Positions 1 to 64,000 of a stretch of 64,000 nucleotides of DNA are shown here, one piece after another (position 1 is the stretch's first letter; the number at the start of each line of letters is the position of its first letter). The notes beneath the pieces were generated by a model that was given only the letters and a program-made list of their open reading frames with translations, did not search any database and was not told the origin of the DNA. Source of the DNA: Bacteroidales bacterium (lineage in GTDB: Bacteria > Bacteroidota > Bacteroidia > Bacteroidales > UBA1556); assembly GCA_027064095.1 (NCBI GenBank), contig JAMOQI010000036.1, positions 31,812 through 95,811 on the forward strand, written 5' to 3'. A program made the translations under genes and the position numbers.

Positions 1-190
1 ATTGATAGTTTGAAGATTTCTCTTGTGAATAGTATATGTCAGCTAGTAGCTGTGGCGAAATTACATAAGCATCATATTGCGCATTTTTAGCTGCTTCTTG
101 AGGTGTTAATACAAATGTTTTTTTGTTACTATTAGAACAGGAGCTAAAAGCTAAGATTCCAATTAAATAAATAAATATGTATTTTTTCAT
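1..190 (-). CDS. Partial lipoprotein, probably rhodanese-like; continues off the left edge
   Basis: Reverse-strand translation MKKYIFIYLIGILAFSSCSNSNKKTFVLTPQEAAKNAQYDAYVISPQLLADIYYSQEKSSNYQ...; lipobox FSSC; rhodanese-like N-terminal pattern, adjacent to another rhodanese-like gene. Confidence 0.6.
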   Translation of the reverse strand, partial: MKKYIFIYLIGILAFSSCSNSNKKTFVLTPQEAAKNAQYDAYVISPQLLADIYYSQEKSSNYQ

Positions 191-202
191 AATATCTGAG
201 TT

Positions 203-829
203 TTAGTCACAACCTCCTCCGGCTGCTTGTTTTTTCTTACGTTTAATTGCCACTTTAGGTTTTGGAGCACTTGTTGATACTTCACCGGTTGCAGAACCAC
301 CACCAAAATATGCACTAGCAGCTTTCCTAAAGTTATATCTTTCAAATTCTTCTCGGCTAGCTGTTTCGCTAGGTTCAGTAGGTCTTAATATGGTTTCAAC
401 CCAATTGTTAAGTCCTCCTTTTAGGATAAAGTTGTTTTTATATCCTAGTCTTTTAGTAAGCATCCATGCTTTTACTGCCAAGTCTGAACTATTTGAATAA
501 AACACTACTGTTTGCACATCTTGATTTATAATATCTCTATACTCATTATCCAATATTTTTTCTATAGGAATATTAATGGCACCGGGAAGACTGTAGCTAA
601 CAAATTCTTTATTTTCTCTTAAGTCTATTAGAGTTAAAGTAGGGTCGTCAGACATTAATCTTCTAGCTAGTTCGTCAGTAGTAATATATTTGTCGCTTTG
701 ACTTATGATATTTATTATATCGCAAGGCTGAATTCTGTTGGTAGGGGTATTACTAGCAGTGTTTACTATAAATGCCCATAAAGAACCAATTAATAGTAAA
801 CCAACAAATAATGCATCTAATTTCTTCAT
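203..829 (-). CDS. Membrane-anchored rhodanese-like domain protein with C-terminal GGGCD tail
   Basis: Motifs LIDLRENKEFVSYSLPGAINIP and ILKGGLNNW; N-terminal TM helix from the internal Met at 829 (MKKLDALFVGLLL). Confidence 0.8.
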   Translation of the reverse strand: MKKLDALFVGLLLIGSLWAFIVNTASNTPTNRIQPCDIINIISQSDKYITTDELARRLMSDDPTLTLIDLRENKEFVSYSLPGAINIPIEKILDNEYRDIINQDVQTVVFYSNSSDLAVKAWMLTKRLGYKNNFILKGGLNNWVETILRPTEPSETASREEFERYNFRKAASAYFGGGSATGEVSTSAPKPKVAIKRKKKQAAGGGCD

Positions 830-839
830 CGTATTTGTT

Positions 840-1442
840 TTAAAGTTGATAATCACGTTTGGAAGTAACTTTTTTTTGTATCAAGGTAACAGCAAAAAAC
901 ATTATTGCAGCTATTACTGTCATAAGGAAAATAAATAGTCCATCGCTTATTCCCATCCAATCTGCAATATTTACTTTTCCCATTTTCCCACTATTCCTGA
1001 GAGTCTCCCACAAAGGTTCGTAAGTAAAGGCATAAAAGAAAATTCCGATAAAAATTCCTAGAACGAAGACCATCGCATCTATTTTACCTGTAACTGCTGC
1101 ACATAAGCTTGTTCCGGGACAAAATCCCCCAATTAAAAATCCAAAAGCCATTATACCTCCACCTATGAGTGTTGGAATCCAAAATGTTTTTGGGTAAAAG
1201 ATTGATTGAATATCTATGTATCCATAATGATTCATCAAAAATAATCCTATTGCTGCTGTTATTCCAGCAGAGAAAAATACTTTTAGTACTACGAAATCAT
1301 ATCCGTAAAATACTCCTGCCAGTTTTCTTGTATTAGTGAATCCAGCAGCTTCGAGAAGAAAACCGAATCCTATACCAATAAAAAATCCTATTAGCATATT
1401 TATTTCATCACTTATTATTCCTAGTGGATATAAAGGTCCCAT
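840..1442 (-). CDS. YeeE/YedE-like (sulfur transport) membrane protein
   Basis: GGFCPGTSLCAAVTGKIDAMVF motif, multiple TM helices, sulfur gene context. Confidence 0.85.
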   Translation of the reverse strand: MGPLYPLGIISDEINMLIGFFIGIGFGFLLEAAGFTNTRKLAGVFYGYDFVVLKVFFSAGITAAIGLFLMNHYGYIDIQSIFYPKTFWIPTLIGGGIMAFGFLIGGFCPGTSLCAAVTGKIDAMVFVLGIFIGIFFYAFTYEPLWETLRNSGKMGKVNIADWMGISDGLFIFLMTVIAAIMFFAVTLIQKKVTSKRDYQL

Positions 1443-1465
1443 ATCTTTAGTTTTTTATAATATTA

Positions 1466-1984
1466 TTAAATCCATAATTTTCTGAAAAAGTATGCTATTA
1501 CATAGCCTCCTCCAAAAATAGCTACTAAGCCAATAAATCCTGAGAGTGATAATACTCCCATTCCTGACATTACCATTCCAGAGGTGCAGCCTCTACCTAA
1601 TTGAGATCCTACTCCAAAGAGTATTCCTCCAATTAATGCAGCAATAAGCCTGGTTTTATTAGTAATATGAGGAGCTTTTACTACTTGTAATTTTAATCTT
1701 CCATAAATTGCTGCGGAAAGAATTGCTCCAGCAATAACACCAATTATTTCAAAAACAAGCCATGTTTTTGCAGGTGATTTTTCTTCATCTTTTACTCTTG
1801 CTTTGAAAAAGTGCGCTTCTTTTGCATAGTCATGGTTTATATCATTTACGGCTGTTATAACAACAGCCTTCATAGCGCCACTAGCTCCAAGTCCTTCTCC
1901 TGAGAAATAATAGGCTGCTATCATAAAAACGCCAATTAATATTCCCGCTAGGTAAGAGTTCATATATGTTTTACTTCTGTCCAT
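1466..1984 (-). CDS. YeeE/YedE-like (sulfur transport) membrane protein
   Basis: GVGSQLGRGCTSGMVMSGMGVLS motif, multiple TM helices. Confidence 0.85.
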   Translation of the reverse strand: MDRSKTYMNSYLAGILIGVFMIAAYYFSGEGLGASGAMKAVVITAVNDINHDYAKEAHFFKARVKDEEKSPAKTWLVFEIIGVIAGAILSAAIYGRLKLQVVKAPHITNKTRLIAALIGGILFGVGSQLGRGCTSGMVMSGMGVLSLSGFIGLVAIFGGGYVIAYFFRKLWI

Positions 1985-2005
1985 AATATTTTGTTTTAAG
2001 TGTTT

Positions 2006-3007
2006 TTATAATATGTTAAATCCTGATGCTTGGCCACAATATACCATTATGAATCTGAATAATAATCCTCCTAACAAAACTAGAAATGCCGGTATTGCTA
2101 TTGGAATGTGAAATCCTGACAGCTCCATAATCTCCAATATTGCTGGTAGTATAAGGCCCATACTTACAACAAGTACCCAGAAATAAACTGTAAATGGGCC
2201 CCCTAAGAACAATTGAGCAGCTTCAACTTGTGCTATACCACTTGATAACATTCCCATAAATAAATGGATGATAAAGAATAATTCTACAGCAATAAGGAAC
2301 AAATCTATTTTACTATATAGCTTTCTTTCTAAAGGGTTGTTTGATAACCACATTAATAAGGCGGCAGCTGTTGAAACTCCGGAAGTAAGGAAAAGAGGTC
2401 CTAGTATGGCTGAATTCCATAATGGACGTGCATTGAACGCAGATAGTAGAATACCTGTATATACACCTAATACAATTGATAAAAAAAGAGTAAAGTAAGC
2501 AGCTATTTTTTTGTTTTTATTAAAGATATTTATTATCCAAGGTAAAATAGGAAGTTTATTAATTAGGTTATTCGCCCATATTAATATACCTGTAATCTTG
2601 CATTTTGGGTTTCGTTCTTGTAGATATTTAATGCTGTCATCCAAATAAGTGATAGGCCATAATATGGCAGGAATCATTATAACTGTTAAAGTCCACGCTC
2701 CCCACGACATTGGCGACATCATTCTTATATGTAATAGTAATTGCCAAAAGTAGAGCTTATGGTGTAAGTCAAAAACTAATAAACCTAGTCCGATGATTAT
2801 TATAATTGGAGTTAATATAGGGGCTACTTTTATTGTCATAGGCATAGAATTTCCCTTTCCTTTTAGATAAAAGAAATTAGCAAAAAACAATAAACCAGCA
2901 GCTAAACCACCAATAAACAGATAGATTGCAATAGTGCCTCCCCAAATCTCCAAATGTGGATTAATATGAGGTAAAGCTTTTCCACTGACGTATAATACTT
3001 CTTCCAT
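2006..3007 (-). CDS. NrfD/PsrC-family membrane subunit of polysulfide/thiosulfate reductase-type complex
   Basis: Polytopic protein with PsrC/NrfD-like N-terminus (EIWGGTIAIYLFIGGLAAGLLFFANFFYL), next to FeS and molybdopterin subunits. Confidence 0.88.
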   Translation of the reverse strand: MEEVLYVSGKALPHINPHLEIWGGTIAIYLFIGGLAAGLLFFANFFYLKGKGNSMPMTIKVAPILTPIIIIIGLGLLVFDLHHKLYFWQLLLHIRMMSPMSWGAWTLTVIMIPAILWPITYLDDSIKYLQERNPKCKITGILIWANNLINKLPILPWIINIFNKNKKIAAYFTLFLSIVLGVYTGILLSAFNARPLWNSAILGPLFLTSGVSTAAALLMWLSNNPLERKLYSKIDLFLIAVELFFIIHLFMGMLSSGIAQVEAAQLFLGGPFTVYFWVLVVSMGLILPAILEIMELSGFHIPIAIPAFLVLLGGLLFRFIMVYCGQASGFNIL

Positions 3008-3028
3008 GATATATTCTATTTTATGATT

Positions 3029-3565
3029 TTATTTTAAAAAATATAACTGAGGTTTTGTTCCTGCTTCAGGAGCAATTACATACCAATCTTTTGATTCCAG
3101 TGCTTTAGATATAGGGCTTTTAGGGTCGTCTAAATCTCCAAATATCAAGCAACTGGTTGGACAAACTTCTACACAGGCTGTGCTCATACCTTGCTCTAAT
3201 CTATGATCGCAAAAAGTACATTTGTCGATATACCCATCAGGGTGAACATATCTTGCTTCGTAAGGGCAAGCTTCAATACAAGCTCCACAACCTATACACT
3301 CATTATGAGTTACTTTAACAATACCTCCTTCTATTACATGACTTGCTCCTGTTGGACAGGTCCTAACACAAGGGGTGTTTGCGCAATGCATGCATCGCTC
3401 TGATTTAAAGTGCATTTGTACTGTTTCAGGATAGGTTCCTCTTACAGATTCTACTATCCAATCTCTACAATATCCTAATGGTACATTATTTTCTGTTTGA
3501 CACGCTACTACGCAGTCTCCACAACCAACGCATTTTTTTGTGTCCATTGCCATTGCATACCTCAT
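3029..3565 (-). CDS. 4Fe-4S ferredoxin subunit, PsrB/PhsB-like
   Basis: Repeated cysteine motifs CVGCGDCVVAC, CMHCANTPCVRTC, CIGCGACIEACPYEARY, CTFCDHR. Confidence 0.92.
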   Translation of the reverse strand: MRYAMAMDTKKCVGCGDCVVACQTENNVPLGYCRDWIVESVRGTYPETVQMHFKSERCMHCANTPCVRTCPTGASHVIEGGIVKVTHNECIGCGACIEACPYEARYVHPDGYIDKCTFCDHRLEQGMSTACVEVCPTSCLIFGDLDDPKSPISKALESKDWYVIAPEAGTKPQLYFLK

Positions 3566-5871
3566 GATTTAACCTCCTCTTTAATTGTGTCTTTTACTGT
3601 AGTTTTGTTCGCCGGTGCTTTATCTGTTGAAGTCTCGGTGACTTCTTTTTTTGGTTTTTCTAGTAAGAAAGTAACAAAGTTATTACGCATCCCTGTTCCT
3701 CCCATTACAGGGTCAATTTTAATGTTTGTAATTAGAGGAAGATCGTTTATTCCTCTTCCTTTTGCTCTTGATAGTCGTGAATCTGAATGTCCAAATCCAT
3801 GAACCATATATACTGAATCAGGTCGGATTCTTTCAGTAAGTCGTGCTTTTGCAGAATACTCACTTACTACTCCATCTTGATTTTGTAGCCAAATTTCATT
3901 TCCGTTTTCTATTCCCCATAGTTTTGCCGTTTTGGGGTTTATCCATACATTGTTTGTTTCTCTTAAGTCATACAAATAGGGATTGTTTTGAGTACGACCA
4001 AAAGTGTGCATTGGAGCTCTACCGTAAACTAAATGATAAAATCCTGGATCTGGGGATTCATGTCGAGTAAATTTTGGTAGTGGGTCATAACCTTTTTCTG
4101 CAAAGTCTGTAGAATAAAGCTCTATTTTTCCGGTATTGGTATTAAATTCAAAATCTTCGTGTGGCAACAAATAAATGGATTCGTCAGCTTCAAAGGTTTT
4201 AACACCTATTTTCTTCATTTCTTTTAATGATGTTCCAACTTGTTTAAATTGCCAATCAAGCACTTCTTCTAGATCTTTCCAAGGGTAAAATTCTTTTAAC
4301 CCTAATTTGATGCCTAGTTCACGAGCTATCCACCATGCTGGTTTGGAATCATATTTTGGTTCAACTGCAGGCATACGGAATGCAATTTGTGGAATTCTGT
4401 TTTTACCTGCACGTGCATAATCGTGACGTTCAAGGTAAGTACATTCAGGTAATACTACATCTGCATATCCAGTCATTTCCATTGGCATGGTGTCAACAAC
4501 AACAATCAAATCTTGATTGTCCATGGCCTCAAACATTTTCTTTCTGTCAGGAATAGTATTTATAAAGCTTGTTCCTGCAATAAACCAACCTTTAATTTGA
4601 TGCTTTTTAGGAAAATTTGGTAAACTTGCATCAATTAATACATTAGTTAAACCAACTGCTGCATTTTTATATTTATCCTTAGTAATATCTTGCCATGACC
4701 ATTCTGGTTCTGGGAATTCAGCTTTAACAGGGAATTTAGGAAGCCTTTTTCTTACTCCCATATACATTCCGCCTCTACGACCGTATGCTCCTAATAGTGC
4801 ATTTATTATTGCCATAGCTCTTTCTCTCTGGGTATCATCACCATACCAAGTGGTGTGACGACCTGGGTGGATAACGGCTGCAGGAGCAGCAGCAGCCATA
4901 GTGTGTGCTGATTTTCTGATTAATTCGGGATCGATAGTAGTAATACCTGCTGCCCACTCAGGAGTATAATTGGCAACATGTGCTTTTAACTCTTCAAAAC
5001 CAAATGCGTATTGATCAATATATTCTTTATCATAAATATTATCATAAATCAATACATGCATCCAAGCTAATAATAAAGCTATATCGGTACCTGGTTTTAT
5101 TGGTAACCAATGAGTTGCTTTTGCCGCTATAGTTGATAATCTTGGGTCAACAACAATAATACTGGCTTCATTATCAATGGCTGTTGATACTTCTTGTACA
5201 AAAGAGTTATGCATGTTTTCTCCAATATGATTACCAATGAAAACGATACATTTTGAATTTTGCATATCTGCAGGTTCTGGTGAGCCTACTCCTGAACCAA
5301 AGGTGGCAAAGAAGCCAGCTTCTCTAGGACCTGCACATTGTGCATAAGCTGGTTCTGAATGATTTTCATTACCAAAGGCTTTAAATAAATATTCAAAATG
5401 TTTGGCAGGAGCACCATGAACAAATAAAGCCATGTTTTCTTTGCCATAATCTTTCTTTATGCCATTCATTTTCTTGGCAATAAAATCGAAAGCTTCTTCC
5501 CAACTTACTTCCTCAAATTTGTTGTCGGTTTTGTTTCTACGGATTAAAGGTTTTTTTAAACGGTCTTCATCTTGATACATCCCTAATCCCCCAGTACCCC
5601 GTGGACAAAGTTTGCCTCTGGCATGCATGTCAGTTTCGTTACCAATAAGCTTTTTGATATTGCCTTGGTCATCTTTATATACCCAGGCAGCACATTTCCA
5701 AAAACATACTTCGCAATATGTAGGTGTTCGTGTCAGTTTACTCTCTGAATCTGAAGTTGAGAGACTTTTTTCTGCTGCTTTACCTACGGATCCTAATACT
5801 GACCCGGCTACAGCTATCCCTGCTGTTCCTAGTCCAGCAATTTTTATAAACTGTCTCCTGTTTGTTTTCAT
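3562..5871 (-). CDS. Molybdopterin-dependent oxidoreductase, PsrA/PhsA-like catalytic subunit
   Basis: Tat-type signal (NRRQFIKIAGLGTAGIAVAG), FeS motif CEVCFWKC...GKLCPRG, candidate Mo ligand in YAQCAGPREAG; 4-bp overlap with the FeS gene. Confidence 0.9.
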   Translation of the reverse strand: MKTNRRQFIKIAGLGTAGIAVAGSVLGSVGKAAEKSLSTSDSESKLTRTPTYCEVCFWKCAAWVYKDDQGNIKKLIGNETDMHARGKLCPRGTGGLGMYQDEDRLKKPLIRRNKTDNKFEEVSWEEAFDFIAKKMNGIKKDYGKENMALFVHGAPAKHFEYLFKAFGNENHSEPAYAQCAGPREAGFFATFGSGVGSPEPADMQNSKCIVFIGNHIGENMHNSFVQEVSTAIDNEASIIVVDPRLSTIAAKATHWLPIKPGTDIALLLAWMHVLIYDNIYDKEYIDQYAFGFEELKAHVANYTPEWAAGITTIDPELIRKSAHTMAAAAPAAVIHPGRHTTWYGDDTQRERAMAIINALLGAYGRRGGMYMGVRKRLPKFPVKAEFPEPEWSWQDITKDKYKNAAVGLTNVLIDASLPNFPKKHQIKGWFIAGTSFINTIPDRKKMFEAMDNQDLIVVVDTMPMEMTGYADVVLPECTYLERHDYARAGKNRIPQIAFRMPAVEPKYDSKPAWWIARELGIKLGLKEFYPWKDLEEVLDWQFKQVGTSLKEMKKIGVKTFEADESIYLLPHEDFEFNTNTGKIELYSTDFAEKGYDPLPKFTRHESPDPGFYHLVYGRAPMHTFGRTQNNPYLYDLRETNNVWINPKTAKLWGIENGNEIWLQNQDGVVSEYSAKARLTERIRPDSVYMVHGFGHSDSRLSRAKGRGINDLPLITNIKIDPVMGGTGMRNNFVTFLLEKPKKEVTETSTDKAPANKTTVKDTIKEEVKS

Positions 5872-5994
5872 AAAATTATTATTTATAAGTTAGTCTGTTT
5901 TGAAAAGCAAAATCTATAGCATAGTACTTCTAATAACTAAATTTAATATTGCTTATTAATATCAAAATATTGGAGTTTTATAATACATAAAGAT

Positions 5995-6008
5995 TCTTTA
6001 TATAAAGA
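5995..6008. promoter_or_regulatory. 14-bp perfect palindrome TCTTTATATAAAGA
   Basis: Direct reading; upstream of the sulfur operon. Confidence 0.5.
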
Positions 6009-6013
6009 CTCTT

Positions 6014-6025
6014 TGTGATTTCACA
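6014..6025. promoter_or_regulatory. Dyad TGTGA-TT-TCACA, candidate regulator site
   Basis: Symmetric 5-bp arms with 2-bp spacer, ~145 bp upstream of the molybdoenzyme start; CRP/FNR-like half-sites but atypical spacing. Confidence 0.35.
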
Positions 6026-6322
6026 TATAAGTGTTTTAAAATACCTCACAAAAATATGTTATATTAACTTAAAAATGAAAATCATGACGTTTTTTTCGAT
6101 AATCATATAAATAGTTGATATACAAATGTATAGATAATGGATGTTGTTATTGATATATTATATAAGTAACATAATAACAGTTATATAAGTTCTTGTTAAG
6201 AATTATTCTTTATTAGCTTTAAATGGGAAAATGCTAATCATTTTATGATTTTTCGCATTTTTTTTTATGACTGAGATTTTTTTGTTTTGTAATATAATAT
6301 TTTTGATAATGTAATAAATGTA

Positions 6323-6346
6323 ATAATATGATAATTATCATATTAT
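6323..6346. repeat. 24-bp perfect palindrome ATAATATGATAATTATCATATTAT
   Basis: Sequence equals its reverse complement; sits in the divergent 650-bp intergenic region. Confidence 0.7.
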
Positions 6347-6524
6347 GGCTATTAAAATTATTTTCCAAAACTGTTTTTATTTCTTTATTTGAAGCTAAAT
6401 TAAAAAAAAGAAGATTATTTGGAATTAATAATATGAGGATAAAAATAAATTTACACAAGTCCTTTTTTCTATAATTTTGCTAAAATATTCATAGACACAT
6501 TTTTTTATCTTTATTTTATTATTA

Positions 6525-9500
6525 TTGAACCAATTTTTATATAACATATTTAGCCTGTTTCATAAAAGAAAATTAGTTTTCTACTCTATTATTGGAGTAT
6601 TAATATTTGCTGCCTTATTTCTTATTTCAAGGATGAAATTTGAAGAGAACATTAATGATCTTGCTCCAAATGATAACGAAATATCAGTAATAAGCAATAT
6701 TTTTTCTCATAGTAGTTTGGCCGATAAAATTATTATAAGGATAAATAATAAAAATGAACTAAACACCTCTGTCTTAACGCAATATGCCGATTCGTTAACT
6801 TTTAATATAAATAATACTTTAGATTCAAGCATTATAAAGGATGTAAAGTCTAAGATGAATTCAGCAGAAATGCTTTCTAGTTTGGATTTTATGTTTGATC
6901 ATTTGCCAATATTTTTAGAGGATTCTGATTATATTAAATTGGATGAAATAATCTCCGAGCAGTCGATTATAAAAAGCATGTCAGCTAATTATAGGGCTCT
7001 TACTTCACCTGCCAATTTTGGTTTTAAAAAGTTTATTCTTAAAGATCCACTTAGTATTAACAGATTGGCTACTGCAAAGTTAAATAGTTTTAGAGAGGTT
7101 AATGGTTTTCAACTGATTGATAATTATATTTTTAGTGCTGATAAAGCTAATTTACTGATATTTATAGATTTAAAAAATAGTCAAAACACGGCTTTAATAA
7201 ATAGATTTGACAAAAAGTTGTCTGGAATATTACAAAGGCTGAATTCTTACAAAGACTTTGATAATGTTGTTGTTCATTATTTTGGAGGTCCATTGGTGGC
7301 AGCTTCAAATGCTAATCAAATAAAGAAAGACATTGTTCTGACAGTATCTTTAGCTTTGGTATTATTAGTATTTCTTATTAGTTACTATTATAGGTCTAAG
7401 AGATCAGTTATTATAATATTTCTACCAACTTTTATTGCAGCAATTTTTTCTTTAGCACTAGTTTCTTTAATCCAAGGTGGAATATCATTAATATCATTAG
7501 GGGTTGGTTCGGTACTTCTTGGGATATCAGTTGATTATGGTCTACATATTTTTGGTCATTATCGTAATAATCAAGACTTATCAAAGCTGTTTGCTGAGGT
7601 TGGACAGCCAATACTAATAAGTGCATTAACCACTTCTGCCGCTTTTTTTAGTCTTACAGCTCTTGAGTCAAAAGTGATATCTGATTTGGGTATGTTTCTT
7701 GGGATAAGTATATTGTTTAGTGCTTTCTTGTCCTTGTTTTTATTTCCAATGCTTCTTCCTGGAAAGCTGCCAAAGAGCAACAAAAAGCTAAATATTATTG
7801 ATAGGGTTGCAGCTATTGATTTCAGTAGAAAAAAATATTTTTTTATTGGGGTGTTGTTGATTACTGTAGTGTTTATTTTTATGGATCACGAAAGTCATTT
7901 TACGTCTGATTTAAGTGATAATAATTATATGAATAAATCTCTTCAGCAGTCTGAAAAATCAATAAATAGTTTGATTGGCCTCGATAGTAGTCGTAATATG
8001 TTTGTTGCAAGTTGTGGTTATAATTTAGAAGAAGCTTTGAGACATAATGAAGAAATTCAAAGTGTGATAACTAATCTTAATAGACAAAAATTAACCAACT
8101 ATGAAATAAATACTGCTTTACTAACACCCTCTGTAAAGAAGCAGAATGAGAGAATTGAAAAGTGGAATAAGTATTGGACTCCTAATAAAAAATTAGCTGT
8201 TTTGGCAATTCTGCAAAAGCAAATTAATAAATATGGCTTTAAACCAACAGCATTTTTTGCATTCGAGAAGTGGCTGGGAAAATCTTTTAAACCCGTTGAA
8301 CCGGAAGATAGTCCTTTATTCAAAGAATTTGTTAAAGATTTTGTAGTAGAATTTGATAATAAGACCTATGTTTTATGTCAGCTTAATGTTTCGAAAAATG
8401 AGGAAACCCAGAATGCTATTATAAAAAATCTCAAAAATTCCAAAGTGCAAATTGTAGATAAACTTTATTTTACCAAAACATTACTTAATAAACTTAAAAT
8501 TGGATTTGATAAATTGGCATTCTATTCTTTGGGCTTGGTTTTTTTAATACTTCTTATAAGTTATGGCAGAATTGAGTTGGCAATAATAAGTTTTGCTCCG
8601 GTAATTATCAGTTGGCTATGGATATTAGCTATTATGAATATTTTTAGTATCGAGTTTAATATATTTAATGTTATTATACTATCTTTTGTATTTGGTCTGG
8701 GAATCGATTATAGCGTATTTTATCTTCGTTCTTTGATTCTAAAACATAAATATGGAGAACAGCAATCTAATGCATACAGAGCCTCGATACTGATAAGTGC
8801 GTTAACATCAATAATAGGAATAGGAGTATTAGTTTTTGCAAAACATCCGGCTATGCATTCTATTGCACTTACATCAATAGTAGGAATAAGCACTATTGTA
8901 ATTATTACATTTACAATATTACCTGCAGCTTTTCGCTGGATTACGGAATGGAAGAATGCTAAGCCAAGAGAGAAAGTGATTACTTTTACTGATACACTTA
9001 CTTCAATTTTGTTTTTTGTAATATATGTAACAGGATCGATAACGTTAACATTATTAGTTCCATTGTTTATTATTTTTCCTGCTCCAAAACGACAAAAGAA
9101 ATTTGCATTTCATTATTTGGTGCAATTCTTTTCAGCGCATATCTTTTTACATCCAAGCATCCCTATTAAAATAATAAATGATTATAAGGAGAAATTTAAA
9201 GAACCGGCTATTATTATTAGTAATCATCAATCGGTTATTGATATAATGCTGATGTTGTTGCTTCATCCTAAAATATTGATAGTTACCAATGAAAGAGTTT
9301 GGAAACATTGGCTTTGGGGAGCAATTCTTCGTTATGCTGATTATTATCCTGCATTTGCTGGTTATGAAAATATGATGGAGGATATCAAAACAAAGCTTAA
9401 GTATGGATATTCGTTAATGGTTTTTCCCGAAGGTACCAGAAGTATTAATGGAGATATTAGACGTTTTCATAAAGGTGCTTTTATGATGGCTAAAGAATTG

Positions 9501-10376
9501 AGTTTGCCAATATTGCCAATAATTATTCATGGTGTAAATGAAACTTTGCGTAAAGGTGAATTCTTCCTTTTCTCCGGGAAAATTAGTTTAAAAATTATGC
9601 CAAGAATTGAAATATCTGAGCTTCCATATGATGTTAGTGTAGCTGCTGTAGCAAAAAATATGACACAATATTATAGGAGTAATTATGAAGAGCTTCGAAA
9701 GGAAGTTGCCGGTGTAAATTATTACTCTTTGAAATTAAGAAGAAATTTCTTGTATAAAGGTCCTGTCTTAGAGTGGTATTTTAAGGTGAAATTCAGGATG
9801 GAGGAAAAATATAAATCTTTTGATTCTTGGGTGCCTAGAGATGCAAAAATAATTGATCTTGGTTGTGGTTATGGATTCCTGGATTTAATGTTAGGAATGA
9901 TTAGTAAGAAAAGAGAGATAATTGGTGTTGATTTTGATGAGGAGAAAATAAAAGTAGCTCGGAATTCAGCTATAAGACCTGATAGTGTAAAATTTATTCA
10001 TGGTGATGTTACTAAATTTGAGTTAGAACAGGCTGATGTATTCCTTATCTTAGATACTTTGCATTATTTCCACAGAGATAAGCAAATTGTATTAATCAAA
10101 AACTGTATAAAACATCTTAATCCAAATGGTAAAATCATTATTAGAGATGCTAATACTGATTTAGAAGAAAAACATAAAGGAACTGAGTTTACCGAAAAAA
10201 TGTCAACAGGAATTGGTTTTAATAAGGCAAAATTTAGTGAAATGGATTTTATATCTTCGCAGTTAATAAGAGAAACAGCTTCTCAGATGAATTGTAGTTT
10301 TAAAGTATTGAATGAGAGTAAGCATTTATCTAATATAGTATATGAGATAAGACATAATGAGGTAAAAGAGAAATAA
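6525..10376 (+). CDS. Fusion: MMPL/RND-type transporter + lysophospholipid acyltransferase + class I SAM methyltransferase
   Basis: Two MMPL-like TM blocks; PlsC motifs NHQSVID (HX4D) and FPEGTRS; methyltransferase motif IIDLGCGYGFLDLMLG. Track start codon is TTG. Confidence 0.88.
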   Translation: MNQFLYNIFSLFHKRKLVFYSIIGVLIFAALFLISRMKFEENINDLAPNDNEISVISNIFSHSSLADKIIIRINNKNELNTSVLTQYADSLTFNINNTLDSSIIKDVKSKMNSAEMLSSLDFMFDHLPIFLEDSDYIKLDEIISEQSIIKSMSANYRALTSPANFGFKKFILKDPLSINRLATAKLNSFREVNGFQLIDNYIFSADKANLLIFIDLKNSQNTALINRFDKKLSGILQRLNSYKDFDNVVVHYFGGPLVAASNANQIKKDIVLTVSLALVLLVFLISYYYRSKRSVIIIFLPTFIAAIFSLALVSLIQGGISLISLGVGSVLLGISVDYGLHIFGHYRNNQDLSKLFAEVGQPILISALTTSAAFFSLTALESKVISDLGMFLGISILFSAFLSLFLFPMLLPGKLPKSNKKLNIIDRVAAIDFSRKKYFFIGVLLITVVFIFMDHESHFTSDLSDNNYMNKSLQQSEKSINSLIGLDSSRNMFVASCGYNLEEALRHNEEIQSVITNLNRQKLTNYEINTALLTPSVKKQNERIEKWNKYWTPNKKLAVLAILQKQINKYGFKPTAFFAFEKWLGKSFKPVEPEDSPLFKEFVKDFVVEFDNKTYVLCQLNVSKNEETQNAIIKNLKNSKVQIVDKLYFTKTLLNKLKIGFDKLAFYSLGLVFLILLISYGRIELAIISFAPVIISWLWILAIMNIFSIEFNIFNVIILSFVFGLGIDYSVFYLRSLILKHKYGEQQSNAYRASILISALTSIIGIGVLVFAKHPAMHSIALTSIVGISTIVIITFTILPAAFRWITEWKNAKPREKVITFTDTLTSILFFVIYVTGSITLTLLVPLFIIFPAPKRQKKFAFHYLVQFFSAHIFLHPSIPIKIINDYKEKFKEPAIIISNHQSVIDIMLMLLLHPKILIVTNERVWKHWLWGAILRYADYYPAFAGYENMMEDIKTKLKYGYSLMVFPEGTRSINGDIRRFHKGAFMMAKELSLPILPIIIHGVNETLRKGEFFLFSGKISLKIMPRIEISELPYDVSVAAVAKNMTQYYRSNYEELRKEVAGVNYYSLKLRRNFLYKGPVLEWYFKVKFRMEEKYKSFDSWVPRDAKIIDLGCGYGFLDLMLGMISKKREIIGVDFDEEKIKVARNSAIRPDSVKFIHGDVTKFELEQADVFLILDTLHYFHRDKQIVLIKNCIKHLNPNGKIIIRDANTDLEEKHKGTEFTEKMSTGIGFNKAKFSEMDFISSQLIRETASQMNCSFKVLNESKHLSNIVYEIRHNEVKEK

Positions 10377-10387
10377 TAACTTTGTAT

Positions 10388-11890
10388 ATGAATAAATACG
10401 ACTTTGCTATAATTGGTGGTGGAATAGGAGGGCTTATTATGGCTCAAATATTAAATAAAAAAGGGCAAAAAGTAATATTGCTTGAGAAAGAAAAACAACT
10501 GGGCGGAGCAATACAAGGTTTTAGCCGAATGGGTGTTAATTTCGATACCGGTGCGCATTATATAGGAGGTATTGAAAAGGGGCAGAATTTGTATCAATAT
10601 TTTAAATATTTGGGAATTGTTGATGAACTCAATATAGAAAAACTGGATGTAAATGCATTTGATAAAATTACTTTCGAATCCAATGGTAAAACCTATTGCT
10701 ATGGACAAGGATATGATAATTTTGTAAATGTAATGAGTAATTATTTTCCCGAAAATAGAGGAGAAATTCAAAAATATGTTGACGAAATAAGGAAAGTTGG
10801 AGAAGCTTATCCAATGTATTCACTTGATATTTCGAAAGGAGTAGAAATAAAATTAGAAGAGAAGCATTTATACCAAAGTGTTGGAGAATTTCTAGATGGT
10901 ATAACTCAAAATCAAGAACTAAAGAATGTACTTGCAGCTTCTAATTTGGTATATGCAGGTAATAGTGAAACTACTCCTTATTATGTTCATGCATTAATAC
11001 TAAATTCATATTTGTCAAGTTCGTACCGATTTGTTGGTGGTGCTTCTCAATTGGCTTACCGATTGCTGGAAAAAATTGAAGCGGGAAATTGTGAAGTGCG
11101 TACAAATGCTGAAGTTTCTCATTTTACTTTTGGAGAAGGAAAAGAAATTAAAACAGCAGTATTAAATAATGGTGAAGAGATTATTGCAGATAATTATATT
11201 TCAAATGTTCATCCATCTGTAACATTAGATATGATTCCTAAAGATAAAATTCGAAAGGCTTATAGAATGAGAATTCAAAGTTTAGAGAATACATATTCTG
11301 TTTTTTCTATTTATATTGTTTTAAAGCCCAATTCTTTTAAAAATCATAGGTATAACTCATACTATTTTAGTGATGATGATATTTGGTCAGAGGAAAATAT
11401 AGAGCCAACATGGCCAAAGACTTTTATGATGATAACACAAAGTTCTACTAAAAATTCCACTTATGCTGAAGGTATTACTGCAATAAGCCCTATGGATTAT
11501 AGTTTTGTAGAGGAATGGGCCGGTACAAAACATAAAAGCAGACCACAATCGTACTATGATTTTTGTCAACAGATGGGAAATAAATTCTTAGATTTGTTGG
11601 AGAAAAATCATCCGGGACTAAGAAATAAAATTAAGTATTATGAGGTAAGCACACCATTATCTTACGAGCATTATACAAATTCTCCACGAGGCTCATTATA
11701 TGGTATTATTCGTAATTCAAAAGACCCCATTCGAACACATATCGCACCCTATACAAAAGTTCCAAATTTATTTTTTGTAGGACAAAATATTGATATACAT
11801 GGAATTTTGGGTATTACAGTAGGTGCATTTATGACTGCGGGTTTATTTTTTGATGTAAAGAAACTTTTGAATGAAGTAAAGAAGTCATAA
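10388..11890 (+). CDS. NAD(P)/FAD-dependent oxidoreductase, CrtI/phytoene desaturase-like
   Basis: N-terminal FAD-binding DFAIIGGGIGGLIMAQILNKKGQKVILLEKEKQLGG; C-terminal NLFFVGQNIDIHGILGITVGAFMTAG. ATG at 10388 preferred over TTG at 10382. Confidence 0.85.
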   Translation: MNKYDFAIIGGGIGGLIMAQILNKKGQKVILLEKEKQLGGAIQGFSRMGVNFDTGAHYIGGIEKGQNLYQYFKYLGIVDELNIEKLDVNAFDKITFESNGKTYCYGQGYDNFVNVMSNYFPENRGEIQKYVDEIRKVGEAYPMYSLDISKGVEIKLEEKHLYQSVGEFLDGITQNQELKNVLAASNLVYAGNSETTPYYVHALILNSYLSSSYRFVGGASQLAYRLLEKIEAGNCEVRTNAEVSHFTFGEGKEIKTAVLNNGEEIIADNYISNVHPSVTLDMIPKDKIRKAYRMRIQSLENTYSVFSIYIVLKPNSFKNHRYNSYYFSDDDIWSEENIEPTWPKTFMMITQSSTKNSTYAEGITAISPMDYSFVEEWAGTKHKSRPQSYYDFCQQMGNKFLDLLEKNHPGLRNKIKYYEVSTPLSYEHYTNSPRGSLYGIIRNSKDPIRTHIAPYTKVPNLFFVGQNIDIHGILGITVGAFMTAGLFFDVKKLLNEVKKS

Positions 11891-11977
11891 AAATAGAAAT
11901 ATTGATAATCAGCTATTGGTATAAATTATCAATCAAATAATTAAGTTGAAAATTATGATAAAAAAGTGTCATAAAGT

Positions 11978-12009
11978 TTTGGCTGTTAAAAAAATAAGTT
12001 CTACTTTTG
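11978..12009 (+). promoter_or_regulatory. Bacteroidetes-type promoter for rplM
   Basis: TTTG-N20-TACTTTTG. Confidence 0.7.
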
Positions 12010-12014
12010 CAGCC

Positions 12015-12201
12015 CAATTTTTAGTAGAAGTGATAGTTTACTGAAAGTTAGGAAATTAGCTCGTTTATTGGCTTGTTTTATGCCGGAATTTAGAGAAAGA
12101 TGTCAGCGATGGTGCGCAGACTGCCGGTGTTTTTTTGCCCAAAGGCAAGTCATAATGAGATGAGATATTTAATTTATTATTAAAAATTTAAAGCAGAACG
12201 A
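12015..12201 (+). ncRNA. Candidate structured 5' leader of rplM-rpsI
   Basis: ~185-nt leader with hairpins GTCaGCG-ATGGTG-CGCaGAC and TTGCC-CAAA-GGCAA, and a repeated TGCCGG. Confidence 0.45.
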
Positions 12202-12657
12202 ATGAATACTTTAAGTTATAAAACTGTTTCAGCGAATAAAGAAACTGCTCACAAAAATTGGGTTGTGTTAGACGCTGAAGGTGCTACTTTAGGTAGATTG
12301 GCTTCAAAAGCAGCCTTTCTTTTACGTGGAAAGCACAAAGTAGATTTTACTCCTCATGTGGATTGTGGAGATAATGTAATTATAATTAATGCAGAGAAAT
12401 TTGTATTGACGGGCAAAAAAATGACTGACAAACAATATGTACGTCATACTGGTTATCCAGGGGGGCAAAGATTTGCAACTCCAGCAGAATTATTAGCAAA
12501 AAAACCTACTGCAGTAGTAGAGAAAGCAGTAAAAGGTATGTTGCCAAAAAATAAATTAGGAAGACAATTATTTCGTAATTTATTTGTATTCGCAGGTTCC
12601 GAGCATCCACACGAAGCTCAAAAGCCTCAATTGTTGAACCTTAATGAACTTAAATAA
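12202..12657 (+). CDS. rplM: 50S ribosomal protein L13
   Basis: Characteristic [38 protein letters not shown]; followed by S9. Confidence 0.97.
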
Positions 12658-12659
12658 GC

Positions 12660-13046
12660 ATGGATGTAATTAATGTAATAGGTCGTAGAAAAACTGCTGT
12701 TGCTCGTATATATATGAGTGCAGGTAGTGGACAAATCACTGTTAATAAACGTGATTATAAAGAGTATTTTCCAACAGGAACATTGCAGTATATTGCTACT
12801 CAAGCATTCGAAATTACTGATAATTTAGGGAAATATGACGTTAAAGTTAATCTTACAGGTGGAGGAATAAAAGGTCAGGCAGAGGCTATGCGCCTTGCTA
12901 TCTCTCGTGCTTTAGTTCAAATTGATGAGGAATATCGCCCATTGCTTAAAGAGCAAGGTTTGATGCGTCGTGACCCACGTATGGTTGAACGTAAGAAACC
13001 AGGTCAACCAAAAGCTCGTAAGCGTTTCCAATTCTCAAAACGTTAA
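12660..13046 (+). CDS. rpsI: 30S ribosomal protein S9
   Basis: GRRKTAVARIY...GGGIKGQAEAMRLAISRAL...RDPRMVERKKPGQPKARKRFQFSKR. Confidence 0.98.
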   Translation: MDVINVIGRRKTAVARIYMSAGSGQITVNKRDYKEYFPTGTLQYIATQAFEITDNLGKYDVKVNLTGGGIKGQAEAMRLAISRALVQIDEEYRPLLKEQGLMRRDPRMVERKKPGQPKARKRFQFSKR

Positions 13047-13054
13047 TCAAAAAT

Positions 13055-13147
13055 ATTTGTTTAGTATCTAAACTTCCGAGACTCTATTTGTTTAGGCTAC
13101 TCGGAGGTTGTGGTTAAACAGAATGTAAACAATTTAAATTTATAAAA
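13055..13147 (+). ncRNA. Candidate pseudoknotted leader upstream of rpsB
   Basis: 10-bp stem AACTTCCGAG/CTCGGAGGTT (13071-13080/13100-13109); loop TGTTTA (13089-13094) complementary to TAAACA (13115-13120). Confidence 0.5.
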
Positions 13148-13930
13148 ATGTCAAAAACAACATTTGATGACTTGCTGGATGCAGGTGTACACTTTGGTCA
13201 CTTGAAACGTAAATGGAACCCAAATATGGCTCCCTATATTTTTATGGAAAAAAATGGTATTCATATCATTGACCTTCATAAAACTATCGTTCTTTTAGAT
13301 CAAGCTGCGGCTGCAGCAAAACAAATTGCTAAATCAGGAAAGAAAATCTTATTTGTTGCTACCAAAAAGCAAGCAAAAGATATCGTTGCTGAAAGAATAG
13401 CAAAAACAGGAATGCCATATGCTACTGAGCGCTGGCCAGGTGGAATGCTTACTAACTTTGCTACTATTCGTAAAGCAGTTCGTAAGATGACTACAATTGA
13501 CAAGTTGATGAAGGATGAAGCTTATAAAAACCTTTCTAAGCGTGAACGTCTTCAGTTGACTCGTGAACGTGCTAAACTAGAAAAGAACTTCGGTTCTATC
13601 TCTGATTTGACTCGTCTTCCATCAGCACTTTTTGTGGTTGATATAATGAAAGAGAAAATTGCCGTTACTGAGGCTCATAAGCTTAATATTCCTGTATTTG
13701 GAATTGTGGATACTAATTCAAATCCTAATGATGTTGATTTCGTAATTCCAGCTAATGATGACGCTTCTAAATCGATTTCTCTAATTATTGATGTTATTGC
13801 AACAGCTGTGGAAGAAGGTCTTGCAGAACGTAAGTTGGAAAGAGAGAAAAGAGCTAGCGACCAAGCTAAGGCGCAAGCTAAAAAAGCTGCTAAATTAGAT
13901 GCTGAAACAGAAGATAATAAAGAAGCTTAA
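13148..13930 (+). CDS. rpsB: 30S ribosomal protein S2
   Basis: DLLDAGVHFGHLKRKWNPNMAPYIF, RWPGGMLTNFATI, PVFGIVDTNSNPNDVDFVIPANDDASKSI. Confidence 0.98.
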   Translation: MSKTTFDDLLDAGVHFGHLKRKWNPNMAPYIFMEKNGIHIIDLHKTIVLLDQAAAAAKQIAKSGKKILFVATKKQAKDIVAERIAKTGMPYATERWPGGMLTNFATIRKAVRKMTTIDKLMKDEAYKNLSKRERLQLTRERAKLEKNFGSISDLTRLPSALFVVDIMKEKIAVTEAHKLNIPVFGIVDTNSNPNDVDFVIPANDDASKSISLIIDVIATAVEEGLAERKLEREKRASDQAKAQAKKAAKLDAETEDNKEA

Positions 13931-13961
13931 TAATTGATTAATAATTAAAGATTTTAATACG

Positions 13962-14795
13962 ATGGCAAAAATAACTGCTGCTGAAGTTAATGAACTGCGT
14001 AAGGCTACTGGCGCAGGAATGATGGATTGTAAAAAAGCCCTTGTTGAGGCTGATGGTGATAAAGAGAAAGCGATTGAATATCTTCGTAAACATGGACAAA
14101 AAGTTGCCGCAAAACGCGCTGACAGAGATGCCTCTGAAGGTGTAATTATTGCTAAGGTTTCTGATGACAAAACTTTTGGTGCTGTACTTAGAGTAAGCTG
14201 CGAAACTGATTTTGTGGCTAAAAACCAAGATTTTATTGATTTTGTTAATTCCCTTGTTGATACTGCCGTAGCTAACAAAGTTGCTAATGTTGACGAGCTT
14301 AAGGCTACTTTAATAGACGGAAAGTCTATCAGTGATATTGTTCTTGAACAATTAGCTAAGATTGGTGAGAAGATAGAGATAGTTGAGTATCAAGTTATCG
14401 AAGCTCCTATTGTATTTGCTTATATTCACCCTGGTAACCGTTTGGCTACTATTATGGGAATGAATATGGCAGATGTTGAGGATATAGAAACGATAGGTAA
14501 AGAAGTTAATATGCAAATTGCTGCTATGGCTCCTATTGCACTTGATAAAAATGGAGTTGATTCTAAAACTATCGAACAAGAAATTGAGATTGGAAAAGAT
14601 CAAGCTCGCCAAGAAGGTAAACCTGAAGCTATGTTAGAGAAAATTGCTATGGGTAAACTTAATAAATTTTACAGAGAAAATACTCTATTAGCTCAGAAAT
14701 TTGTTCGTGATAATAAAATGTCTGTTGAGCAATATTTACAATCTGCTAATAAAGATTTAACTGTTACCGGATTTTATAGATTAGCTTTAGCTTAA
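13962..14795 (+). CDS. tsf: Elongation factor Ts
   Basis: ELRKATGAGMMDCKKALVEADGDKEKAIEYLRK...CETDFVAKN. Confidence 0.98.
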   Translation: MAKITAAEVNELRKATGAGMMDCKKALVEADGDKEKAIEYLRKHGQKVAAKRADRDASEGVIIAKVSDDKTFGAVLRVSCETDFVAKNQDFIDFVNSLVDTAVANKVANVDELKATLIDGKSISDIVLEQLAKIGEKIEIVEYQVIEAPIVFAYIHPGNRLATIMGMNMADVEDIETIGKEVNMQIAAMAPIALDKNGVDSKTIEQEIEIGKDQARQEGKPEAMLEKIAMGKLNKFYRENTLLAQKFVRDNKMSVEQYLQSANKDLTVTGFYRLALA

Positions 14796-14815
14796 TCTTA
14801 TAAATAATATATTCT

Positions 14816-14846
14816 AAACCGCCTTGTTTTTACTTGGCGGTTTTTT
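14816..14846 (+). terminator. Rho-independent terminator after tsf
   Basis: AAACCGCC-loop-GGCGGTTTTTT. Confidence 0.85.
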
Positions 14847-15058
14847 GTTTATTATAACCTCTTTTAGCTTCTTTAGCCCACTGCGGCTAATCTTTATTTT
14901 AATAGTGATTATTAGTGAATATATTCTTACTAATATAGAAATTTTGCTCCTATTATAATTGCCATTAATATATGACAGATTTAATATTTAATCTAAAAAT
15001 ATATCGTTATAATCTAATATTATATTATTTTTGAGCACATTAATATAAATATTCTATT

Positions 15059-15766
15059 ATGCTTAAATACAAAAAAATATTACTAAAATTGAGCGGAGAA
15101 GCCCTAATGGGTAATCAACAATATGGTATTGATTCTCATAGATTAGATTCATATGCAAACGAAATAAAGTTGGCTTACGATAAAGGCGTTAAAATAGCAA
15201 TAGTTATTGGTGGAGGTAACATTTATAGAGGTCTTAGTGGTGCAGCCCAAGGTATGGATAGAGTGCAAGGTGACTATATGGGAATGCTGGCTACGGTTAT
15301 TAATTCTATGGCGATACAAGGAGCTATTGAAAAAACCGGAGTGTCAACAAAGCTTCTTGGAGGCCTGGAAATTAATCCTATTGCTGAAAAAATGAGCCGA
15401 AAAAGAGCAAATGATTATATGGATGAAGGAAAAATAGTTATTATTAGTGGCGGAACAGGCAATCCATTTTTTACCACAGATACTGCCAGTGCTCTACGTG
15501 CTATTGAAATAGAAGCTGATGTTATTCTGAAAGGAACTCGAGTTGACGGTGTTTATAATAAAGATCCTGAAAAATTTGAAGACGCAATAAAATTTGAGGA
15601 GATTTCTTTTAAAGATGCTTATGATAAAAAATTAGCCATAATGGATTTAACAGCTTTTACCCTTTGTGAAGAAAACAATCTTCCGATTTGTGTATTTGAT
15701 ATGAATAAAAAAGGTGAACTCTCAAGAGTGATTTCCGGAGAAAAAGTTGGAAGCTTGGTTCGTTAA
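15059..15766 (+). CDS. pyrH: UMP kinase
   Basis: YKKILLKLSGEALMG, VIGGGNIYRG, GGTGNPFFTTDTASALRAIEIEADVILKGTRVDGVYNKDP. Confidence 0.97.
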   Translation: MLKYKKILLKLSGEALMGNQQYGIDSHRLDSYANEIKLAYDKGVKIAIVIGGGNIYRGLSGAAQGMDRVQGDYMGMLATVINSMAIQGAIEKTGVSTKLLGGLEINPIAEKMSRKRANDYMDEGKIVIISGGTGNPFFTTDTASALRAIEIEADVILKGTRVDGVYNKDPEKFEDAIKFEEISFKDAYDKKLAIMDLTAFTLCEENNLPICVFDMNKKGELSRVISGEKVGSLVR

Positions 15767-15898
15767 TTTGTAATTTCTAAAATTGAGAAGAAAAGTGTTT
15801 GCATCATATTGTTTTAGAAATTTTTAAGTAATTTCCTTGTTATTAGACGGTAGTTTTATGGTATTTTTACCTGTTTTTCATAAATAGCACCATAAGTT

Positions 15899-15930
15899 AT
15901 TGACATGACATGTGTTTTTTTGTATATTTG
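15899..15930 (+). promoter_or_regulatory. Bacteroidetes-type promoter for the TPR-caspase gene
   Basis: ATTG-N20-TATATTTG. Confidence 0.6.
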
Positions 15931-15993
15931 TCATCAAGAAATATTGGAAATATTTATAGATTACATTGTTTATTTTTTATTTAGATTATTATT

Positions 15994-18342
15994 ATGAAAG
16001 TTTACACAATCTTATTCTTGGCTTTTATCTTATCAGTATCTACAGCATTTGCTCAAAGTCCGAAGAAAATTTATAAAGCAGCACGAGAGCTTCAAAAAGC
16101 TGAGAAGTATCAAGATGCAATAGACAGTTATACAAAATCACTGGAATTAAACCCTAGTTACGTTAATGCTTATGTGGCGAGAGCTCAGTGTTATGAGAAA
16201 TTGGGTAAGGCAGAAGAAGCTCTTATTGATTATGAAAGAGCATCAACATTTGACCCTAAGGAAGAGGAGTATACTAAGAAAGCAGCTGAACTTTCTTATG
16301 ATTTGAAACAATATGAGCGGGCTATTAAAAATGCTAACCTGGCTTTATTACGTGATAAGAAATTACTTAATTTATACCATATTAAAATTTGGTCATTAAG
16401 TAATTTAGGAAAAATTGATGAAGCATTAGAAACTGCAAATAAGGCCATTGATATAAAAAAGAACTTCCTTACATATTATGATAAAGCTGAAATATTGTAC
16501 AATAAGAAGGATTATAAAGCCGCTCAAAATAATTATCAGCTTGCAATAACCTATGATAGGAATAATATCATTGGATATATAGGTTTAGCCAATTCTTATT
16601 ATTATCAAGACCTTTATGACCAAACTGTTTCTACAGCAAATTCTGCATTAAATATTGACCAGAGATCAAGAGATGCATATTGGATTAGGGCACTAGCTTA
16701 TTATAAGAAAGTTGATTATATGAAGGCTATTGCAGACTTGTCACAGATTATTGTTTTGCATCCGGAAGATGAAAATTTAAAGGATGTGTTTTACAAAAGA
16801 GGTGAAATATATTATGACTTTAATATGCATACGAATGCAATAAATGATTTTACTAGTGTCATTGATATTGATGAAGATTATTATTTGGCTTATTTTAAAA
16901 GAGCTGCTTCTTATGAGGCAATACACTCCTATGATAAAGCAATTACAGATTATGAGCAACTAGATGCTTTAAACCTAAAAGATTCTGCTGCAATAGCTAT
17001 GCTCGATGATGCTCATAAGAGGTTGTTTGAGCTAAAAAGAGAAAACGATAAACCAAAATTGACTATCAGTGAGCCTTATGTTACTGAGAATGGTAAAATG
17101 CAGATAGTTAAGGGTGTTGAAAAACAAAAAATAGTTGGTAGAGTTGATGATGCTAGCCCAATAAAATCATTTAGCATTAATGGTGAATCTGTTAGTTTTG
17201 ATTCAACTTCTAAGAAAAATGAATTTGTTGCAGATGTTAATGTAAAAGATAAAAACGAAATTAGATTCTCTGCTGTTGACGTATATGATAATGTTCTTAC
17301 AAAAACATATCCTATCTTAAGGACTGAAGTTGGTAAACCTGAAATATTCCTTATTCAACCTCTTGCATCTGATGATGGACAGATTTATCTTGAAAGTGAA
17401 GGAGCAACACTATATATTGAAGGTACTATTAGTGATGAAAGTAGAATCGCAAGTATTCTAATAGATAGTGTGAGCGCCTCCTATATCCCATCAGCTTTGA
17501 ATCCGAGTTTTGCTGCTACTATTAGTATCGTTAATAAGAAGAAGATTACATTTGAAGTGACTGATATATTTGGTAATAAAACTGTTTCTGAGTATATCCT
17601 GAATAGAGAAGGAGCACAAATAGCTGTTGATAATCCAATGGGAAAAACATGGGTTGTTTTTATTGAAAACTCTAAATATGAGACATTTGCATCTTTAGAT
17701 GGCCCTACCAAAGATATTTCTATGATGAAGGCTGCTTTGCATAAATATAGTATTAATAATATTATTACAAAAAGAGATATGACCAAATCTCAAATGGAAA
17801 AGTTTTTTTCCATAGAACTAAGAGATATGGTGATAAAAAATCATGTTAACTCAATAATTGTTTGGTATGCTGGTCATGGTAAATTTTTAAATAATAATGG
17901 TTACTGGGTGCCTGTTGATGGAAAAACAGATGATGAGTTTACATACTTTAATATTAATAACTTAAAGGCTGCGTTACAATCATATAGTAATGTTATAACA
18001 CACACCTTGGTTATTACTGATGCTTGTGAGTCAGGACCATCATTTTATCAGGCAATGAGATCTGACATTAAAGAAAGAGACTGTAGTGATTGGAAAGCTA
18101 CAAAATTTAAGTCTTCACAGGTGTTTTCATCGGCAGGATACGAATTAGCTTCAGATAATTCTCAGTTTACAAAAACATTTGCAAATTCGTTAATTCATAA
18201 TCCAAATTCATGTATAGATATTGAAAGTATAGTATTGCAAGTTAAGAAAGCTGTTGCTAAAAACAAACAACAAGAACCTCAATTTGGAAAGATTGATGGT
18301 TTGGCAGACGAAAATGGTACATTCTTTTTCATACGAAAATAA
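15994..18342 (+). CDS. Secreted TPR-repeat protein with C-terminal caspase-like (C14) domain
   Basis: Signal peptide MKVYTILFLAFILSVSTAFAQ; multiple TPR units; catalytic-type motifs IIVWYAGHGKF (His) and LVITDACESG (Cys). Confidence 0.88.
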   Translation: MKVYTILFLAFILSVSTAFAQSPKKIYKAARELQKAEKYQDAIDSYTKSLELNPSYVNAYVARAQCYEKLGKAEEALIDYERASTFDPKEEEYTKKAAELSYDLKQYERAIKNANLALLRDKKLLNLYHIKIWSLSNLGKIDEALETANKAIDIKKNFLTYYDKAEILYNKKDYKAAQNNYQLAITYDRNNIIGYIGLANSYYYQDLYDQTVSTANSALNIDQRSRDAYWIRALAYYKKVDYMKAIADLSQIIVLHPEDENLKDVFYKRGEIYYDFNMHTNAINDFTSVIDIDEDYYLAYFKRAASYEAIHSYDKAITDYEQLDALNLKDSAAIAMLDDAHKRLFELKRENDKPKLTISEPYVTENGKMQIVKGVEKQKIVGRVDDASPIKSFSINGESVSFDSTSKKNEFVADVNVKDKNEIRFSAVDVYDNVLTKTYPILRTEVGKPEIFLIQPLASDDGQIYLESEGATLYIEGTISDESRIASILIDSVSASYIPSALNPSFAATISIVNKKKITFEVTDIFGNKTVSEYILNREGAQIAVDNPMGKTWVVFIENSKYETFASLDGPTKDISMMKAALHKYSINNIITKRDMTKSQMEKFFSIELRDMVIKNHVNSIIVWYAGHGKFLNNNGYWVPVDGKTDDEFTYFNINNLKAALQSYSNVITHTLVITDACESGPSFYQAMRSDIKERDCSDWKATKFKSSQVFSSAGYELASDNSQFTKTFANSLIHNPNSCIDIESIVLQVKKAVAKNKQQEPQFGKIDGLADENGTFFFIRK

Positions 18343-18358
18343 GTAACTTATAATTTTT

Positions 18359-18391
18359 TAAAGGAGAAAGTGTATCTTTCTCCTTTTTTTT
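18359..18391 (+). terminator. Terminator-like hairpin between the caspase and phosphatase genes
   Basis: AAAGGAGAAAG-TGTAT-CTTTCTCCTTTTTTTT. Confidence 0.8.
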
Positions 18392-18414
18392 ATGGTCACA
18401 TAATTCAGATTTCA

Positions 18415-21400
18415 ATGAAAACACACATTTTTTTAAAGGTATTTTTCACAGTTTTACTTTTTATTTCATTTTCGTCAAATATTTATTCTCAAGAATATTA
18501 TTTCGATACTTTTGGTGTTCATGAAGGAATACCTGATTCTAAAGTAAAGGCTATTGTTCAAAGTGATGATGGCTATATTTGGCTTGGCACCTCTAGTGGG
18601 TTATCACGATTTGATGGTGAGACTTTTACAAATTATAGTGTTGAAGATGGAGTAGCTCCATTAGGTGTATCTAAAATATTTATCGATTCTCATAAAAATA
18701 TTTGGATTGGGCATTTTGCCGGAGGTGTTACTATTTATAGAAATAATAAGTTTGAAACTTTTGATTTGGATAGCGTGTCGGGTGACATTACTGATTTTGT
18801 AGAAGATAGTACTAATAATATATGGATTTCAACATCAGAAAGTGGAGTTTATGTAGTAAATACGTCTACTGATAAATTCTTTATAGAGAAACACTTAATG
18901 GCAAGTGATGGATTAGGCAATATTATATTTTCAATGAGTAATACTAATTCGTTGGGAATGCTATTTGTTACTAGATACGGTGTAAAATTCTTTAATAAAA
19001 AAGTAAATGAATATGAATTTGTAAATGATCAATTTTTTGCTTGGCCACATTATTTCAATATTATTAAAGTATTCGAGGATAATAGTAATGGAATTTGGGT
19101 AGGTACTTTTAATGGCGGTCTTTATTATTACAAAGATATTAATACAAAGCCTATTATCTATGACAAAAGGGATGGTTTAGCAATGAATTTTGTCAGTTAT
19201 ATCTACCAGAGTAGGGATAGTGCTATATGGGTAGCAACTTTTGGAGGTGGTGTAAATAGATTTAAGAATTCAAAAATTAGTAATTACAATATAGAAAATG
19301 GGTTACCGGATAATAAGATTAATACAATTTATCAAGATTATGAAGGGAATATTCTTTTTGGGACTTATTCAAAAGGACTTGCTATTTATAAGGGAGATGG
19401 ATTTATAAATTACAGGAAATTTATCTCTGATAAGCCTTTACAAGTAAATGCAATAGTGAAAACTTCAGTTAATGTTTCTTGGTTTGGTACAAATGTGGGG
19501 CTGTTTAAGTACATAACAACTGACGGGCAAAAAGATATAGAAGCGTTTTATAAAGATGATATTAATCTGCAATCAAATGATATTAGATCTTTAAAAATAG
19601 ATAAAGATAAAAATATTTGGATTGGAACTTTCGGTGGCGGTTTGTCGATGTACAATTATACTACTAAAAAAATAGAGTATCCTTACTATCCAAATATGCT
19701 AATACTACAATCAAATAAAGTACCCAATGTTACAGCTTTAGAGATTGATAAAGAGGGCAATATTTGGATTGGAAGTAATGGAGGACTAATTTATTTTGAA
19801 CCAAAAAATAATAAGACAGATATTTTAACACAGGGAAATGGATTGCAAAATAATGACATTTCTTCATTGTATTGTGATGATAATGCTACTGTTTGGATTG
19901 GACATCAGGACAAAGGTATTTCAAGAATTGATGGTAGCAAGATATCTAAGTATGATATTGGAGTACAAATTACACCAACATGCTTTTTAGGAAATGAAAA
20001 GGACTTGTGGGTAGGAACACAAGGCCTTGGATTATTTCATTTGAAAGGAAAAAAAGTATTCGAGCATTATAGTATAGATAATGGTTTGCTCTCTAACTTA
20101 ATTACAGCATTGAGTAGTGATGAGAAAGGAAATATTATTATTGGAACAAATAGGGGGCTTAATAAAATAAACCTTACAGATTCAATTATAGGTTCCTTTG
20201 GTCCTAAGGAGGGTTTTGTTGGTATAGAAGTTAAACCAAATGCATTTTATAAAACTCAGAATGGCAATATATTATGTGGTACTGCTTTAGGGTTGACATT
20301 AATTCAAACAAATAATTTATTTGTAAATTATAAGCCGGCTATTATTAATATTAAGCGACTAAGAGTTAATCTTCAAGATTGGCCATTAAAACAAGGTGCT
20401 AAGTTTGAATATAACAATAATTCAATACTTATTGATTATAAAGCCATATGTATTTCAGATGCTTCTGAAGTGCAGTATAAAGTTAGATTGCTTGGAGCTG
20501 AAACAGAATGGCAACCACTGACGAAACAGACCTATGCAAATTTTCCGGCATTACCTCCGGGTGAGTATGTTTTTGAGGTTAAGGCAAGAAATAACTCCGG
20601 TATTTGGAATAATCATCCACAGCAGTACAGATTTACTATTTTACCTCCGTTTTGGCAAACAATATGGTTTTATACTATTGCAATAGTTGTACTTATTATT
20701 TCTATAGTTTTATTTGTAAAAATTAGAGAACGCCAATTATTAAAAGAAAAAGCTGAACTGGAAAGCAAAGTAAAAGAAAGAACAGTAGAAGTTAGGATGA
20801 AAAATCAACTTCTTGCTAAAAAGAATAAGGATATTACCGATAGTATAAACTATGCAAGAAGAATTCAAAGGGCAATAATGCCGCCACAAACAAAAATGAA
20901 TGAATTGTTAGCCTCTTCATTTATTTATTATAGACCCAAAGATATAGTTAGTGGTGATTTCCATTGGAATACATTTCATAACAATAGACTTATTGTTACA
21001 GCTGCAGATTGTACAGGTCATGGTGTACCAGGTGCTTTTATGAGTATGATAAGCATTAGTTCGCTAAATAAAATTGTTAAAGAGAAACAAATTACCGATC
21101 CAGCTAGAATTCTTGATAGTTTGAGATATGACATTATCAATGACCTGAAGCAAAGTGGCGATATGCAAACAAAAGATGGTTTAGATATAGCATTGCTTTC
21201 TATTGATACTGAAAATAAAATAATTGATTACGCTGGCGCATATAACTCAATGTATGTTGTCAAAAAATATCCTGTAAATAAATCAGTGCTAAACTATGAT
21301 TTTAATTACTCCATTTTTAATGATAGACTCATAGAGGTAAAAGCAGATAGAATGCCTATCGGTATGTCTGATAGAATGAATTTAAATTTTACAACTAAGA

Positions 21401-21633
21401 GGATGCAGATGGAAGCAGGTGACAGAGTTTATATCACTACAGATGGTTATATTGACCAATTTGGTGGAGAAAAAGGGAAGAAGTTTATGTCTAAAAGGTT
21501 TAAAAATCTTTTGTTGGAATTGCCATATATGAACTCCGAAAATGCATTGCAAAAACTTGATAAACAATTTATTGAGTGGAGAGGGGAGCATGAACAAATA
21601 GATGATGTTTTAGTAATTGGCATTTGTTTTTAA
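18415..21633 (+). CDS. Periplasmic propeller sensor (reg_prop + Y_Y_Y) fused through TM/coiled coil to a SpoIIE/PP2C phosphatase
   Basis: Repeated IWIGTxxGGL blades; Y_Y_Y-like FEVKARNNSGIWNNHPQQYRFTILPPFW; SpoIIE pattern YARRIQRAIMPP...YYRPKDIVSGDFHW...DCTGHGVPGAFMSM. Start moved to 18415 because 18370 lies in the terminator. Confidence 0.88.
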   Translation: MKTHIFLKVFFTVLLFISFSSNIYSQEYYFDTFGVHEGIPDSKVKAIVQSDDGYIWLGTSSGLSRFDGETFTNYSVEDGVAPLGVSKIFIDSHKNIWIGHFAGGVTIYRNNKFETFDLDSVSGDITDFVEDSTNNIWISTSESGVYVVNTSTDKFFIEKHLMASDGLGNIIFSMSNTNSLGMLFVTRYGVKFFNKKVNEYEFVNDQFFAWPHYFNIIKVFEDNSNGIWVGTFNGGLYYYKDINTKPIIYDKRDGLAMNFVSYIYQSRDSAIWVATFGGGVNRFKNSKISNYNIENGLPDNKINTIYQDYEGNILFGTYSKGLAIYKGDGFINYRKFISDKPLQVNAIVKTSVNVSWFGTNVGLFKYITTDGQKDIEAFYKDDINLQSNDIRSLKIDKDKNIWIGTFGGGLSMYNYTTKKIEYPYYPNMLILQSNKVPNVTALEIDKEGNIWIGSNGGLIYFEPKNNKTDILTQGNGLQNNDISSLYCDDNATVWIGHQDKGISRIDGSKISKYDIGVQITPTCFLGNEKDLWVGTQGLGLFHLKGKKVFEHYSIDNGLLSNLITALSSDEKGNIIIGTNRGLNKINLTDSIIGSFGPKEGFVGIEVKPNAFYKTQNGNILCGTALGLTLIQTNNLFVNYKPAIINIKRLRVNLQDWPLKQGAKFEYNNNSILIDYKAICISDASEVQYKVRLLGAETEWQPLTKQTYANFPALPPGEYVFEVKARNNSGIWNNHPQQYRFTILPPFWQTIWFYTIAIVVLIISIVLFVKIRERQLLKEKAELESKVKERTVEVRMKNQLLAKKNKDITDSINYARRIQRAIMPPQTKMNELLASSFIYYRPKDIVSGDFHWNTFHNNRLIVTAADCTGHGVPGAFMSMISISSLNKIVKEKQITDPARILDSLRYDIINDLKQSGDMQTKDGLDIALLSIDTENKIIDYAGAYNSMYVVKKYPVNKSVLNYDFNYSIFNDRLIEVKADRMPIGMSDRMNLNFTTKRMQMEAGDRVYITTDGYIDQFGGEKGKKFMSKRFKNLLLELPYMNSENALQKLDKQFIEWRGEHEQIDDVLVIGICF

Positions 21634-21700
21634 TATAGTGAGATATAAATAGTTTTTTTTTATAAATTAGTGGCTTTAAATAATTCATAAAATTTTTGAT

Positions 21701-22243
21701 ATGAATACTTATGAAAAGTTTCGTAAAATGATGGATAATCATATTATGTTATCCTTTAAAGGCGAAATAACATCGGATATAATCAATATGGTTCTTCAAA
21801 TAATGGAAACAAGGTTAGATGCCGTTGCAGAAAAGGGAAGTGTTAGAAAAAAGATATTTAACGTCCTTGTAGAGTGTATGCAAAATTTGTATCACCACTC
21901 AGAGCCTGAGGTGCCTGGTCAAATTCATACCAGGCGAGCAATGTTGGAGCTTTCCTTTAATGAAGATTATTATTTTATTTTGACTGGTAATTATATCAAA
22001 AATAAAGAAATAAAACGTCTTAAAGAACGAATAGATAGAGTTAATTCTTTATCAAAAGAAGAATTAAGAAAATATTACAGAGAAATACTTGATAACAACA
22101 GGATTTCGGATAAAGGAGGAGCTGATTTAGGTATGATTGATATGGCTCGTAAATCAGGTCAAAAACTTGATTATAACTTTACCGAAGTTAATGACGAACT
22201 ATCATTTTTTGACTTGACTGTTAAAGTTGCTAAGAAAAAATAG
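21701..22243 (+). CDS. SiaB-like (DUF6272-type) protein kinase
   Basis: GHKL-like N-box FNVLVECMQNLYHHSE and glycine segment ISDKGGADLGMIDMARKSG; followed by a SiaC-like gene. Confidence 0.8.
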   Translation: MNTYEKFRKMMDNHIMLSFKGEITSDIINMVLQIMETRLDAVAEKGSVRKKIFNVLVECMQNLYHHSEPEVPGQIHTRRAMLELSFNEDYYFILTGNYIKNKEIKRLKERIDRVNSLSKEELRKYYREILDNNRISDKGGADLGMIDMARKSGQKLDYNFTEVNDELSFFDLTVKVAKKK

Positions 22244-22279
22244 AATTTACATTTATTAATTATAAATAAAATTACGAAG

Positions 22280-22663
22280 ATGGATAATTTAAATATAGAA
22301 GGAACAAAACAAACTCCAGAAATTGATTTTGATGCTGCATCTGGAATATTAAAGATTTCTGGAAGATCTATCCCTGAAAATACTTTTGAGTTCTTTAATC
22401 CAGTGTTATTATGGCTTGACTCTTATGCTGCTGAAGCCCCCGAAAAAGTTATAGCTAAAATTAATCTTGAATATTTTAATACAAGCTCTTCAAAGTATAT
22501 TTTGGAAGTTCTTAAAAGATTGAAGAATATATTACATGACGGAAAAGATGTATTAGTACAATGGTATTATGAGGAAGATGATGAAGAGATGATGGAAACA
22601 GGCGAGGATTATGAAGATGTAAGTGGCTTGCCTTTTGAAATTATTGCTGTAGAAGAGGATTAA
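22280..22663 (+). CDS. SiaC-like (DUF1987) regulatory phosphoprotein
   Basis: TPEIDFDAASGILKISGRSIPENTFEFFNPVLLWLDSY; LEYFNTSSSK with Thr at residue 68. Confidence 0.85.
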   Translation: MDNLNIEGTKQTPEIDFDAASGILKISGRSIPENTFEFFNPVLLWLDSYAAEAPEKVIAKINLEYFNTSSSKYILEVLKRLKNILHDGKDVLVQWYYEEDDEEMMETGEDYEDVSGLPFEIIAVEED

Positions 22664-22668
22664 TATAA

Positions 22669-23190
22669 ATGGCTAAACAAAGTATATATCAACGTGAGAT
22701 TGAGAATCTTGAACAAAGTAAGTCTTTTCTTAAAAGGAGTGAATACTCTAAATTAGAATTGCAACTTGAGTTCAAAAAGATAGTTGAGAATTATGAAGAA
22801 CTCATTGATCAGGTAAAGATAATTACTAAGATTAGTGATAGGCTTCAGAAGAAGTTGAATAGAACTAATGAAGCATTAGAGAATTCGAATAATCAGTTAG
22901 CTGAGCTAAATAGTCAGCTTAATGAAACTATTGACCAGCTTACTGAAGCAAAAATAGGTAGGCGTGCTGCCACTATTGTTATGATGGTTGCTATAGCGCT
23001 TTTTATTATTTCAGAAGCTTTTATTGAACCTCAAATTGATAAAATGTTTTCTGATAATTTTATTGTAGGTCTGGGCCTTAAATTGGTAGTTGCGATTCTT
23101 ATTAAGCCGGGTGAAGATTTTGCTAATAAATATATGCTTCGTAAAGCAAGAAAAAAACAACTTGAAGATGCTAAGGTGCAAGGTCATTAG
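22669..23190 (+). CDS. Coiled-coil protein with two C-terminal TM segments, last gene of the SiaABC-like unit
   Basis: Heptad-rich N-terminus (LINRTNEALENSNNQLAELNSQLNE-type region) followed by AATIVMMVAIALFIISEAFIE and FIVGLGLKLVVAILI; starts 6 nt after siaC-like stop. Confidence 0.75.
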   Translation: MAKQSIYQREIENLEQSKSFLKRSEYSKLELQLEFKKIVENYEELIDQVKIITKISDRLQKKLNRTNEALENSNNQLAELNSQLNETIDQLTEAKIGRRAATIVMMVAIALFIISEAFIEPQIDKMFSDNFIVGLGLKLVVAILIKPGEDFANKYMLRKARKKQLEDAKVQGH

Positions 23191-23210
23191 TTATTAGAAT
23201 ATTGAAAATA

Positions 23211-23241
23211 AAAAAGTTGTACTAATTAGTACAACTTTTTT
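23211..23241 (+). terminator. Rho-independent terminator after the SiaABC-like unit
   Basis: AAAAAGTTGTACTAATTAGTACAACTTTTTT, near-perfect hairpin with T run. Confidence 0.9.
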
Positions 23242-23303
23242 ATTTTACATAATTATTATTCTTACATTTGGCGAACACACAATAAATTGAATAAATATAT
23301 TAA

Positions 23304-25658
23304 ATGATTAAGTTACAGATATTTATCCCGTTAATTATAGTCTTTGTTTTTGGCTTTGTTGATATATCTTTTTCTCAAAATGCTACTATTAGAGGTTCTG
23401 TTTATGAGAAGTCTACAGGCCAGCCTATACTTTATACAAATGTTTATCTTAAAGGAACAAATATAGGAGGTGTTACTGATGTCAATGGCTATTTTACTAT
23501 AAGTTATATTCCAAAAGGAAATTATATTTTAACGATTAGTTATATAGGTTTTGATACTTTAAGTATTCCAATTTCAATAAATGGAAATGAAATTATCAAT
23601 AAGAAGCTTTTCTTAGTAAAGTCAGCATACGAAATTTCAGGTGCTACTATTTCTGCAGAAAGACAAACTTCGCTTATTGACCCTACTACTTCCATTGTAA
23701 GAGTGACTCCTAAAACTATGAACCGACTGCCTACAATTGGTGGTCAAGCTGATCTGGCTCAATATTTACAGGTCGTGCCTGGTGTGGTTTTTACTGGCGA
23801 TCAGGGTGGACAGCTATATATTAGGGGAGGTACTCCTGTTCAGAATTTAGTCTTACTTGATGGAATGATAGTTTATAATCCATTTCATTCCATTGGTTTG
23901 TTTTCAGTTTTTGATGTAGATATTATTCGCAATGCAGATGTTTATACAGGAGGTTTTGGCGCTGAATATGGAGGTAGAATTTCTTCTGTTATGGATATTA
24001 CTACCAGATATGGGAACCCTTATAGAACTGCCGGTAAAATTGATATAAATACTTTTGGTGCAAAATTATTAGTTGAAGGGCCAATTGTGAAACCCAAAAC
24101 TCCTGAATCCGGTAGTATTACATATATGCTTTCTGCTAAGAAATCATATATTGATAAGACTTCTGAATCGGTATATAAATATGTAAATAATGGAGATGGG
24201 CTGCCATTTACTTTTGCAGATTTTTATGGAAAAGTATCTTTTAATGGCAATAATGGCAATAGAATGGATTTTTTTGGTTTTAATTTTAATGATCAAGTTA
24301 GTTATCAGACTATCAATAATTATGAGTGGCATTCCTATGGTGGAGGAATGAAGTTCACGGTTGTACCAGGTTCGTCACCTATGCTTTTAACAGGGCATAT
24401 TTCATATTCTGATTATACTATTAGTTTAAATGATGGTTCAAGTATTCCTAGAAGTAGCGAAGTGGGGGGCTTTAATATGGGCCTGGCTTTTAAATATTTT
24501 TTAGGTAAAAAAAACTCTTTGGATTATGGTGTAGATATCAAAGGTTTTAAAACTAATTTTCAATTTAGTAACTCATTGAATAGAACAATTTACCAAAGGG
24601 AGTCAACCACTGAGATTGCGGGATTCTTAACATCAAGGTTTTTGTTTGGTGCTAAAAAGTTTGCCGGAAGTAAAAACGAAATATCACAACTAATTGTTGT
24701 TCCGGGAATTAGATTGCATTATTATGCTTCGTTATCAAACTTCTCTTTAGAGCCTCGTTTGTCAATGAAGTATAATATCTCACCTAGCTTTAGAATTAAA
24801 GCAGCATCAGGTATTTATTCTCAAAATCTGATAAGTACTGCTTCCGACAGAGATGTTGTGAATTTGTTTTATGGATTTATCTCTGGTCCCGATAACCTTC
24901 AAAAAGAATTTGATGGTGAAAAACTAACACATAAATTACAAAAATCAACACATCTTATTGCTGGTTTTGAATATGATTTTAACAATTATCTAACTCTTAA
25001 TTTTGAAGCTTATTATAAGTGGTTTAATCAGTTAACAAATATGAATAAAAATAAAATTTTTGATGATACTCCTGAATATATTGATAAGCCAGATGCATTA
25101 AAGAAAGATTTTATTATAGAGAAAGGAGATGCTGAAGGTTTTGATGTGTCATTCAAATATCAGAAAAAGCGGATTTATATTTGGGCTGTATATTCATTGT
25201 CTTTTAATCATAGATATGATGGGTTGATAACTTATGTTCCTCATTTTGATAGACGTCATAATGTAAACTTTCTTACTAATTATTCACTTGGAAATAAAAG
25301 GCTCTGGGATATTAATTTTAGGTGGAACTTAGGTTCAGGATTTCCATTTACACCTACTGCAGGAAATTATGAGATAATGAATTTCCAGAATGGAATTGGC
25401 TCAGATTATACTACTAATAATGGAGAAATAGGTATTGTTTATGGGGCAATAAATAGCAAACGATTGCCGCTATATCACCGCTTGGATATTGGTATAAAGA
25501 GACGATTCCCATTTTCAGATCAATCTACATTAGTGGTTTCTCTTAGTGTTACCAATGTTTATAATAGAAATAATATATTCTATATCGATAGAGTAACAAA
25601 TGAGCGTGTTGACCAACTACCATTTATGCCGGCTCTTGGAGTTAGTTTAACTTTTTAG
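23304..25658 (+). CDS. TonB-dependent receptor with carboxypeptidase-like regulatory N-terminal domain
   Basis: ATIRGSVYEKSTGQPILYTNVYLKGTNIGGVTDVNGYFTI; plug motifs GGQLYIRGGTPVQNLVLLDGMIVYNP; barrel-like C-terminus ending LGVSLTF. Confidence 0.9.
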   Translation: MIKLQIFIPLIIVFVFGFVDISFSQNATIRGSVYEKSTGQPILYTNVYLKGTNIGGVTDVNGYFTISYIPKGNYILTISYIGFDTLSIPISINGNEIINKKLFLVKSAYEISGATISAERQTSLIDPTTSIVRVTPKTMNRLPTIGGQADLAQYLQVVPGVVFTGDQGGQLYIRGGTPVQNLVLLDGMIVYNPFHSIGLFSVFDVDIIRNADVYTGGFGAEYGGRISSVMDITTRYGNPYRTAGKIDINTFGAKLLVEGPIVKPKTPESGSITYMLSAKKSYIDKTSESVYKYVNNGDGLPFTFADFYGKVSFNGNNGNRMDFFGFNFNDQVSYQTINNYEWHSYGGGMKFTVVPGSSPMLLTGHISYSDYTISLNDGSSIPRSSEVGGFNMGLAFKYFLGKKNSLDYGVDIKGFKTNFQFSNSLNRTIYQRESTTEIAGFLTSRFLFGAKKFAGSKNEISQLIVVPGIRLHYYASLSNFSLEPRLSMKYNISPSFRIKAASGIYSQNLISTASDRDVVNLFYGFISGPDNLQKEFDGEKLTHKLQKSTHLIAGFEYDFNNYLTLNFEAYYKWFNQLTNMNKNKIFDDTPEYIDKPDALKKDFIIEKGDAEGFDVSFKYQKKRIYIWAVYSLSFNHRYDGLITYVPHFDRRHNVNFLTNYSLGNKRLWDINFRWNLGSGFPFTPTAGNYEIMNFQNGIGSDYTTNNGEIGIVYGAINSKRLPLYHRLDIGIKRRFPFSDQSTLVVSLSVTNVYNRNNIFYIDRVTNERVDQLPFMPALGVSLTF

Positions 25659-25866
25659 AAAATGTTTGGCAGATATGTTTAAGTTCAGAAGGTGGAAGTT
25701 ATTTATAGAGCGGCATTTTAATGTTAATGCTGATTTTACGTGGAAATTAATATACTGTTGGTAATATCGCACAATTATAACAAGTAAATATTCTACACTT
25801 TATAATTTTATTTACATTTAGGATGACTTCTTTTTGGGCTAAGAAACTCATGTGTCTGTTCAATTC

Positions 25867-25893
25867 GAATTATTTGTGAATTATCAGGGTTAA
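25867..25893 (+). repeat. Dispersed intergenic repeat, partial copy
   Basis: GAATTATTTGTGAATTATCAGGGTTAA matches the right-hand part of the repeat. Confidence 0.45.
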
Positions 25894-25983
25894 TATAAAA
25901 TAATAATATTGTTGAATATCAAACGTTGATGGTCATATAAAAATATATTTTTAAGAGAATCACTCTATTAAGATAATGAAGTG

Positions 25984-27360
25984 TTATAAATTAATCATGG
26001 GTCGATTAATACTATGACTAGGGAAAATAAAGTTAATGCCAAAATGGAAATTCGCATATCGAACTTTATTAGGGAAAATTATCCCATAAACATTATCCGT
26101 TACAAAATATACTTGAAGGGGTTCAAAGTTTGCAACAAAACCAACACCAAGATTTAGATAGCTTCTATTAATGATGCTATAATTTGCTGTAACACCGAAG
26201 TTTTTATTGAGCTGTCTATAGTAAGATGCTGTAAAAGATGGTCTAATAACACCTTTGAAAATCTCTATTCTTACTAAAGCCCCTACTGTTTCTACATCAC
26301 TAAGTTTGTAGTTTGCACCTAAATATATTTTGGCAGTTAAGGGTACTTTAAACTTTTCTACAGATTCTTTTATATCAAATAAATCAGTTAAAGAGTCTTT
26401 TATTTCTTCAATTCTTGCATCTACCTCATCATCTGATAAACCGTCAAATTGATTAATATCTATTCCTTTATATGTAAATTCGATATTCGAAGAGTAAGTT
26501 TTTAACCATCTATCATAGGAAATATACCCTAAGTCTAGCACTGAAGCCGAGAAACTCCATTGGTCATCAAGTTTATAGCTAGCTCCTAAGTCAATTCCCA
26601 TACCGAAATTTGAACCATAAAAAGCATATTCGCTCCAGCTAACATCTGAAGAGTCTTTTTTATTAGCAGGAAGAGATGTGTTTACAGATATATCAGTTTT
26701 TATGTCTAGGTAGTAATAATCTTTAGTTGTGGTGAGGCTTAAATCTGTATTCTCAGAGTTAATACCACTTTTGCCAAAAAGAAATTTTGCTTTAATGCCA
26801 AAATTCCATTGATCGTCAAATTGATAAGCCGCTCCAAGTGCGTATTCGCGATATTGTAATGCCTTTATTGCCAATGGACTTGCCTTAATTGTTTCGTCAA
26901 TATGGTCGCCATTGCCTTCAAAGGCTAGCGAAACAAGACTTTTAGAATACATTGAATTTACATCTGCTATGTCAGAAATAGCAGCAGAGAAATAAAACTT
27001 CTTCCACTTCATACCTCCATATAGCCATTGATTGGTGGTCCTGAAATTAATATTATTGCCATTTTTGATATTAGAAAGAATACTTTCTGTATTTAGGCTT
27101 ATGGAGTCACCAATAGGGCTAAATATCTGATTATATCTGGCACCACTTGTTCCATAACTTCCCAAAGTTGATGAAATTCCTGGAAAACCAAAATGATATT
27201 TATAGTTAGGTATATAAGATGGATTCAATAAGTTAGTCTGTGGAACAGTTTTAAGGCTGTTAAAACCTAAATCATATTGTGCTATAGCTTTGTTACCCAT
27301 AGAGAAAAAGCTTAAAGCAATTGTAATAAATAATAGTTCTCTTATATTAATCATTTTCAA
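25984..27360 (-). CDS. DUF5723-like outer-membrane protein
   Basis: Signal peptide; YDLGFNSLKTVPQTNLLNPSYIPNYKYHFGFP; barrel-like repeats. Confidence 0.7.
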   Translation of the reverse strand: MKMINIRELLFITIALSFFSMGNKAIAQYDLGFNSLKTVPQTNLLNPSYIPNYKYHFGFPGISSTLGSYGTSGARYNQIFSPIGDSISLNTESILSNIKNGNNINFRTTNQWLYGGMKWKKFYFSAAISDIADVNSMYSKSLVSLAFEGNGDHIDETIKASPLAIKALQYREYALGAAYQFDDQWNFGIKAKFLFGKSGINSENTDLSLTTTKDYYYLDIKTDISVNTSLPANKKDSSDVSWSEYAFYGSNFGMGIDLGASYKLDDQWSFSASVLDLGYISYDRWLKTYSSNIEFTYKGIDINQFDGLSDDEVDARIEEIKDSLTDLFDIKESVEKFKVPLTAKIYLGANYKLSDVETVGALVRIEIFKGVIRPSFTASYYRQLNKNFGVTANYSIINRSYLNLGVGFVANFEPLQVYFVTDNVYGIIFPNKVRYANFHFGINFIFPSHSINRPMINL

Positions 27361-27370
27361 TAGTTTGTCC

Positions 27371-29008
27371 TTATGGGTTAATTCTAGATTTATATACTCC
27401 CTTTGCTGATAATTCTAAAGATATCTTATAATCACTATATATCTTTATTATTTTAGTACCATTATCATATGTAGTAGATACTGAATTCACAATTATATAT
27501 TTTGATTCTTTAAACTTAATCAACTTATCATTTGATAGCTTAATAGTAGTTAATTTATGTGCGGGGATATTCGTTCTATAAGCGGGGGGAGGGCCAATAG
27601 TGGCAGCGTCTACAATTTGTGAAACTCCTTCGAATAAAGAGTCGTAAATTACTTTATTTGAGTCTGCAAAATAAATCTGAAGTTTAGATTCAACGGGGAA
27701 ATAATTCTGAGCATTTAGATTTATATCAATACTCTCAATTTTATCCCAATCAAAAGAGTCACTAAAGTCAACTTTAGATGTGTCGTTTAATGTAAAATCT
27801 AATGCTCTACCATATAGTGGAATTTCTAATTCCGCACTGATATTTACCTTGCTGGTATCAAGAATAAAATTTGGCAATATTACATTAGTAGGATTACTTA
27901 GAATCGTACCGGAGTAAACCAATTTTTCAGGATTAAAATCTATTACATCAACGATATTAGAGTTGTCTTTGTTAAATATGAATGCAGTTGTATCGCTATT
28001 TCCTACATGGTTAAAGTCAGGGTAATTAAGTGATAATGTTGGTAGCAAATTACTTATGATATCTTTTGAAATTCCATCTCTTTCTACATATAGGTCATTG
28101 AATGTCATGTCCATTGGTAATCCATAACTGTTCTTAAAACCAAGAGTAAGAATTGGGTCTTCTATAAATATTTGTGTGTAGTGAAGATTATCAAAAAGAC
28201 TAATTGGTATTTTAGTTTCATTTACAGTAATTGTATGTTGATGAAAATAACCGTAAGCCTGGTAGTAGTCTAAAGAAGTTATGGATTGTTTAATATTAAA
28301 AGAATAAGGGGAATTATCAGCTCCATTTCCTCTTAATACAAACATTTTAACATATTCTTTAACTTTATTATTAGTGCTTCCATTTGTATTAATACTTAGC
28401 ATATACTCATAAAGCGGAAATTGTTTTGTTATAGTTGTGGAGCTTCCTCCAGTGTATGGAATATTAACTTTTGCCTTAAAAGTTTCTCCTGTTGCGCCAT
28501 ATTTTTTTAGTTGAGGGATTACAATTTCAATATAACTTGTATGATTGATATTTGTTGTTGCCTCAATTGTTAAAATACCAGATTTAATAAGTACACTATC
28601 AATTCTCTGATTGGAGCCGGAATTAAATTCAGGTTCTATAAGCATATATTTTGAAGTGCTGTCACCAGGGAACATTCCAGGAGGGAGAACAAATGGTAAA
28701 ACAGTATCAATACTTTGGTCAGGAATAGTAAAAATTTGGTCTGCAAGATCGGAAATAGTATCACCTATATAAACAAGACTAAGTAATCCATCGGGGTCTT
28801 CTCTCCAAATTTCAGAACTGTTATTTACCAATTTTGTCATATTCAAGTCACCATAAAATAAAGGAGCAGCAATATTTGGATTCCAATCACTGCCAGCTAT
28901 TTTATCTAATTTGAATTTATCTTTATAACACGATTGTAGGAAAGATATAGTCAATACGCTTATTATCAATAGTTTAAAAGTGATTCTGTATTTGCTTTTA
29001 TTATTCAT
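27371..29008 (-). CDS. Hypothetical lipoprotein
   Basis: Lipobox LQSC; long intact ORF directly upstream of the DUF5723-like gene. Confidence 0.7.
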   Translation of the reverse strand: MNNKSKYRITFKLLIISVLTISFLQSCYKDKFKLDKIAGSDWNPNIAAPLFYGDLNMTKLVNNSSEIWREDPDGLLSLVYIGDTISDLADQIFTIPDQSIDTVLPFVLPPGMFPGDSTSKYMLIEPEFNSGSNQRIDSVLIKSGILTIEATTNINHTSYIEIVIPQLKKYGATGETFKAKVNIPYTGGSSTTITKQFPLYEYMLSINTNGSTNNKVKEYVKMFVLRGNGADNSPYSFNIKQSITSLDYYQAYGYFHQHTITVNETKIPISLFDNLHYTQIFIEDPILTLGFKNSYGLPMDMTFNDLYVERDGISKDIISNLLPTLSLNYPDFNHVGNSDTTAFIFNKDNSNIVDVIDFNPEKLVYSGTILSNPTNVILPNFILDTSKVNISAELEIPLYGRALDFTLNDTSKVDFSDSFDWDKIESIDINLNAQNYFPVESKLQIYFADSNKVIYDSLFEGVSQIVDAATIGPPPAYRTNIPAHKLTTIKLSNDKLIKFKESKYIIVNSVSTTYDNGTKIIKIYSDYKISLELSAKGVYKSRINP

Positions 29009-29095
29009 AACAATTTTATTGTTTACTGTTTTTATACAGTTTTATTGTCTTAGTTTAATTTGATAAAAGTAAGATATTTACTAATGCCAAACAAG

Positions 29096-31795
29096 TTAAT
29101 TTAATAAATAGTTGCTTATTACCCTATTTTTAGAACTTATAAGACGAATTTTATTGTCCTGTGTTGCCTCATAAATAGTAAAATTACTACTTGCTGAGTA
29201 TTCCTTTTTTTCAATTAAACCTCCATTATTTGTTATTAATTCAAAGACTCTTTTGTTGATGTTATAAGCTAGAATACTACTGCTGTCAATAGTATTTCCA
29301 TGAAGGCTCTCAACTTTAGGAAATATCTTATCTGCAAAGTTTCTTGTCCAGATAGTATCTCCATTTTGATTAAAGGCGTAAATTGAGTTTTGGTCAAAAA
29401 ACAAGAAATCTTTTTTGTTGTCTTGGTTTACATCAATAAAGTCAAATTTAAAATCAGGGCTAAAATCACCTATTAGTTTTTTATTAACCTGACCATTTGC
29501 ATCTATTTTAATAATTCTGCCAATTCTGTCTGTAGTTATTAATTTGTTAGAGTTTTTGTAGAATTTTGTGTTAATATTATTTGTAAAAGCCAGCCGAGCC
29601 TCTATTCTTGCTTCACCTCTCCTGTTTGAAAATAATACATTGCCGGCGGTATCGGCTAAAATGATAAAATCTTTGGTTCCTAATTTAAAATACTGGACTT
29701 TTGTGTTTACGAGTGCAGGCATTTGTGGGTTTTGCCATCCAATAGTTTCTTCACCTTCTATTTTAAAATTATGAATCTTACCATCAGACATAGGTATTAG
29801 TATTCTGTATTTTTTGTTTTTATCGTAGTCTATCAATGTTAATGGTGCTGTAGCTTCATGGTTTAATGCTATTGGGTAATTTTCAACTTTATTACCATTT
29901 AAATCATATAGATATAAATAGTTTTTCCCATTATACAAAAATTGATGTTTGCCATTCTTATAATAATCCACAATTGCTATATCACCAAGAGGTAGTTCTG
30001 CTACGGGTATTGCCCATGCAATTTGCCCTAAATGATTTATTCTATACATCTGATTATGTTTATCAAAGACAATGAAATCAATTTTTCCTGTTTGATGATT
30101 TTTAAATAAAAATGGGCCCTTCGCAATTGGGTAGTCTAAAGCTACTTGCCACGATACTTTATCAACTTCCTCTTTCCAATCACTTTTATTTATAATTACG
30201 GATGTATATGCTCCTTTATCATCAGATATAAATTCAATGGCTACATCTCCAATATTTTGTAAATTCATCGATGATGATTTTAGGTAATTATTGGTCTCAA
30301 TACTTATAAATTGTTTAGATAATAAATTGAAATAATGCATATTTAAGTACAAAACTACATTAGCCTGAGAACTTAGTTTTGATGCGAAATCACTAAAACC
30401 GTCTCTATTTGCTAAATTTTTCTCAATTAGCATATTATCTATATAATGTTTTAATGTTTGTGGAGAATCTCCAAAAACTATGTAATTGTCATAAGTGCAA
30501 TAATATGTTTGTTGTATTGGAGAGAATAATTCACCAAATACATTTGATAATAAATAGGGTAGAGGGATATAGTGTATTTGGTATGATCTATAAAAAATAG
30601 TATCTGCTTTTGAGTTTTTAAATTCATTAGCGATATTTTCTAATTTCCCCATTGTTTGCATTGCTTCTTTAGTATCATATGTATTAGCGACGGCAAAGGC
30701 TTCTGTCTCTCCAGTATTATCATTAATTAATCCAAATGCTAGTTCACTTTTTATCCAAGGGTAAAAATACTCGTCTACATCTATCATCAAATCAGCTTTA
30801 TAGCTTTGCATAGCCAATTTGTTCTCTGTGTTAAAATTACTAGATTTTCTTATTTCAAAGTATTTATTAAGCTCTTCTGCTCCTTGGTAATAAAGTAATA
30901 ATGTTTGAGCAGGAATATGATTGAATATTTCCACTTTAGGAGCATCGAAACCTTTATATGTTGAAAGTAAGCTTGGTATACTATCATCGCTAAAACTATA
31001 TCCGGAAAGACTTATAGAGTTAGATTGTGAGCTGAAATCTAATGCAGAGTACTGCGATAACTGACGGAGTTGTTTGATTATATCGATATAATCTTTATGA
31101 GAGAAAACAGATATCAGTCTGTATAAATATCTATAATTGATATAAATAGTTGCAGCTGCGTCTTTCCCCCTAATCTTTATTAGCTTATCAATATTGTTCT
31201 TTTTTTCAATATTGCTTGAACTTTCTTCGAGAATGAGTCTTTCTAAAATAGGTTCGTATGTGCCGATGAAGACATTGCTGTGCTCAAACGCAATATAGTA
31301 TTTTTTCTCTTTATTATTATTGTATTTAAACTCGTATATTGTTTTTGATTCAAATTTATGTTTGATTAATTTGCCTAGTTTGCTAAGGTAGTTTTCAAAA
31401 TCCTTTCGAAGTATATTTTTAGAAAAAGAGAAACTTATTAATGGTGTAAATCTATGATGCCCAATAAAGTGTATCGAATAATAAAAAGATGTTTGTATAT
31501 CTTTTTTTGTTATCAGATTGTTTATTTCATTATTTAAGCTATCTAATTCACTAATTTGATTAGAAAAATCTTGGTCTCTTTCGAATATTTCTGCTAATTC
31601 TGTCGATTTAGCCCATTCCTTTTTTAAGGTAGAATAATTTGAGCCTCCTACTATAAAAGCAGAGTTGTTGGGGATAAGATATAAAGCATCTATAGGCTTC
31701 TCCTTGACTTGTATGTAAAATTGATACCCAAAATATAATCCAGCTGTAATAGTTGCGCCAATAATTACAATAAGTATAAATTTAAAAATCTTCAT
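29096..31795 (-). CDS. Large DUF3352-like protein with C-terminal propeller-like repeats
   Basis: N-terminal TM anchor (MKIFKFILIVIIGATITAGLYFGY); YDKNKKYRILIPMSDGKIHNF and FDFIDVNQDNKKDFLFFDQNSIYAFNQNGDTIW repeats. Start moved to internal Met at 31795. Confidence 0.6.
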   Translation of the reverse strand: MKIFKFILIVIIGATITAGLYFGYQFYIQVKEKPIDALYLIPNNSAFIVGGSNYSTLKKEWAKSTELAEIFERDQDFSNQISELDSLNNEINNLITKKDIQTSFYYSIHFIGHHRFTPLISFSFSKNILRKDFENYLSKLGKLIKHKFESKTIYEFKYNNNKEKKYYIAFEHSNVFIGTYEPILERLILEESSSNIEKKNNIDKLIKIRGKDAAATIYINYRYLYRLISVFSHKDYIDIIKQLRQLSQYSALDFSSQSNSISLSGYSFSDDSIPSLLSTYKGFDAPKVEIFNHIPAQTLLLYYQGAEELNKYFEIRKSSNFNTENKLAMQSYKADLMIDVDEYFYPWIKSELAFGLINDNTGETEAFAVANTYDTKEAMQTMGKLENIANEFKNSKADTIFYRSYQIHYIPLPYLLSNVFGELFSPIQQTYYCTYDNYIVFGDSPQTLKHYIDNMLIEKNLANRDGFSDFASKLSSQANVVLYLNMHYFNLLSKQFISIETNNYLKSSSMNLQNIGDVAIEFISDDKGAYTSVIINKSDWKEEVDKVSWQVALDYPIAKGPFLFKNHQTGKIDFIVFDKHNQMYRINHLGQIAWAIPVAELPLGDIAIVDYYKNGKHQFLYNGKNYLYLYDLNGNKVENYPIALNHEATAPLTLIDYDKNKKYRILIPMSDGKIHNFKIEGEETIGWQNPQMPALVNTKVQYFKLGTKDFIILADTAGNVLFSNRRGEARIEARLAFTNNINTKFYKNSNKLITTDRIGRIIKIDANGQVNKKLIGDFSPDFKFDFIDVNQDNKKDFLFFDQNSIYAFNQNGDTIWTRNFADKIFPKVESLHGNTIDSSSILAYNINKRVFELITNNGGLIEKKEYSASSNFTIYEATQDNKIRLISSKNRVISNYLLN

Positions 31796-32038
31796 TAATC
31801 CGGTTTTATAATGTTTTATGTTGTAAATTACAGAGTTACAATTAATTAATAAGGTATTAGAATCTAAAAATAAATAGTGACTTATCAAAAAATAACAACT
31901 TCAAAGGTAAATAAAAAAGATTACGGATTAGGTATAATTATTATAATAATCTAATAAAAAACAGTAATGTTAAATTGGATTATTTAAAACGGGTTTTAAT
32001 AAAATATTGTACCTTTGGCTTCAAATGTTTATGTAATT

Positions 32039-32731
32039 ATGGATAATAAAACAAATAAAGAACAGATTATAGAATTATTAGCTAGTAAATCTGTATGTAA
32101 GTATAGTGTATTTGACAATACTTATGAGAGTTTTAAAATTATAAAAGGTCTTCTTAATGAAATTGCAGAAGAATTAAAAGTGGAGTTATCTGATAGAAAC
32201 GAGGATATTCCGATACAATATAAGGAGAGGGGGAAGTATGAAGTTGAATTTAAGGTTGCGGGAGATTTGCTTATTTTTAATATGCATACTAATGTTTTTG
32301 AGTTTCCTAAAGCCCACGCTGTTATGCAAACAAAATATGTAAAAGATGATGTTTTAAGGTCGTATTGTGGGGTTATTAGTATTTATAATTTTCTTGCAGA
32401 TTCGTTTAGGTTTAATAGATTGAATGATGTTGGCTATCTTATAGGAAGAATATTCATTAATAAAGATAAGCATTATCTTGTAGAAGGAAAACGGCAATTA
32501 GGTTTTTTGTTTAATGATTTTACAAATCAAAAGTTAACGAAGGAGTCTTTGCGAAAAATCATTGAATCGAGTTTGAAATACTCCATTGAATTTGATTTAT
32601 TAGTGCCTCCATTCGACGAAGTTAAGCTTGTAAGCGTACAAGAGATGAATCAGATTGCTTCAAGTGTAAGTCTTAAAACTGGTAAAAGACTGGGATTCAG
32701 GTATGAAGCTCACAAAAATGATATAAAATAA
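32039..32731 (+). CDS. Conserved hypothetical protein
   Basis: Intact ORF; TACCTTTG promoter element at ~32009 makes the TTG at 32015 unlikely, ATG at 32039 preferred. Confidence 0.65.
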   Translation: MDNKTNKEQIIELLASKSVCKYSVFDNTYESFKIIKGLLNEIAEELKVELSDRNEDIPIQYKERGKYEVEFKVAGDLLIFNMHTNVFEFPKAHAVMQTKYVKDDVLRSYCGVISIYNFLADSFRFNRLNDVGYLIGRIFINKDKHYLVEGKRQLGFLFNDFTNQKLTKESLRKIIESSLKYSIEFDLLVPPFDEVKLVSVQEMNQIASSVSLKTGKRLGFRYEAHKNDIK

Positions 32732-32757
32732 AAAAAACAACTTTTTTTTAAAAAATA

Positions 32758-32788
32758 TTTGGTTGATATGAAATAAGATTTATATTTG
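32758..32788 (+). promoter_or_regulatory. Bacteroidetes-type promoter for tRNA-Glu/rpsT
   Basis: TTTG-N19-TATATTTG. Confidence 0.75.
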
Positions 32789-32824
32789 CAGTCCAATTTT
32801 TAGCTAAAGAAAGCTTGAAATTAT

Positions 32825-32896
32825 GGTCCGTTCGTCTAGGGGTTAGGACGCCAGGTTTTCATCCTGGTAACAGGGGTTCGATTCCCCTACGGACTA
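32825..32896 (+). tRNA. tRNA-Glu (anticodon TTC)
   Basis: Cloverleaf: acceptor GGTCCGT/ACGGACT, anticodon stem CCAGG-TTTTCAT-CCTGG, T-arm AGGGGTTCGATTCCCCT. Confidence 0.97.
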
Positions 32897-32927
32897 CTTT
32901 TTTTTACACGATTTAAACAATGATATA

Positions 32928-33179
32928 ATGGCTAATCATAAGTCTTCAATTAAGAGAATTAGAACAAGCGAAAAGAAAAGAATTCACAATCGTTTTTATG
33001 CTAGAAGCATGAGAACTTTAATCCGTAAATTTCGTGGCTTAACTGATAAAGAAGAAGCAATAAAAAAATTGCCTTCTGTAGTTTCAATTATTGATAAAAA
33101 TGCCAAAAGAGGCATTATTCACAAAAGAAAAGCTGCAAACTTAAAGTCAAAACTATCTAAGATGGTTACTAAGTTATAG
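32928..33179 (+). CDS. rpsT: 30S ribosomal protein S20
   Basis: MANHKSSIKRIRTSEKKRIHNRFYARSMRT...GIIHKRKAANLKSKLSKMV. Confidence 0.97.
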   Translation: MANHKSSIKRIRTSEKKRIHNRFYARSMRTLIRKFRGLTDKEEAIKKLPSVVSIIDKNAKRGIIHKRKAANLKSKLSKMVTKL

Positions 33180-33200
33180 GCAGATTAAAATATTTTGTTT

Positions 33201-33236
33201 AGCCCACTTTAAGTTTTTAAAGTGGGCTTTTTTATT
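33201..33236 (+). terminator. Rho-independent terminator after rpsT
   Basis: AGCCCACTTTAAG...AAAGTGGGCTTTTTT. Confidence 0.9.
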
Positions 33237-33270
33237 TTTAGAATCTATTTTTTCCTAACTTTGCCAAATA

Positions 33271-34149
33271 ATGAGTAGATATATAAAATATATATTATTA
33301 GTATTTATTTCGGCATTTTCATTTTTTGTAATTTCGGCACAAGATGTTGAGCCCAAACGAGATAATAGCTTTGGGTATTGGGATTTAGGAATTAATTTCG
33401 GTATGTATTGTCCGTCGAATTATCATGCCGGATTTTATGATGGTTCGGAATCGAATGTCAATAAGATATCTTATGTGTTTGGAAATAAATATTGGTATAA
33501 CGATATTTATAATGAACTTAATGCTTCTGATACTGTTTTTGTAAGAGAGCTGCCAAAAAATATGGGCTATACACCGGCATTTCAGGTTGGTTTTTATTTT
33601 CGTAGAACATTTGATAATTATTTTGGTGTTTCATTACAATTTGACTATTCAAAGCTTACTGCTGCTGATAAATTTTCTGTTGAAGTAGATCCTGGTTATA
33701 TAGCACAAGAACCTGATATTCGTCTCTATGATATTTGGGGCATTGAAGAAAGAGTTAATATTGATTTATTAGTATCAAGATATTTTAAACTGAAAAATCC
33801 AATGTTTATTCCTTTCTTTGAAGGTGGTATAAATATTAGTAGTACCAGAGTAAAAGAAAATAAAATTAGAATAGAAACATTAGAATATTCTCTTGTAGAT
33901 GTTTATTTATCTGGCAGCTATGTCCCTGGTGCTCCCCAAAATCAATATGTGATTCAACAGGGAGGAATAGGATTAGGGCTTAGTGCGGCATTAGGAGTGA
34001 AGATGAAGTTTAATGACCAAGTTAGTATTGATCCGGGTTTTAGAATATATTTCCAAAAAATAAAACTGGACAATTACAATTTGTTGAAACCTGCTTTTAG
34101 CATTTTTATTAGACTAAGTCTTACAGATTTCTTCACGAGCAATGAGTAA
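33271..34149 (+). CDS. Hypothetical outer-membrane beta-barrel protein
   Basis: Signal peptide (SAFSFFVISAQ); aromatic-alternating barrel-like strands; GIGLGLSAALGVKMKFNDQVSIDPGFRIYF. Confidence 0.6.
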   Translation: MSRYIKYILLVFISAFSFFVISAQDVEPKRDNSFGYWDLGINFGMYCPSNYHAGFYDGSESNVNKISYVFGNKYWYNDIYNELNASDTVFVRELPKNMGYTPAFQVGFYFRRTFDNYFGVSLQFDYSKLTAADKFSVEVDPGYIAQEPDIRLYDIWGIEERVNIDLLVSRYFKLKNPMFIPFFEGGINISSTRVKENKIRIETLEYSLVDVYLSGSYVPGAPQNQYVIQQGGIGLGLSAALGVKMKFNDQVSIDPGFRIYFQKIKLDNYNLLKPAFSIFIRLSLTDFFTSNE

Positions 34150-35032
34150 GAACCCAAAAAATAAAAAATCGGAAACCGCGAGATTAAGTGTTATTTCCAA
34201 TTCTGTTTTAATAATTATAAAAGTTATTGCAGGTCTTTTTGGTGGTTCTGTAAGTATTATTTCCGAAGCTATTCATTCTGGTATAGATTTAGTAGCTGCA
34301 CTAATTGCTTATTTTGCTGTTAAAATCTCTTTTAAACCTGCCGATAAGGAACATCCCTTTGGCCATGGGAAATATGAAAATGTATCTGGAGTTGTAGAAG
34401 CATTGCTAATATTTGCTGCCGCAATTTGGATTATATTTGAGGCTGGCAGAAAGTTCTTTGAAAGCGATAGGATTATAGAAGACAGAGGGTTGGAAGTAGG
34501 AATAGCTGTTATGATCCTTTCTGGTATTATTAATTTTTTCGTTTCTCGCAGATTGTATAAAGTTGCTATAGAGACGAACTCTATTGCCTTAGAGGCTGAT
34601 GCATTACATCTAAAAACTGATATTTATACTTCTCTTGGGGTTGGACTTGGGTTGCTTCTTATTCGCTTTACCGGTTTATATTTTCTAGATCCAATTATTG
34701 CTATTTCTGTTGCTGTCTTTATACTATACGAAGCGTATAAATTATTATTAAAAGCATTTAATCCATTGCTTGATAGTTCTTTGGATGATAAATCTGTAGC
34801 TGAGATTTTGGATGTAGCTGAGAGTAATCTGCCGAAAAATTATAAGATAGATAGTTTTAAAACAAGATATTCCGGTTCTACAATTTTTATTCAATTTAGT
34901 TTATTAGTTCCCTCTGACATGCTTATAAAAGATGCAGTTGAGGTACGTAATAATCTTAGTGCCAAACTAAAAACTGATTACCCTAATGCTGAATTAATAA
35001 TCTTATTGGGCGAATTTAATCAGTGCCAGTAA
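34142..35032 (+). CDS. Cation diffusion facilitator family transporter
   Basis: SVSIISEAIHSGIDLVAALIAYFAVKISFKPADKEHPFGHGKYENVSG. Confidence 0.92.
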   Translation: MSKNPKNKKSETARLSVISNSVLIIIKVIAGLFGGSVSIISEAIHSGIDLVAALIAYFAVKISFKPADKEHPFGHGKYENVSGVVEALLIFAAAIWIIFEAGRKFFESDRIIEDRGLEVGIAVMILSGIINFFVSRRLYKVAIETNSIALEADALHLKTDIYTSLGVGLGLLLIRFTGLYFLDPIIAISVAVFILYEAYKLLLKAFNPLLDSSLDDKSVAEILDVAESNLPKNYKIDSFKTRYSGSTIFIQFSLLVPSDMLIKDAVEVRNNLSAKLKTDYPNAELIILLGEFNQCQ

Positions 35033-35075
35033 GAAAACTCTACAAAATTATATATCTCTCTGTTAGAGATATTTT

Positions 35076-35114
35076 ACTTAATGGTTATAATTATTTGTGG
35101 AAAATCCGAGTTGA
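35076..35114 (+). repeat. Dispersed intergenic repeat, copy
   Basis: ACTTAATGGTTATAATTATTTGTGGAAAATCCGAGTTGA; ~30/39 identical to 61410-61448. Confidence 0.55.
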
Positions 35115-35325
35115 GATATTTTATTTCTAATAATCTGACTTTTTTGTGCAGATACTAATTAGTATAAACACTCTAATGTGGAAAAGTAGCAGTAGTGCCT
35201 CATTAAAACATTGATATTCTTATTATTTTTGAATTTGTATTAATGTATTGTGTTATATTATAATACAATATATAATTTTAAAATTTATTATAATTTTCAA
35301 GTGTAATTATTAATCCGATTTAAAA

Positions 35326-36291
35326 ATGCATATTCGTAAAATATTGATTATTGTAATGCTGTTAATTTCAGTAATTCAGACAATTGATGCACAAAATATT
35401 ACACCACAACAATACATCGAACGCTATAAAATAATAGCTATTCGTGATAGATTCGACTATAATATTCCTGCTGCAATAACATTAGCACAAGGGTTGTTAG
35501 AGTCCGGAAATGGAAATAGTATGCTAGCGGTAAAGGCCAATAATCATTTTGGAATAAAATGTCATAATGATTGGACAGGAAAGCGTATTTATAAGGATGA
35601 TGATGCTAAAGATGAATGCTTTAGAGTTTATAATAGTGCTGAAGAATCTTTTATTGACCATGCCTTATTTTTGACATCTAAATCTAGATATGAGTTCTTA
35701 TTTAGTTATAAGGTAACTAATTATAAAGCTTGGGCTAAAGGTCTGAAGAAAGCCGGATATGCTACTAATCCAAAATATCCTCAGCGACTAATTGATTTAA
35801 TAGAGCGTTATGATTTAGCACAATACGACAGGATTTCTTTGGAGGATTTTAAAAAGATGTTAATATTAAATGGTCAAAATCCTGACACAGTGTTCCCTAC
35901 TGATACCGAAATTATAGAGGCTCCAAAGCAAATAGCAGAATCTGGTCCTCATTCTATACTTTATAGGAATAGAGTAAGGTATATCATTGTTCATGAAGGG
36001 GAAAATATTGTTGATATTGCCAGACTTTTTAATATTAATCCAAATAGTTTATATAGATATAATGACTTAAAAAAGGGAAGCCCTATTCATCCGGGAATGA
36101 TGTTATATCTCCAGCCAAAAAGACGTAAAGGTGATATGAAATTCCATTCTGTTCAAAAAGGGGAAAGCTTGTGGAAAATTAGCCAGATTCATGGTATAAA
36201 ATTACAATGGCTGCTTAAGCGTAATAGATTAAAAATAGACTCGAATATTAAAGCCGGTGATAAGCTATATCTTAAGAAGAAAAAACCTTAA
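35326..36291 (+). CDS. Glucosaminidase-domain protein with LysM repeats
   Basis: IPAAITLAQGLLESGNGNSMLAVKANNHFGIKCHNDWTG; LysM VHEGENIVDIARLFNINPNSLYRYN and VQKGESLWKISQIHGIKLQWLLKRN. Confidence 0.92.
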   Translation: MHIRKILIIVMLLISVIQTIDAQNITPQQYIERYKIIAIRDRFDYNIPAAITLAQGLLESGNGNSMLAVKANNHFGIKCHNDWTGKRIYKDDDAKDECFRVYNSAEESFIDHALFLTSKSRYEFLFSYKVTNYKAWAKGLKKAGYATNPKYPQRLIDLIERYDLAQYDRISLEDFKKMLILNGQNPDTVFPTDTEIIEAPKQIAESGPHSILYRNRVRYIIVHEGENIVDIARLFNINPNSLYRYNDLKKGSPIHPGMMLYLQPKRRKGDMKFHSVQKGESLWKISQIHGIKLQWLLKRNRLKIDSNIKAGDKLYLKKKKP

Positions 36292-36367
36292 TTTTAGAAA
36301 TAGATTAGGTTAATAACATATTTGGATAAATGGTTTTTCTAATAGTAATTTTATTTTTCTAAGAGTC

Positions 36368-37819
36368 TTATTTCTTTACTAAATTTAGATAATTATCATA
36401 AAGATAAAATATATCTTCGACATACTTAAAAGTTTGTTTTCCTCTGCAATAACCATATTTCACTACGGGATCTTTATAGTATTTAGGATTTGATTTCAAC
36501 ACAATAAAAGTGTCAACATTATTGGACCAGGAGTTGCTATTTTTATTATTCTTTTTTGCTAATTTCTGTGCATCTAAGATATGTCCAAGTCCGGCATTAT
36601 ATGCAGCCAGAGCAAACTTAATTCTATCTTCATGACTCACTGTTGTTGAGTCGAATTTATTCTCAAGATATTTAAGATATTTTGTGCCAGCAGAAATATT
36701 TTGCTCCGGATCATAAAGGTTCTTACAGCCAAACTTTTTGGCAGGAGAGGGCATAAGTTGCATAAGGCCTACTGCCCCGGCCCAACTATTAGCATTGGGA
36801 TTAAATCTCGATTCATGGTAAATTACAGCTGTTAATAGTCTCCAATCCCAGCCTATTTTCTTTGAATATTTTTTTATTAAGTCATCATAAGGAGAGAGTT
36901 TTCCACCACGTATGGGTAAATAATCTTTATCCGTATAGAAGCTTTTTTTCTTTGTTTTGAAATATTTTTTTTCTAGTACCGCGAAACGTTTGCTTTTTAT
37001 AAAATGCGTAAGCCAATTATTTATTATATTTAGTAAGGAATCTTCTCCAATAGGTACTGCCCATGCTAGTTTTTGTTCAACACTAAGATTTAAACTATAG
37101 TCGATTCTCGAATCATAGGTTGCATTAGCTTCAGCAACTCTTTTATCACAGACTGTATAGTCAATTTGTCCACTAGATACCATTAGAATAAGCTCTTCCA
37201 TCGTATGATTGCTGTCTTCAATAATTTCAAAATCAGTAAGGCTAATATCCCTAATATGTAATAGGTTCTTCTTGAAAACGGTTCCTTTTTGAATATAAAT
37301 CTTTTTATGGGTAAGCTCACCAATTTTGGTAATATATTTTGCAGAATCAGTTTTTTTCCTGCCTCTTTTTTTTCTTTGTACGAGTACCTGTTTTGTATAG
37401 CCAATTTGGTTTGTAAAATATATTTTAGATTTTCTTTTCTTAGTTTTTGTAATATCCATTGCTATTAAATCAAATTCCTCATTATTGAGTAGTTCAATAG
37501 CTTTCTGAAGATCATCTTCCACCGTTATTTTTAGCTTCCACCCGTTTTGTTTTGCCAAATTTTTAGCAAGGTCATAATGAAAGCCCATTGGTTTTCCTTT
37601 GTAAATAAAATAGCTTGTAGAATTATTATGAGTAAGAACTTTTAGTGTTTTTGTTTTTTTTACCCTGTTAAATGCAATAGTTCTATGAGTAACATTGTTT
37701 AACTTTTCTCCATGTTTTTGTATTTCAGGAATCTTATAAAGGAATATTAAAGCCCCAATTATAATTATAAAGGAAAGAAGCAGCAATAGCTTTTTATGTT
37801 TGTGATAAAATACTTTCAT
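36368..37819 (-). CDS. MltF-like lytic transglycosylase (solute-binding domain + SLT)
   Basis: N-terminal SBP-3-like domain (KTLKVLTHNNSTSYFIYKGKPMGFHYDLAKNLAKQNG); SLT motif AVIYHESRFNPNANSWAGAVGLMQLMPSPAKKFG. Confidence 0.9.
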   Translation of the reverse strand: MKVFYHKHKKLLLLLSFIIIIGALIFLYKIPEIQKHGEKLNNVTHRTIAFNRVKKTKTLKVLTHNNSTSYFIYKGKPMGFHYDLAKNLAKQNGWKLKITVEDDLQKAIELLNNEEFDLIAMDITKTKKRKSKIYFTNQIGYTKQVLVQRKKRGRKKTDSAKYITKIGELTHKKIYIQKGTVFKKNLLHIRDISLTDFEIIEDSNHTMEELILMVSSGQIDYTVCDKRVAEANATYDSRIDYSLNLSVEQKLAWAVPIGEDSLLNIINNWLTHFIKSKRFAVLEKKYFKTKKKSFYTDKDYLPIRGGKLSPYDDLIKKYSKKIGWDWRLLTAVIYHESRFNPNANSWAGAVGLMQLMPSPAKKFGCKNLYDPEQNISAGTKYLKYLENKFDSTTVSHEDRIKFALAAYNAGLGHILDAQKLAKKNNKNSNSWSNNVDTFIVLKSNPKYYKDPVVKYGYCRGKQTFKYVEDIFYLYDNYLNLVKK

Positions 37820-37904
37820 TAAGTGAGCTTTATTATTAAGCGAAGATAATATTTTTATTGATATATTTTTTGCTACTTTTTTATGAAGTCTTGTAATGTG
37901 CGAT

Positions 37905-37935
37905 AAAAAAAGGCCACCTATTATGGTAGCCTCTT
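37905..37935 (-). terminator. Terminator downstream of the 37965-38786 gene
   Basis: Minus strand AGGCTACCATAATAGGTGGCCTTTTTTT. Confidence 0.75.
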
Positions 37936-37964
37936 TATTAAATATTTTGTATAATACTAATGTA

Positions 37965-38786
37965 TTATTGACAATTGTAAGTGTAATTAACTACTTCCGT
38001 TTTGTTATTATCTGCATTATTAGTAGTGATTTTAGCAGGATATTCTTTATCATTATATTCTATAGTATTAGTATAAGACTTGCTTTGATCTACATTGCCA
38101 TCTTTGTCTTTATAAATAGACTCTATAATATTGTTTTTTGACATAAAAGGAATATCCAGATTAAAAAAGAAGTAATTTAATCCAATATCATGAATTGCAT
38201 TCTTTTTTGTATCATAGTTATATGTTATTGTGCTTTCCAATTCTAATTGCATACTAGAGTTAATTTTATAAGTAATAACTTCAGATAAGTTGTCACCGGT
38301 GTATGAGTATTCGTTTTTTGAAATGGCTATTGATTGTCCCATATAATTGTATACAAGTTCAGATTTTACTAGTTTTGTACCATTAAAAGTTAAAGAGAAA
38401 ACTCCAGATTTACTCAAATTTCCATTTCCATCATCATTCCATATTATTGCTGAATCTGGAGTTGATTGACTACTATATTTATATTCGATTTTAAGATCTA
38501 CATTGCCATTATCAATAGAATTAAATTCCATTAATTTGTCGCCATCATAAGTAATGCTGTTAGTAATATTCGTTGCTGTTCCATCTGCTTCATATTCAGT
38601 AATTGCAATAAGCTGATGATTAGAGTTGTATTCCATTATTTCGTAACCATCAGTCCCATAATCCATTTTTGTAATATAACAGCTTTTTGCAACAGGAGCC
38701 GTGTCAGGGTCTTTATCTTTTTCACACCCTATTGTTACGAGGGTAAATGCTAATACTATAAAAAATAGTTTTTTAAAATTTTGCAT
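37965..38786 (-). CDS. Hypothetical lipoprotein with repeated YNxxxx/TYDGDK-type strands
   Basis: Lipobox VTIGC; repeated EYNSNHQLI, TYDGDKLMEF, EYSYTGDNLSEV. Confidence 0.65.
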   Translation of the reverse strand: MQNFKKLFFIVLAFTLVTIGCEKDKDPDTAPVAKSCYITKMDYGTDGYEIMEYNSNHQLIAITEYEADGTATNITNSITYDGDKLMEFNSIDNGNVDLKIEYKYSSQSTPDSAIIWNDDGNGNLSKSGVFSLTFNGTKLVKSELVYNYMGQSIAISKNEYSYTGDNLSEVITYKINSSMQLELESTITYNYDTKKNAIHDIGLNYFFFNLDIPFMSKNNIIESIYKDKDGNVDQSKSYTNTIEYNDKEYPAKITTNNADNNKTEVVNYTYNCQ

Positions 38787-38906
38787 AATGTTAATTATTT
38801 ATTTTTAAAAAATGATTAATAATGATTTTGAGATTTAACATAATCTTTTAGGTTGCCTAAATATCATACAAATATAATTTTTTTTTCTAATATCTTAGGG
38901 AATGCA

Positions 38907-40418
38907 TTATTTCGGGCTACTATCATTAACAAACAATACTAGTATAGCTGAAATTATCATTGATACACCACCTACAATTAAAGCATACATTGCATCGCCA
39001 TGGAAAATAGATTTTACCATAAAGCCTAAGATTGTAGCAGAAAGTATTTGTGGTAAAACAATGAAAAAATTGAAAATACCCATATAGATGCCCATTTTAT
39101 TACTTGGCAATGATCCTGTTAAAATTGCATATGGCATAGAGAGTATTGATGCCCAAGCTATTCCTATTCCTATCATAGGGATTACTAATAAGTCTGGATT
39201 TTTAAATAGAATCATAGATGCTAATCCAATTCCTCCTAATATTAGACTGATAGAATGAGTAATTTTTCTATTGGTATATTTAGCTAGTATAGGAAGCCCA
39301 AATGCTACTAAAGCAGCAACTCCGTTGTAAACGGCAAAAAGAATATTTACCCAATCTGCACCGTCATTATAAAGTTGGGAGCTAGTGTCGGATGAACCAT
39401 ATATATGTGTTGTAACAGCTGCTGTTGTATAAATCCACATTGCAAATAAGCCTATCCATGTAAAAAATTGTACCACTGCTAGTTGTCGCATTGTTTTTGG
39501 CATATTTACCATATCAGTCATTACTTCCACCAAGCCATTTTCCGTTTTGTTATTTATTCGCAAATAATATACAAGTAACATCAAAATGAAGAATAATAAC
39601 ATAATGCCTCCCAAAATATATAACTCTTTCTCCAACGTTAGGTAATAAGTAATAAAAACAATACCTGCTCCGATTAATCCAAATATTACTGCCAGTTTAG
39701 TAAAAATGTTATTATCGATATTTTGTGAGATATCTGAATTTGTAGTTTGATTTGTATTCTCAGAGTTGTCAAAACTTGAAAGCTCTTCTGGGCTATATTC
39801 TTTAGTACTTATTACAGTTACTAAGATAGCAGCAAAGAAAACTATACCTCCAATATAAAATGAGTATTTTACTGATGGAGGAATTACTCCTTCAGGTGCT
39901 GTATTGGCAATATCAAGCACATTTGTCATCAACCAAGGAAGTGCTGACCCTAAAACGGCTCCGGTGCCAATAAAAAAACTTTGCATTGCAAATCCACTAT
40001 TACGCTGCTCTTCGGGAAGCATGTCTCCAACAAAAGCTCTAAAAGGTTCCATTGATATGTTAATGCTAGCATCCATTATCCAAAGGGTCCCTGCAGCCAT
40101 CCACAACACAGGAGAGTTAGGCATAAATATTAATGCTAATGAGGCCATCATAGCGCCAACAAAAAAATATGGCCTTCTTCTTCCAAATCTTCCCCATGTG
40201 TTATCAGAAGCATGTCCTATAATTGGTTGAATGATTAAACCGGTAATTGGTGCTGCTATCCAAAGAATTGGAATAGAACTAATATCGGCACCTAAAGTCT
40301 CAAAAATTCTGGAAACATTAGCATTTTGTAAGGCAAAACCAAATTGGATCCCCAAAAATCCAAAACTCATATTCCATATTTGCCAAAAGCTTAAATGTGG
40401 TTTTTTTGTTGAACTCAT
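38907..40418 (-). CDS. MFS transporter, SLC45/GPH-like sugar transporter
   Basis: SFGFLGIQFGFALQNANVSRIFETLGAD...QPIIGHASDNTWGRFGRRRPYFFVGA; next to amylase/Sus genes. Confidence 0.88.
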   Translation of the reverse strand: MSSTKKPHLSFWQIWNMSFGFLGIQFGFALQNANVSRIFETLGADISSIPILWIAAPITGLIIQPIIGHASDNTWGRFGRRRPYFFVGAMMASLALIFMPNSPVLWMAAGTLWIMDASINISMEPFRAFVGDMLPEEQRNSGFAMQSFFIGTGAVLGSALPWLMTNVLDIANTAPEGVIPPSVKYSFYIGGIVFFAAILVTVISTKEYSPEELSSFDNSENTNQTTNSDISQNIDNNIFTKLAVIFGLIGAGIVFITYYLTLEKELYILGGIMLLFFILMLLVYYLRINNKTENGLVEVMTDMVNMPKTMRQLAVVQFFTWIGLFAMWIYTTAAVTTHIYGSSDTSSQLYNDGADWVNILFAVYNGVAALVAFGLPILAKYTNRKITHSISLILGGIGLASMILFKNPDLLVIPMIGIGIAWASILSMPYAILTGSLPSNKMGIYMGIFNFFIVLPQILSATILGFMVKSIFHGDAMYALIVGGVSMIISAILVLFVNDSSPK

Positions 40419-40431
40419 ACTATTTATTATC

Positions 40432-43263
40432 TTAAAGTACTATAAATTTTTTAGTTACAACCTCTGTATTGCTTTTTATTGAGCAAAAGTAAACTCCTGA
40501 TTGTAATTGCATGTCATTAGTGTTTATTCTTAAAAGATGTTTCTCATTTAAAGCAACATCTTTCTTTGAGATAATTCTACCATTAATATCAAATATACTT
40601 ATCGTAACATCATCGTTGCTGTTAATATAAATATAAAAGTTACCATCGTTAGGATTTGGAAATATCTCTAACTTACTTTTAAAATCTAAAGTGTCAGTAA
40701 TTATATTTTTTGGAGTTATTGCCAATTCAGGTTTGTCTTTTTTCTTATCGGTTAAAAGGTGAAATTCACCAGGTTGAAGCTTAAAAAAGAAAGTCTTACT
40801 TTTTATTTCTATCTCTTGTTGACTTAAGTAATCATACCAGATACCATTGTGAGGAAATGAAATTGTTGTAGTGTCTGATTTTACATCAAAATTGCCTAGG
40901 GCGATAGCATTCATCGAAGAATCTTTAAGATATATTGCCTTCAGTGAACTGCTTACATCCATGCTGTAATCAGTAGTTTGGAAACATTCACTCTCATCTT
41001 TTCTAAGGTTTATCAATGCTTTGTATATAAGATAGTTATTGTATCTATCTTGGTCGTTCATATACTCCCATTTAATTGGTTTCTCCCCTGTTCGGCCATT
41101 TTCTTCAATAGAAATATCATATCCTAATTCTCCAAATTGCCAAATCATTTTTGGCCCTGGAACTGTTAAAAACAACATAGCATCTAATGAGGCTCTTTCC
41201 ATAAATGTAGATTTATTTTTGATGGAATAATCATTAAAATTATTACCCCATTGCAAGCATTTATACATAAGTCTTTCTTCGTCGTGGCTTTCCATATAGC
41301 CCATCACATGAGCTTTGGACCAGCCTCTTTTTTGATACGAAATCCAGCTAAAGTCTGATTTACCGGAGTTGTTATATCCCATTGCTGCTTCAGCATAATT
41401 ATTATTCAAATTTCCCCAAAGCATCATGCCTCTTGATGATAGTTCTTTTTCTTCACTATTGTCTGCAAAATGTTCTAAAATAATATAAGCATTTGGATTG
41501 TATGCCCATACACTATCGGCATATCTGTTTAATGTGTAAATTCTGGTAGCATCATAATTAGCCATAGCATTAGGATTTCCTAGTGTATTAGTTTGTGTAA
41601 ATCCTTTTGATAAGTCAAATCTAAAACCATCAACTTTATATTTCTTAGTCCAGAAAACTAATGAACGACTGATGTATTTTCTGGTAGCACTGCTTTCGTG
41701 ATTCATATCAAAGCCAACATTAAAATCATGTTTAGGGATTGGATTGAAAAAAGGATTATTTGTGGCAGGTCTGTCATAAATATCATCCCACCAAAGCATT
41801 ACGTATGGTGAAGTGCCAAAGGAATGATTGTAAACTACATCCAAAATTATAGCTATCCCTTGTGAATGGCATGTGTCAATTAGGTGTTTTAATCTGTCTT
41901 TTGGTCCATAATATTTATCTACTGCAAAATAATAATTTGGATTATAGCCCCAGCTGCTATTACCTTCAAATTCATTTATAGGCATTAGTTCTATTGCATT
42001 AATCCCTAAAGCTTTTAAATAATGTAAGCTATCAATTACAGCATCGAAAGTATGTTTTGCAGTAAAATCTCTCACTAACAGTTCGTATACAACCAAGTTA
42101 TCCTTCTTTGGGGCTACAAAATTCTGGTGTTGCCATTGGTATTTTTTCTGATTTGTTTGCAATACAGTTGCTATACCTTTTGTTTTATAACTGGGATAGC
42201 TTAGCATATTTGGATAAGTTGAAGAGTTGATGTATTTATCATTCCACGGGTCGCTGATTTTCTCGGCATAAGGGTCACCAATTTTTATATTCCCATCAAT
42301 AAAATACTGAAATATATATTCTTTGTTTGGGATTAAGTTGTCAACTTCACACCAAAAATATTTATCATCAGGTGTTTTATTCATGTAATACGCTGTGTCA
42401 GGCATCCAGTTGTTAAAATCACCTATCACAAAAGCATAATCTTTAAAAGGAGCAAATAAGCAAAGTATCACTTTTGTTGAGTCAATATAATTTATTCCTT
42501 CAATTACTCCAGCAGGTAGGGGCTCAATATTTACACTATCACGCACATAGTAGTAAAATGAATCTGCAGCGGTTGTAATATTATTTTTAGCAACAGCCTT
42601 TATCCAATAATTACCATATTGGTTTGCAATGATGGTGTCGTTGATAAGATTGCCACTATCGGAACTTACTATTTGATTATTCTCGTAAATAAATATCGAA
42701 TCAGCATTTATAGATTCAGCATAAACAGGAATGCTGTCTCCTATATTTAAGAAAATATAACCTGAGGATGGCTTTTGCATATTTATGTTAATGCCGGAAC
42801 CGCTATAAATATTTATAAAAATATCACCTCCATCAGACGTCTTTCCTTCTAAATAGGAGCCTCCTATGGCGACATCACTTCTAAATACAAAAGCTAATTG
42901 TAGAATCTGTTCTCCTGATGGCACACCATAGTATGTTCTAGGATTGGGGCTAATAGAAAGAGAATATAGATTATTACCGATTTTTGTTAGTTTAGTTTCA
43001 GGAGTATTTTGTCCCCAATTTGTTTTTACATATTTCCAATCTCCCTGAGATATACTTTGGTCAGTAATAACTCCTGTGTGGGCATAAATATCACCATTAT
43101 AATTTGCCAATCCACCGGAACCCAATGTAGCATTAAATGTAATTGTAACTGATTGATTATCTTGTGGAAATGTGGGACTGGAGGATATTAATTGCGCATT
43201 TGCAGATGTGTAAAATAATGATAGGAATATAAATATATAATTTTTTTTGTTAAAAATTATCAT
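40432..43263 (-). CDS. GH13 alpha-amylase family protein with T9SS type A C-terminal domain
   Basis: GH13 motifs ILDVVYNHS, VDGFRFDLSKGF, ILEHFADN, YMESHDEER; C-terminal LEIFPNPNDGNFYIYINSN...LQSGVYFCSIKSNTEVVTKKFIVL. Confidence 0.92.
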   Translation of the reverse strand: MIIFNKKNYIFIFLSLFYTSANAQLISSSPTFPQDNQSVTITFNATLGSGGLANYNGDIYAHTGVITDQSISQGDWKYVKTNWGQNTPETKLTKIGNNLYSLSISPNPRTYYGVPSGEQILQLAFVFRSDVAIGGSYLEGKTSDGGDIFINIYSGSGININMQKPSSGYIFLNIGDSIPVYAESINADSIFIYENNQIVSSDSGNLINDTIIANQYGNYWIKAVAKNNITTAADSFYYYVRDSVNIEPLPAGVIEGINYIDSTKVILCLFAPFKDYAFVIGDFNNWMPDTAYYMNKTPDDKYFWCEVDNLIPNKEYIFQYFIDGNIKIGDPYAEKISDPWNDKYINSSTYPNMLSYPSYKTKGIATVLQTNQKKYQWQHQNFVAPKKDNLVVYELLVRDFTAKHTFDAVIDSLHYLKALGINAIELMPINEFEGNSSWGYNPNYYFAVDKYYGPKDRLKHLIDTCHSQGIAIILDVVYNHSFGTSPYVMLWWDDIYDRPATNNPFFNPIPKHDFNVGFDMNHESSATRKYISRSLVFWTKKYKVDGFRFDLSKGFTQTNTLGNPNAMANYDATRIYTLNRYADSVWAYNPNAYIILEHFADNSEEKELSSRGMMLWGNLNNNYAEAAMGYNNSGKSDFSWISYQKRGWSKAHVMGYMESHDEERLMYKCLQWGNNFNDYSIKNKSTFMERASLDAMLFLTVPGPKMIWQFGELGYDISIEENGRTGEKPIKWEYMNDQDRYNNYLIYKALINLRKDESECFQTTDYSMDVSSSLKAIYLKDSSMNAIALGNFDVKSDTTTISFPHNGIWYDYLSQQEIEIKSKTFFFKLQPGEFHLLTDKKKDKPELAITPKNIITDTLDFKSKLEIFPNPNDGNFYIYINSNDDVTISIFDINGRIISKKDVALNEKHLLRINTNDMQLQSGVYFCSIKSNTEVVTKKFIVL

Positions 43264-43293
43264 CTCGATATAATTGCGTTGATATTATGTTAA

Positions 43294-43331
43294 TTTTGCC
43301 AGTCAATAGATGTTATTGAATGCTGGCAAAA
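43294..43331. promoter_or_regulatory. Imperfect inverted repeat with opposed promoter-like TTTTGCC boxes between the amylase and susC-like genes
   Basis: TTTTGCCAGTCAATA...TTATTGAATGCTGGCAAAA. Confidence 0.55.
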
Positions 43332-43404
43332 GTATGAATTTACTTTGATAGAATTTAAAAATAAATTGTTTATTAGATATATTAGTTTTTTTAATTTATA
43401 ACAG

Positions 43405-46356
43405 ATGCAAAGAATTATATTATTGGTTAGTGCAATGTTACTTACATTCGGGCTTTATGCACAGAGTGTAACATTAAGCGGAACAGTACTCGATAGTCTT
43501 GATGGTTCAAGTATGGTTGGAGTAAATATTGTTCAAAAAGGGACACAGAATGGAACGACAACCGATATCGATGGACGATTTAGTTTATCAGTTGAAAAAG
43601 GTTCTACTGTTATTTTCTCATTTATAGGTTACAATTCTAAAGAGATAATTGTAAATAAATCCCGGGAGATGAATATCCTATTGCAAAGTGAGAATACTCA
43701 GCTTGACGAGTTGATTGTGATTGGATATGGTACTCAGAAGAAATCTGACAAGACCGGAGCTGTTGCTCAAGTTAAGGCTGAAGATTTAAACGGAGGTATG
43801 ATTACCGACCCAATACAAGCTATGCAAGGAAAGGCTGCTGGTGTTACTATCACTAAAAAAGGTGGTGACCCTAATGGTGGTTTTGCTGTTCGTATTCGTG
43901 GTGCTAGCGGTTATGAATCTAATACACAGCCACTTTATGTTATTGATGGAGTACCGGGGGCTGATCCTACAATGCTTGCCCCTGATGATATTGAGTCCTA
44001 TAATATTCTTAAAGATGCTGCTTCTACAGCGATATATGGTTCTAGAGGTTCTAATGGTGTTATTATTATTACCACTAAAAAAGGAAGCAAAAAAGGTGGC
44101 GAATGTAATGGCTCATATAGTAGAATAGATTTCAATACTCAAGTTACTTTTGATAAAGTAGCTAATACTGTTAAGCTTATGACTGCCGATGAAATGAGAG
44201 ATTATGCAGCCAAGACAGGATCAAACTTTGTAGATGGTGGTGCAAATACCAATTGGCAAGATGAAATTTATGGAACCGGTATTTCGGCTTCTACTAATCT
44301 AAGTTTAAGTGGAGGAAATGCTTCTACTAATTATGTTGCAGCTTTTACCAGAGCAAATTGGGAAGGTGTAATGAAAGGAACTTCTAAAGATAGAACAACA
44401 GTTAGATTAAATGTTAATCATAAAGCTTTCAATGATAAGCTTACTCTTTCCGGAGGCGTAATTGTTTCTTTTGAAGATAATGATTATGAGAATTATGGTG
44501 GTTGGGGTCAAGATGATATTATTTATCAAGCCCTGTCAAGAAACCCAACTGATCCTGTTTATAATGCTGATGGTAGTTATTATAAAGCATCAAGGGTTTT
44601 TAATTATGAAAACCCAATAGCCACAATAAATGAGATTACAAATGTTCGTGCTGCTAATAGATTCTTAGGTAACTTTAAAGCTGATTATGAGATTATCGAT
44701 GGATTGGTAGCACATGCTAATTTAGCTTATATAAGAGGTGATAATAAATCAGATTATTTTAGACCAAATGGATTGTATGCTAGTGCAGATAATGGTTTTG
44801 GAAGAAAACAATATGATAATGATATTCAAAAGTTAATGGAATTGACACTATCTTATAACAAGACTTTCAATAAAAATCATAACATATCCCTATTAGGAGG
44901 GTATTCGTATCAAGAGGGTGTTTATTCTGGATTCTATGCTCAAGCCAAGAATGCACAAAGTGACTGGGCAGGGCCTAATAATCTTCAGGTATTAGGTGAT
45001 GTTAATTGGGGAGATGTTGGCTCATGGAAAGGAGGCTGGAATTTAATAGGTTTCTTTGGTCGTGCTCAATATAATTATAAGCAAAAGTATTATGCTTCAG
45101 CTTCTTTACGTAGAGATGGGAGTTCTAAATTTGGTGCAAATAATAAATGGGGTTGGTTTCCTACTGCTGCCATTGGATGGAATATCGATAAAGAAAGTTT
45201 TATGGACAATGTTGATTGGTTAAGTCAACTAAAACTTAGAGCTAGTTATGGTGTTTCCGGTAATCAGGAAATTGGAGAATACAATAGTATGGTACTTTGG
45301 GTTCCTAGTGGAAAAGCTATCAATCCGGAAACAGGTCAAGAGGTTATTACTTTTAGTCCTGCACATAATGCCAACCCTGATCTTAAGTGGGAGGAGACTT
45401 CAGAAATTAATATTGGAATTGACTTTGCATTATTTAATGATAAAGTTAGTGGTTCATTAGAGATTTATAATAAAAATACTAAAGATTTATTAGGCTCTTA
45501 TGCTGTTCCTGTACCACCAAATTTGGCAAGTACAACATGGGCTAATTCGGGAGCTATTCAGAATAAAGGTATTGAACTTTATTTACAGGCTTATGCTGTT
45601 GATAAAAAGAATTTTAAATGGAAAACAAGTTTTACTTTTGCTAGAAATAAAACTTATATAACTGATCTGGGAACATATATTGATGGCAATATTCGTAAAG
45701 CAGGATTTATATCAGGTAGAGGAATGGTTGGTGAAGAGTATTATGTTACCGGTTTAATTACAGGAGAAGAAGCAGCGTCGTTCTATTTGCCTACTTATGT
45801 TACTCTTAAGAATGGTCAGTTTATTTATGAATCAGAATCCGGTGGATATACTTCCGATTTAGCACAAGCAAAAAGAACAATTCTAGGTTCAGCTGCTCCT
45901 GATTTCGAAATAGGTTGGTCTAACTCTTTCAATTTTTATAAAAACTGGAGTTTTGATATTGCATTGCGTTCTATGGTTGGTAATTATGTTTATAATGCTA
46001 CCGCAATGTTTTTTGATGATCCAAATAATCTACTTACTCTTAACACAAGTCCGGAGGCTGCAGTTTGGAGAGACAAAGGAAGAACTGATGGCTCTAAAAT
46101 AGCAGATATCTATTTAGAGAATGCTTCTTTCTTGAAAATTGATTATATTTCATTATCATACCAATTTGATGTAGATAGATTGTCATGGATGAATAATTTG
46201 TCTTTATTCTTATCTGCAAACAACCTTTATACATTAACAAAATATACCGGTGTGGATCCTGAAACCAGCATGAATGGTCTTTCTTATGGAATAGATCAAT
46301 ACAATGTTTATCCTAAAACTCGTTCATTAACCTTTGGTTTAAAAGCCAGCTTTTAA
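43405..46356 (+). CDS. SusC/RagA-family TonB-linked outer-membrane protein
   Basis: VTLSGTVLDSLDGSSMVGVNIVQKGTQNGTTTDIDGRFSL; TonB-box-like LDELIVIGYGTQKKSD; plug motif YNILKDAASTAIYGSRGSNGVIIITTKKG. Confidence 0.97.
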   Translation: MQRIILLVSAMLLTFGLYAQSVTLSGTVLDSLDGSSMVGVNIVQKGTQNGTTTDIDGRFSLSVEKGSTVIFSFIGYNSKEIIVNKSREMNILLQSENTQLDELIVIGYGTQKKSDKTGAVAQVKAEDLNGGMITDPIQAMQGKAAGVTITKKGGDPNGGFAVRIRGASGYESNTQPLYVIDGVPGADPTMLAPDDIESYNILKDAASTAIYGSRGSNGVIIITTKKGSKKGGECNGSYSRIDFNTQVTFDKVANTVKLMTADEMRDYAAKTGSNFVDGGANTNWQDEIYGTGISASTNLSLSGGNASTNYVAAFTRANWEGVMKGTSKDRTTVRLNVNHKAFNDKLTLSGGVIVSFEDNDYENYGGWGQDDIIYQALSRNPTDPVYNADGSYYKASRVFNYENPIATINEITNVRAANRFLGNFKADYEIIDGLVAHANLAYIRGDNKSDYFRPNGLYASADNGFGRKQYDNDIQKLMELTLSYNKTFNKNHNISLLGGYSYQEGVYSGFYAQAKNAQSDWAGPNNLQVLGDVNWGDVGSWKGGWNLIGFFGRAQYNYKQKYYASASLRRDGSSKFGANNKWGWFPTAAIGWNIDKESFMDNVDWLSQLKLRASYGVSGNQEIGEYNSMVLWVPSGKAINPETGQEVITFSPAHNANPDLKWEETSEINIGIDFALFNDKVSGSLEIYNKNTKDLLGSYAVPVPPNLASTTWANSGAIQNKGIELYLQAYAVDKKNFKWKTSFTFARNKTYITDLGTYIDGNIRKAGFISGRGMVGEEYYVTGLITGEEAASFYLPTYVTLKNGQFIYESESGGYTSDLAQAKRTILGSAAPDFEIGWSNSFNFYKNWSFDIALRSMVGNYVYNATAMFFDDPNNLLTLNTSPEAAVWRDKGRTDGSKIADIYLENASFLKIDYISLSYQFDVDRLSWMNNLSLFLSANNLYTLTKYTGVDPETSMNGLSYGIDQYNVYPKTRSLTFGLKASF

Positions 46357-46367
46357 TTGATACTATT

Positions 46368-47858
46368 ATGAAGAAAATTATATTTTATAGCCTAGCTTTA
46401 GTTTTTTTCTTGTCTTCTTGCACAAAATTAGATGAGACTGTATATAGTGGCATTCCCGGTGATAAGTATCCTGAGAATGATAATCAAGTAGCTAATCTTA
46501 GTGTTGATGCTTATACTAAACTTAAACCATTTGCTGATGATAATGGTTGGTGGTTTTTAGCACAGGAAATATCTTCTGATGAGATTTGTGGACCTACTAG
46601 AGGAGCTGATTGGTTTGATGGGGGAAAATGGCTTAATATGCACAAACATACTTGGTCTAATGACGAAGAAGGAGTTAATAGAATGTGGGGAACTATGTGG
46701 GCAGGAGTAACTACCTGTAATCAGGTTCTTGATATGCTTGGTGACATGGCAGAAACACCGGCAATAGAAGCCAAACGCAAAGAGGTTGAAAGTCTTAGAT
46801 CTCTATATTATTATTTTCTGTTAGATAATTATGGCGATGTTCCTTATTTGACTTCCGCTAGAAATGCACCTGAATATCCTTTTAAAATTAAAAGAGAAGA
46901 TTTGTTTAATATTTTAGTGTCAACATTGCAGTCTTCATTGCCATATTTAAAACCTTATGATAATAAGATAATGTTCAATAAATACACTGCTTATGCACTT
47001 CTTGCAAAATTATATTTGAATGCAGAAGTATATACTGGGACGCCACAATGGGAAAAAGCGAGTCAGTATTGCGACAGTGTAATAAATGGTCCTTATAATC
47101 TTGCTTCTGATGTTAAGTCTCCATTTGCTACTAATAATTCAAAATCATCAGAATTAATAATGGTAATTCCCTATGATGAGAATGATTTTCAGGGATTTAG
47201 ATTACATATGAGAACATTACATTATCAACAAAACCTTGAATTTGATATGACAGTAGGCCCTTGGAATGGATTCTGTGCTGTTAAAGACTTCTTTGATACT
47301 TACAATAGCAGTGACCTTAGAAAGGATGCTTATATGCTGTACGGTCAAAGGTATGATACAAAAGGAAATAAAATTGTTGATGGCGAAACACATAAGGATT
47401 TATTCCTTGACCCATATGTACCTGCATTATATATGCAAGCCGGAGTGCAAACCCCTGAAGAAATTAGAATGTCTGGAGCAAGAATTGGAAAATACGAAAT
47501 TGCTATTGGTGCAAAAGAAAATCTTTCTAACGATTTTCCGATTTTTCGTTTAACAGATTTCTATCTTATGAAAGCTGAGGCTGAAATTAGATTAGGCCAT
47601 AATGGCGATGCTTGGGTTAATCCTATTAGAACACGTGCAGGTGTTAGCACCTGGACAAATGTAGGACTTGACTCTTTATTAGCTGAGAGAGGTCGTGAGC
47701 TTTTTGTTGAAGGTCATCGACGCCAGGACTTAATTCGCTTTGGTAAGTGGGAGCAAGGCTGGTGGGAGAAAGATCCTCATGGTAACGATAAGAGAATTTT
47801 TCCTATACCTAAATGGGCAACTGATGTTAATAGCAATTTGCTATTACCTCCGAAATAA
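46368..47858 (+). CDS. RagB/SusD-family nutrient-binding lipoprotein
   Basis: Lipobox LSSC; LRSLYYYFLLDNYGDVPY; C-terminal LLAERGRELFVEGHRRQDLIRFGKW. Confidence 0.96.
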   Translation: MKKIIFYSLALVFFLSSCTKLDETVYSGIPGDKYPENDNQVANLSVDAYTKLKPFADDNGWWFLAQEISSDEICGPTRGADWFDGGKWLNMHKHTWSNDEEGVNRMWGTMWAGVTTCNQVLDMLGDMAETPAIEAKRKEVESLRSLYYYFLLDNYGDVPYLTSARNAPEYPFKIKREDLFNILVSTLQSSLPYLKPYDNKIMFNKYTAYALLAKLYLNAEVYTGTPQWEKASQYCDSVINGPYNLASDVKSPFATNNSKSSELIMVIPYDENDFQGFRLHMRTLHYQQNLEFDMTVGPWNGFCAVKDFFDTYNSSDLRKDAYMLYGQRYDTKGNKIVDGETHKDLFLDPYVPALYMQAGVQTPEEIRMSGARIGKYEIAIGAKENLSNDFPIFRLTDFYLMKAEAEIRLGHNGDAWVNPIRTRAGVSTWTNVGLDSLLAERGRELFVEGHRRQDLIRFGKWEQGWWEKDPHGNDKRIFPIPKWATDVNSNLLLPPK

Positions 47859-47942
47859 TTTTATAAATGACTATATTGTAAAGTAATAAATATATTATAG
47901 TAGAGTAAATAAACAATTATTATTAATCTAAATTTTATTAAA

Positions 47943-49181
47943 ATGAAAGTTTTAAATTTTAAAAATGTACTTAAATTAAGTAGTGTATTGGTGCTGTTAG
48001 CAATGGTTACTTTTACTGCTTGTACTAAAGATCCCGATCCAGAACCAGAACCTGTGGTTGTTCTTGACGGTATCTATGTTAAAGGTGATGCTGTAGCTTT
48101 TTCTGATTTTAACGAAAAAGCAATGATGTCTTCTACAAAAAATGAAGTAGGGCAAGTTGACCGTGCTTCACTAATGGAATTATATATTGCTGTTAAAGCA
48201 ACTGGCGGATTTAATATTGTAAAAGTAGCTGGCTCTACTAAAACTGTTTATGGTCCTGCTTCTGACTTTGCTGAAGTAACTAATCCAACAAACGATGAGC
48301 CTCATTCCGGTGTTTTCTTTCGCGGTGGCATAGAAGAATCTTCTGCTAAATTTACTGTTCCTGAGGATGGTTTTTACCATGTTGTATTTGATACAGACTT
48401 AAATAAAGTTGTAGTGGCTCGTGTTCATTGGGGTATTATTGGTGCCGCAACTGCTAATGGTTGGGGTGGTTCAACTGAACTTGTTGAGTCCGCTTTTGAC
48501 CTAAATACTACTACTTGGTCTATTATTGGTACTGAATTACGTAGCGGTGATTGGAAATTACGTTATTCTAACGGTTGGAAAATCGAATTAGATACTACCT
48601 TAGATGATGGTAATGGAAACATTGGTGTGAAAGTTAACACTAACTTTGGTGGTTCTATTGATGATTTGGTTCCTGGTGGAGCTAATATCGTTAATTCTGA
48701 TCCTGGTGTATATGATATTACTTTATCTTATACTTTAGGTTCAGGTTATACTTTAACTGCTACAAAAACTGGCGGACTTCCTTTAACTGACTGGACTGGT
48801 GTAATCTGTGATGCTGTTGGAACTGGTGTAAGTTCTGATAATACTAATGCTGTTCCTGATCCTTCTTCTTGGAACTGGGGAAATAAATTATTAGCTGATG
48901 GAGCTCCTACTAAAGTAGGTGATGTTTATACTTGGACTTGGTCTAATATAGTACTTGAAGCTAACGAAGGTTTTAAACTACGTACAGAAAATGGTGTTGC
49001 TCCTACTACAGGTGGTGCAAACTTTGATGCTGGTTTAGAAGCTGTTGATCATGCTAATAGCTCTGCTAACGTTGATCCTGCTACTTCCGGTAACTTACAA
49101 GTTAATACAAAAGGTACTTATACTATTGTACTTACTATTGATGCTGCAGATAATGATAAAAAAGTTATCACTATCAACTAA
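47943..49181 (+). CDS. SusE/SusF-like starch-binding lipoprotein
   Basis: Lipobox FTAC followed by acidic TKDPDPEPEP; tandem SusE/F-like strands; position after SusD. Confidence 0.8.
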   Translation: MKVLNFKNVLKLSSVLVLLAMVTFTACTKDPDPEPEPVVVLDGIYVKGDAVAFSDFNEKAMMSSTKNEVGQVDRASLMELYIAVKATGGFNIVKVAGSTKTVYGPASDFAEVTNPTNDEPHSGVFFRGGIEESSAKFTVPEDGFYHVVFDTDLNKVVVARVHWGIIGAATANGWGGSTELVESAFDLNTTTWSIIGTELRSGDWKLRYSNGWKIELDTTLDDGNGNIGVKVNTNFGGSIDDLVPGGANIVNSDPGVYDITLSYTLGSGYTLTATKTGGLPLTDWTGVICDAVGTGVSSDNTNAVPDPSSWNWGNKLLADGAPTKVGDVYTWTWSNIVLEANEGFKLRTENGVAPTTGGANFDAGLEAVDHANSSANVDPATSGNLQVNTKGTYTIVLTIDAADNDKKVITIN

Positions 49182-49202
49182 TGTGAGATTAAAATAATTC
49201 TT

Positions 49203-49240
49203 AGAAGCCCCATTTAGCTTTGCTAAATGGGGCTTCTTTA
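49203..49240 (+). terminator. Rho-independent terminator after the SusE-like gene
   Basis: AGAAGCCCCATTTAGC-TTT-GCTAAATGGGGCTTCTTT. Confidence 0.92.
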
Positions 49241-49416
49241 TTATCATAGCTCATACCAAATTAAAAACAAAACTACCGCAAAATTCGTTATCTTTTTATG
49301 TTTTACTTCCTTAAAAAATAAACCGTAACTGAGGCTATGCTTAATTTTTTTAAATTCGTTAAACAAAAAAATATTTAGAATTTATATCGGCACTTTTGCT
49401 TTTAAATTGGTATCAC

Positions 49417-49455
49417 ACTTAATCGTTAGGACTATTTGTGAATAATACTGGTTAA
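49417..49455 (+). repeat. Dispersed intergenic repeat, copy
   Basis: ACTTAATCGTTAGGACTATTTGTGAATAATACTGGTTAA; 33/39 identical to 61410-61448 without gaps by eye. Confidence 0.65.
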
Positions 49456-49736
49456 ATCAACCATCTTAATAATATTTTCGTTGACGACATTTGCCCTTCT
49501 TAACAGTGCTAATATATTAAATAAGTTTTTATATTAGTTTTACAAGTCAATTACTGAAATATTTATGGTATAAATTTATAATTATTTATAATCTTAGTTG
49601 ATTAATTTTATACTTTTAAAACCTTATTATAATTATTGTTATATCTCATAAATTTATGTATTGAATTAATGTAAGATATTATATGTTAAGGTTTAAGTCT
49701 TATTTTGTTTTCTGTGGAACTCCTAAATAATCGTAT

Positions 49737-51569
49737 ATGAAGTTTAGTTTATTAATTGCAATTTTAATATTATTCAATTTATCAGGATTGTCTCAGCGTG
49801 TAGAACCACCATTTTGGTGGATAGGAATGAAGAATCCTAAACTCCAGATATTAGTTTATAATAAAAATATTGCTAATCTAAAACCAGTTATCCACAATTC
49901 TTATATCACTCTCGCAAAAGTTAATAAAACTGAAAATTCTAATTATTTATTCCTTGATATTATCATTGATAAAGATGCGCGTGCCGGGAGTTTTAATATT
50001 GATTTTTATGATGGTAAAGTGAAATCTTATTCTTATAATTATAAGCTAAAATCCAGACGAGAAAATTCTGCACAACGAAAGGGTTTTGGACCGGAAGATG
50101 TTGTTTATTTGCTTATGCCTGATAGGTTTAGTAATGCTAATTTGTCAAATGATAATGTAAAAGGAATGCTTGAGAAGGTTGATAGATTAAATCCTGATGG
50201 GCGTCATGGTGGAGATATAAATGGAATTATTAATCATTTGGATTATTTTCAAAATTTAGGAGTTACCACAATATGGATTAATCCATTGTTAGAGAATAAT
50301 ATGGAAGCGTATTCTTATCATGGTTATGCTATAACCGACTTTTATAAAATAGATGCACGCTTTGGTAGTAATGAAGATTATATTGATTTAGTGCAAAAGG
50401 CTAATTCTAAAAATATTAAAATAGTTATGGATATGGTTTTTAATCATTGTGGTAGCAATCATTGGTGGATAAATGATTTGCCATCTGGTGATTGGATACA
50501 TCATTTTGATAAGTTTACACGTTCCAATTATCGGGGAGAAGCATTGATGGACCCGTATGCTTCAAATATTGACAGGCAGATAATGCATGATGGTTGGTTT
50601 GATAATACTATGCCGGATTTGAATCAGAGAAATCCTTTTCTGGCGAATTATCTGATACAGAATAGTATTTGGTGGATAGAGTATGCTGACCTTGGAGGTA
50701 TTAGAATGGATACTTATCCATATGCCGACCAGGAGTTTATGGTAAAATGGGTGGAGGCTGTTTACAAGGAATATCCAAATTTTAATATCGTTGGTGAAGC
50801 CTGGTTGCAAACAATCAGTCATACAGCTTATTTCCAATCTACAACATTTCCTGGCAGTAAAATGCCCGGCAAACTACACTCAGTAACGGACTTCCCTTTG
50901 TGTTATGCTGTTAATAATTCCTTAAATGAACAAGATTCCTGGACCAATGGAATGGCTAAATTATATATGACCTTAAGTCAGGATTTTGTTTATTCTAATG
51001 CTGATAGTAATCTAATATTTTTAGATAATCACGATATTAATCGCTTTGCTACTAATATAAATTCTGACTATGATAAATGGAAAATGGGAATGACTTTTCT
51101 AATGACAACTCGTGGTATTCCAATGATTTATTATGGAGGAGAATTTATGATGACTGGTGATAAATCTAAAGGCGATGCCAGTTTGCGCAAAGATTTTCCC
51201 GGAGGATGGGATGGAGATTCCGTTAATGTGTTTGAAAATAAAAATATGAGTAAACTTCAAGTGGAGTCTTTGGATTTTACAAAGAAATTACTAAAACTTC
51301 GAAATGAGCATAAAGCATTACAAACGGGTAAATTAACTCAGTATATACCAGAGAATAGTGTATATGTTTACTTTAGATATAACGATTCAGAATGCTTTAT
51401 GATTGTTATGAATAATTCTGACAAAGAAAGCATATTAAAATTACCGAGATTTAAAGAGTCATTTGAAAATTATTCCGGTATACGAGCTCCAGGTAAGAAA
51501 GAGATTGATAAAATTCCTCCTCAGCTAATTATACCATCTAAGTCTGCATTGATATATGAATTTATATAA
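49737..51569 (+). CDS. GH13 neopullulanase/cyclomaltodextrinase-like enzyme (SusA-like)
   Basis: N-terminal EPPFWWIGMKNPKLQILVY (cyclomaltodextrinase N-domain-like); catalytic motifs DMVFNHCG, GGIRMDTYPY, VGEAWL, FLDNHDINR. Confidence 0.9.
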   Translation: MKFSLLIAILILFNLSGLSQRVEPPFWWIGMKNPKLQILVYNKNIANLKPVIHNSYITLAKVNKTENSNYLFLDIIIDKDARAGSFNIDFYDGKVKSYSYNYKLKSRRENSAQRKGFGPEDVVYLLMPDRFSNANLSNDNVKGMLEKVDRLNPDGRHGGDINGIINHLDYFQNLGVTTIWINPLLENNMEAYSYHGYAITDFYKIDARFGSNEDYIDLVQKANSKNIKIVMDMVFNHCGSNHWWINDLPSGDWIHHFDKFTRSNYRGEALMDPYASNIDRQIMHDGWFDNTMPDLNQRNPFLANYLIQNSIWWIEYADLGGIRMDTYPYADQEFMVKWVEAVYKEYPNFNIVGEAWLQTISHTAYFQSTTFPGSKMPGKLHSVTDFPLCYAVNNSLNEQDSWTNGMAKLYMTLSQDFVYSNADSNLIFLDNHDINRFATNINSDYDKWKMGMTFLMTTRGIPMIYYGGEFMMTGDKSKGDASLRKDFPGGWDGDSVNVFENKNMSKLQVESLDFTKKLLKLRNEHKALQTGKLTQYIPENSVYVYFRYNDSECFMIVMNNSDKESILKLPRFKESFENYSGIRAPGKKEIDKIPPQLIIPSKSALIYEFI

Positions 51570-51576
51570 TATTAAA

Positions 51577-53943
51577 ATGATAAAAGTTTCTATTGCCGCT
51601 CTGATAATTATACTTGGCTTGCTAACTTCATGTACTCATGAAAAGGAGCCATTTCTAAATAAATATGAGGCTCCTATAATGGTTCAAAATTTAGATTATG
51701 GAACGAATATTCTACACTTATCAGATTTTATTTCTGATATAAACCGTATAGACTCGGTAGTTATTGATGGAGTAAAAATTCCCTTTTACCAATCAAAGAG
51801 GCTTATAGAATTCCAGGCTGATGAGTTTAAAAAACCATTATTGAAAATGGATATATGGATGAACTCTATTTCTACTGAGGTAATTTTGAAAAAGTCTTCA
51901 AAGAAAAAAGTAATGCTTAGCTTTAATCCACATGGTAAAAAGTATAAATCGGTACAAATAGCAGGTGTGTTTAATGGCTGGACACCTTCGCGTACATTAT
52001 TAGAGTGGCATGATACTGCCTGGCAGCAAGTTGTTTTTCTGGAGGATGGTAAATATCCATATCAGGTTGTTCTGGATGGTGAATGGATGCTTGACCCTGA
52101 TAATGATGTTACTGCTCCAAATGGACAAGGGGGATTAAATTCTGTATTAGTTGTAGGAGAAGATAATTTTGATAAACTTCCTAAACTTATTCCATTCTCA
52201 AAACAAAATGATAGTATAACCTTGGTTGTCCATAATAATCCGGAGCAATTAATGATGTTTTGGAATAATACAGAAATAGAAATTCCGGCTAATGCAAGAA
52301 ATAAATGGCAATTGAAGGTGAAAATACCTGAGCAAGCAAGAAACTATAAACTTTCATATTTGAGATTCTACTCGTCTAATAATTTTGGCACCGGTAATGA
52401 TGTTCTTATACCATTAGTCAAGGGGAAAGTAGTTGCAAATATTAAGCAATTACCACGTACAGCATGGCAAACAAATATTCTTTATAACGTTTTTATAGAT
52501 AGGTTTATAGATGGTGATTCTGTAAATAATAATCCTCTTCCCGATAGCATAGTGTTGCCAAAAGCTAACTATATGGGTGGTGATATGAAGGGAGTTATTA
52601 TTGCTGAAAATAATGGCTATTTTGATAGCTTGGGAGTAAATTCTCTTTGGCTTTCTCCGGTAGTTAAAAATACAGAAGGAGCCTATGGTTTTTGGCCTAA
52701 TCCGAAAACAAAATTCTCTGCATATCATGGATATTGGCCAACATCTTTTACACAAGTTAATCCTCATTTTGGTGATTCACATCAGCTTAAAACATTGGTA
52801 GAAGTAGCCCATAATAATAATATGAATATTTTCCTTGATATGGTTGCCAATCATGTTCATAAAGAACATCCATATTATATTGAACATCCTGACTGTGCTA
52901 CAAAATTGGAACTTCCTGATGGGAGTTTAAATTTAGAACGGTGGGATGAATATCGTCTTACAACGTGGTTTGATAAGTTTTTGCCAACATTGGATTTGGA
53001 AAGATCTGAGGTTGCCGAAATGCTTGCTGATTCTACTGTTTGGTGGGTGCAGGAATATGGTATTGATGGTTTCCGTTTTGATGCAGCTAAACATATTCCT
53101 TTGAGTTTCTGGCGGATTCTTACCAGAGAATTAAAGGATTCAGTGATTTTACCACAAAATAAACCATTATATCAACTTGGAGAGACATATGGTAGTAGCG
53201 AACTTATTGGTAGCTATATTAGTAACGGTTTGTTAGATGCTCAGTTCGATTTTAATGTTTATGATGCAGCTTTGAGTGGTTTTGCGGCAAATCAGCCTTT
53301 AAGTGGAATAGCAGATAAATTGAAGCAAAGTCTTAGAGCCTATGGCTATCACAATGTAATGGCTAATATTACTGGCAATCAAGACAAAGGAAGGTTTATT
53401 TCTTATGCGGGTGGAGACTTGCATTTTGATGAAGATGCTAAAGTAGCCGGTTGGACACGAGATATTGAGGTAGGAGATAAGATTGGATATAAAAAATTAC
53501 AGATGCTGATGGCTTTTAATATGACAATCCCGGGAGTACCGGTTATTTATTATGGTGATGAGTTTGGTATGCCCGGTGGGAATGACCCCGATTGTAGAAG
53601 AATGATGCGCTTTGGAAATAGTCTTAACGACTTTGAAAAGGAAAACCTTGAGATAACTAAAAAGTTAGGTAAAATTAGGAAATCGAATATGGCTTTGATG
53701 TATGGTGATATTTGTTATATCGAATCTTCAGATTATACTTTGAGCTATGCCCGCAGGTATTTTGATCAATATGCTTGGGTAGGTTTTAATAATTCTGATA
53801 CGGTAAAATTGTTTACTATAAACTTAGCTCCTGATATTCAACCTTATCAACTTGAGAGTAACTTTGGTAATGAAATAATAATTAATGTTGATACTGTACA
53901 AATAAAGATTCCAGCTTATTCTTTCGAAATTCTAAATCTATAA
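51577..53943 (+). CDS. GH13 alpha-amylase family lipoprotein with CBM48-like segment
   Basis: Lipobox LTSC; VQIAGVFNGWTPSRTLLEWHDTAWQQVVFLEDGKYPYQVVLDGEW; GH13 DMVANHVH, IDGFRFDAAKH, LGETYG, TGNQDKGR. Track start 51556 overlaps the previous gene; ATG at 51577 preferred. Confidence 0.9.
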   Translation: MIKVSIAALIIILGLLTSCTHEKEPFLNKYEAPIMVQNLDYGTNILHLSDFISDINRIDSVVIDGVKIPFYQSKRLIEFQADEFKKPLLKMDIWMNSISTEVILKKSSKKKVMLSFNPHGKKYKSVQIAGVFNGWTPSRTLLEWHDTAWQQVVFLEDGKYPYQVVLDGEWMLDPDNDVTAPNGQGGLNSVLVVGEDNFDKLPKLIPFSKQNDSITLVVHNNPEQLMMFWNNTEIEIPANARNKWQLKVKIPEQARNYKLSYLRFYSSNNFGTGNDVLIPLVKGKVVANIKQLPRTAWQTNILYNVFIDRFIDGDSVNNNPLPDSIVLPKANYMGGDMKGVIIAENNGYFDSLGVNSLWLSPVVKNTEGAYGFWPNPKTKFSAYHGYWPTSFTQVNPHFGDSHQLKTLVEVAHNNNMNIFLDMVANHVHKEHPYYIEHPDCATKLELPDGSLNLERWDEYRLTTWFDKFLPTLDLERSEVAEMLADSTVWWVQEYGIDGFRFDAAKHIPLSFWRILTRELKDSVILPQNKPLYQLGETYGSSELIGSYISNGLLDAQFDFNVYDAALSGFAANQPLSGIADKLKQSLRAYGYHNVMANITGNQDKGRFISYAGGDLHFDEDAKVAGWTRDIEVGDKIGYKKLQMLMAFNMTIPGVPVIYYGDEFGMPGGNDPDCRRMMRFGNSLNDFEKENLEITKKLGKIRKSNMALMYGDICYIESSDYTLSYARRYFDQYAWVGFNNSDTVKLFTINLAPDIQPYQLESNFGNEIIINVDTVQIKIPAYSFEILNL

Positions 53944-53948
53944 ATACA

Positions 53949-55319
53949 ATGAAAAAAAATATTTTAATGTTACTTTTGTTCCCTTTTATGATGGTATCAT
54001 GTAATAATACGCAAACATCTGATAATCAAACTATGACAATTAACAAAAAACAGAAATTAGAACACCTGGATTGGACGAAGCATTCGAATATTTACGAAGT
54101 AAATATTCGCCAATACACTGTGGAAGGTACTTTTAATGCTTTTGATAAACATTTAGACAGACTTGCAAAAATGGGAGTTGATATCCTTTGGCTAATGCCA
54201 ATAAGTCCAATTGGAGAAAAGAATAGAAAAGGAAGCCTTGGTTCATATTATTCTATTAAAGATTACAGAGGAATAAATCCTGAGTTTGGAACAATGGAAG
54301 ATTTTAAAAATTTGGTAAATCATGCTCATAAGCTTGGAATGCATTTAATAATAGACTGGGTAGCAAATCATACTGCTTGGGACCATCCTTGGGTAAAAGA
54401 TCATCCGGAATGGTATCGACATGATTCAGAGGGAAATATAGAGTCTCCGTTTGATTGGACTGATGTAGTAGCATTGAATTACGAAAATCATGAGCTGTGG
54501 AAAGCTATGGCTAATGAAATGAAGTTCTGGCTTACCAATGCTGATATTGACGGTTTTCGTTGTGATGTAGCAATGCTCGTAAAAACTGAATTCTGGGATA
54601 GTGCAAGAGTTGAGTTAGATAAAGTTAAGCCTGTATTTATGCTGGCAGAGGCTGAATTGCCGGAGCATCATTTTCATGCATTTGATATGTCTTATGCGTG
54701 GGAAATGCACCATGTGTTTGCCGATGTAGCCTCAGGGAAAAAGCCTGCTACTGTTTTGAATGATAGGATAATACAAGATCGTCAACTTTTTAATACTGAC
54801 GATTATCGTATGCAATTTACTACTAACCACGATGAAAATACATGGAATGGTACAGAATACGAAAAGATGGGAGATGGTGCTAAAATTATGGCTGTTTTGA
54901 CATTTGTAATTCCGGGTATGCCATTGATTTACAGTGGGCAAGAGGCTGCCAATAAAAAGCGTCTGCGTTTCTTCGATAAAGATACATTAAACTGGGATTC
55001 CATTCCTTTAGCCGATTTTTATAAAAATCTTATAGATCTGAAAAATGAAAATAGTGCTTTATGGAATGGCGATTTTGGAGGCTCTTACCTCGAATTACCA
55101 ACAAATTGTCCGGAGCATGTTTTTGCTTTTGTTAGGGAAAAGGATAATAATAGAGTAGTTTTTGTTGGTAATATGAGTGATATCTCTCAAAATATTAAAA
55201 TTAGCTTTGGCGATTTTGCCGGTCAGTATCAGGATTGGTTTACTAAGGATAATGTTGAATTTATTGATACCAATGATTTTGTATTAGAACCTTGGCAATA
55301 TAATATATTTGTAAAATAG
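53949..55319 (+). CDS. GH13 alpha-amylase family lipoprotein
   Basis: Lipobox MVSC; YEVNIRQYTVEGTFNAFDKHLDRLAKMGVDILWLMPI; DWVANHTA, IDGFRCDVAM, LAEAE, TNHDENTWNG. Confidence 0.92.
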   Translation: MKKNILMLLLFPFMMVSCNNTQTSDNQTMTINKKQKLEHLDWTKHSNIYEVNIRQYTVEGTFNAFDKHLDRLAKMGVDILWLMPISPIGEKNRKGSLGSYYSIKDYRGINPEFGTMEDFKNLVNHAHKLGMHLIIDWVANHTAWDHPWVKDHPEWYRHDSEGNIESPFDWTDVVALNYENHELWKAMANEMKFWLTNADIDGFRCDVAMLVKTEFWDSARVELDKVKPVFMLAEAELPEHHFHAFDMSYAWEMHHVFADVASGKKPATVLNDRIIQDRQLFNTDDYRMQFTTNHDENTWNGTEYEKMGDGAKIMAVLTFVIPGMPLIYSGQEAANKKRLRFFDKDTLNWDSIPLADFYKNLIDLKNENSALWNGDFGGSYLELPTNCPEHVFAFVREKDNNRVVFVGNMSDISQNIKISFGDFAGQYQDWFTKDNVEFIDTNDFVLEPWQYNIFVK

Positions 55320-55430
55320 AAGCTTTAGGTTAAGAATATATCAATATTTTATGGTATAAAAAAACGGAAGACTTTATAATAAGTAATAAGCTTTAGTACA
55401 GAGTGTAGTAAAATTCAGTATGTAAATAAA

Positions 55431-55467
55431 ATAAAAAAGCCTAACTGACTGAAAGTCAATTAGGCTT
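55431..55467 (-). terminator. Terminator downstream of tRNA-Leu
   Basis: Minus strand AAGCCTAATTGAC-TTTC-AGTCAGTTAGGCTTTTTT. Confidence 0.85.
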
Positions 55468-55468
55468 G

Positions 55469-55553
55469 TACTCGGAGCGGGACTTGAACCCGCACGAGCG
55501 CAATGCTCATTGGATTTTAAGTCCAACGTGTCTACCAATTCCACCATCCGAGC
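55469..55553 (-). tRNA. tRNA-Leu (anticodon TAA)
   Basis: Minus strand GCTCGGATGGTGGAATTGGTAGACACG; anticodon stem TTGGA-CTTAAAA-TCCAA; variable arm; GGGTTCAAGTCCCGCTCCGAGT. Confidence 0.97.
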
Positions 55554-55567
55554 AGAATTCTTCGCAA

Positions 55568-55593
55568 TAAAAAAGCGGTATTACCGCTTTTTT
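55568..55593 (-). terminator. Hairpin terminator between tRNA-Gly and tRNA-Leu
   Basis: AAAAAAGCGGTATTACCGCTTTTTT, symmetric. Confidence 0.75.
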
Positions 55594-55602
55594 ATAAAGG
55601 TG

Positions 55603-55675
55603 AGCGGAAAACGGGACTCGAACCCGCGACCCTGACCTTGGCAAGGTCATGCTCTACCAACTGAGCTATTTCCGC
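55603..55675 (-). tRNA. tRNA-Gly (anticodon GCC)
   Basis: Minus strand GCGGAAATAGCTCAGTTGGTAGAGCATGACCTTGCCAAGGTCAGGGTCGCGGGTTCGAGTCCCGTTTTCCGC. Confidence 0.97.
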
Positions 55676-55714
55676 ATAATCTCAAAGAACTTCTGTTATT
55701 AATTTTTGAGGCTG

Positions 55715-55743
55715 CAAATATACATCTTTTTTGAGTTTTCAAA
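55715..55743 (-). promoter_or_regulatory. Bacteroidetes-type promoter for tRNA-Gly
   Basis: Minus strand TTTG-N17-TATATTTG followed by CAGCCT; spacer slightly short. Confidence 0.55.
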
Positions 55744-56182
55744 TCCTTTTTTTTAAAAAAATATATTTTTTTTTATTATAATTTATAATGAACACTATTT
55801 TAGTTAATTATATTTGATATTGTTTATTATTTTTTTAAAGATTCTTTCTCGGAAAATTTATTTGGACAATATATGTATTCTGCATTAATAATGTATTTTG
55901 CTTCGCTATTGTATAAATAATAAGAGTTAAATAATATTTTTTGTATTTAATTGTTTCTCTGTTGATAAATAAACACATTATAAATTAGAAAATTGTATTT
56001 TCCGGTTTAATCGGCACTATGATATTATTTTTATTCCATGTTTATATAAAATGATTTTTTGTTAATTTTATTTGCCGGATAGAATTATTATTAAATCCTT
56101 TTAAACAATTGTTATTTAGATCAGTATAAATTTCTAGTTTTGTCATGTGACTTCACATTGCTGAATTAATAAAATTAAACAT

Positions 56183-57364
56183 ATGAAATATATAAAATGT
56201 ATTTTAATTCTTATTTTATTGAATATTTCAATATTCTCTAAAGCTCAGTTTGTAAATGGTTTCAGCGCAGAAGAGGCAACTGATATGATGGCTTTGAATA
56301 ATAGTTTTACTTTTATCAAAGTATTTAATACTGATACTGCTATTGTACCAAAATCTTATGAAAGAATTTATCGTAGTGGAGTTTTTGGCCTGGATAACCA
56401 ATATCAGATATGGAGAAATAACAATTTTGCAGTAATAAGTTTCCGAGGCTCAACTGCTAAGCAGGAAAGTTGGCTTGAGAATTTGTATTCAGCAATGATT
56501 CCTGCAGTAGGGAAGGTAATATTACCCGGTTCTGAAACTGTTGATTATAAATTCGCTTCCGACACTGCAGCTCATGTACATGCCGGTTGGACATTAGGTT
56601 TGCTATTTATGGTAAATGATTTGGTTTATCATATAAATAATCTCAATCATCAAGGTATCTACAATATTATTTTTACCGGCCATAGTCAAGGTGGTGCTTT
56701 GGCTCATCTTGCTAGAGCTTATTTCGAAAATTTACCAAAAGGGAGGATTAGTTCCAAAAATAGATTTAAAACTTATGCTTTTGCCAGTCCAATGCCAGGC
56801 AATAAAGTTTTTGCCAATGAATATAATAAACGTTTCGCTTTTAAGAATACAAGTTATAATATCGTTAATCCAAAGGATATAGTGCCTAGGATGCCTATTA
56901 CATTGTATAATGGTAAAGTCTTTGACCCTGAGCAAATTGGCAATCTTCTTATGAATAGTTCTTTTAGTAATGCTACCGGAATTATAGCTTCAAGGTTAGT
57001 TTCGAAGTGGTTTGTGAAAGACCCAAATGCTTATTATATCAAAAAGGCCGGAATTGAAGTTGAGGAGCAAGTAGAGAAAAAAATTGGTAAAATCGTTATG
57101 CCTAAATACTGTTCTGATCAATCTTATTCTCCATTAGAAAATAGAATGTTCCTTGGTCCTTTTAAAGATGTATTAAGACAACTTAAGGCCGATAGTGTAA
57201 ATATTGATTCTTTGAAATCTATTCCTTTTTATGGAAATAATATGACTATACAAACTGGTAGTTTCGCTCAGCATAAGCCTTTTAACTACTATCTGTATAT
57301 GCTGAAGGAATATTATCCGGATAAATATGTTGCTACTAGAAAGCATTATAGGATTATTGATTAG
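56183..57364 (+). CDS. Lipase class 3 family protein
   Basis: Signal peptide; nucleophile elbow FTGHSQGGALAHLARAYF; FAVISFRGSTAKQESWLENL. Confidence 0.9.
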   Translation: MKYIKCILILILLNISIFSKAQFVNGFSAEEATDMMALNNSFTFIKVFNTDTAIVPKSYERIYRSGVFGLDNQYQIWRNNNFAVISFRGSTAKQESWLENLYSAMIPAVGKVILPGSETVDYKFASDTAAHVHAGWTLGLLFMVNDLVYHINNLNHQGIYNIIFTGHSQGGALAHLARAYFENLPKGRISSKNRFKTYAFASPMPGNKVFANEYNKRFAFKNTSYNIVNPKDIVPRMPITLYNGKVFDPEQIGNLLMNSSFSNATGIIASRLVSKWFVKDPNAYYIKKAGIEVEEQVEKKIGKIVMPKYCSDQSYSPLENRMFLGPFKDVLRQLKADSVNIDSLKSIPFYGNNMTIQTGSFAQHKPFNYYLYMLKEYYPDKYVATRKHYRIID

Positions 57365-57440
57365 TATTGAAATTGGATAAGTTTCTGAGTCTAATTATTA
57401 GTTGATTGTGTGATTGTTATCAGATAAATATTTCGTCAGA

Positions 57441-60290
57441 CTACATATTTATGCTAAATAGAAATTGGAAAAACAAACTCTTTGAACTTGGCAGATAAGC
57501 TGAACGTATACCTAAATCAATAGGGGCAATTGTCCTTAATATGTGCATATCAAAGTTTATATCTGTTCCAAAAGATGAAAATCTAAATATTTCATTATCT
57601 CCATTGGTAGATTTTACTGTTAAATCATCACTATTAGCATAGTCGAAAAATATATTTGCCCTTATTCTTTTAAAATAGGCCAATCCGCCAATGCTTAAGT
57701 CGGGATATAACAACGGCAATTGATAGTTGAACTGATAGCTGTATAGTTTAGTGTTGCTATTTTTATTAACAAAGTTAATAGTGTTGAAATTAAGGCCTCT
57801 GGGAAGGCGAATAATATCAGAATATGATAATGAAGAATAATATTTCTTATTCTGGCAACCAATATAGATTTTTATATTATGATGCTTGCCAATTCCCGGC
57901 AAATAAGTGTTGGATTCAAAAGCAAAAACAGACCCGTAATCTAAATTGCCAAGAGGTGTATGTCTATAATCAATATTAATGTTCTGTCCAAGTCTGGGAT
58001 TAATTTCCAAATTACTTCTTTTTCGGTATGTATATGCATATAATCCATATCGAAACGATTGTATATTTTGTCCTACGGGAAAGTTGTCAGGAGTATCGCT
58101 ATTTTTACCAATTCCTTGATAAAGATATTCAACTAATGGCCTGATATAGTTGGAAAAAGCACCTTTGTTAAGTCTTATGCCTTGGCTTATTTGTAATCCT
58201 ATGCTTGTTTCGTTCCATGTATAATAAGTTTTACCTTGAGTGCCGTTATATGCGCCTCTCCTATCTTGATAACTACTTACAAATGAAATTCGTGGGTAAA
58301 GCGCTGTGTAATTTATTTCCGCAAAATATTTATTTACTGATTCGCTTAGGACATATTCATAGCCCATATTTAAATCTAAATTACTAAGTATATTCTGTGA
58401 TGAGAAAGTAAGTCCTGGATTTACTTCAGTATTGCTAGCATGTATTGCTAATGGACCCCAACTGTGGATGTTTAATAAATGTGCTGCTTTTGAGTATTTT
58501 GTTGATTTAAAATATTCTGTTTGTAAGTTTTGGGTTTGGATATTCCTATTTGAATCAATGATATAGGAATTGTAAAATTTAGGTTTCTCAATACTATTGT
58601 GAATAGGATAAATAGAATCTTTATGCAGATAGTTTATATTCCATCCGGAAGCTGAATAATCATCGTAAATAATACCGCTGTTATCAGTAGAAATAGCTCC
58701 AACACCATATCTTGCATTTGTTAACTGCTTGATATTATTATTTGAAAATCGATATTCAAAAATATTGCTTATGCCGGTTGAGTCAGATATAAATAGTACT
58801 GAACTATCTGTTGCTGCTAAACGGTTTCTGTAGACGAAACTAGATGAAATAATAGGTTTTACTTTTGATGTTTTTATTTCTAATTCGTTAATGCTAAATC
58901 CTTTATAATTTAATTTGTAGAAGAATAGTTTCTCTCCATTAGTACTAAACTCCAGATTTTTAATCTGCGATTCTATCTCGAAATCTCCTATAATTTTATT
59001 GTCTGCTAAAGAAATAAATACGATTTTATTTCTTCCTTTTTTATTAATTTCAATACAGGCAATTTCGTCTTTAACAGGATTCTTTACTACAAAAGTGTAA
59101 TTCGATTTATGACTTATCTGAGTTTTTTTTTCTTTTCTTAAATCATATCTCATCACGATATGATAGTTTACCTTTTCCCATCTGGGATGTGGCCTTTTTT
59201 CTATCCAAAAAATATTACTATCAGATAAACTAATATTAGAAATAGCTCCATAAGCTGTTGTAGCTATTGTGGTTTCTTTTTTTGTTGTGATATCAACATT
59301 AACTATTCTCCCAACTTCTCCTATTCCTGTTTTATACACAATCAAATTATTATTATTAATTTTTTGTCCAAAACGATATGAAGTATAGTATCTATCACTG
59401 TGTTTTAATAAAGTATCGGGATAAAAGTTTTGAATATTAAATTTCCATTTTTGTTTAAGTTCAGCCATACAACTTTTATAGAACTTACTCTTACGCATAC
59501 CACTTTGTTTGTAAATAGAGTGGGAGAAAGGAACAATATAATAAGGATTTCTTGCTACAAAATCTTCTGTGTTTTTCCAAAAATCTTCACCATATTTCTC
59601 TCTTCCTATTGTTACCAAATGATAACCGAGGCTGTAGTAATCTGGGACAAAACTTTTGTATGATCCTAAATATGCTTTATCGTAACTATAACGTCCATAT
59701 TTCAATAGTTGTGCTCTAAGAGGCATTGCAAAATCGGCCATTCTGCCTCTTCCTGTACTGCTTAAAGCGGTTTCTATTGCTACAGCATCTCCTTCGAGAT
59801 ACCAGAGTGGTAAATAAGCTCCTAATACTACCGAAGTGCCTGATTCTCCAAAAATATATCCGATAAGTTTTGTTAGTCCTTTGTTTAAATGGTCAATCTG
59901 AACTACATGTCGGTATTCGTGTAAAGCCAATTGCTCAAACCAATCTTCGGCATAGCTTGTCTGGTCAGGTGTGGAATGAACTTCCATACGGCGAGGAGCC
60001 CATATTACCATGGCGTTAGAAGTTGCTGATTCAAAGTGCATAATGATTTTTATCTTACGTACTCTCTTGCTTAGGTCTTTGGGAACATTTATACTTGCCC
60101 ATTTTAACTTATTGGCAAAATATTGTGCCTTTTCTTCTGCAAAGTCAGGAAATATTAGTCTAAAATGCTCAGTATCTATTTGCCGGTATTTTGTTGAAAA
60201 TCGATCTTGCCCGGTATTGTAGAATTGAGCTTTCGAATATAAAGCTCCAAAAAGTAATATAAGAATTACAATATATTTCCCTAAGCTCAT
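57441..60290 (-). CDS. Secreted HExxH-motif putative metallopeptidase with propeller-like middle and C-terminal barrel-like region
   Basis: Signal peptide; LALHEYRHVVQIDH with downstream WYLEGDAVAIE; TolB-like repeats; long barrel-like C-terminal third. Confidence 0.7.
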   Translation of the reverse strand: MSLGKYIVILILLFGALYSKAQFYNTGQDRFSTKYRQIDTEHFRLIFPDFAEEKAQYFANKLKWASINVPKDLSKRVRKIKIIMHFESATSNAMVIWAPRRMEVHSTPDQTSYAEDWFEQLALHEYRHVVQIDHLNKGLTKLIGYIFGESGTSVVLGAYLPLWYLEGDAVAIETALSSTGRGRMADFAMPLRAQLLKYGRYSYDKAYLGSYKSFVPDYYSLGYHLVTIGREKYGEDFWKNTEDFVARNPYYIVPFSHSIYKQSGMRKSKFYKSCMAELKQKWKFNIQNFYPDTLLKHSDRYYTSYRFGQKINNNNLIVYKTGIGEVGRIVNVDITTKKETTIATTAYGAISNISLSDSNIFWIEKRPHPRWEKVNYHIVMRYDLRKEKKTQISHKSNYTFVVKNPVKDEIACIEINKKGRNKIVFISLADNKIIGDFEIESQIKNLEFSTNGEKLFFYKLNYKGFSINELEIKTSKVKPIISSSFVYRNRLAATDSSVLFISDSTGISNIFEYRFSNNNIKQLTNARYGVGAISTDNSGIIYDDYSASGWNINYLHKDSIYPIHNSIEKPKFYNSYIIDSNRNIQTQNLQTEYFKSTKYSKAAHLLNIHSWGPLAIHASNTEVNPGLTFSSQNILSNLDLNMGYEYVLSESVNKYFAEINYTALYPRISFVSSYQDRRGAYNGTQGKTYYTWNETSIGLQISQGIRLNKGAFSNYIRPLVEYLYQGIGKNSDTPDNFPVGQNIQSFRYGLYAYTYRKRSNLEINPRLGQNINIDYRHTPLGNLDYGSVFAFESNTYLPGIGKHHNIKIYIGCQNKKYYSSLSYSDIIRLPRGLNFNTINFVNKNSNTKLYSYQFNYQLPLLYPDLSIGGLAYFKRIRANIFFDYANSDDLTVKSTNGDNEIFRFSSFGTDINFDMHILRTIAPIDLGIRSAYLPSSKSLFFQFLFSINM

Positions 60291-61198
60291 TATTTATTAT
60301 GTGTACTGTGATTCGATAGATAAAGCTCCTTTTTATTCATTTGTTGATATATTAAGGTAAGTAAAAATACAAATATTATTGCTGCTGATGCAATAATGGC
60401 ATTGTAGTAAACAGGAGCGTTTAGAGATAGTCGAAGCATTACAGTTGCTAGTGCAAAACCTGAATTTCTAAATAAAACCATATAATTATAATTGTAACGA
60501 AGCGATACAAGAACTATTAATATGTCAGAAAAGATAAGAATAGTATAAAAAACAGAGAAAAATTTATATGTGCCGGCATGAGAAATATACAAATATCCAT
60601 CCTGTATAGCTAGAAGTATAAAAGCAAATAAAAGCAATATAGATATAAATTTCTTTGTTTGTGTAAATCTAAACTGGTCATTTTCATCAAGTGTTATTTG
60701 TTTTGAGGTCCTTATTCTTCTAATCATAAATATGCCGAAGAAAATAAAAATTGCAGAAAATGAATCTGCAAACATATGCATTATGGTGTTTAAACTTGAT
60801 TCCCATTGTATTGGCTCAGTGAAATGACTAAATTCTTTAAAGGCATTTCTTAATAGTATTAATGATATGATTTCAAATTGTTTGTGAACTGATTTTGCAA
60901 CTGAGTAGGGAAGAGTGAATATTAAACTCAGTACTTCGAAGGTAAGAAGTATTATAAATGCAATTTCAATTGCAGCAAAGTGGTTTTTTGGAATATAATT
61001 GCCGATAGTTTCAGGCAATAAGCCCCATAATTGAAGTTGAATAATTATAATACTAAGGATAAAACTTATAACTATAGCTGTTCCTAAAACTCTATGATTA
61101 GTATCACTTTCCCAGTAATTTTCAATTTTGTTGTAAGAACTTGCAAAAAAATCAATTAACTTTCTCATATAATATGAATTACCTAATAATAATTGCAA
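60290..61198 (-). CDS. Hypothetical polytopic membrane protein
   Basis: Several TM segments (e.g. VLGTAIVISFILSIIIIQLQLWGLL, IAFIILLTFEVLSLIFTL); overlaps the downstream gene by 1 nt. Confidence 0.7.
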   Translation of the reverse strand: MQLLLGNSYYMRKLIDFFASSYNKIENYWESDTNHRVLGTAIVISFILSIIIIQLQLWGLLPETIGNYIPKNHFAAIEIAFIILLTFEVLSLIFTLPYSVAKSVHKQFEIISLILLRNAFKEFSHFTEPIQWESSLNTIMHMFADSFSAIFIFFGIFMIRRIRTSKQITLDENDQFRFTQTKKFISILLLFAFILLAIQDGYLYISHAGTYKFFSVFYTILIFSDILIVLVSLRYNYNYMVLFRNSGFALATVMLRLSLNAPVYYNAIIASAAIIFVFLLTLIYQQMNKKELYLSNHSTHNK

Positions 61199-61312
61199 AG
61201 GTAATATATAATTTGGGTTTATCCAGGATTATTCTTTATCCTGCATTATTCATATAAAAGCAAAGCGAATTGTATGAATAAGTAATGAATAGCGTGGTGA
61301 TATGCGGGAAAC

Positions 61313-61342
61313 TCATCCTGAAACAAGTTCGGGACAGGATGA
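61313..61342. repeat. REP-like inverted repeat TCATCCTG...CAGGATGA
   Basis: TCATCCTGAAACAAGTTCGGGACAGGATGA, 8-bp perfect arms in a gene-free gap. Confidence 0.6.
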
Positions 61343-61409
61343 TTTAGAAAAAACTTTAATTTGGGGATTTAAAAAATATCCAAATTTATTAATTGAGGTT
61401 ATTGGTTTT

Positions 61410-61448
61410 ACTTAATCGTTATGATTAATTATGAATAATTCGGGTTAA
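61410..61448 (+). repeat. Dispersed intergenic repeat, copy
   Basis: ACTTAATCGTTATGATTAATTATGAATAATTCGGGTTAA. Confidence 0.65.
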
Positions 61449-61563
61449 CTTTCATTTTGTCTTGAAATAAACCCATTGTCGCCATGCTAATCCTAGGGGC
61501 AAGTTTATTTACAAAATACCATATAATGCTGCAGTAGTTGAGTAGCGATATAATTATTTCATA

Positions 61564-63036
61564 TTAAGGGCTTAGAGTATTTAGTTGTTGAATACCATGT
61601 TTATCAATGCTTACCTTATAATGTTGATATGTTATATCGTTATCAAATTTTATTGCAGTAATGATATGTATTGGTATTTGCTTGTCGGTATATACAATTT
61701 TTACTTTCCCTTTTTTATGTACATAAATAGGAGTAAGAGTGTCCTCTAGTCTTAGAATTATTGGCGAGAAATTAAATCTTATTATATCATTTACTCCACG
61801 TAGGCTGATATCTTTAAAAGTTTTAAGAAAACTTTTTGTTTTTATTTTATTTATTCGAGTAAATTTCATAATCTTCTCATTAGCACTAGTATGTGAAATG
61901 AAATCATTATCTGATGCTTCTCGTATTTTAAGAATTTCTATATCTAAATTTTTTCTTGGGACAAAAGAGAAACCATCAATGCTGCTGCCAATTTTCCTGG
62001 AATTATCGTCGTATAGGTTAAATCTATGATCCAAGACTTGCTTATGAAGTATATTACTGAAAAGGCTTCTAAACCATTCCTTTATTCTGTCTTTAAACAT
62101 ATAACTTATTACCAGAACAAAGAAAAACCGTATTGTAAAATTACCAAAAACCTTATTATAATAAAATGCAACTGCTGTAGCGAAGATCATTGCAATACCT
62201 GCCGATATACTATATAATAATTCTTCTATATATCTACTTTCTTTATCAACTCTGGTATTAATAATAAGTTTGTCGGCAATAAAATGTTTTACCTTATCCC
62301 ACCTACGTATTAGCTCTTGGTTTTTCTTGCTATTACCGGATGATAATGGATATTTTTTTGATATTCTATATTCTATTTCTTTGTTTAGGTTTTGTTCAAA
62401 CAGGTAGATTAATTGTTGCTGGATATTTTTATCCTCAATATCTAGTTCATTAATTATTTGGAGTAAATATCTATATTTAAGATTGCTAATATATTCGTCT
62501 CCTGATTTATAGATATTGTAGATTTTATTATTAGCATCATCTAAATAATAATATTTATTTGGTAATTTGCGATAATGGTCTATTATTGTTCCCAGATTTT
62601 TCACCAATCTGATAGATACTCTTTGTTTCTCAACATCGCTAGGGTAGAGGAGTACTTTTCTCACCTCTCTTTTAATAGCTTTTTTAAGTATATTTAGATA
62701 TATTTTAATTCTGTCTTCCAGCAAATTACTTTTGCTCTCATCAGTACTTACATAATTGTTAAAAGCTTGATTTAATAGCAGCATAAACTCATGCGACTGA
62801 TCAGCTATTTGGCTAAGTAATAATTTTGGCGGGTCAATTTTTAGATAACCTTTAAGTTCTCTATAAAAATCAATTCTGGTATAATTTCTTTTGTTAACGC
62901 CGGTTTCTATTGGTAAGAAGAAATATGTTTCAACAGAATATTTTTTAAAACGGACAAACCTTTTCTGCTCAGGGCGATATTTTACCTTGATTTCTAAAGA
63001 AGTAGAGTCTATTTTTTTTATATTACTGCTTATCAA
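61564..63036 (-). CDS. Hypothetical protein with two central TM segments
   Basis: Long intact ORF; YSISAGIAMIFATAVAFYY and FTIRFFFVLVISYMF. Confidence 0.6.
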   Translation of the reverse strand: MISSNIKKIDSTSLEIKVKYRPEQKRFVRFKKYSVETYFFLPIETGVNKRNYTRIDFYRELKGYLKIDPPKLLLSQIADQSHEFMLLLNQAFNNYVSTDESKSNLLEDRIKIYLNILKKAIKREVRKVLLYPSDVEKQRVSIRLVKNLGTIIDHYRKLPNKYYYLDDANNKIYNIYKSGDEYISNLKYRYLLQIINELDIEDKNIQQQLIYLFEQNLNKEIEYRISKKYPLSSGNSKKNQELIRRWDKVKHFIADKLIINTRVDKESRYIEELLYSISAGIAMIFATAVAFYYNKVFGNFTIRFFFVLVISYMFKDRIKEWFRSLFSNILHKQVLDHRFNLYDDNSRKIGSSIDGFSFVPRKNLDIEILKIREASDNDFISHTSANEKIMKFTRINKIKTKSFLKTFKDISLRGVNDIIRFNFSPIILRLEDTLTPIYVHKKGKVKIVYTDKQIPIHIITAIKFDNDITYQHYKVSIDKHGIQQLNTLSP

Positions 63037-63054
63037 AATATATAAATTTTAATT

Positions 63055-64000
63055 TTAGAATAAACCTAAACCATTAGGAGTAATTCCTAACCATCGGTAG
63101 AAAGTCATAGCCATTACAATACTAATGACCCAAGCAATCATCATCATTGTAAATCCGTATTTAAATGAATCTGTCATGCTATAGTGGTCAGTAACATAAA
63201 GTAATGCAGCGGGTTTACTATTGAAAGGTAAAACATAAACATGCTCAATAAGGAATGCTACAGGAAGGGCCAAAGAAATTACTGAGAAACCAAACTTCTG
63301 AGCTATACCAATTGCAATAGGCACAAAAATTAACGCTCGCATTGTTTTTGATTGAAAAACCAGAGCACTTAGCAGCATACCTCCTGTTAGAATAATATAA
63401 AGTAACCAGAAAGGAGTACCTTGTCCTAATCCCATTGCTTCTAACCATGCATTTACGGATATTGCAGGCAAGTCAGTAGCCTTAAATCCGGCGCCAAGAG
63501 TATAAGCACCTGCTGAAAACAATAATAGGTGCCAGGGGATATCTACTTCATTCCATTTTATAATTCCTATTCGAGGCAGTAAGGCTACTATTCCTCCCAG
63601 GAAAGCTACAGCTGTTGGACTAATGCCATGCCATTTGTCAGTAGTCCAAAGTAAAAGTATACTGCCAAAAATAATGATAGATTTTATCTCATTTATACTT
63701 ATTTTCCCCATTGAGTTGAGTTCTTCTTTCAACCTGTCCATTCCTCCTTCAATTTGTGGGATACGTTCTTCTTTTTTAAGAGGGAAAAATACTTTATATG
63801 CTAAAATAAAACCTATAAATATAGTGCCTACTTGTACAGGAAAAGCTGCCATCATCCATTCAGAGAAGAATATATCATGGCCTATTGCACCACCAATAAG
63901 TGCTGCTGCAATTAAGTTAGCACCTGAGCCTGTTACAAATGCTCCGGCACCTAAATTTATTTCTAATAAATTCTGTAAAACAAGACTTCTTCCAAAATTA
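63055..64000 (-). CDS. SLC13-family (DASS-like) permease, partial at right edge
   Basis: Frame continues upstream of the listed ORF: ...NFGRSLVLQNLLEINLGAGAFVTGSGANLIAAALIGGAIGHDIFFSEWMMAAFPVQ; C-terminal LPFNSKPAALLYVTDHYSMTDSFKYG. Confidence 0.82.
   Translation of the reverse strand, partial: NFGRSLVLQNLLEINLGAGAFVTGSGANLIAAALIGGAIGHDIFFSEWMMAAFPVQVGTIFIGFILAYKVFFPLKKEERIPQIEGGMDRLKEELNSMGKISINEIKSIIIFGSILLLWTTDKWHGISPTAVAFLGGIVALLPRIGIIKWNEVDIPWHLLLFSAGAYTLGAGFKATDLPAISVNAWLEAMGLGQGTPFWLLYIILTGGMLLSALVFQSKTMRALIFVPIAIGIAQKFGFSVISLALPVAFLIEHVYVLPFNSKPAALLYVTDHYSMTDSFKYGFTMMMIAWVISIVMAMTFYRWLGITPNGLGLF

Follow-up and report, generated by a model that had tools for sequence, protein, structure and literature searches.

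Sud of Wolinella works through the cysteine of its rhodanese loop, and SoxY carries the C-terminal motif GGCGG. SoxY is a periplasmic carrier that holds sulfur on the cysteine of a swinging arm (PMC11237559), and DsrC is persulfurated on the penultimate cysteine of a flexible C-terminal arm (PMC3397948). The YedE1E2 channel is reported to import, and not to export, zero-valent sulfur via two essential cysteines (PMC10812762). For thiosulfate uptake, YeeE and YeeD (TsuA-TsuB) combine a channel with a cysteine-bearing sulfur-handling partner, at times fused to it (PMC11073785), an arrangement similar to the one described here. Handover of sulfane sulfur to a YeeE-type channel has been put forward for SoxT as a proposal only (PMC11582611), and the protein described below, RhoA, bears on how sulfane sulfur is exchanged between such channels and redox enzymes of the periplasm. 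We found in the literature neither a dedicated tailed rhodanese nor a rhodanese fusion for the described YedE1E2/PmpAB pairs, and a search made largely without subscription papers returned no earlier description of a tailed rhodanese lacking its cysteine.

RhoA is a rhodanese-like protein without the loop cysteine

The window analyzed here is a stretch of 64,000 nucleotides from a Bacteroidales genome. It holds at 203..829 a gene for a protein of 208 residues, RhoA, which an initial annotation had described as rhodanese-like without stating the strand. The gene lies on the minus strand, with its ATG at 829 and its stop at 203-205. The rhodanese assignment was borne out by Pfam, in which the only family matched was PF00581, over residues 51-145 and nearly the full profile (E = 5e-16). 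An AlphaFold2 model built with 66 sequences reached a mean pLDDT of 87.5, with values above 90 in the rhodanese domain and a helix at residues 159-174 on its C-terminal side, and when submitted to Foldseek it retrieved rhodaneses. Residues 3-25 (755..823, minus strand) were identified by hydropathy and in the model as a single hydrophobic helix following a Lys-rich start. By the positive-inside rule, this transmembrane anchor would most likely leave the remainder of RhoA, the rhodanese domain included, on the periplasmic side.

The active-site loop of RhoA reads VVFYSNSSDLA (residues 108-118; 476..508, minus strand), and Ser112 (codon 494-496) occupies the position of the catalytic cysteine by which an active rhodanese is recognized. 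The loss of this cysteine, claimed in the initial annotation, held once the sequences were correctly aligned: among 87 A-type (RhoA-like) proteins the position was Ser in 77, Gly in 8, and Thr and Ala in one each, with cysteine in none. Cysteine was likewise absent from the loop in all 31 collected fusions of a rhodanese to the YeeE1 half-channel. In the control set of generic Bacteroidales rhodaneses, all 15 proteins with a readable loop had the cysteine. The companion families are less uniform. The loop cysteine is present in 7 of 50 B (RhoB-like) paralogues and in several Rho3 proteins, and some B and Rho3 proteins combine it with the C-terminal tail described next. A strict co-variation between loss of the loop cysteine and gain of the tail, which had also been envisaged, is thereby ruled out.

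The C-terminal arm ends in a conserved GGC

The last 33 or so residues of RhoA (176-208; 206..304, minus strand) are predicted to form a disordered arm, with a pLDDT of about 57-63. The arm closes with the module KRKKKQAAGGGCD (residues 196-208; 206..244, minus strand), in which Cys207 is the penultimate residue (codon 209-211), as expected from the GGGC-D tail first noted. The one other cysteine of RhoA, Cys36, is conserved in close relatives but not beyond.

Alignments of 26 RhoA orthologues and of 16 RhoB-like paralogues showed the terminal GGC to be invariant in both sets, and among the orthologues the linker before it varied in length and sequence. In the wider collection, an ending of the form [G/E]GC(x) was found in 86 of 87 A-type proteins, in 46 of 49 family B proteins, and in all 31 fusions; the three remaining B proteins have a cysteine within their last six residues, and one further B match (L007) is an unrelated rhodanese that was left out of the 49. 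For 56 of the 87 A-type proteins, the tail holds the sole cysteine of the last 185 residues. Named genomes were searched with a narrower alignment as query, and among the best 80 of 198 loci the tail was present in 79; the exceptional locus is frame-shifted in the tail and encodes KKAVQGGCS in another frame. The cysteine is penultimate in the genus of the window and the last residue in many others, and most relatives close with GGC or EGC. One of these two endings, next to a YeeE pair, was also seen in distant homologues throughout the phylum, and Bacteroidota carrying the gene include Labilibaculum, Ancylomarina, Carboxylicivirga, and Mariniphaga. The tail cysteine is thus conserved well beyond close orthologues, where its absence would have told against the initial annotation. 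By comparison, none of 19 generic Bacteroidales rhodaneses had a cysteine within the last three residues, and across the source genome the DNA pattern GGGC-x-stop marked only RhoA and RhoB. With GGC invariant in the 26 orthologues, [GE]GC(x) in 86 of 87 A-type proteins, and a loop cysteine in none of the 87, conservation of the tail is far from chance.

The tail had first been read as a basic linker, glycines, and a cysteine. The GGC part of that reading stands, and the basic stretch is not universal. The linker can be acidic or neutral, as in EIEKPVSGGC, and the basic linker was therefore rejected as an essential element, leaving GGC alone as essential. Two loci keep a terminal cysteine with the GG changed: L294 (1165-1860) ends in DLRFQC and L291 (668-1873) in HAGGLCG.

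The YeeE pair is the constant neighbor of the tailed rhodanese

Upstream of rhoA on the minus strand are genes that agree with the sulfur-reductase/YeeE cluster of the initial annotation. They encode a PsrA/PhsA-like molybdopterin catalytic subunit (3562..5871; Pfam Molybdopterin), a PsrB/PhsB/NrfC-like subunit with ferredoxin-type 4Fe-4S domains (3029..3565; Fer4_11 and others), an NrfD/PsrC-like quinone-interacting membrane subunit (2006..3007; PF03916, 2.7e-43), and two half-size Sulf_transp proteins that together make up a split YeeE/YedE channel. YeeE2 (1466..1984), with the motif GRGCTSG, matches PF04143 profile positions 176-309 and is the C-terminal half; YeeE1 (840..1442), with GGFCPGT, matches positions 10-159 and is the N-terminal half. 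The CPGT of YeeE1 is kept in 154 of 155 homologues, and a search of the PDB with the YeeE1 sequence matched only an irrelevant ribosomal protein. The best solved relative of the catalytic subunit is the polysulfide/thiosulfate reductase 2vpw (E = 2.2e-190, residues 4-741), which together with the FeS and NrfD subunits marks the enzyme as PsrABC-type.

On the other side of rhoA is the start of rhoB (2..190, minus strand), cut by the window edge. The full gene occupies 6391-7002 on the whole contig (L004) and encodes a second rhodanese by Pfam, a lipoprotein (LAFSSC) with the C-terminus KRKKKAAAGGGCD; judged by the N-terminus, lipoproteins are common among B-type proteins. Just outside the window, Rho3 (L004:5251-6357, minus strand) is a lipoprotein with two rhodanese domains by Pfam, a Cys loop (YCFTG) in the second, and the C-terminus EVCD. 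Relatives of Rho3 in L073, L119, and L120 end in GGCE or GGC, with tails like those of RhoA and RhoB, and others have no tail. Downstream of Rho3 (L004:2090-4776) are an octaheme-type cytochrome (PF11783) and a cytochrome b561 that carries a PAS domain at its C-terminus; for a membrane subunit of respiration this is an odd combination. The operon encodes no cytosolic sulfur acceptor; TusA is found elsewhere in the genome.

Two operon types were distinguished, PsrA-PsrB-NrfD-YeeE2-YeeE1-RhoA(-RhoB-Rho3) as type 1 and OTR-cytb-YeeE2-YeeE1::Rho as type 2, and the cluster at the window combines parts of both. The order from PsrA to RhoA was found in nearly all sufficiently long named loci among the best 80 of 198. 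The PsrABC-type genes of the RhoA operon, and the supply of sulfur to PsrABC by the periplasmic rhodanese Sud in Campylobacterota (PMC10092268), could suggest that the arm of RhoA supplies the PsrA active site with sulfane sulfur for conversion to sulfide, with YeeE a separate supplier or anchor. In type 2, however, the tailed rhodanese forms one protein with YeeE1 and is accompanied by OTR and cytochrome b without PsrABC, so that PsrA cannot be the general partner, and we consider such a feeding role, the main alternative to the reading given below, unlikely. Since OTR and cytochrome b replace PsrABC there, it is the YeeE pair, and not the reductase, that is the constant neighbor, and the pair is accordingly the strongest candidate for a partner of the arm, rather than just the sulfur-reductase cluster as a whole.

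In fusion proteins the tailed rhodanese is joined to YeeE1

In each of the 31 collected fusions the part joined to the tailed rhodanese was the YeeE1 half-channel. The proteins comprise about 400 residues, in the order YeeE1, anchor helix, rhodanese, and tail, and match both Sulf_transp and Rhodanese in Pfam. The AlphaFold2 model was good for the rhodanese part and of low confidence for the channel half. Hydropathy places the N-terminus of the YeeE1 half outside and its basic C-terminus inside, followed by one more helix, which would put the rhodanese part outside. Invariant positions are few in this part (Asp, Arg, Pro, Gly, Leu), and the terminal GGC is invariant, indicating that selection is firmer on the tail than on the decayed domain.

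RhoA and RhoB of the same genome have matched tails

The last 12 residues of the A and B proteins from the same genome were compared in 48 genomes and averaged 0.75 identity, or 0.70 with GGC left out, in contrast to 0.27 outside GGC between genomes and about 0.26 for the A and B domains of the same genomes. When the tail pairs were permuted, identity fell to 0.455, and the highest value that any of 2000 shuffles reached was 0.507. An A tail resembled the B tail of its own genome better than that of the nearest relative in 37 cases, with 6 ties and 5 worse. The likeness is limited to positions -1 to -12, and the residue or residues after the cysteine agree in 44 of 46 pairs. Fourfold-degenerate codons of the A and B tails differ at 56%, which means that the likeness is largely maintained in the protein sequence. 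Recent gene conversion was mostly rejected on the same ground; the tails in L019 and L046, with almost the same codons, could have been copied recently.

Within-genome identity combined with different codons suggests, from the sequences at hand, that both arms fit a shared partner, a rule that is clear for A/B pairs only. Fusion and B tails match weakly (0.26), and the A and fusion tails of the same genome, compared in five genomes, show 0.18 identity; tail matching is therefore a feature of A/B operons.

In a tree of the rhodanese domains, A, B, and the fusions fell on one side and Rho3 and the generic rhodaneses on the other, with moderate support for the dividing branch (84/90). About 9 kb from the RhoA gene of the same genus, L163 encodes a generic-type rhodanese with a loop cysteine (LVCKKGKRS) that ends in EEVGGC. 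It groups with tail-less rhodaneses in the tree, and its tail may have been gained independently.

RhoA compared with described sulfur carriers

The features that define SoxY, DsrC, and Sud were each looked for in RhoA. It has no match to a SoxY-family Pfam entry, ends in GGGCD instead of GGCGG, is built on a rhodanese scaffold with its cysteine last or penultimate in the family, and has no gene for SoxZ or another Sox protein in its operon. Like DsrC/TusE, it has a conserved terminal or penultimate cysteine on a C-terminal arm predicted to be flexible. Unlike them, it has the unrelated rhodanese fold only, has no second arm cysteine, and is predicted to be periplasmic, whereas they are cytoplasmic and partnered by DsrAB and DsrEFH. 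With Sud (1qxn) RhoA shares the rhodanese fold in a weak match (E = 0.0028), a probable periplasmic location, and a genomic link to a psrABC-type reductase; it differs in its loop Ser, its membrane anchor, and its terminal cysteine arm. On these features RhoA is a member of none of the three, and by analogy we propose that it works like DsrC or SoxY. The initial annotation had named SoxY as the analogue for a swinging-arm carrier on a rhodanese. The swinging arm is consistent with the predicted disorder, the YeeE1 fusions, and the co-varying tails, and the placement of the cysteine as last or penultimate residue makes DsrC/TusE a closer analogue than the GGCGG of SoxY.

On the channel side, YeeE1 and YeeE2 resemble the YedE1E2/PmpAB pairs in that both are Sulf_transp proteins of half size and contain conserved Cys motifs (PMC10812762, PMC11582611). 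The partner differs from that of YeeE-YeeD: YeeD is TusA-like and stands at the cytoplasmic exit, whereas RhoA is rhodanese-like and, by its predicted topology, periplasmic.

Proposed role of the arm

The loss of the loop cysteine, the conservation of the tail, the constancy of the operon, the fusion to YeeE1, and the co-variation of paralogue tails, together with the modeled disorder of the arm, form the base of our proposal. We consider it fairly probable that Cys207 is the shuttle by which sulfane sulfur passes between sulfur enzymes of the periplasm and the entrance of the YeeE channel, most likely for import. RhoA would be a membrane-tethered periplasmic carrier using the Cys-less rhodanese fold as a scaffold, and the cysteine of its arm, which ends in GGC(D), would be persulfidated and so hold the sulfane sulfur. 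By swinging, the arm would connect a periplasmic donor or acceptor with the entrance of the split channel formed by YeeE1 and YeeE2, on which its tail may dock. The donor or acceptor would be the PsrABC-type polysulfide/thiosulfate reductase here and, in type 2 operons, the octaheme-cytochrome system; Rho3, often with a loop cysteine, is perhaps another. Import is favored as the direction because uptake of zero-valent sulfur, and no export, has been reported for YedE1E2 pairs; against it stand the respiratory nature of the adjoining reductase, beside which import is unexpected, and the lack of a gene for a cytosolic acceptor in the operon.

The tail cysteine is the only conserved one, and paralogues have matched tails, which might also fit a redox or structural function in which no sulfur is carried and the cysteine binds metal or enters a regulatory disulfide. 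Such a disulfide would have to be inter-protein, with a cysteine of RhoB, Rho3, or YeeE. The alignments, however, show no conserved second metal ligand in the tail, and the strict neighborhood of sulfur-transfer genes and the active-type loop of Rho3 make this function improbable. Least probable of all is that the terminal cysteine is lipidated or otherwise serves localization, as a short motif common to several proteins, with a basic stretch before an invariant cysteine, might suggest, since A-type proteins are already anchored N-terminally, a lipoprotein N-terminus is frequent in the B type, and transmembrane helices are part of the fusion itself, and since a general export or sorting motif was rejected when the in-frame Lys-rich-GGC-stop matches in 40 genomes all proved to belong to the tailed-rhodanese family, with no unrelated exported proteins (three further matches did not have the ending in frame).

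A dead rhodanese with a terminal cysteine as sulfur carrier probably represents a type of carrier arm that has not been described before. The broader proposition is that such proteins, with a GGC arm linking respiratory sulfur enzymes to a split YeeE, often in one polypeptide and with up to three same-tailed proteins per operon sharing one docking site, form a third class of swinging-arm carriers across the Bacteroidota; we regard this as evenly poised. Sulfur carriage by Cys207 would give a role to the widespread "rhodanese-like" genes of sulfur-cycling Bacteroidota and would show a rhodanese fold kept as a scaffold once the chemistry had moved to the tail. Evolution here offers a partner physically fused to a half-channel, with a single testable cysteine. 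In surveys of the sulfur cycle, tailed Cys-less genes should not be counted as active rhodaneses.

Other genes in the window

Elsewhere in the window, genes at 6525-11890 were inspected by eye and look like an aryl-polyene/flexirubin-type lipid cluster. An ORF for 1283 residues on the plus strand (6525-10376) appears to combine an MMPL/RND-like exporter with an acyltransferase and a methyltransferase, and it is followed by a phytoene-desaturase-like flavoprotein (10382-11890).
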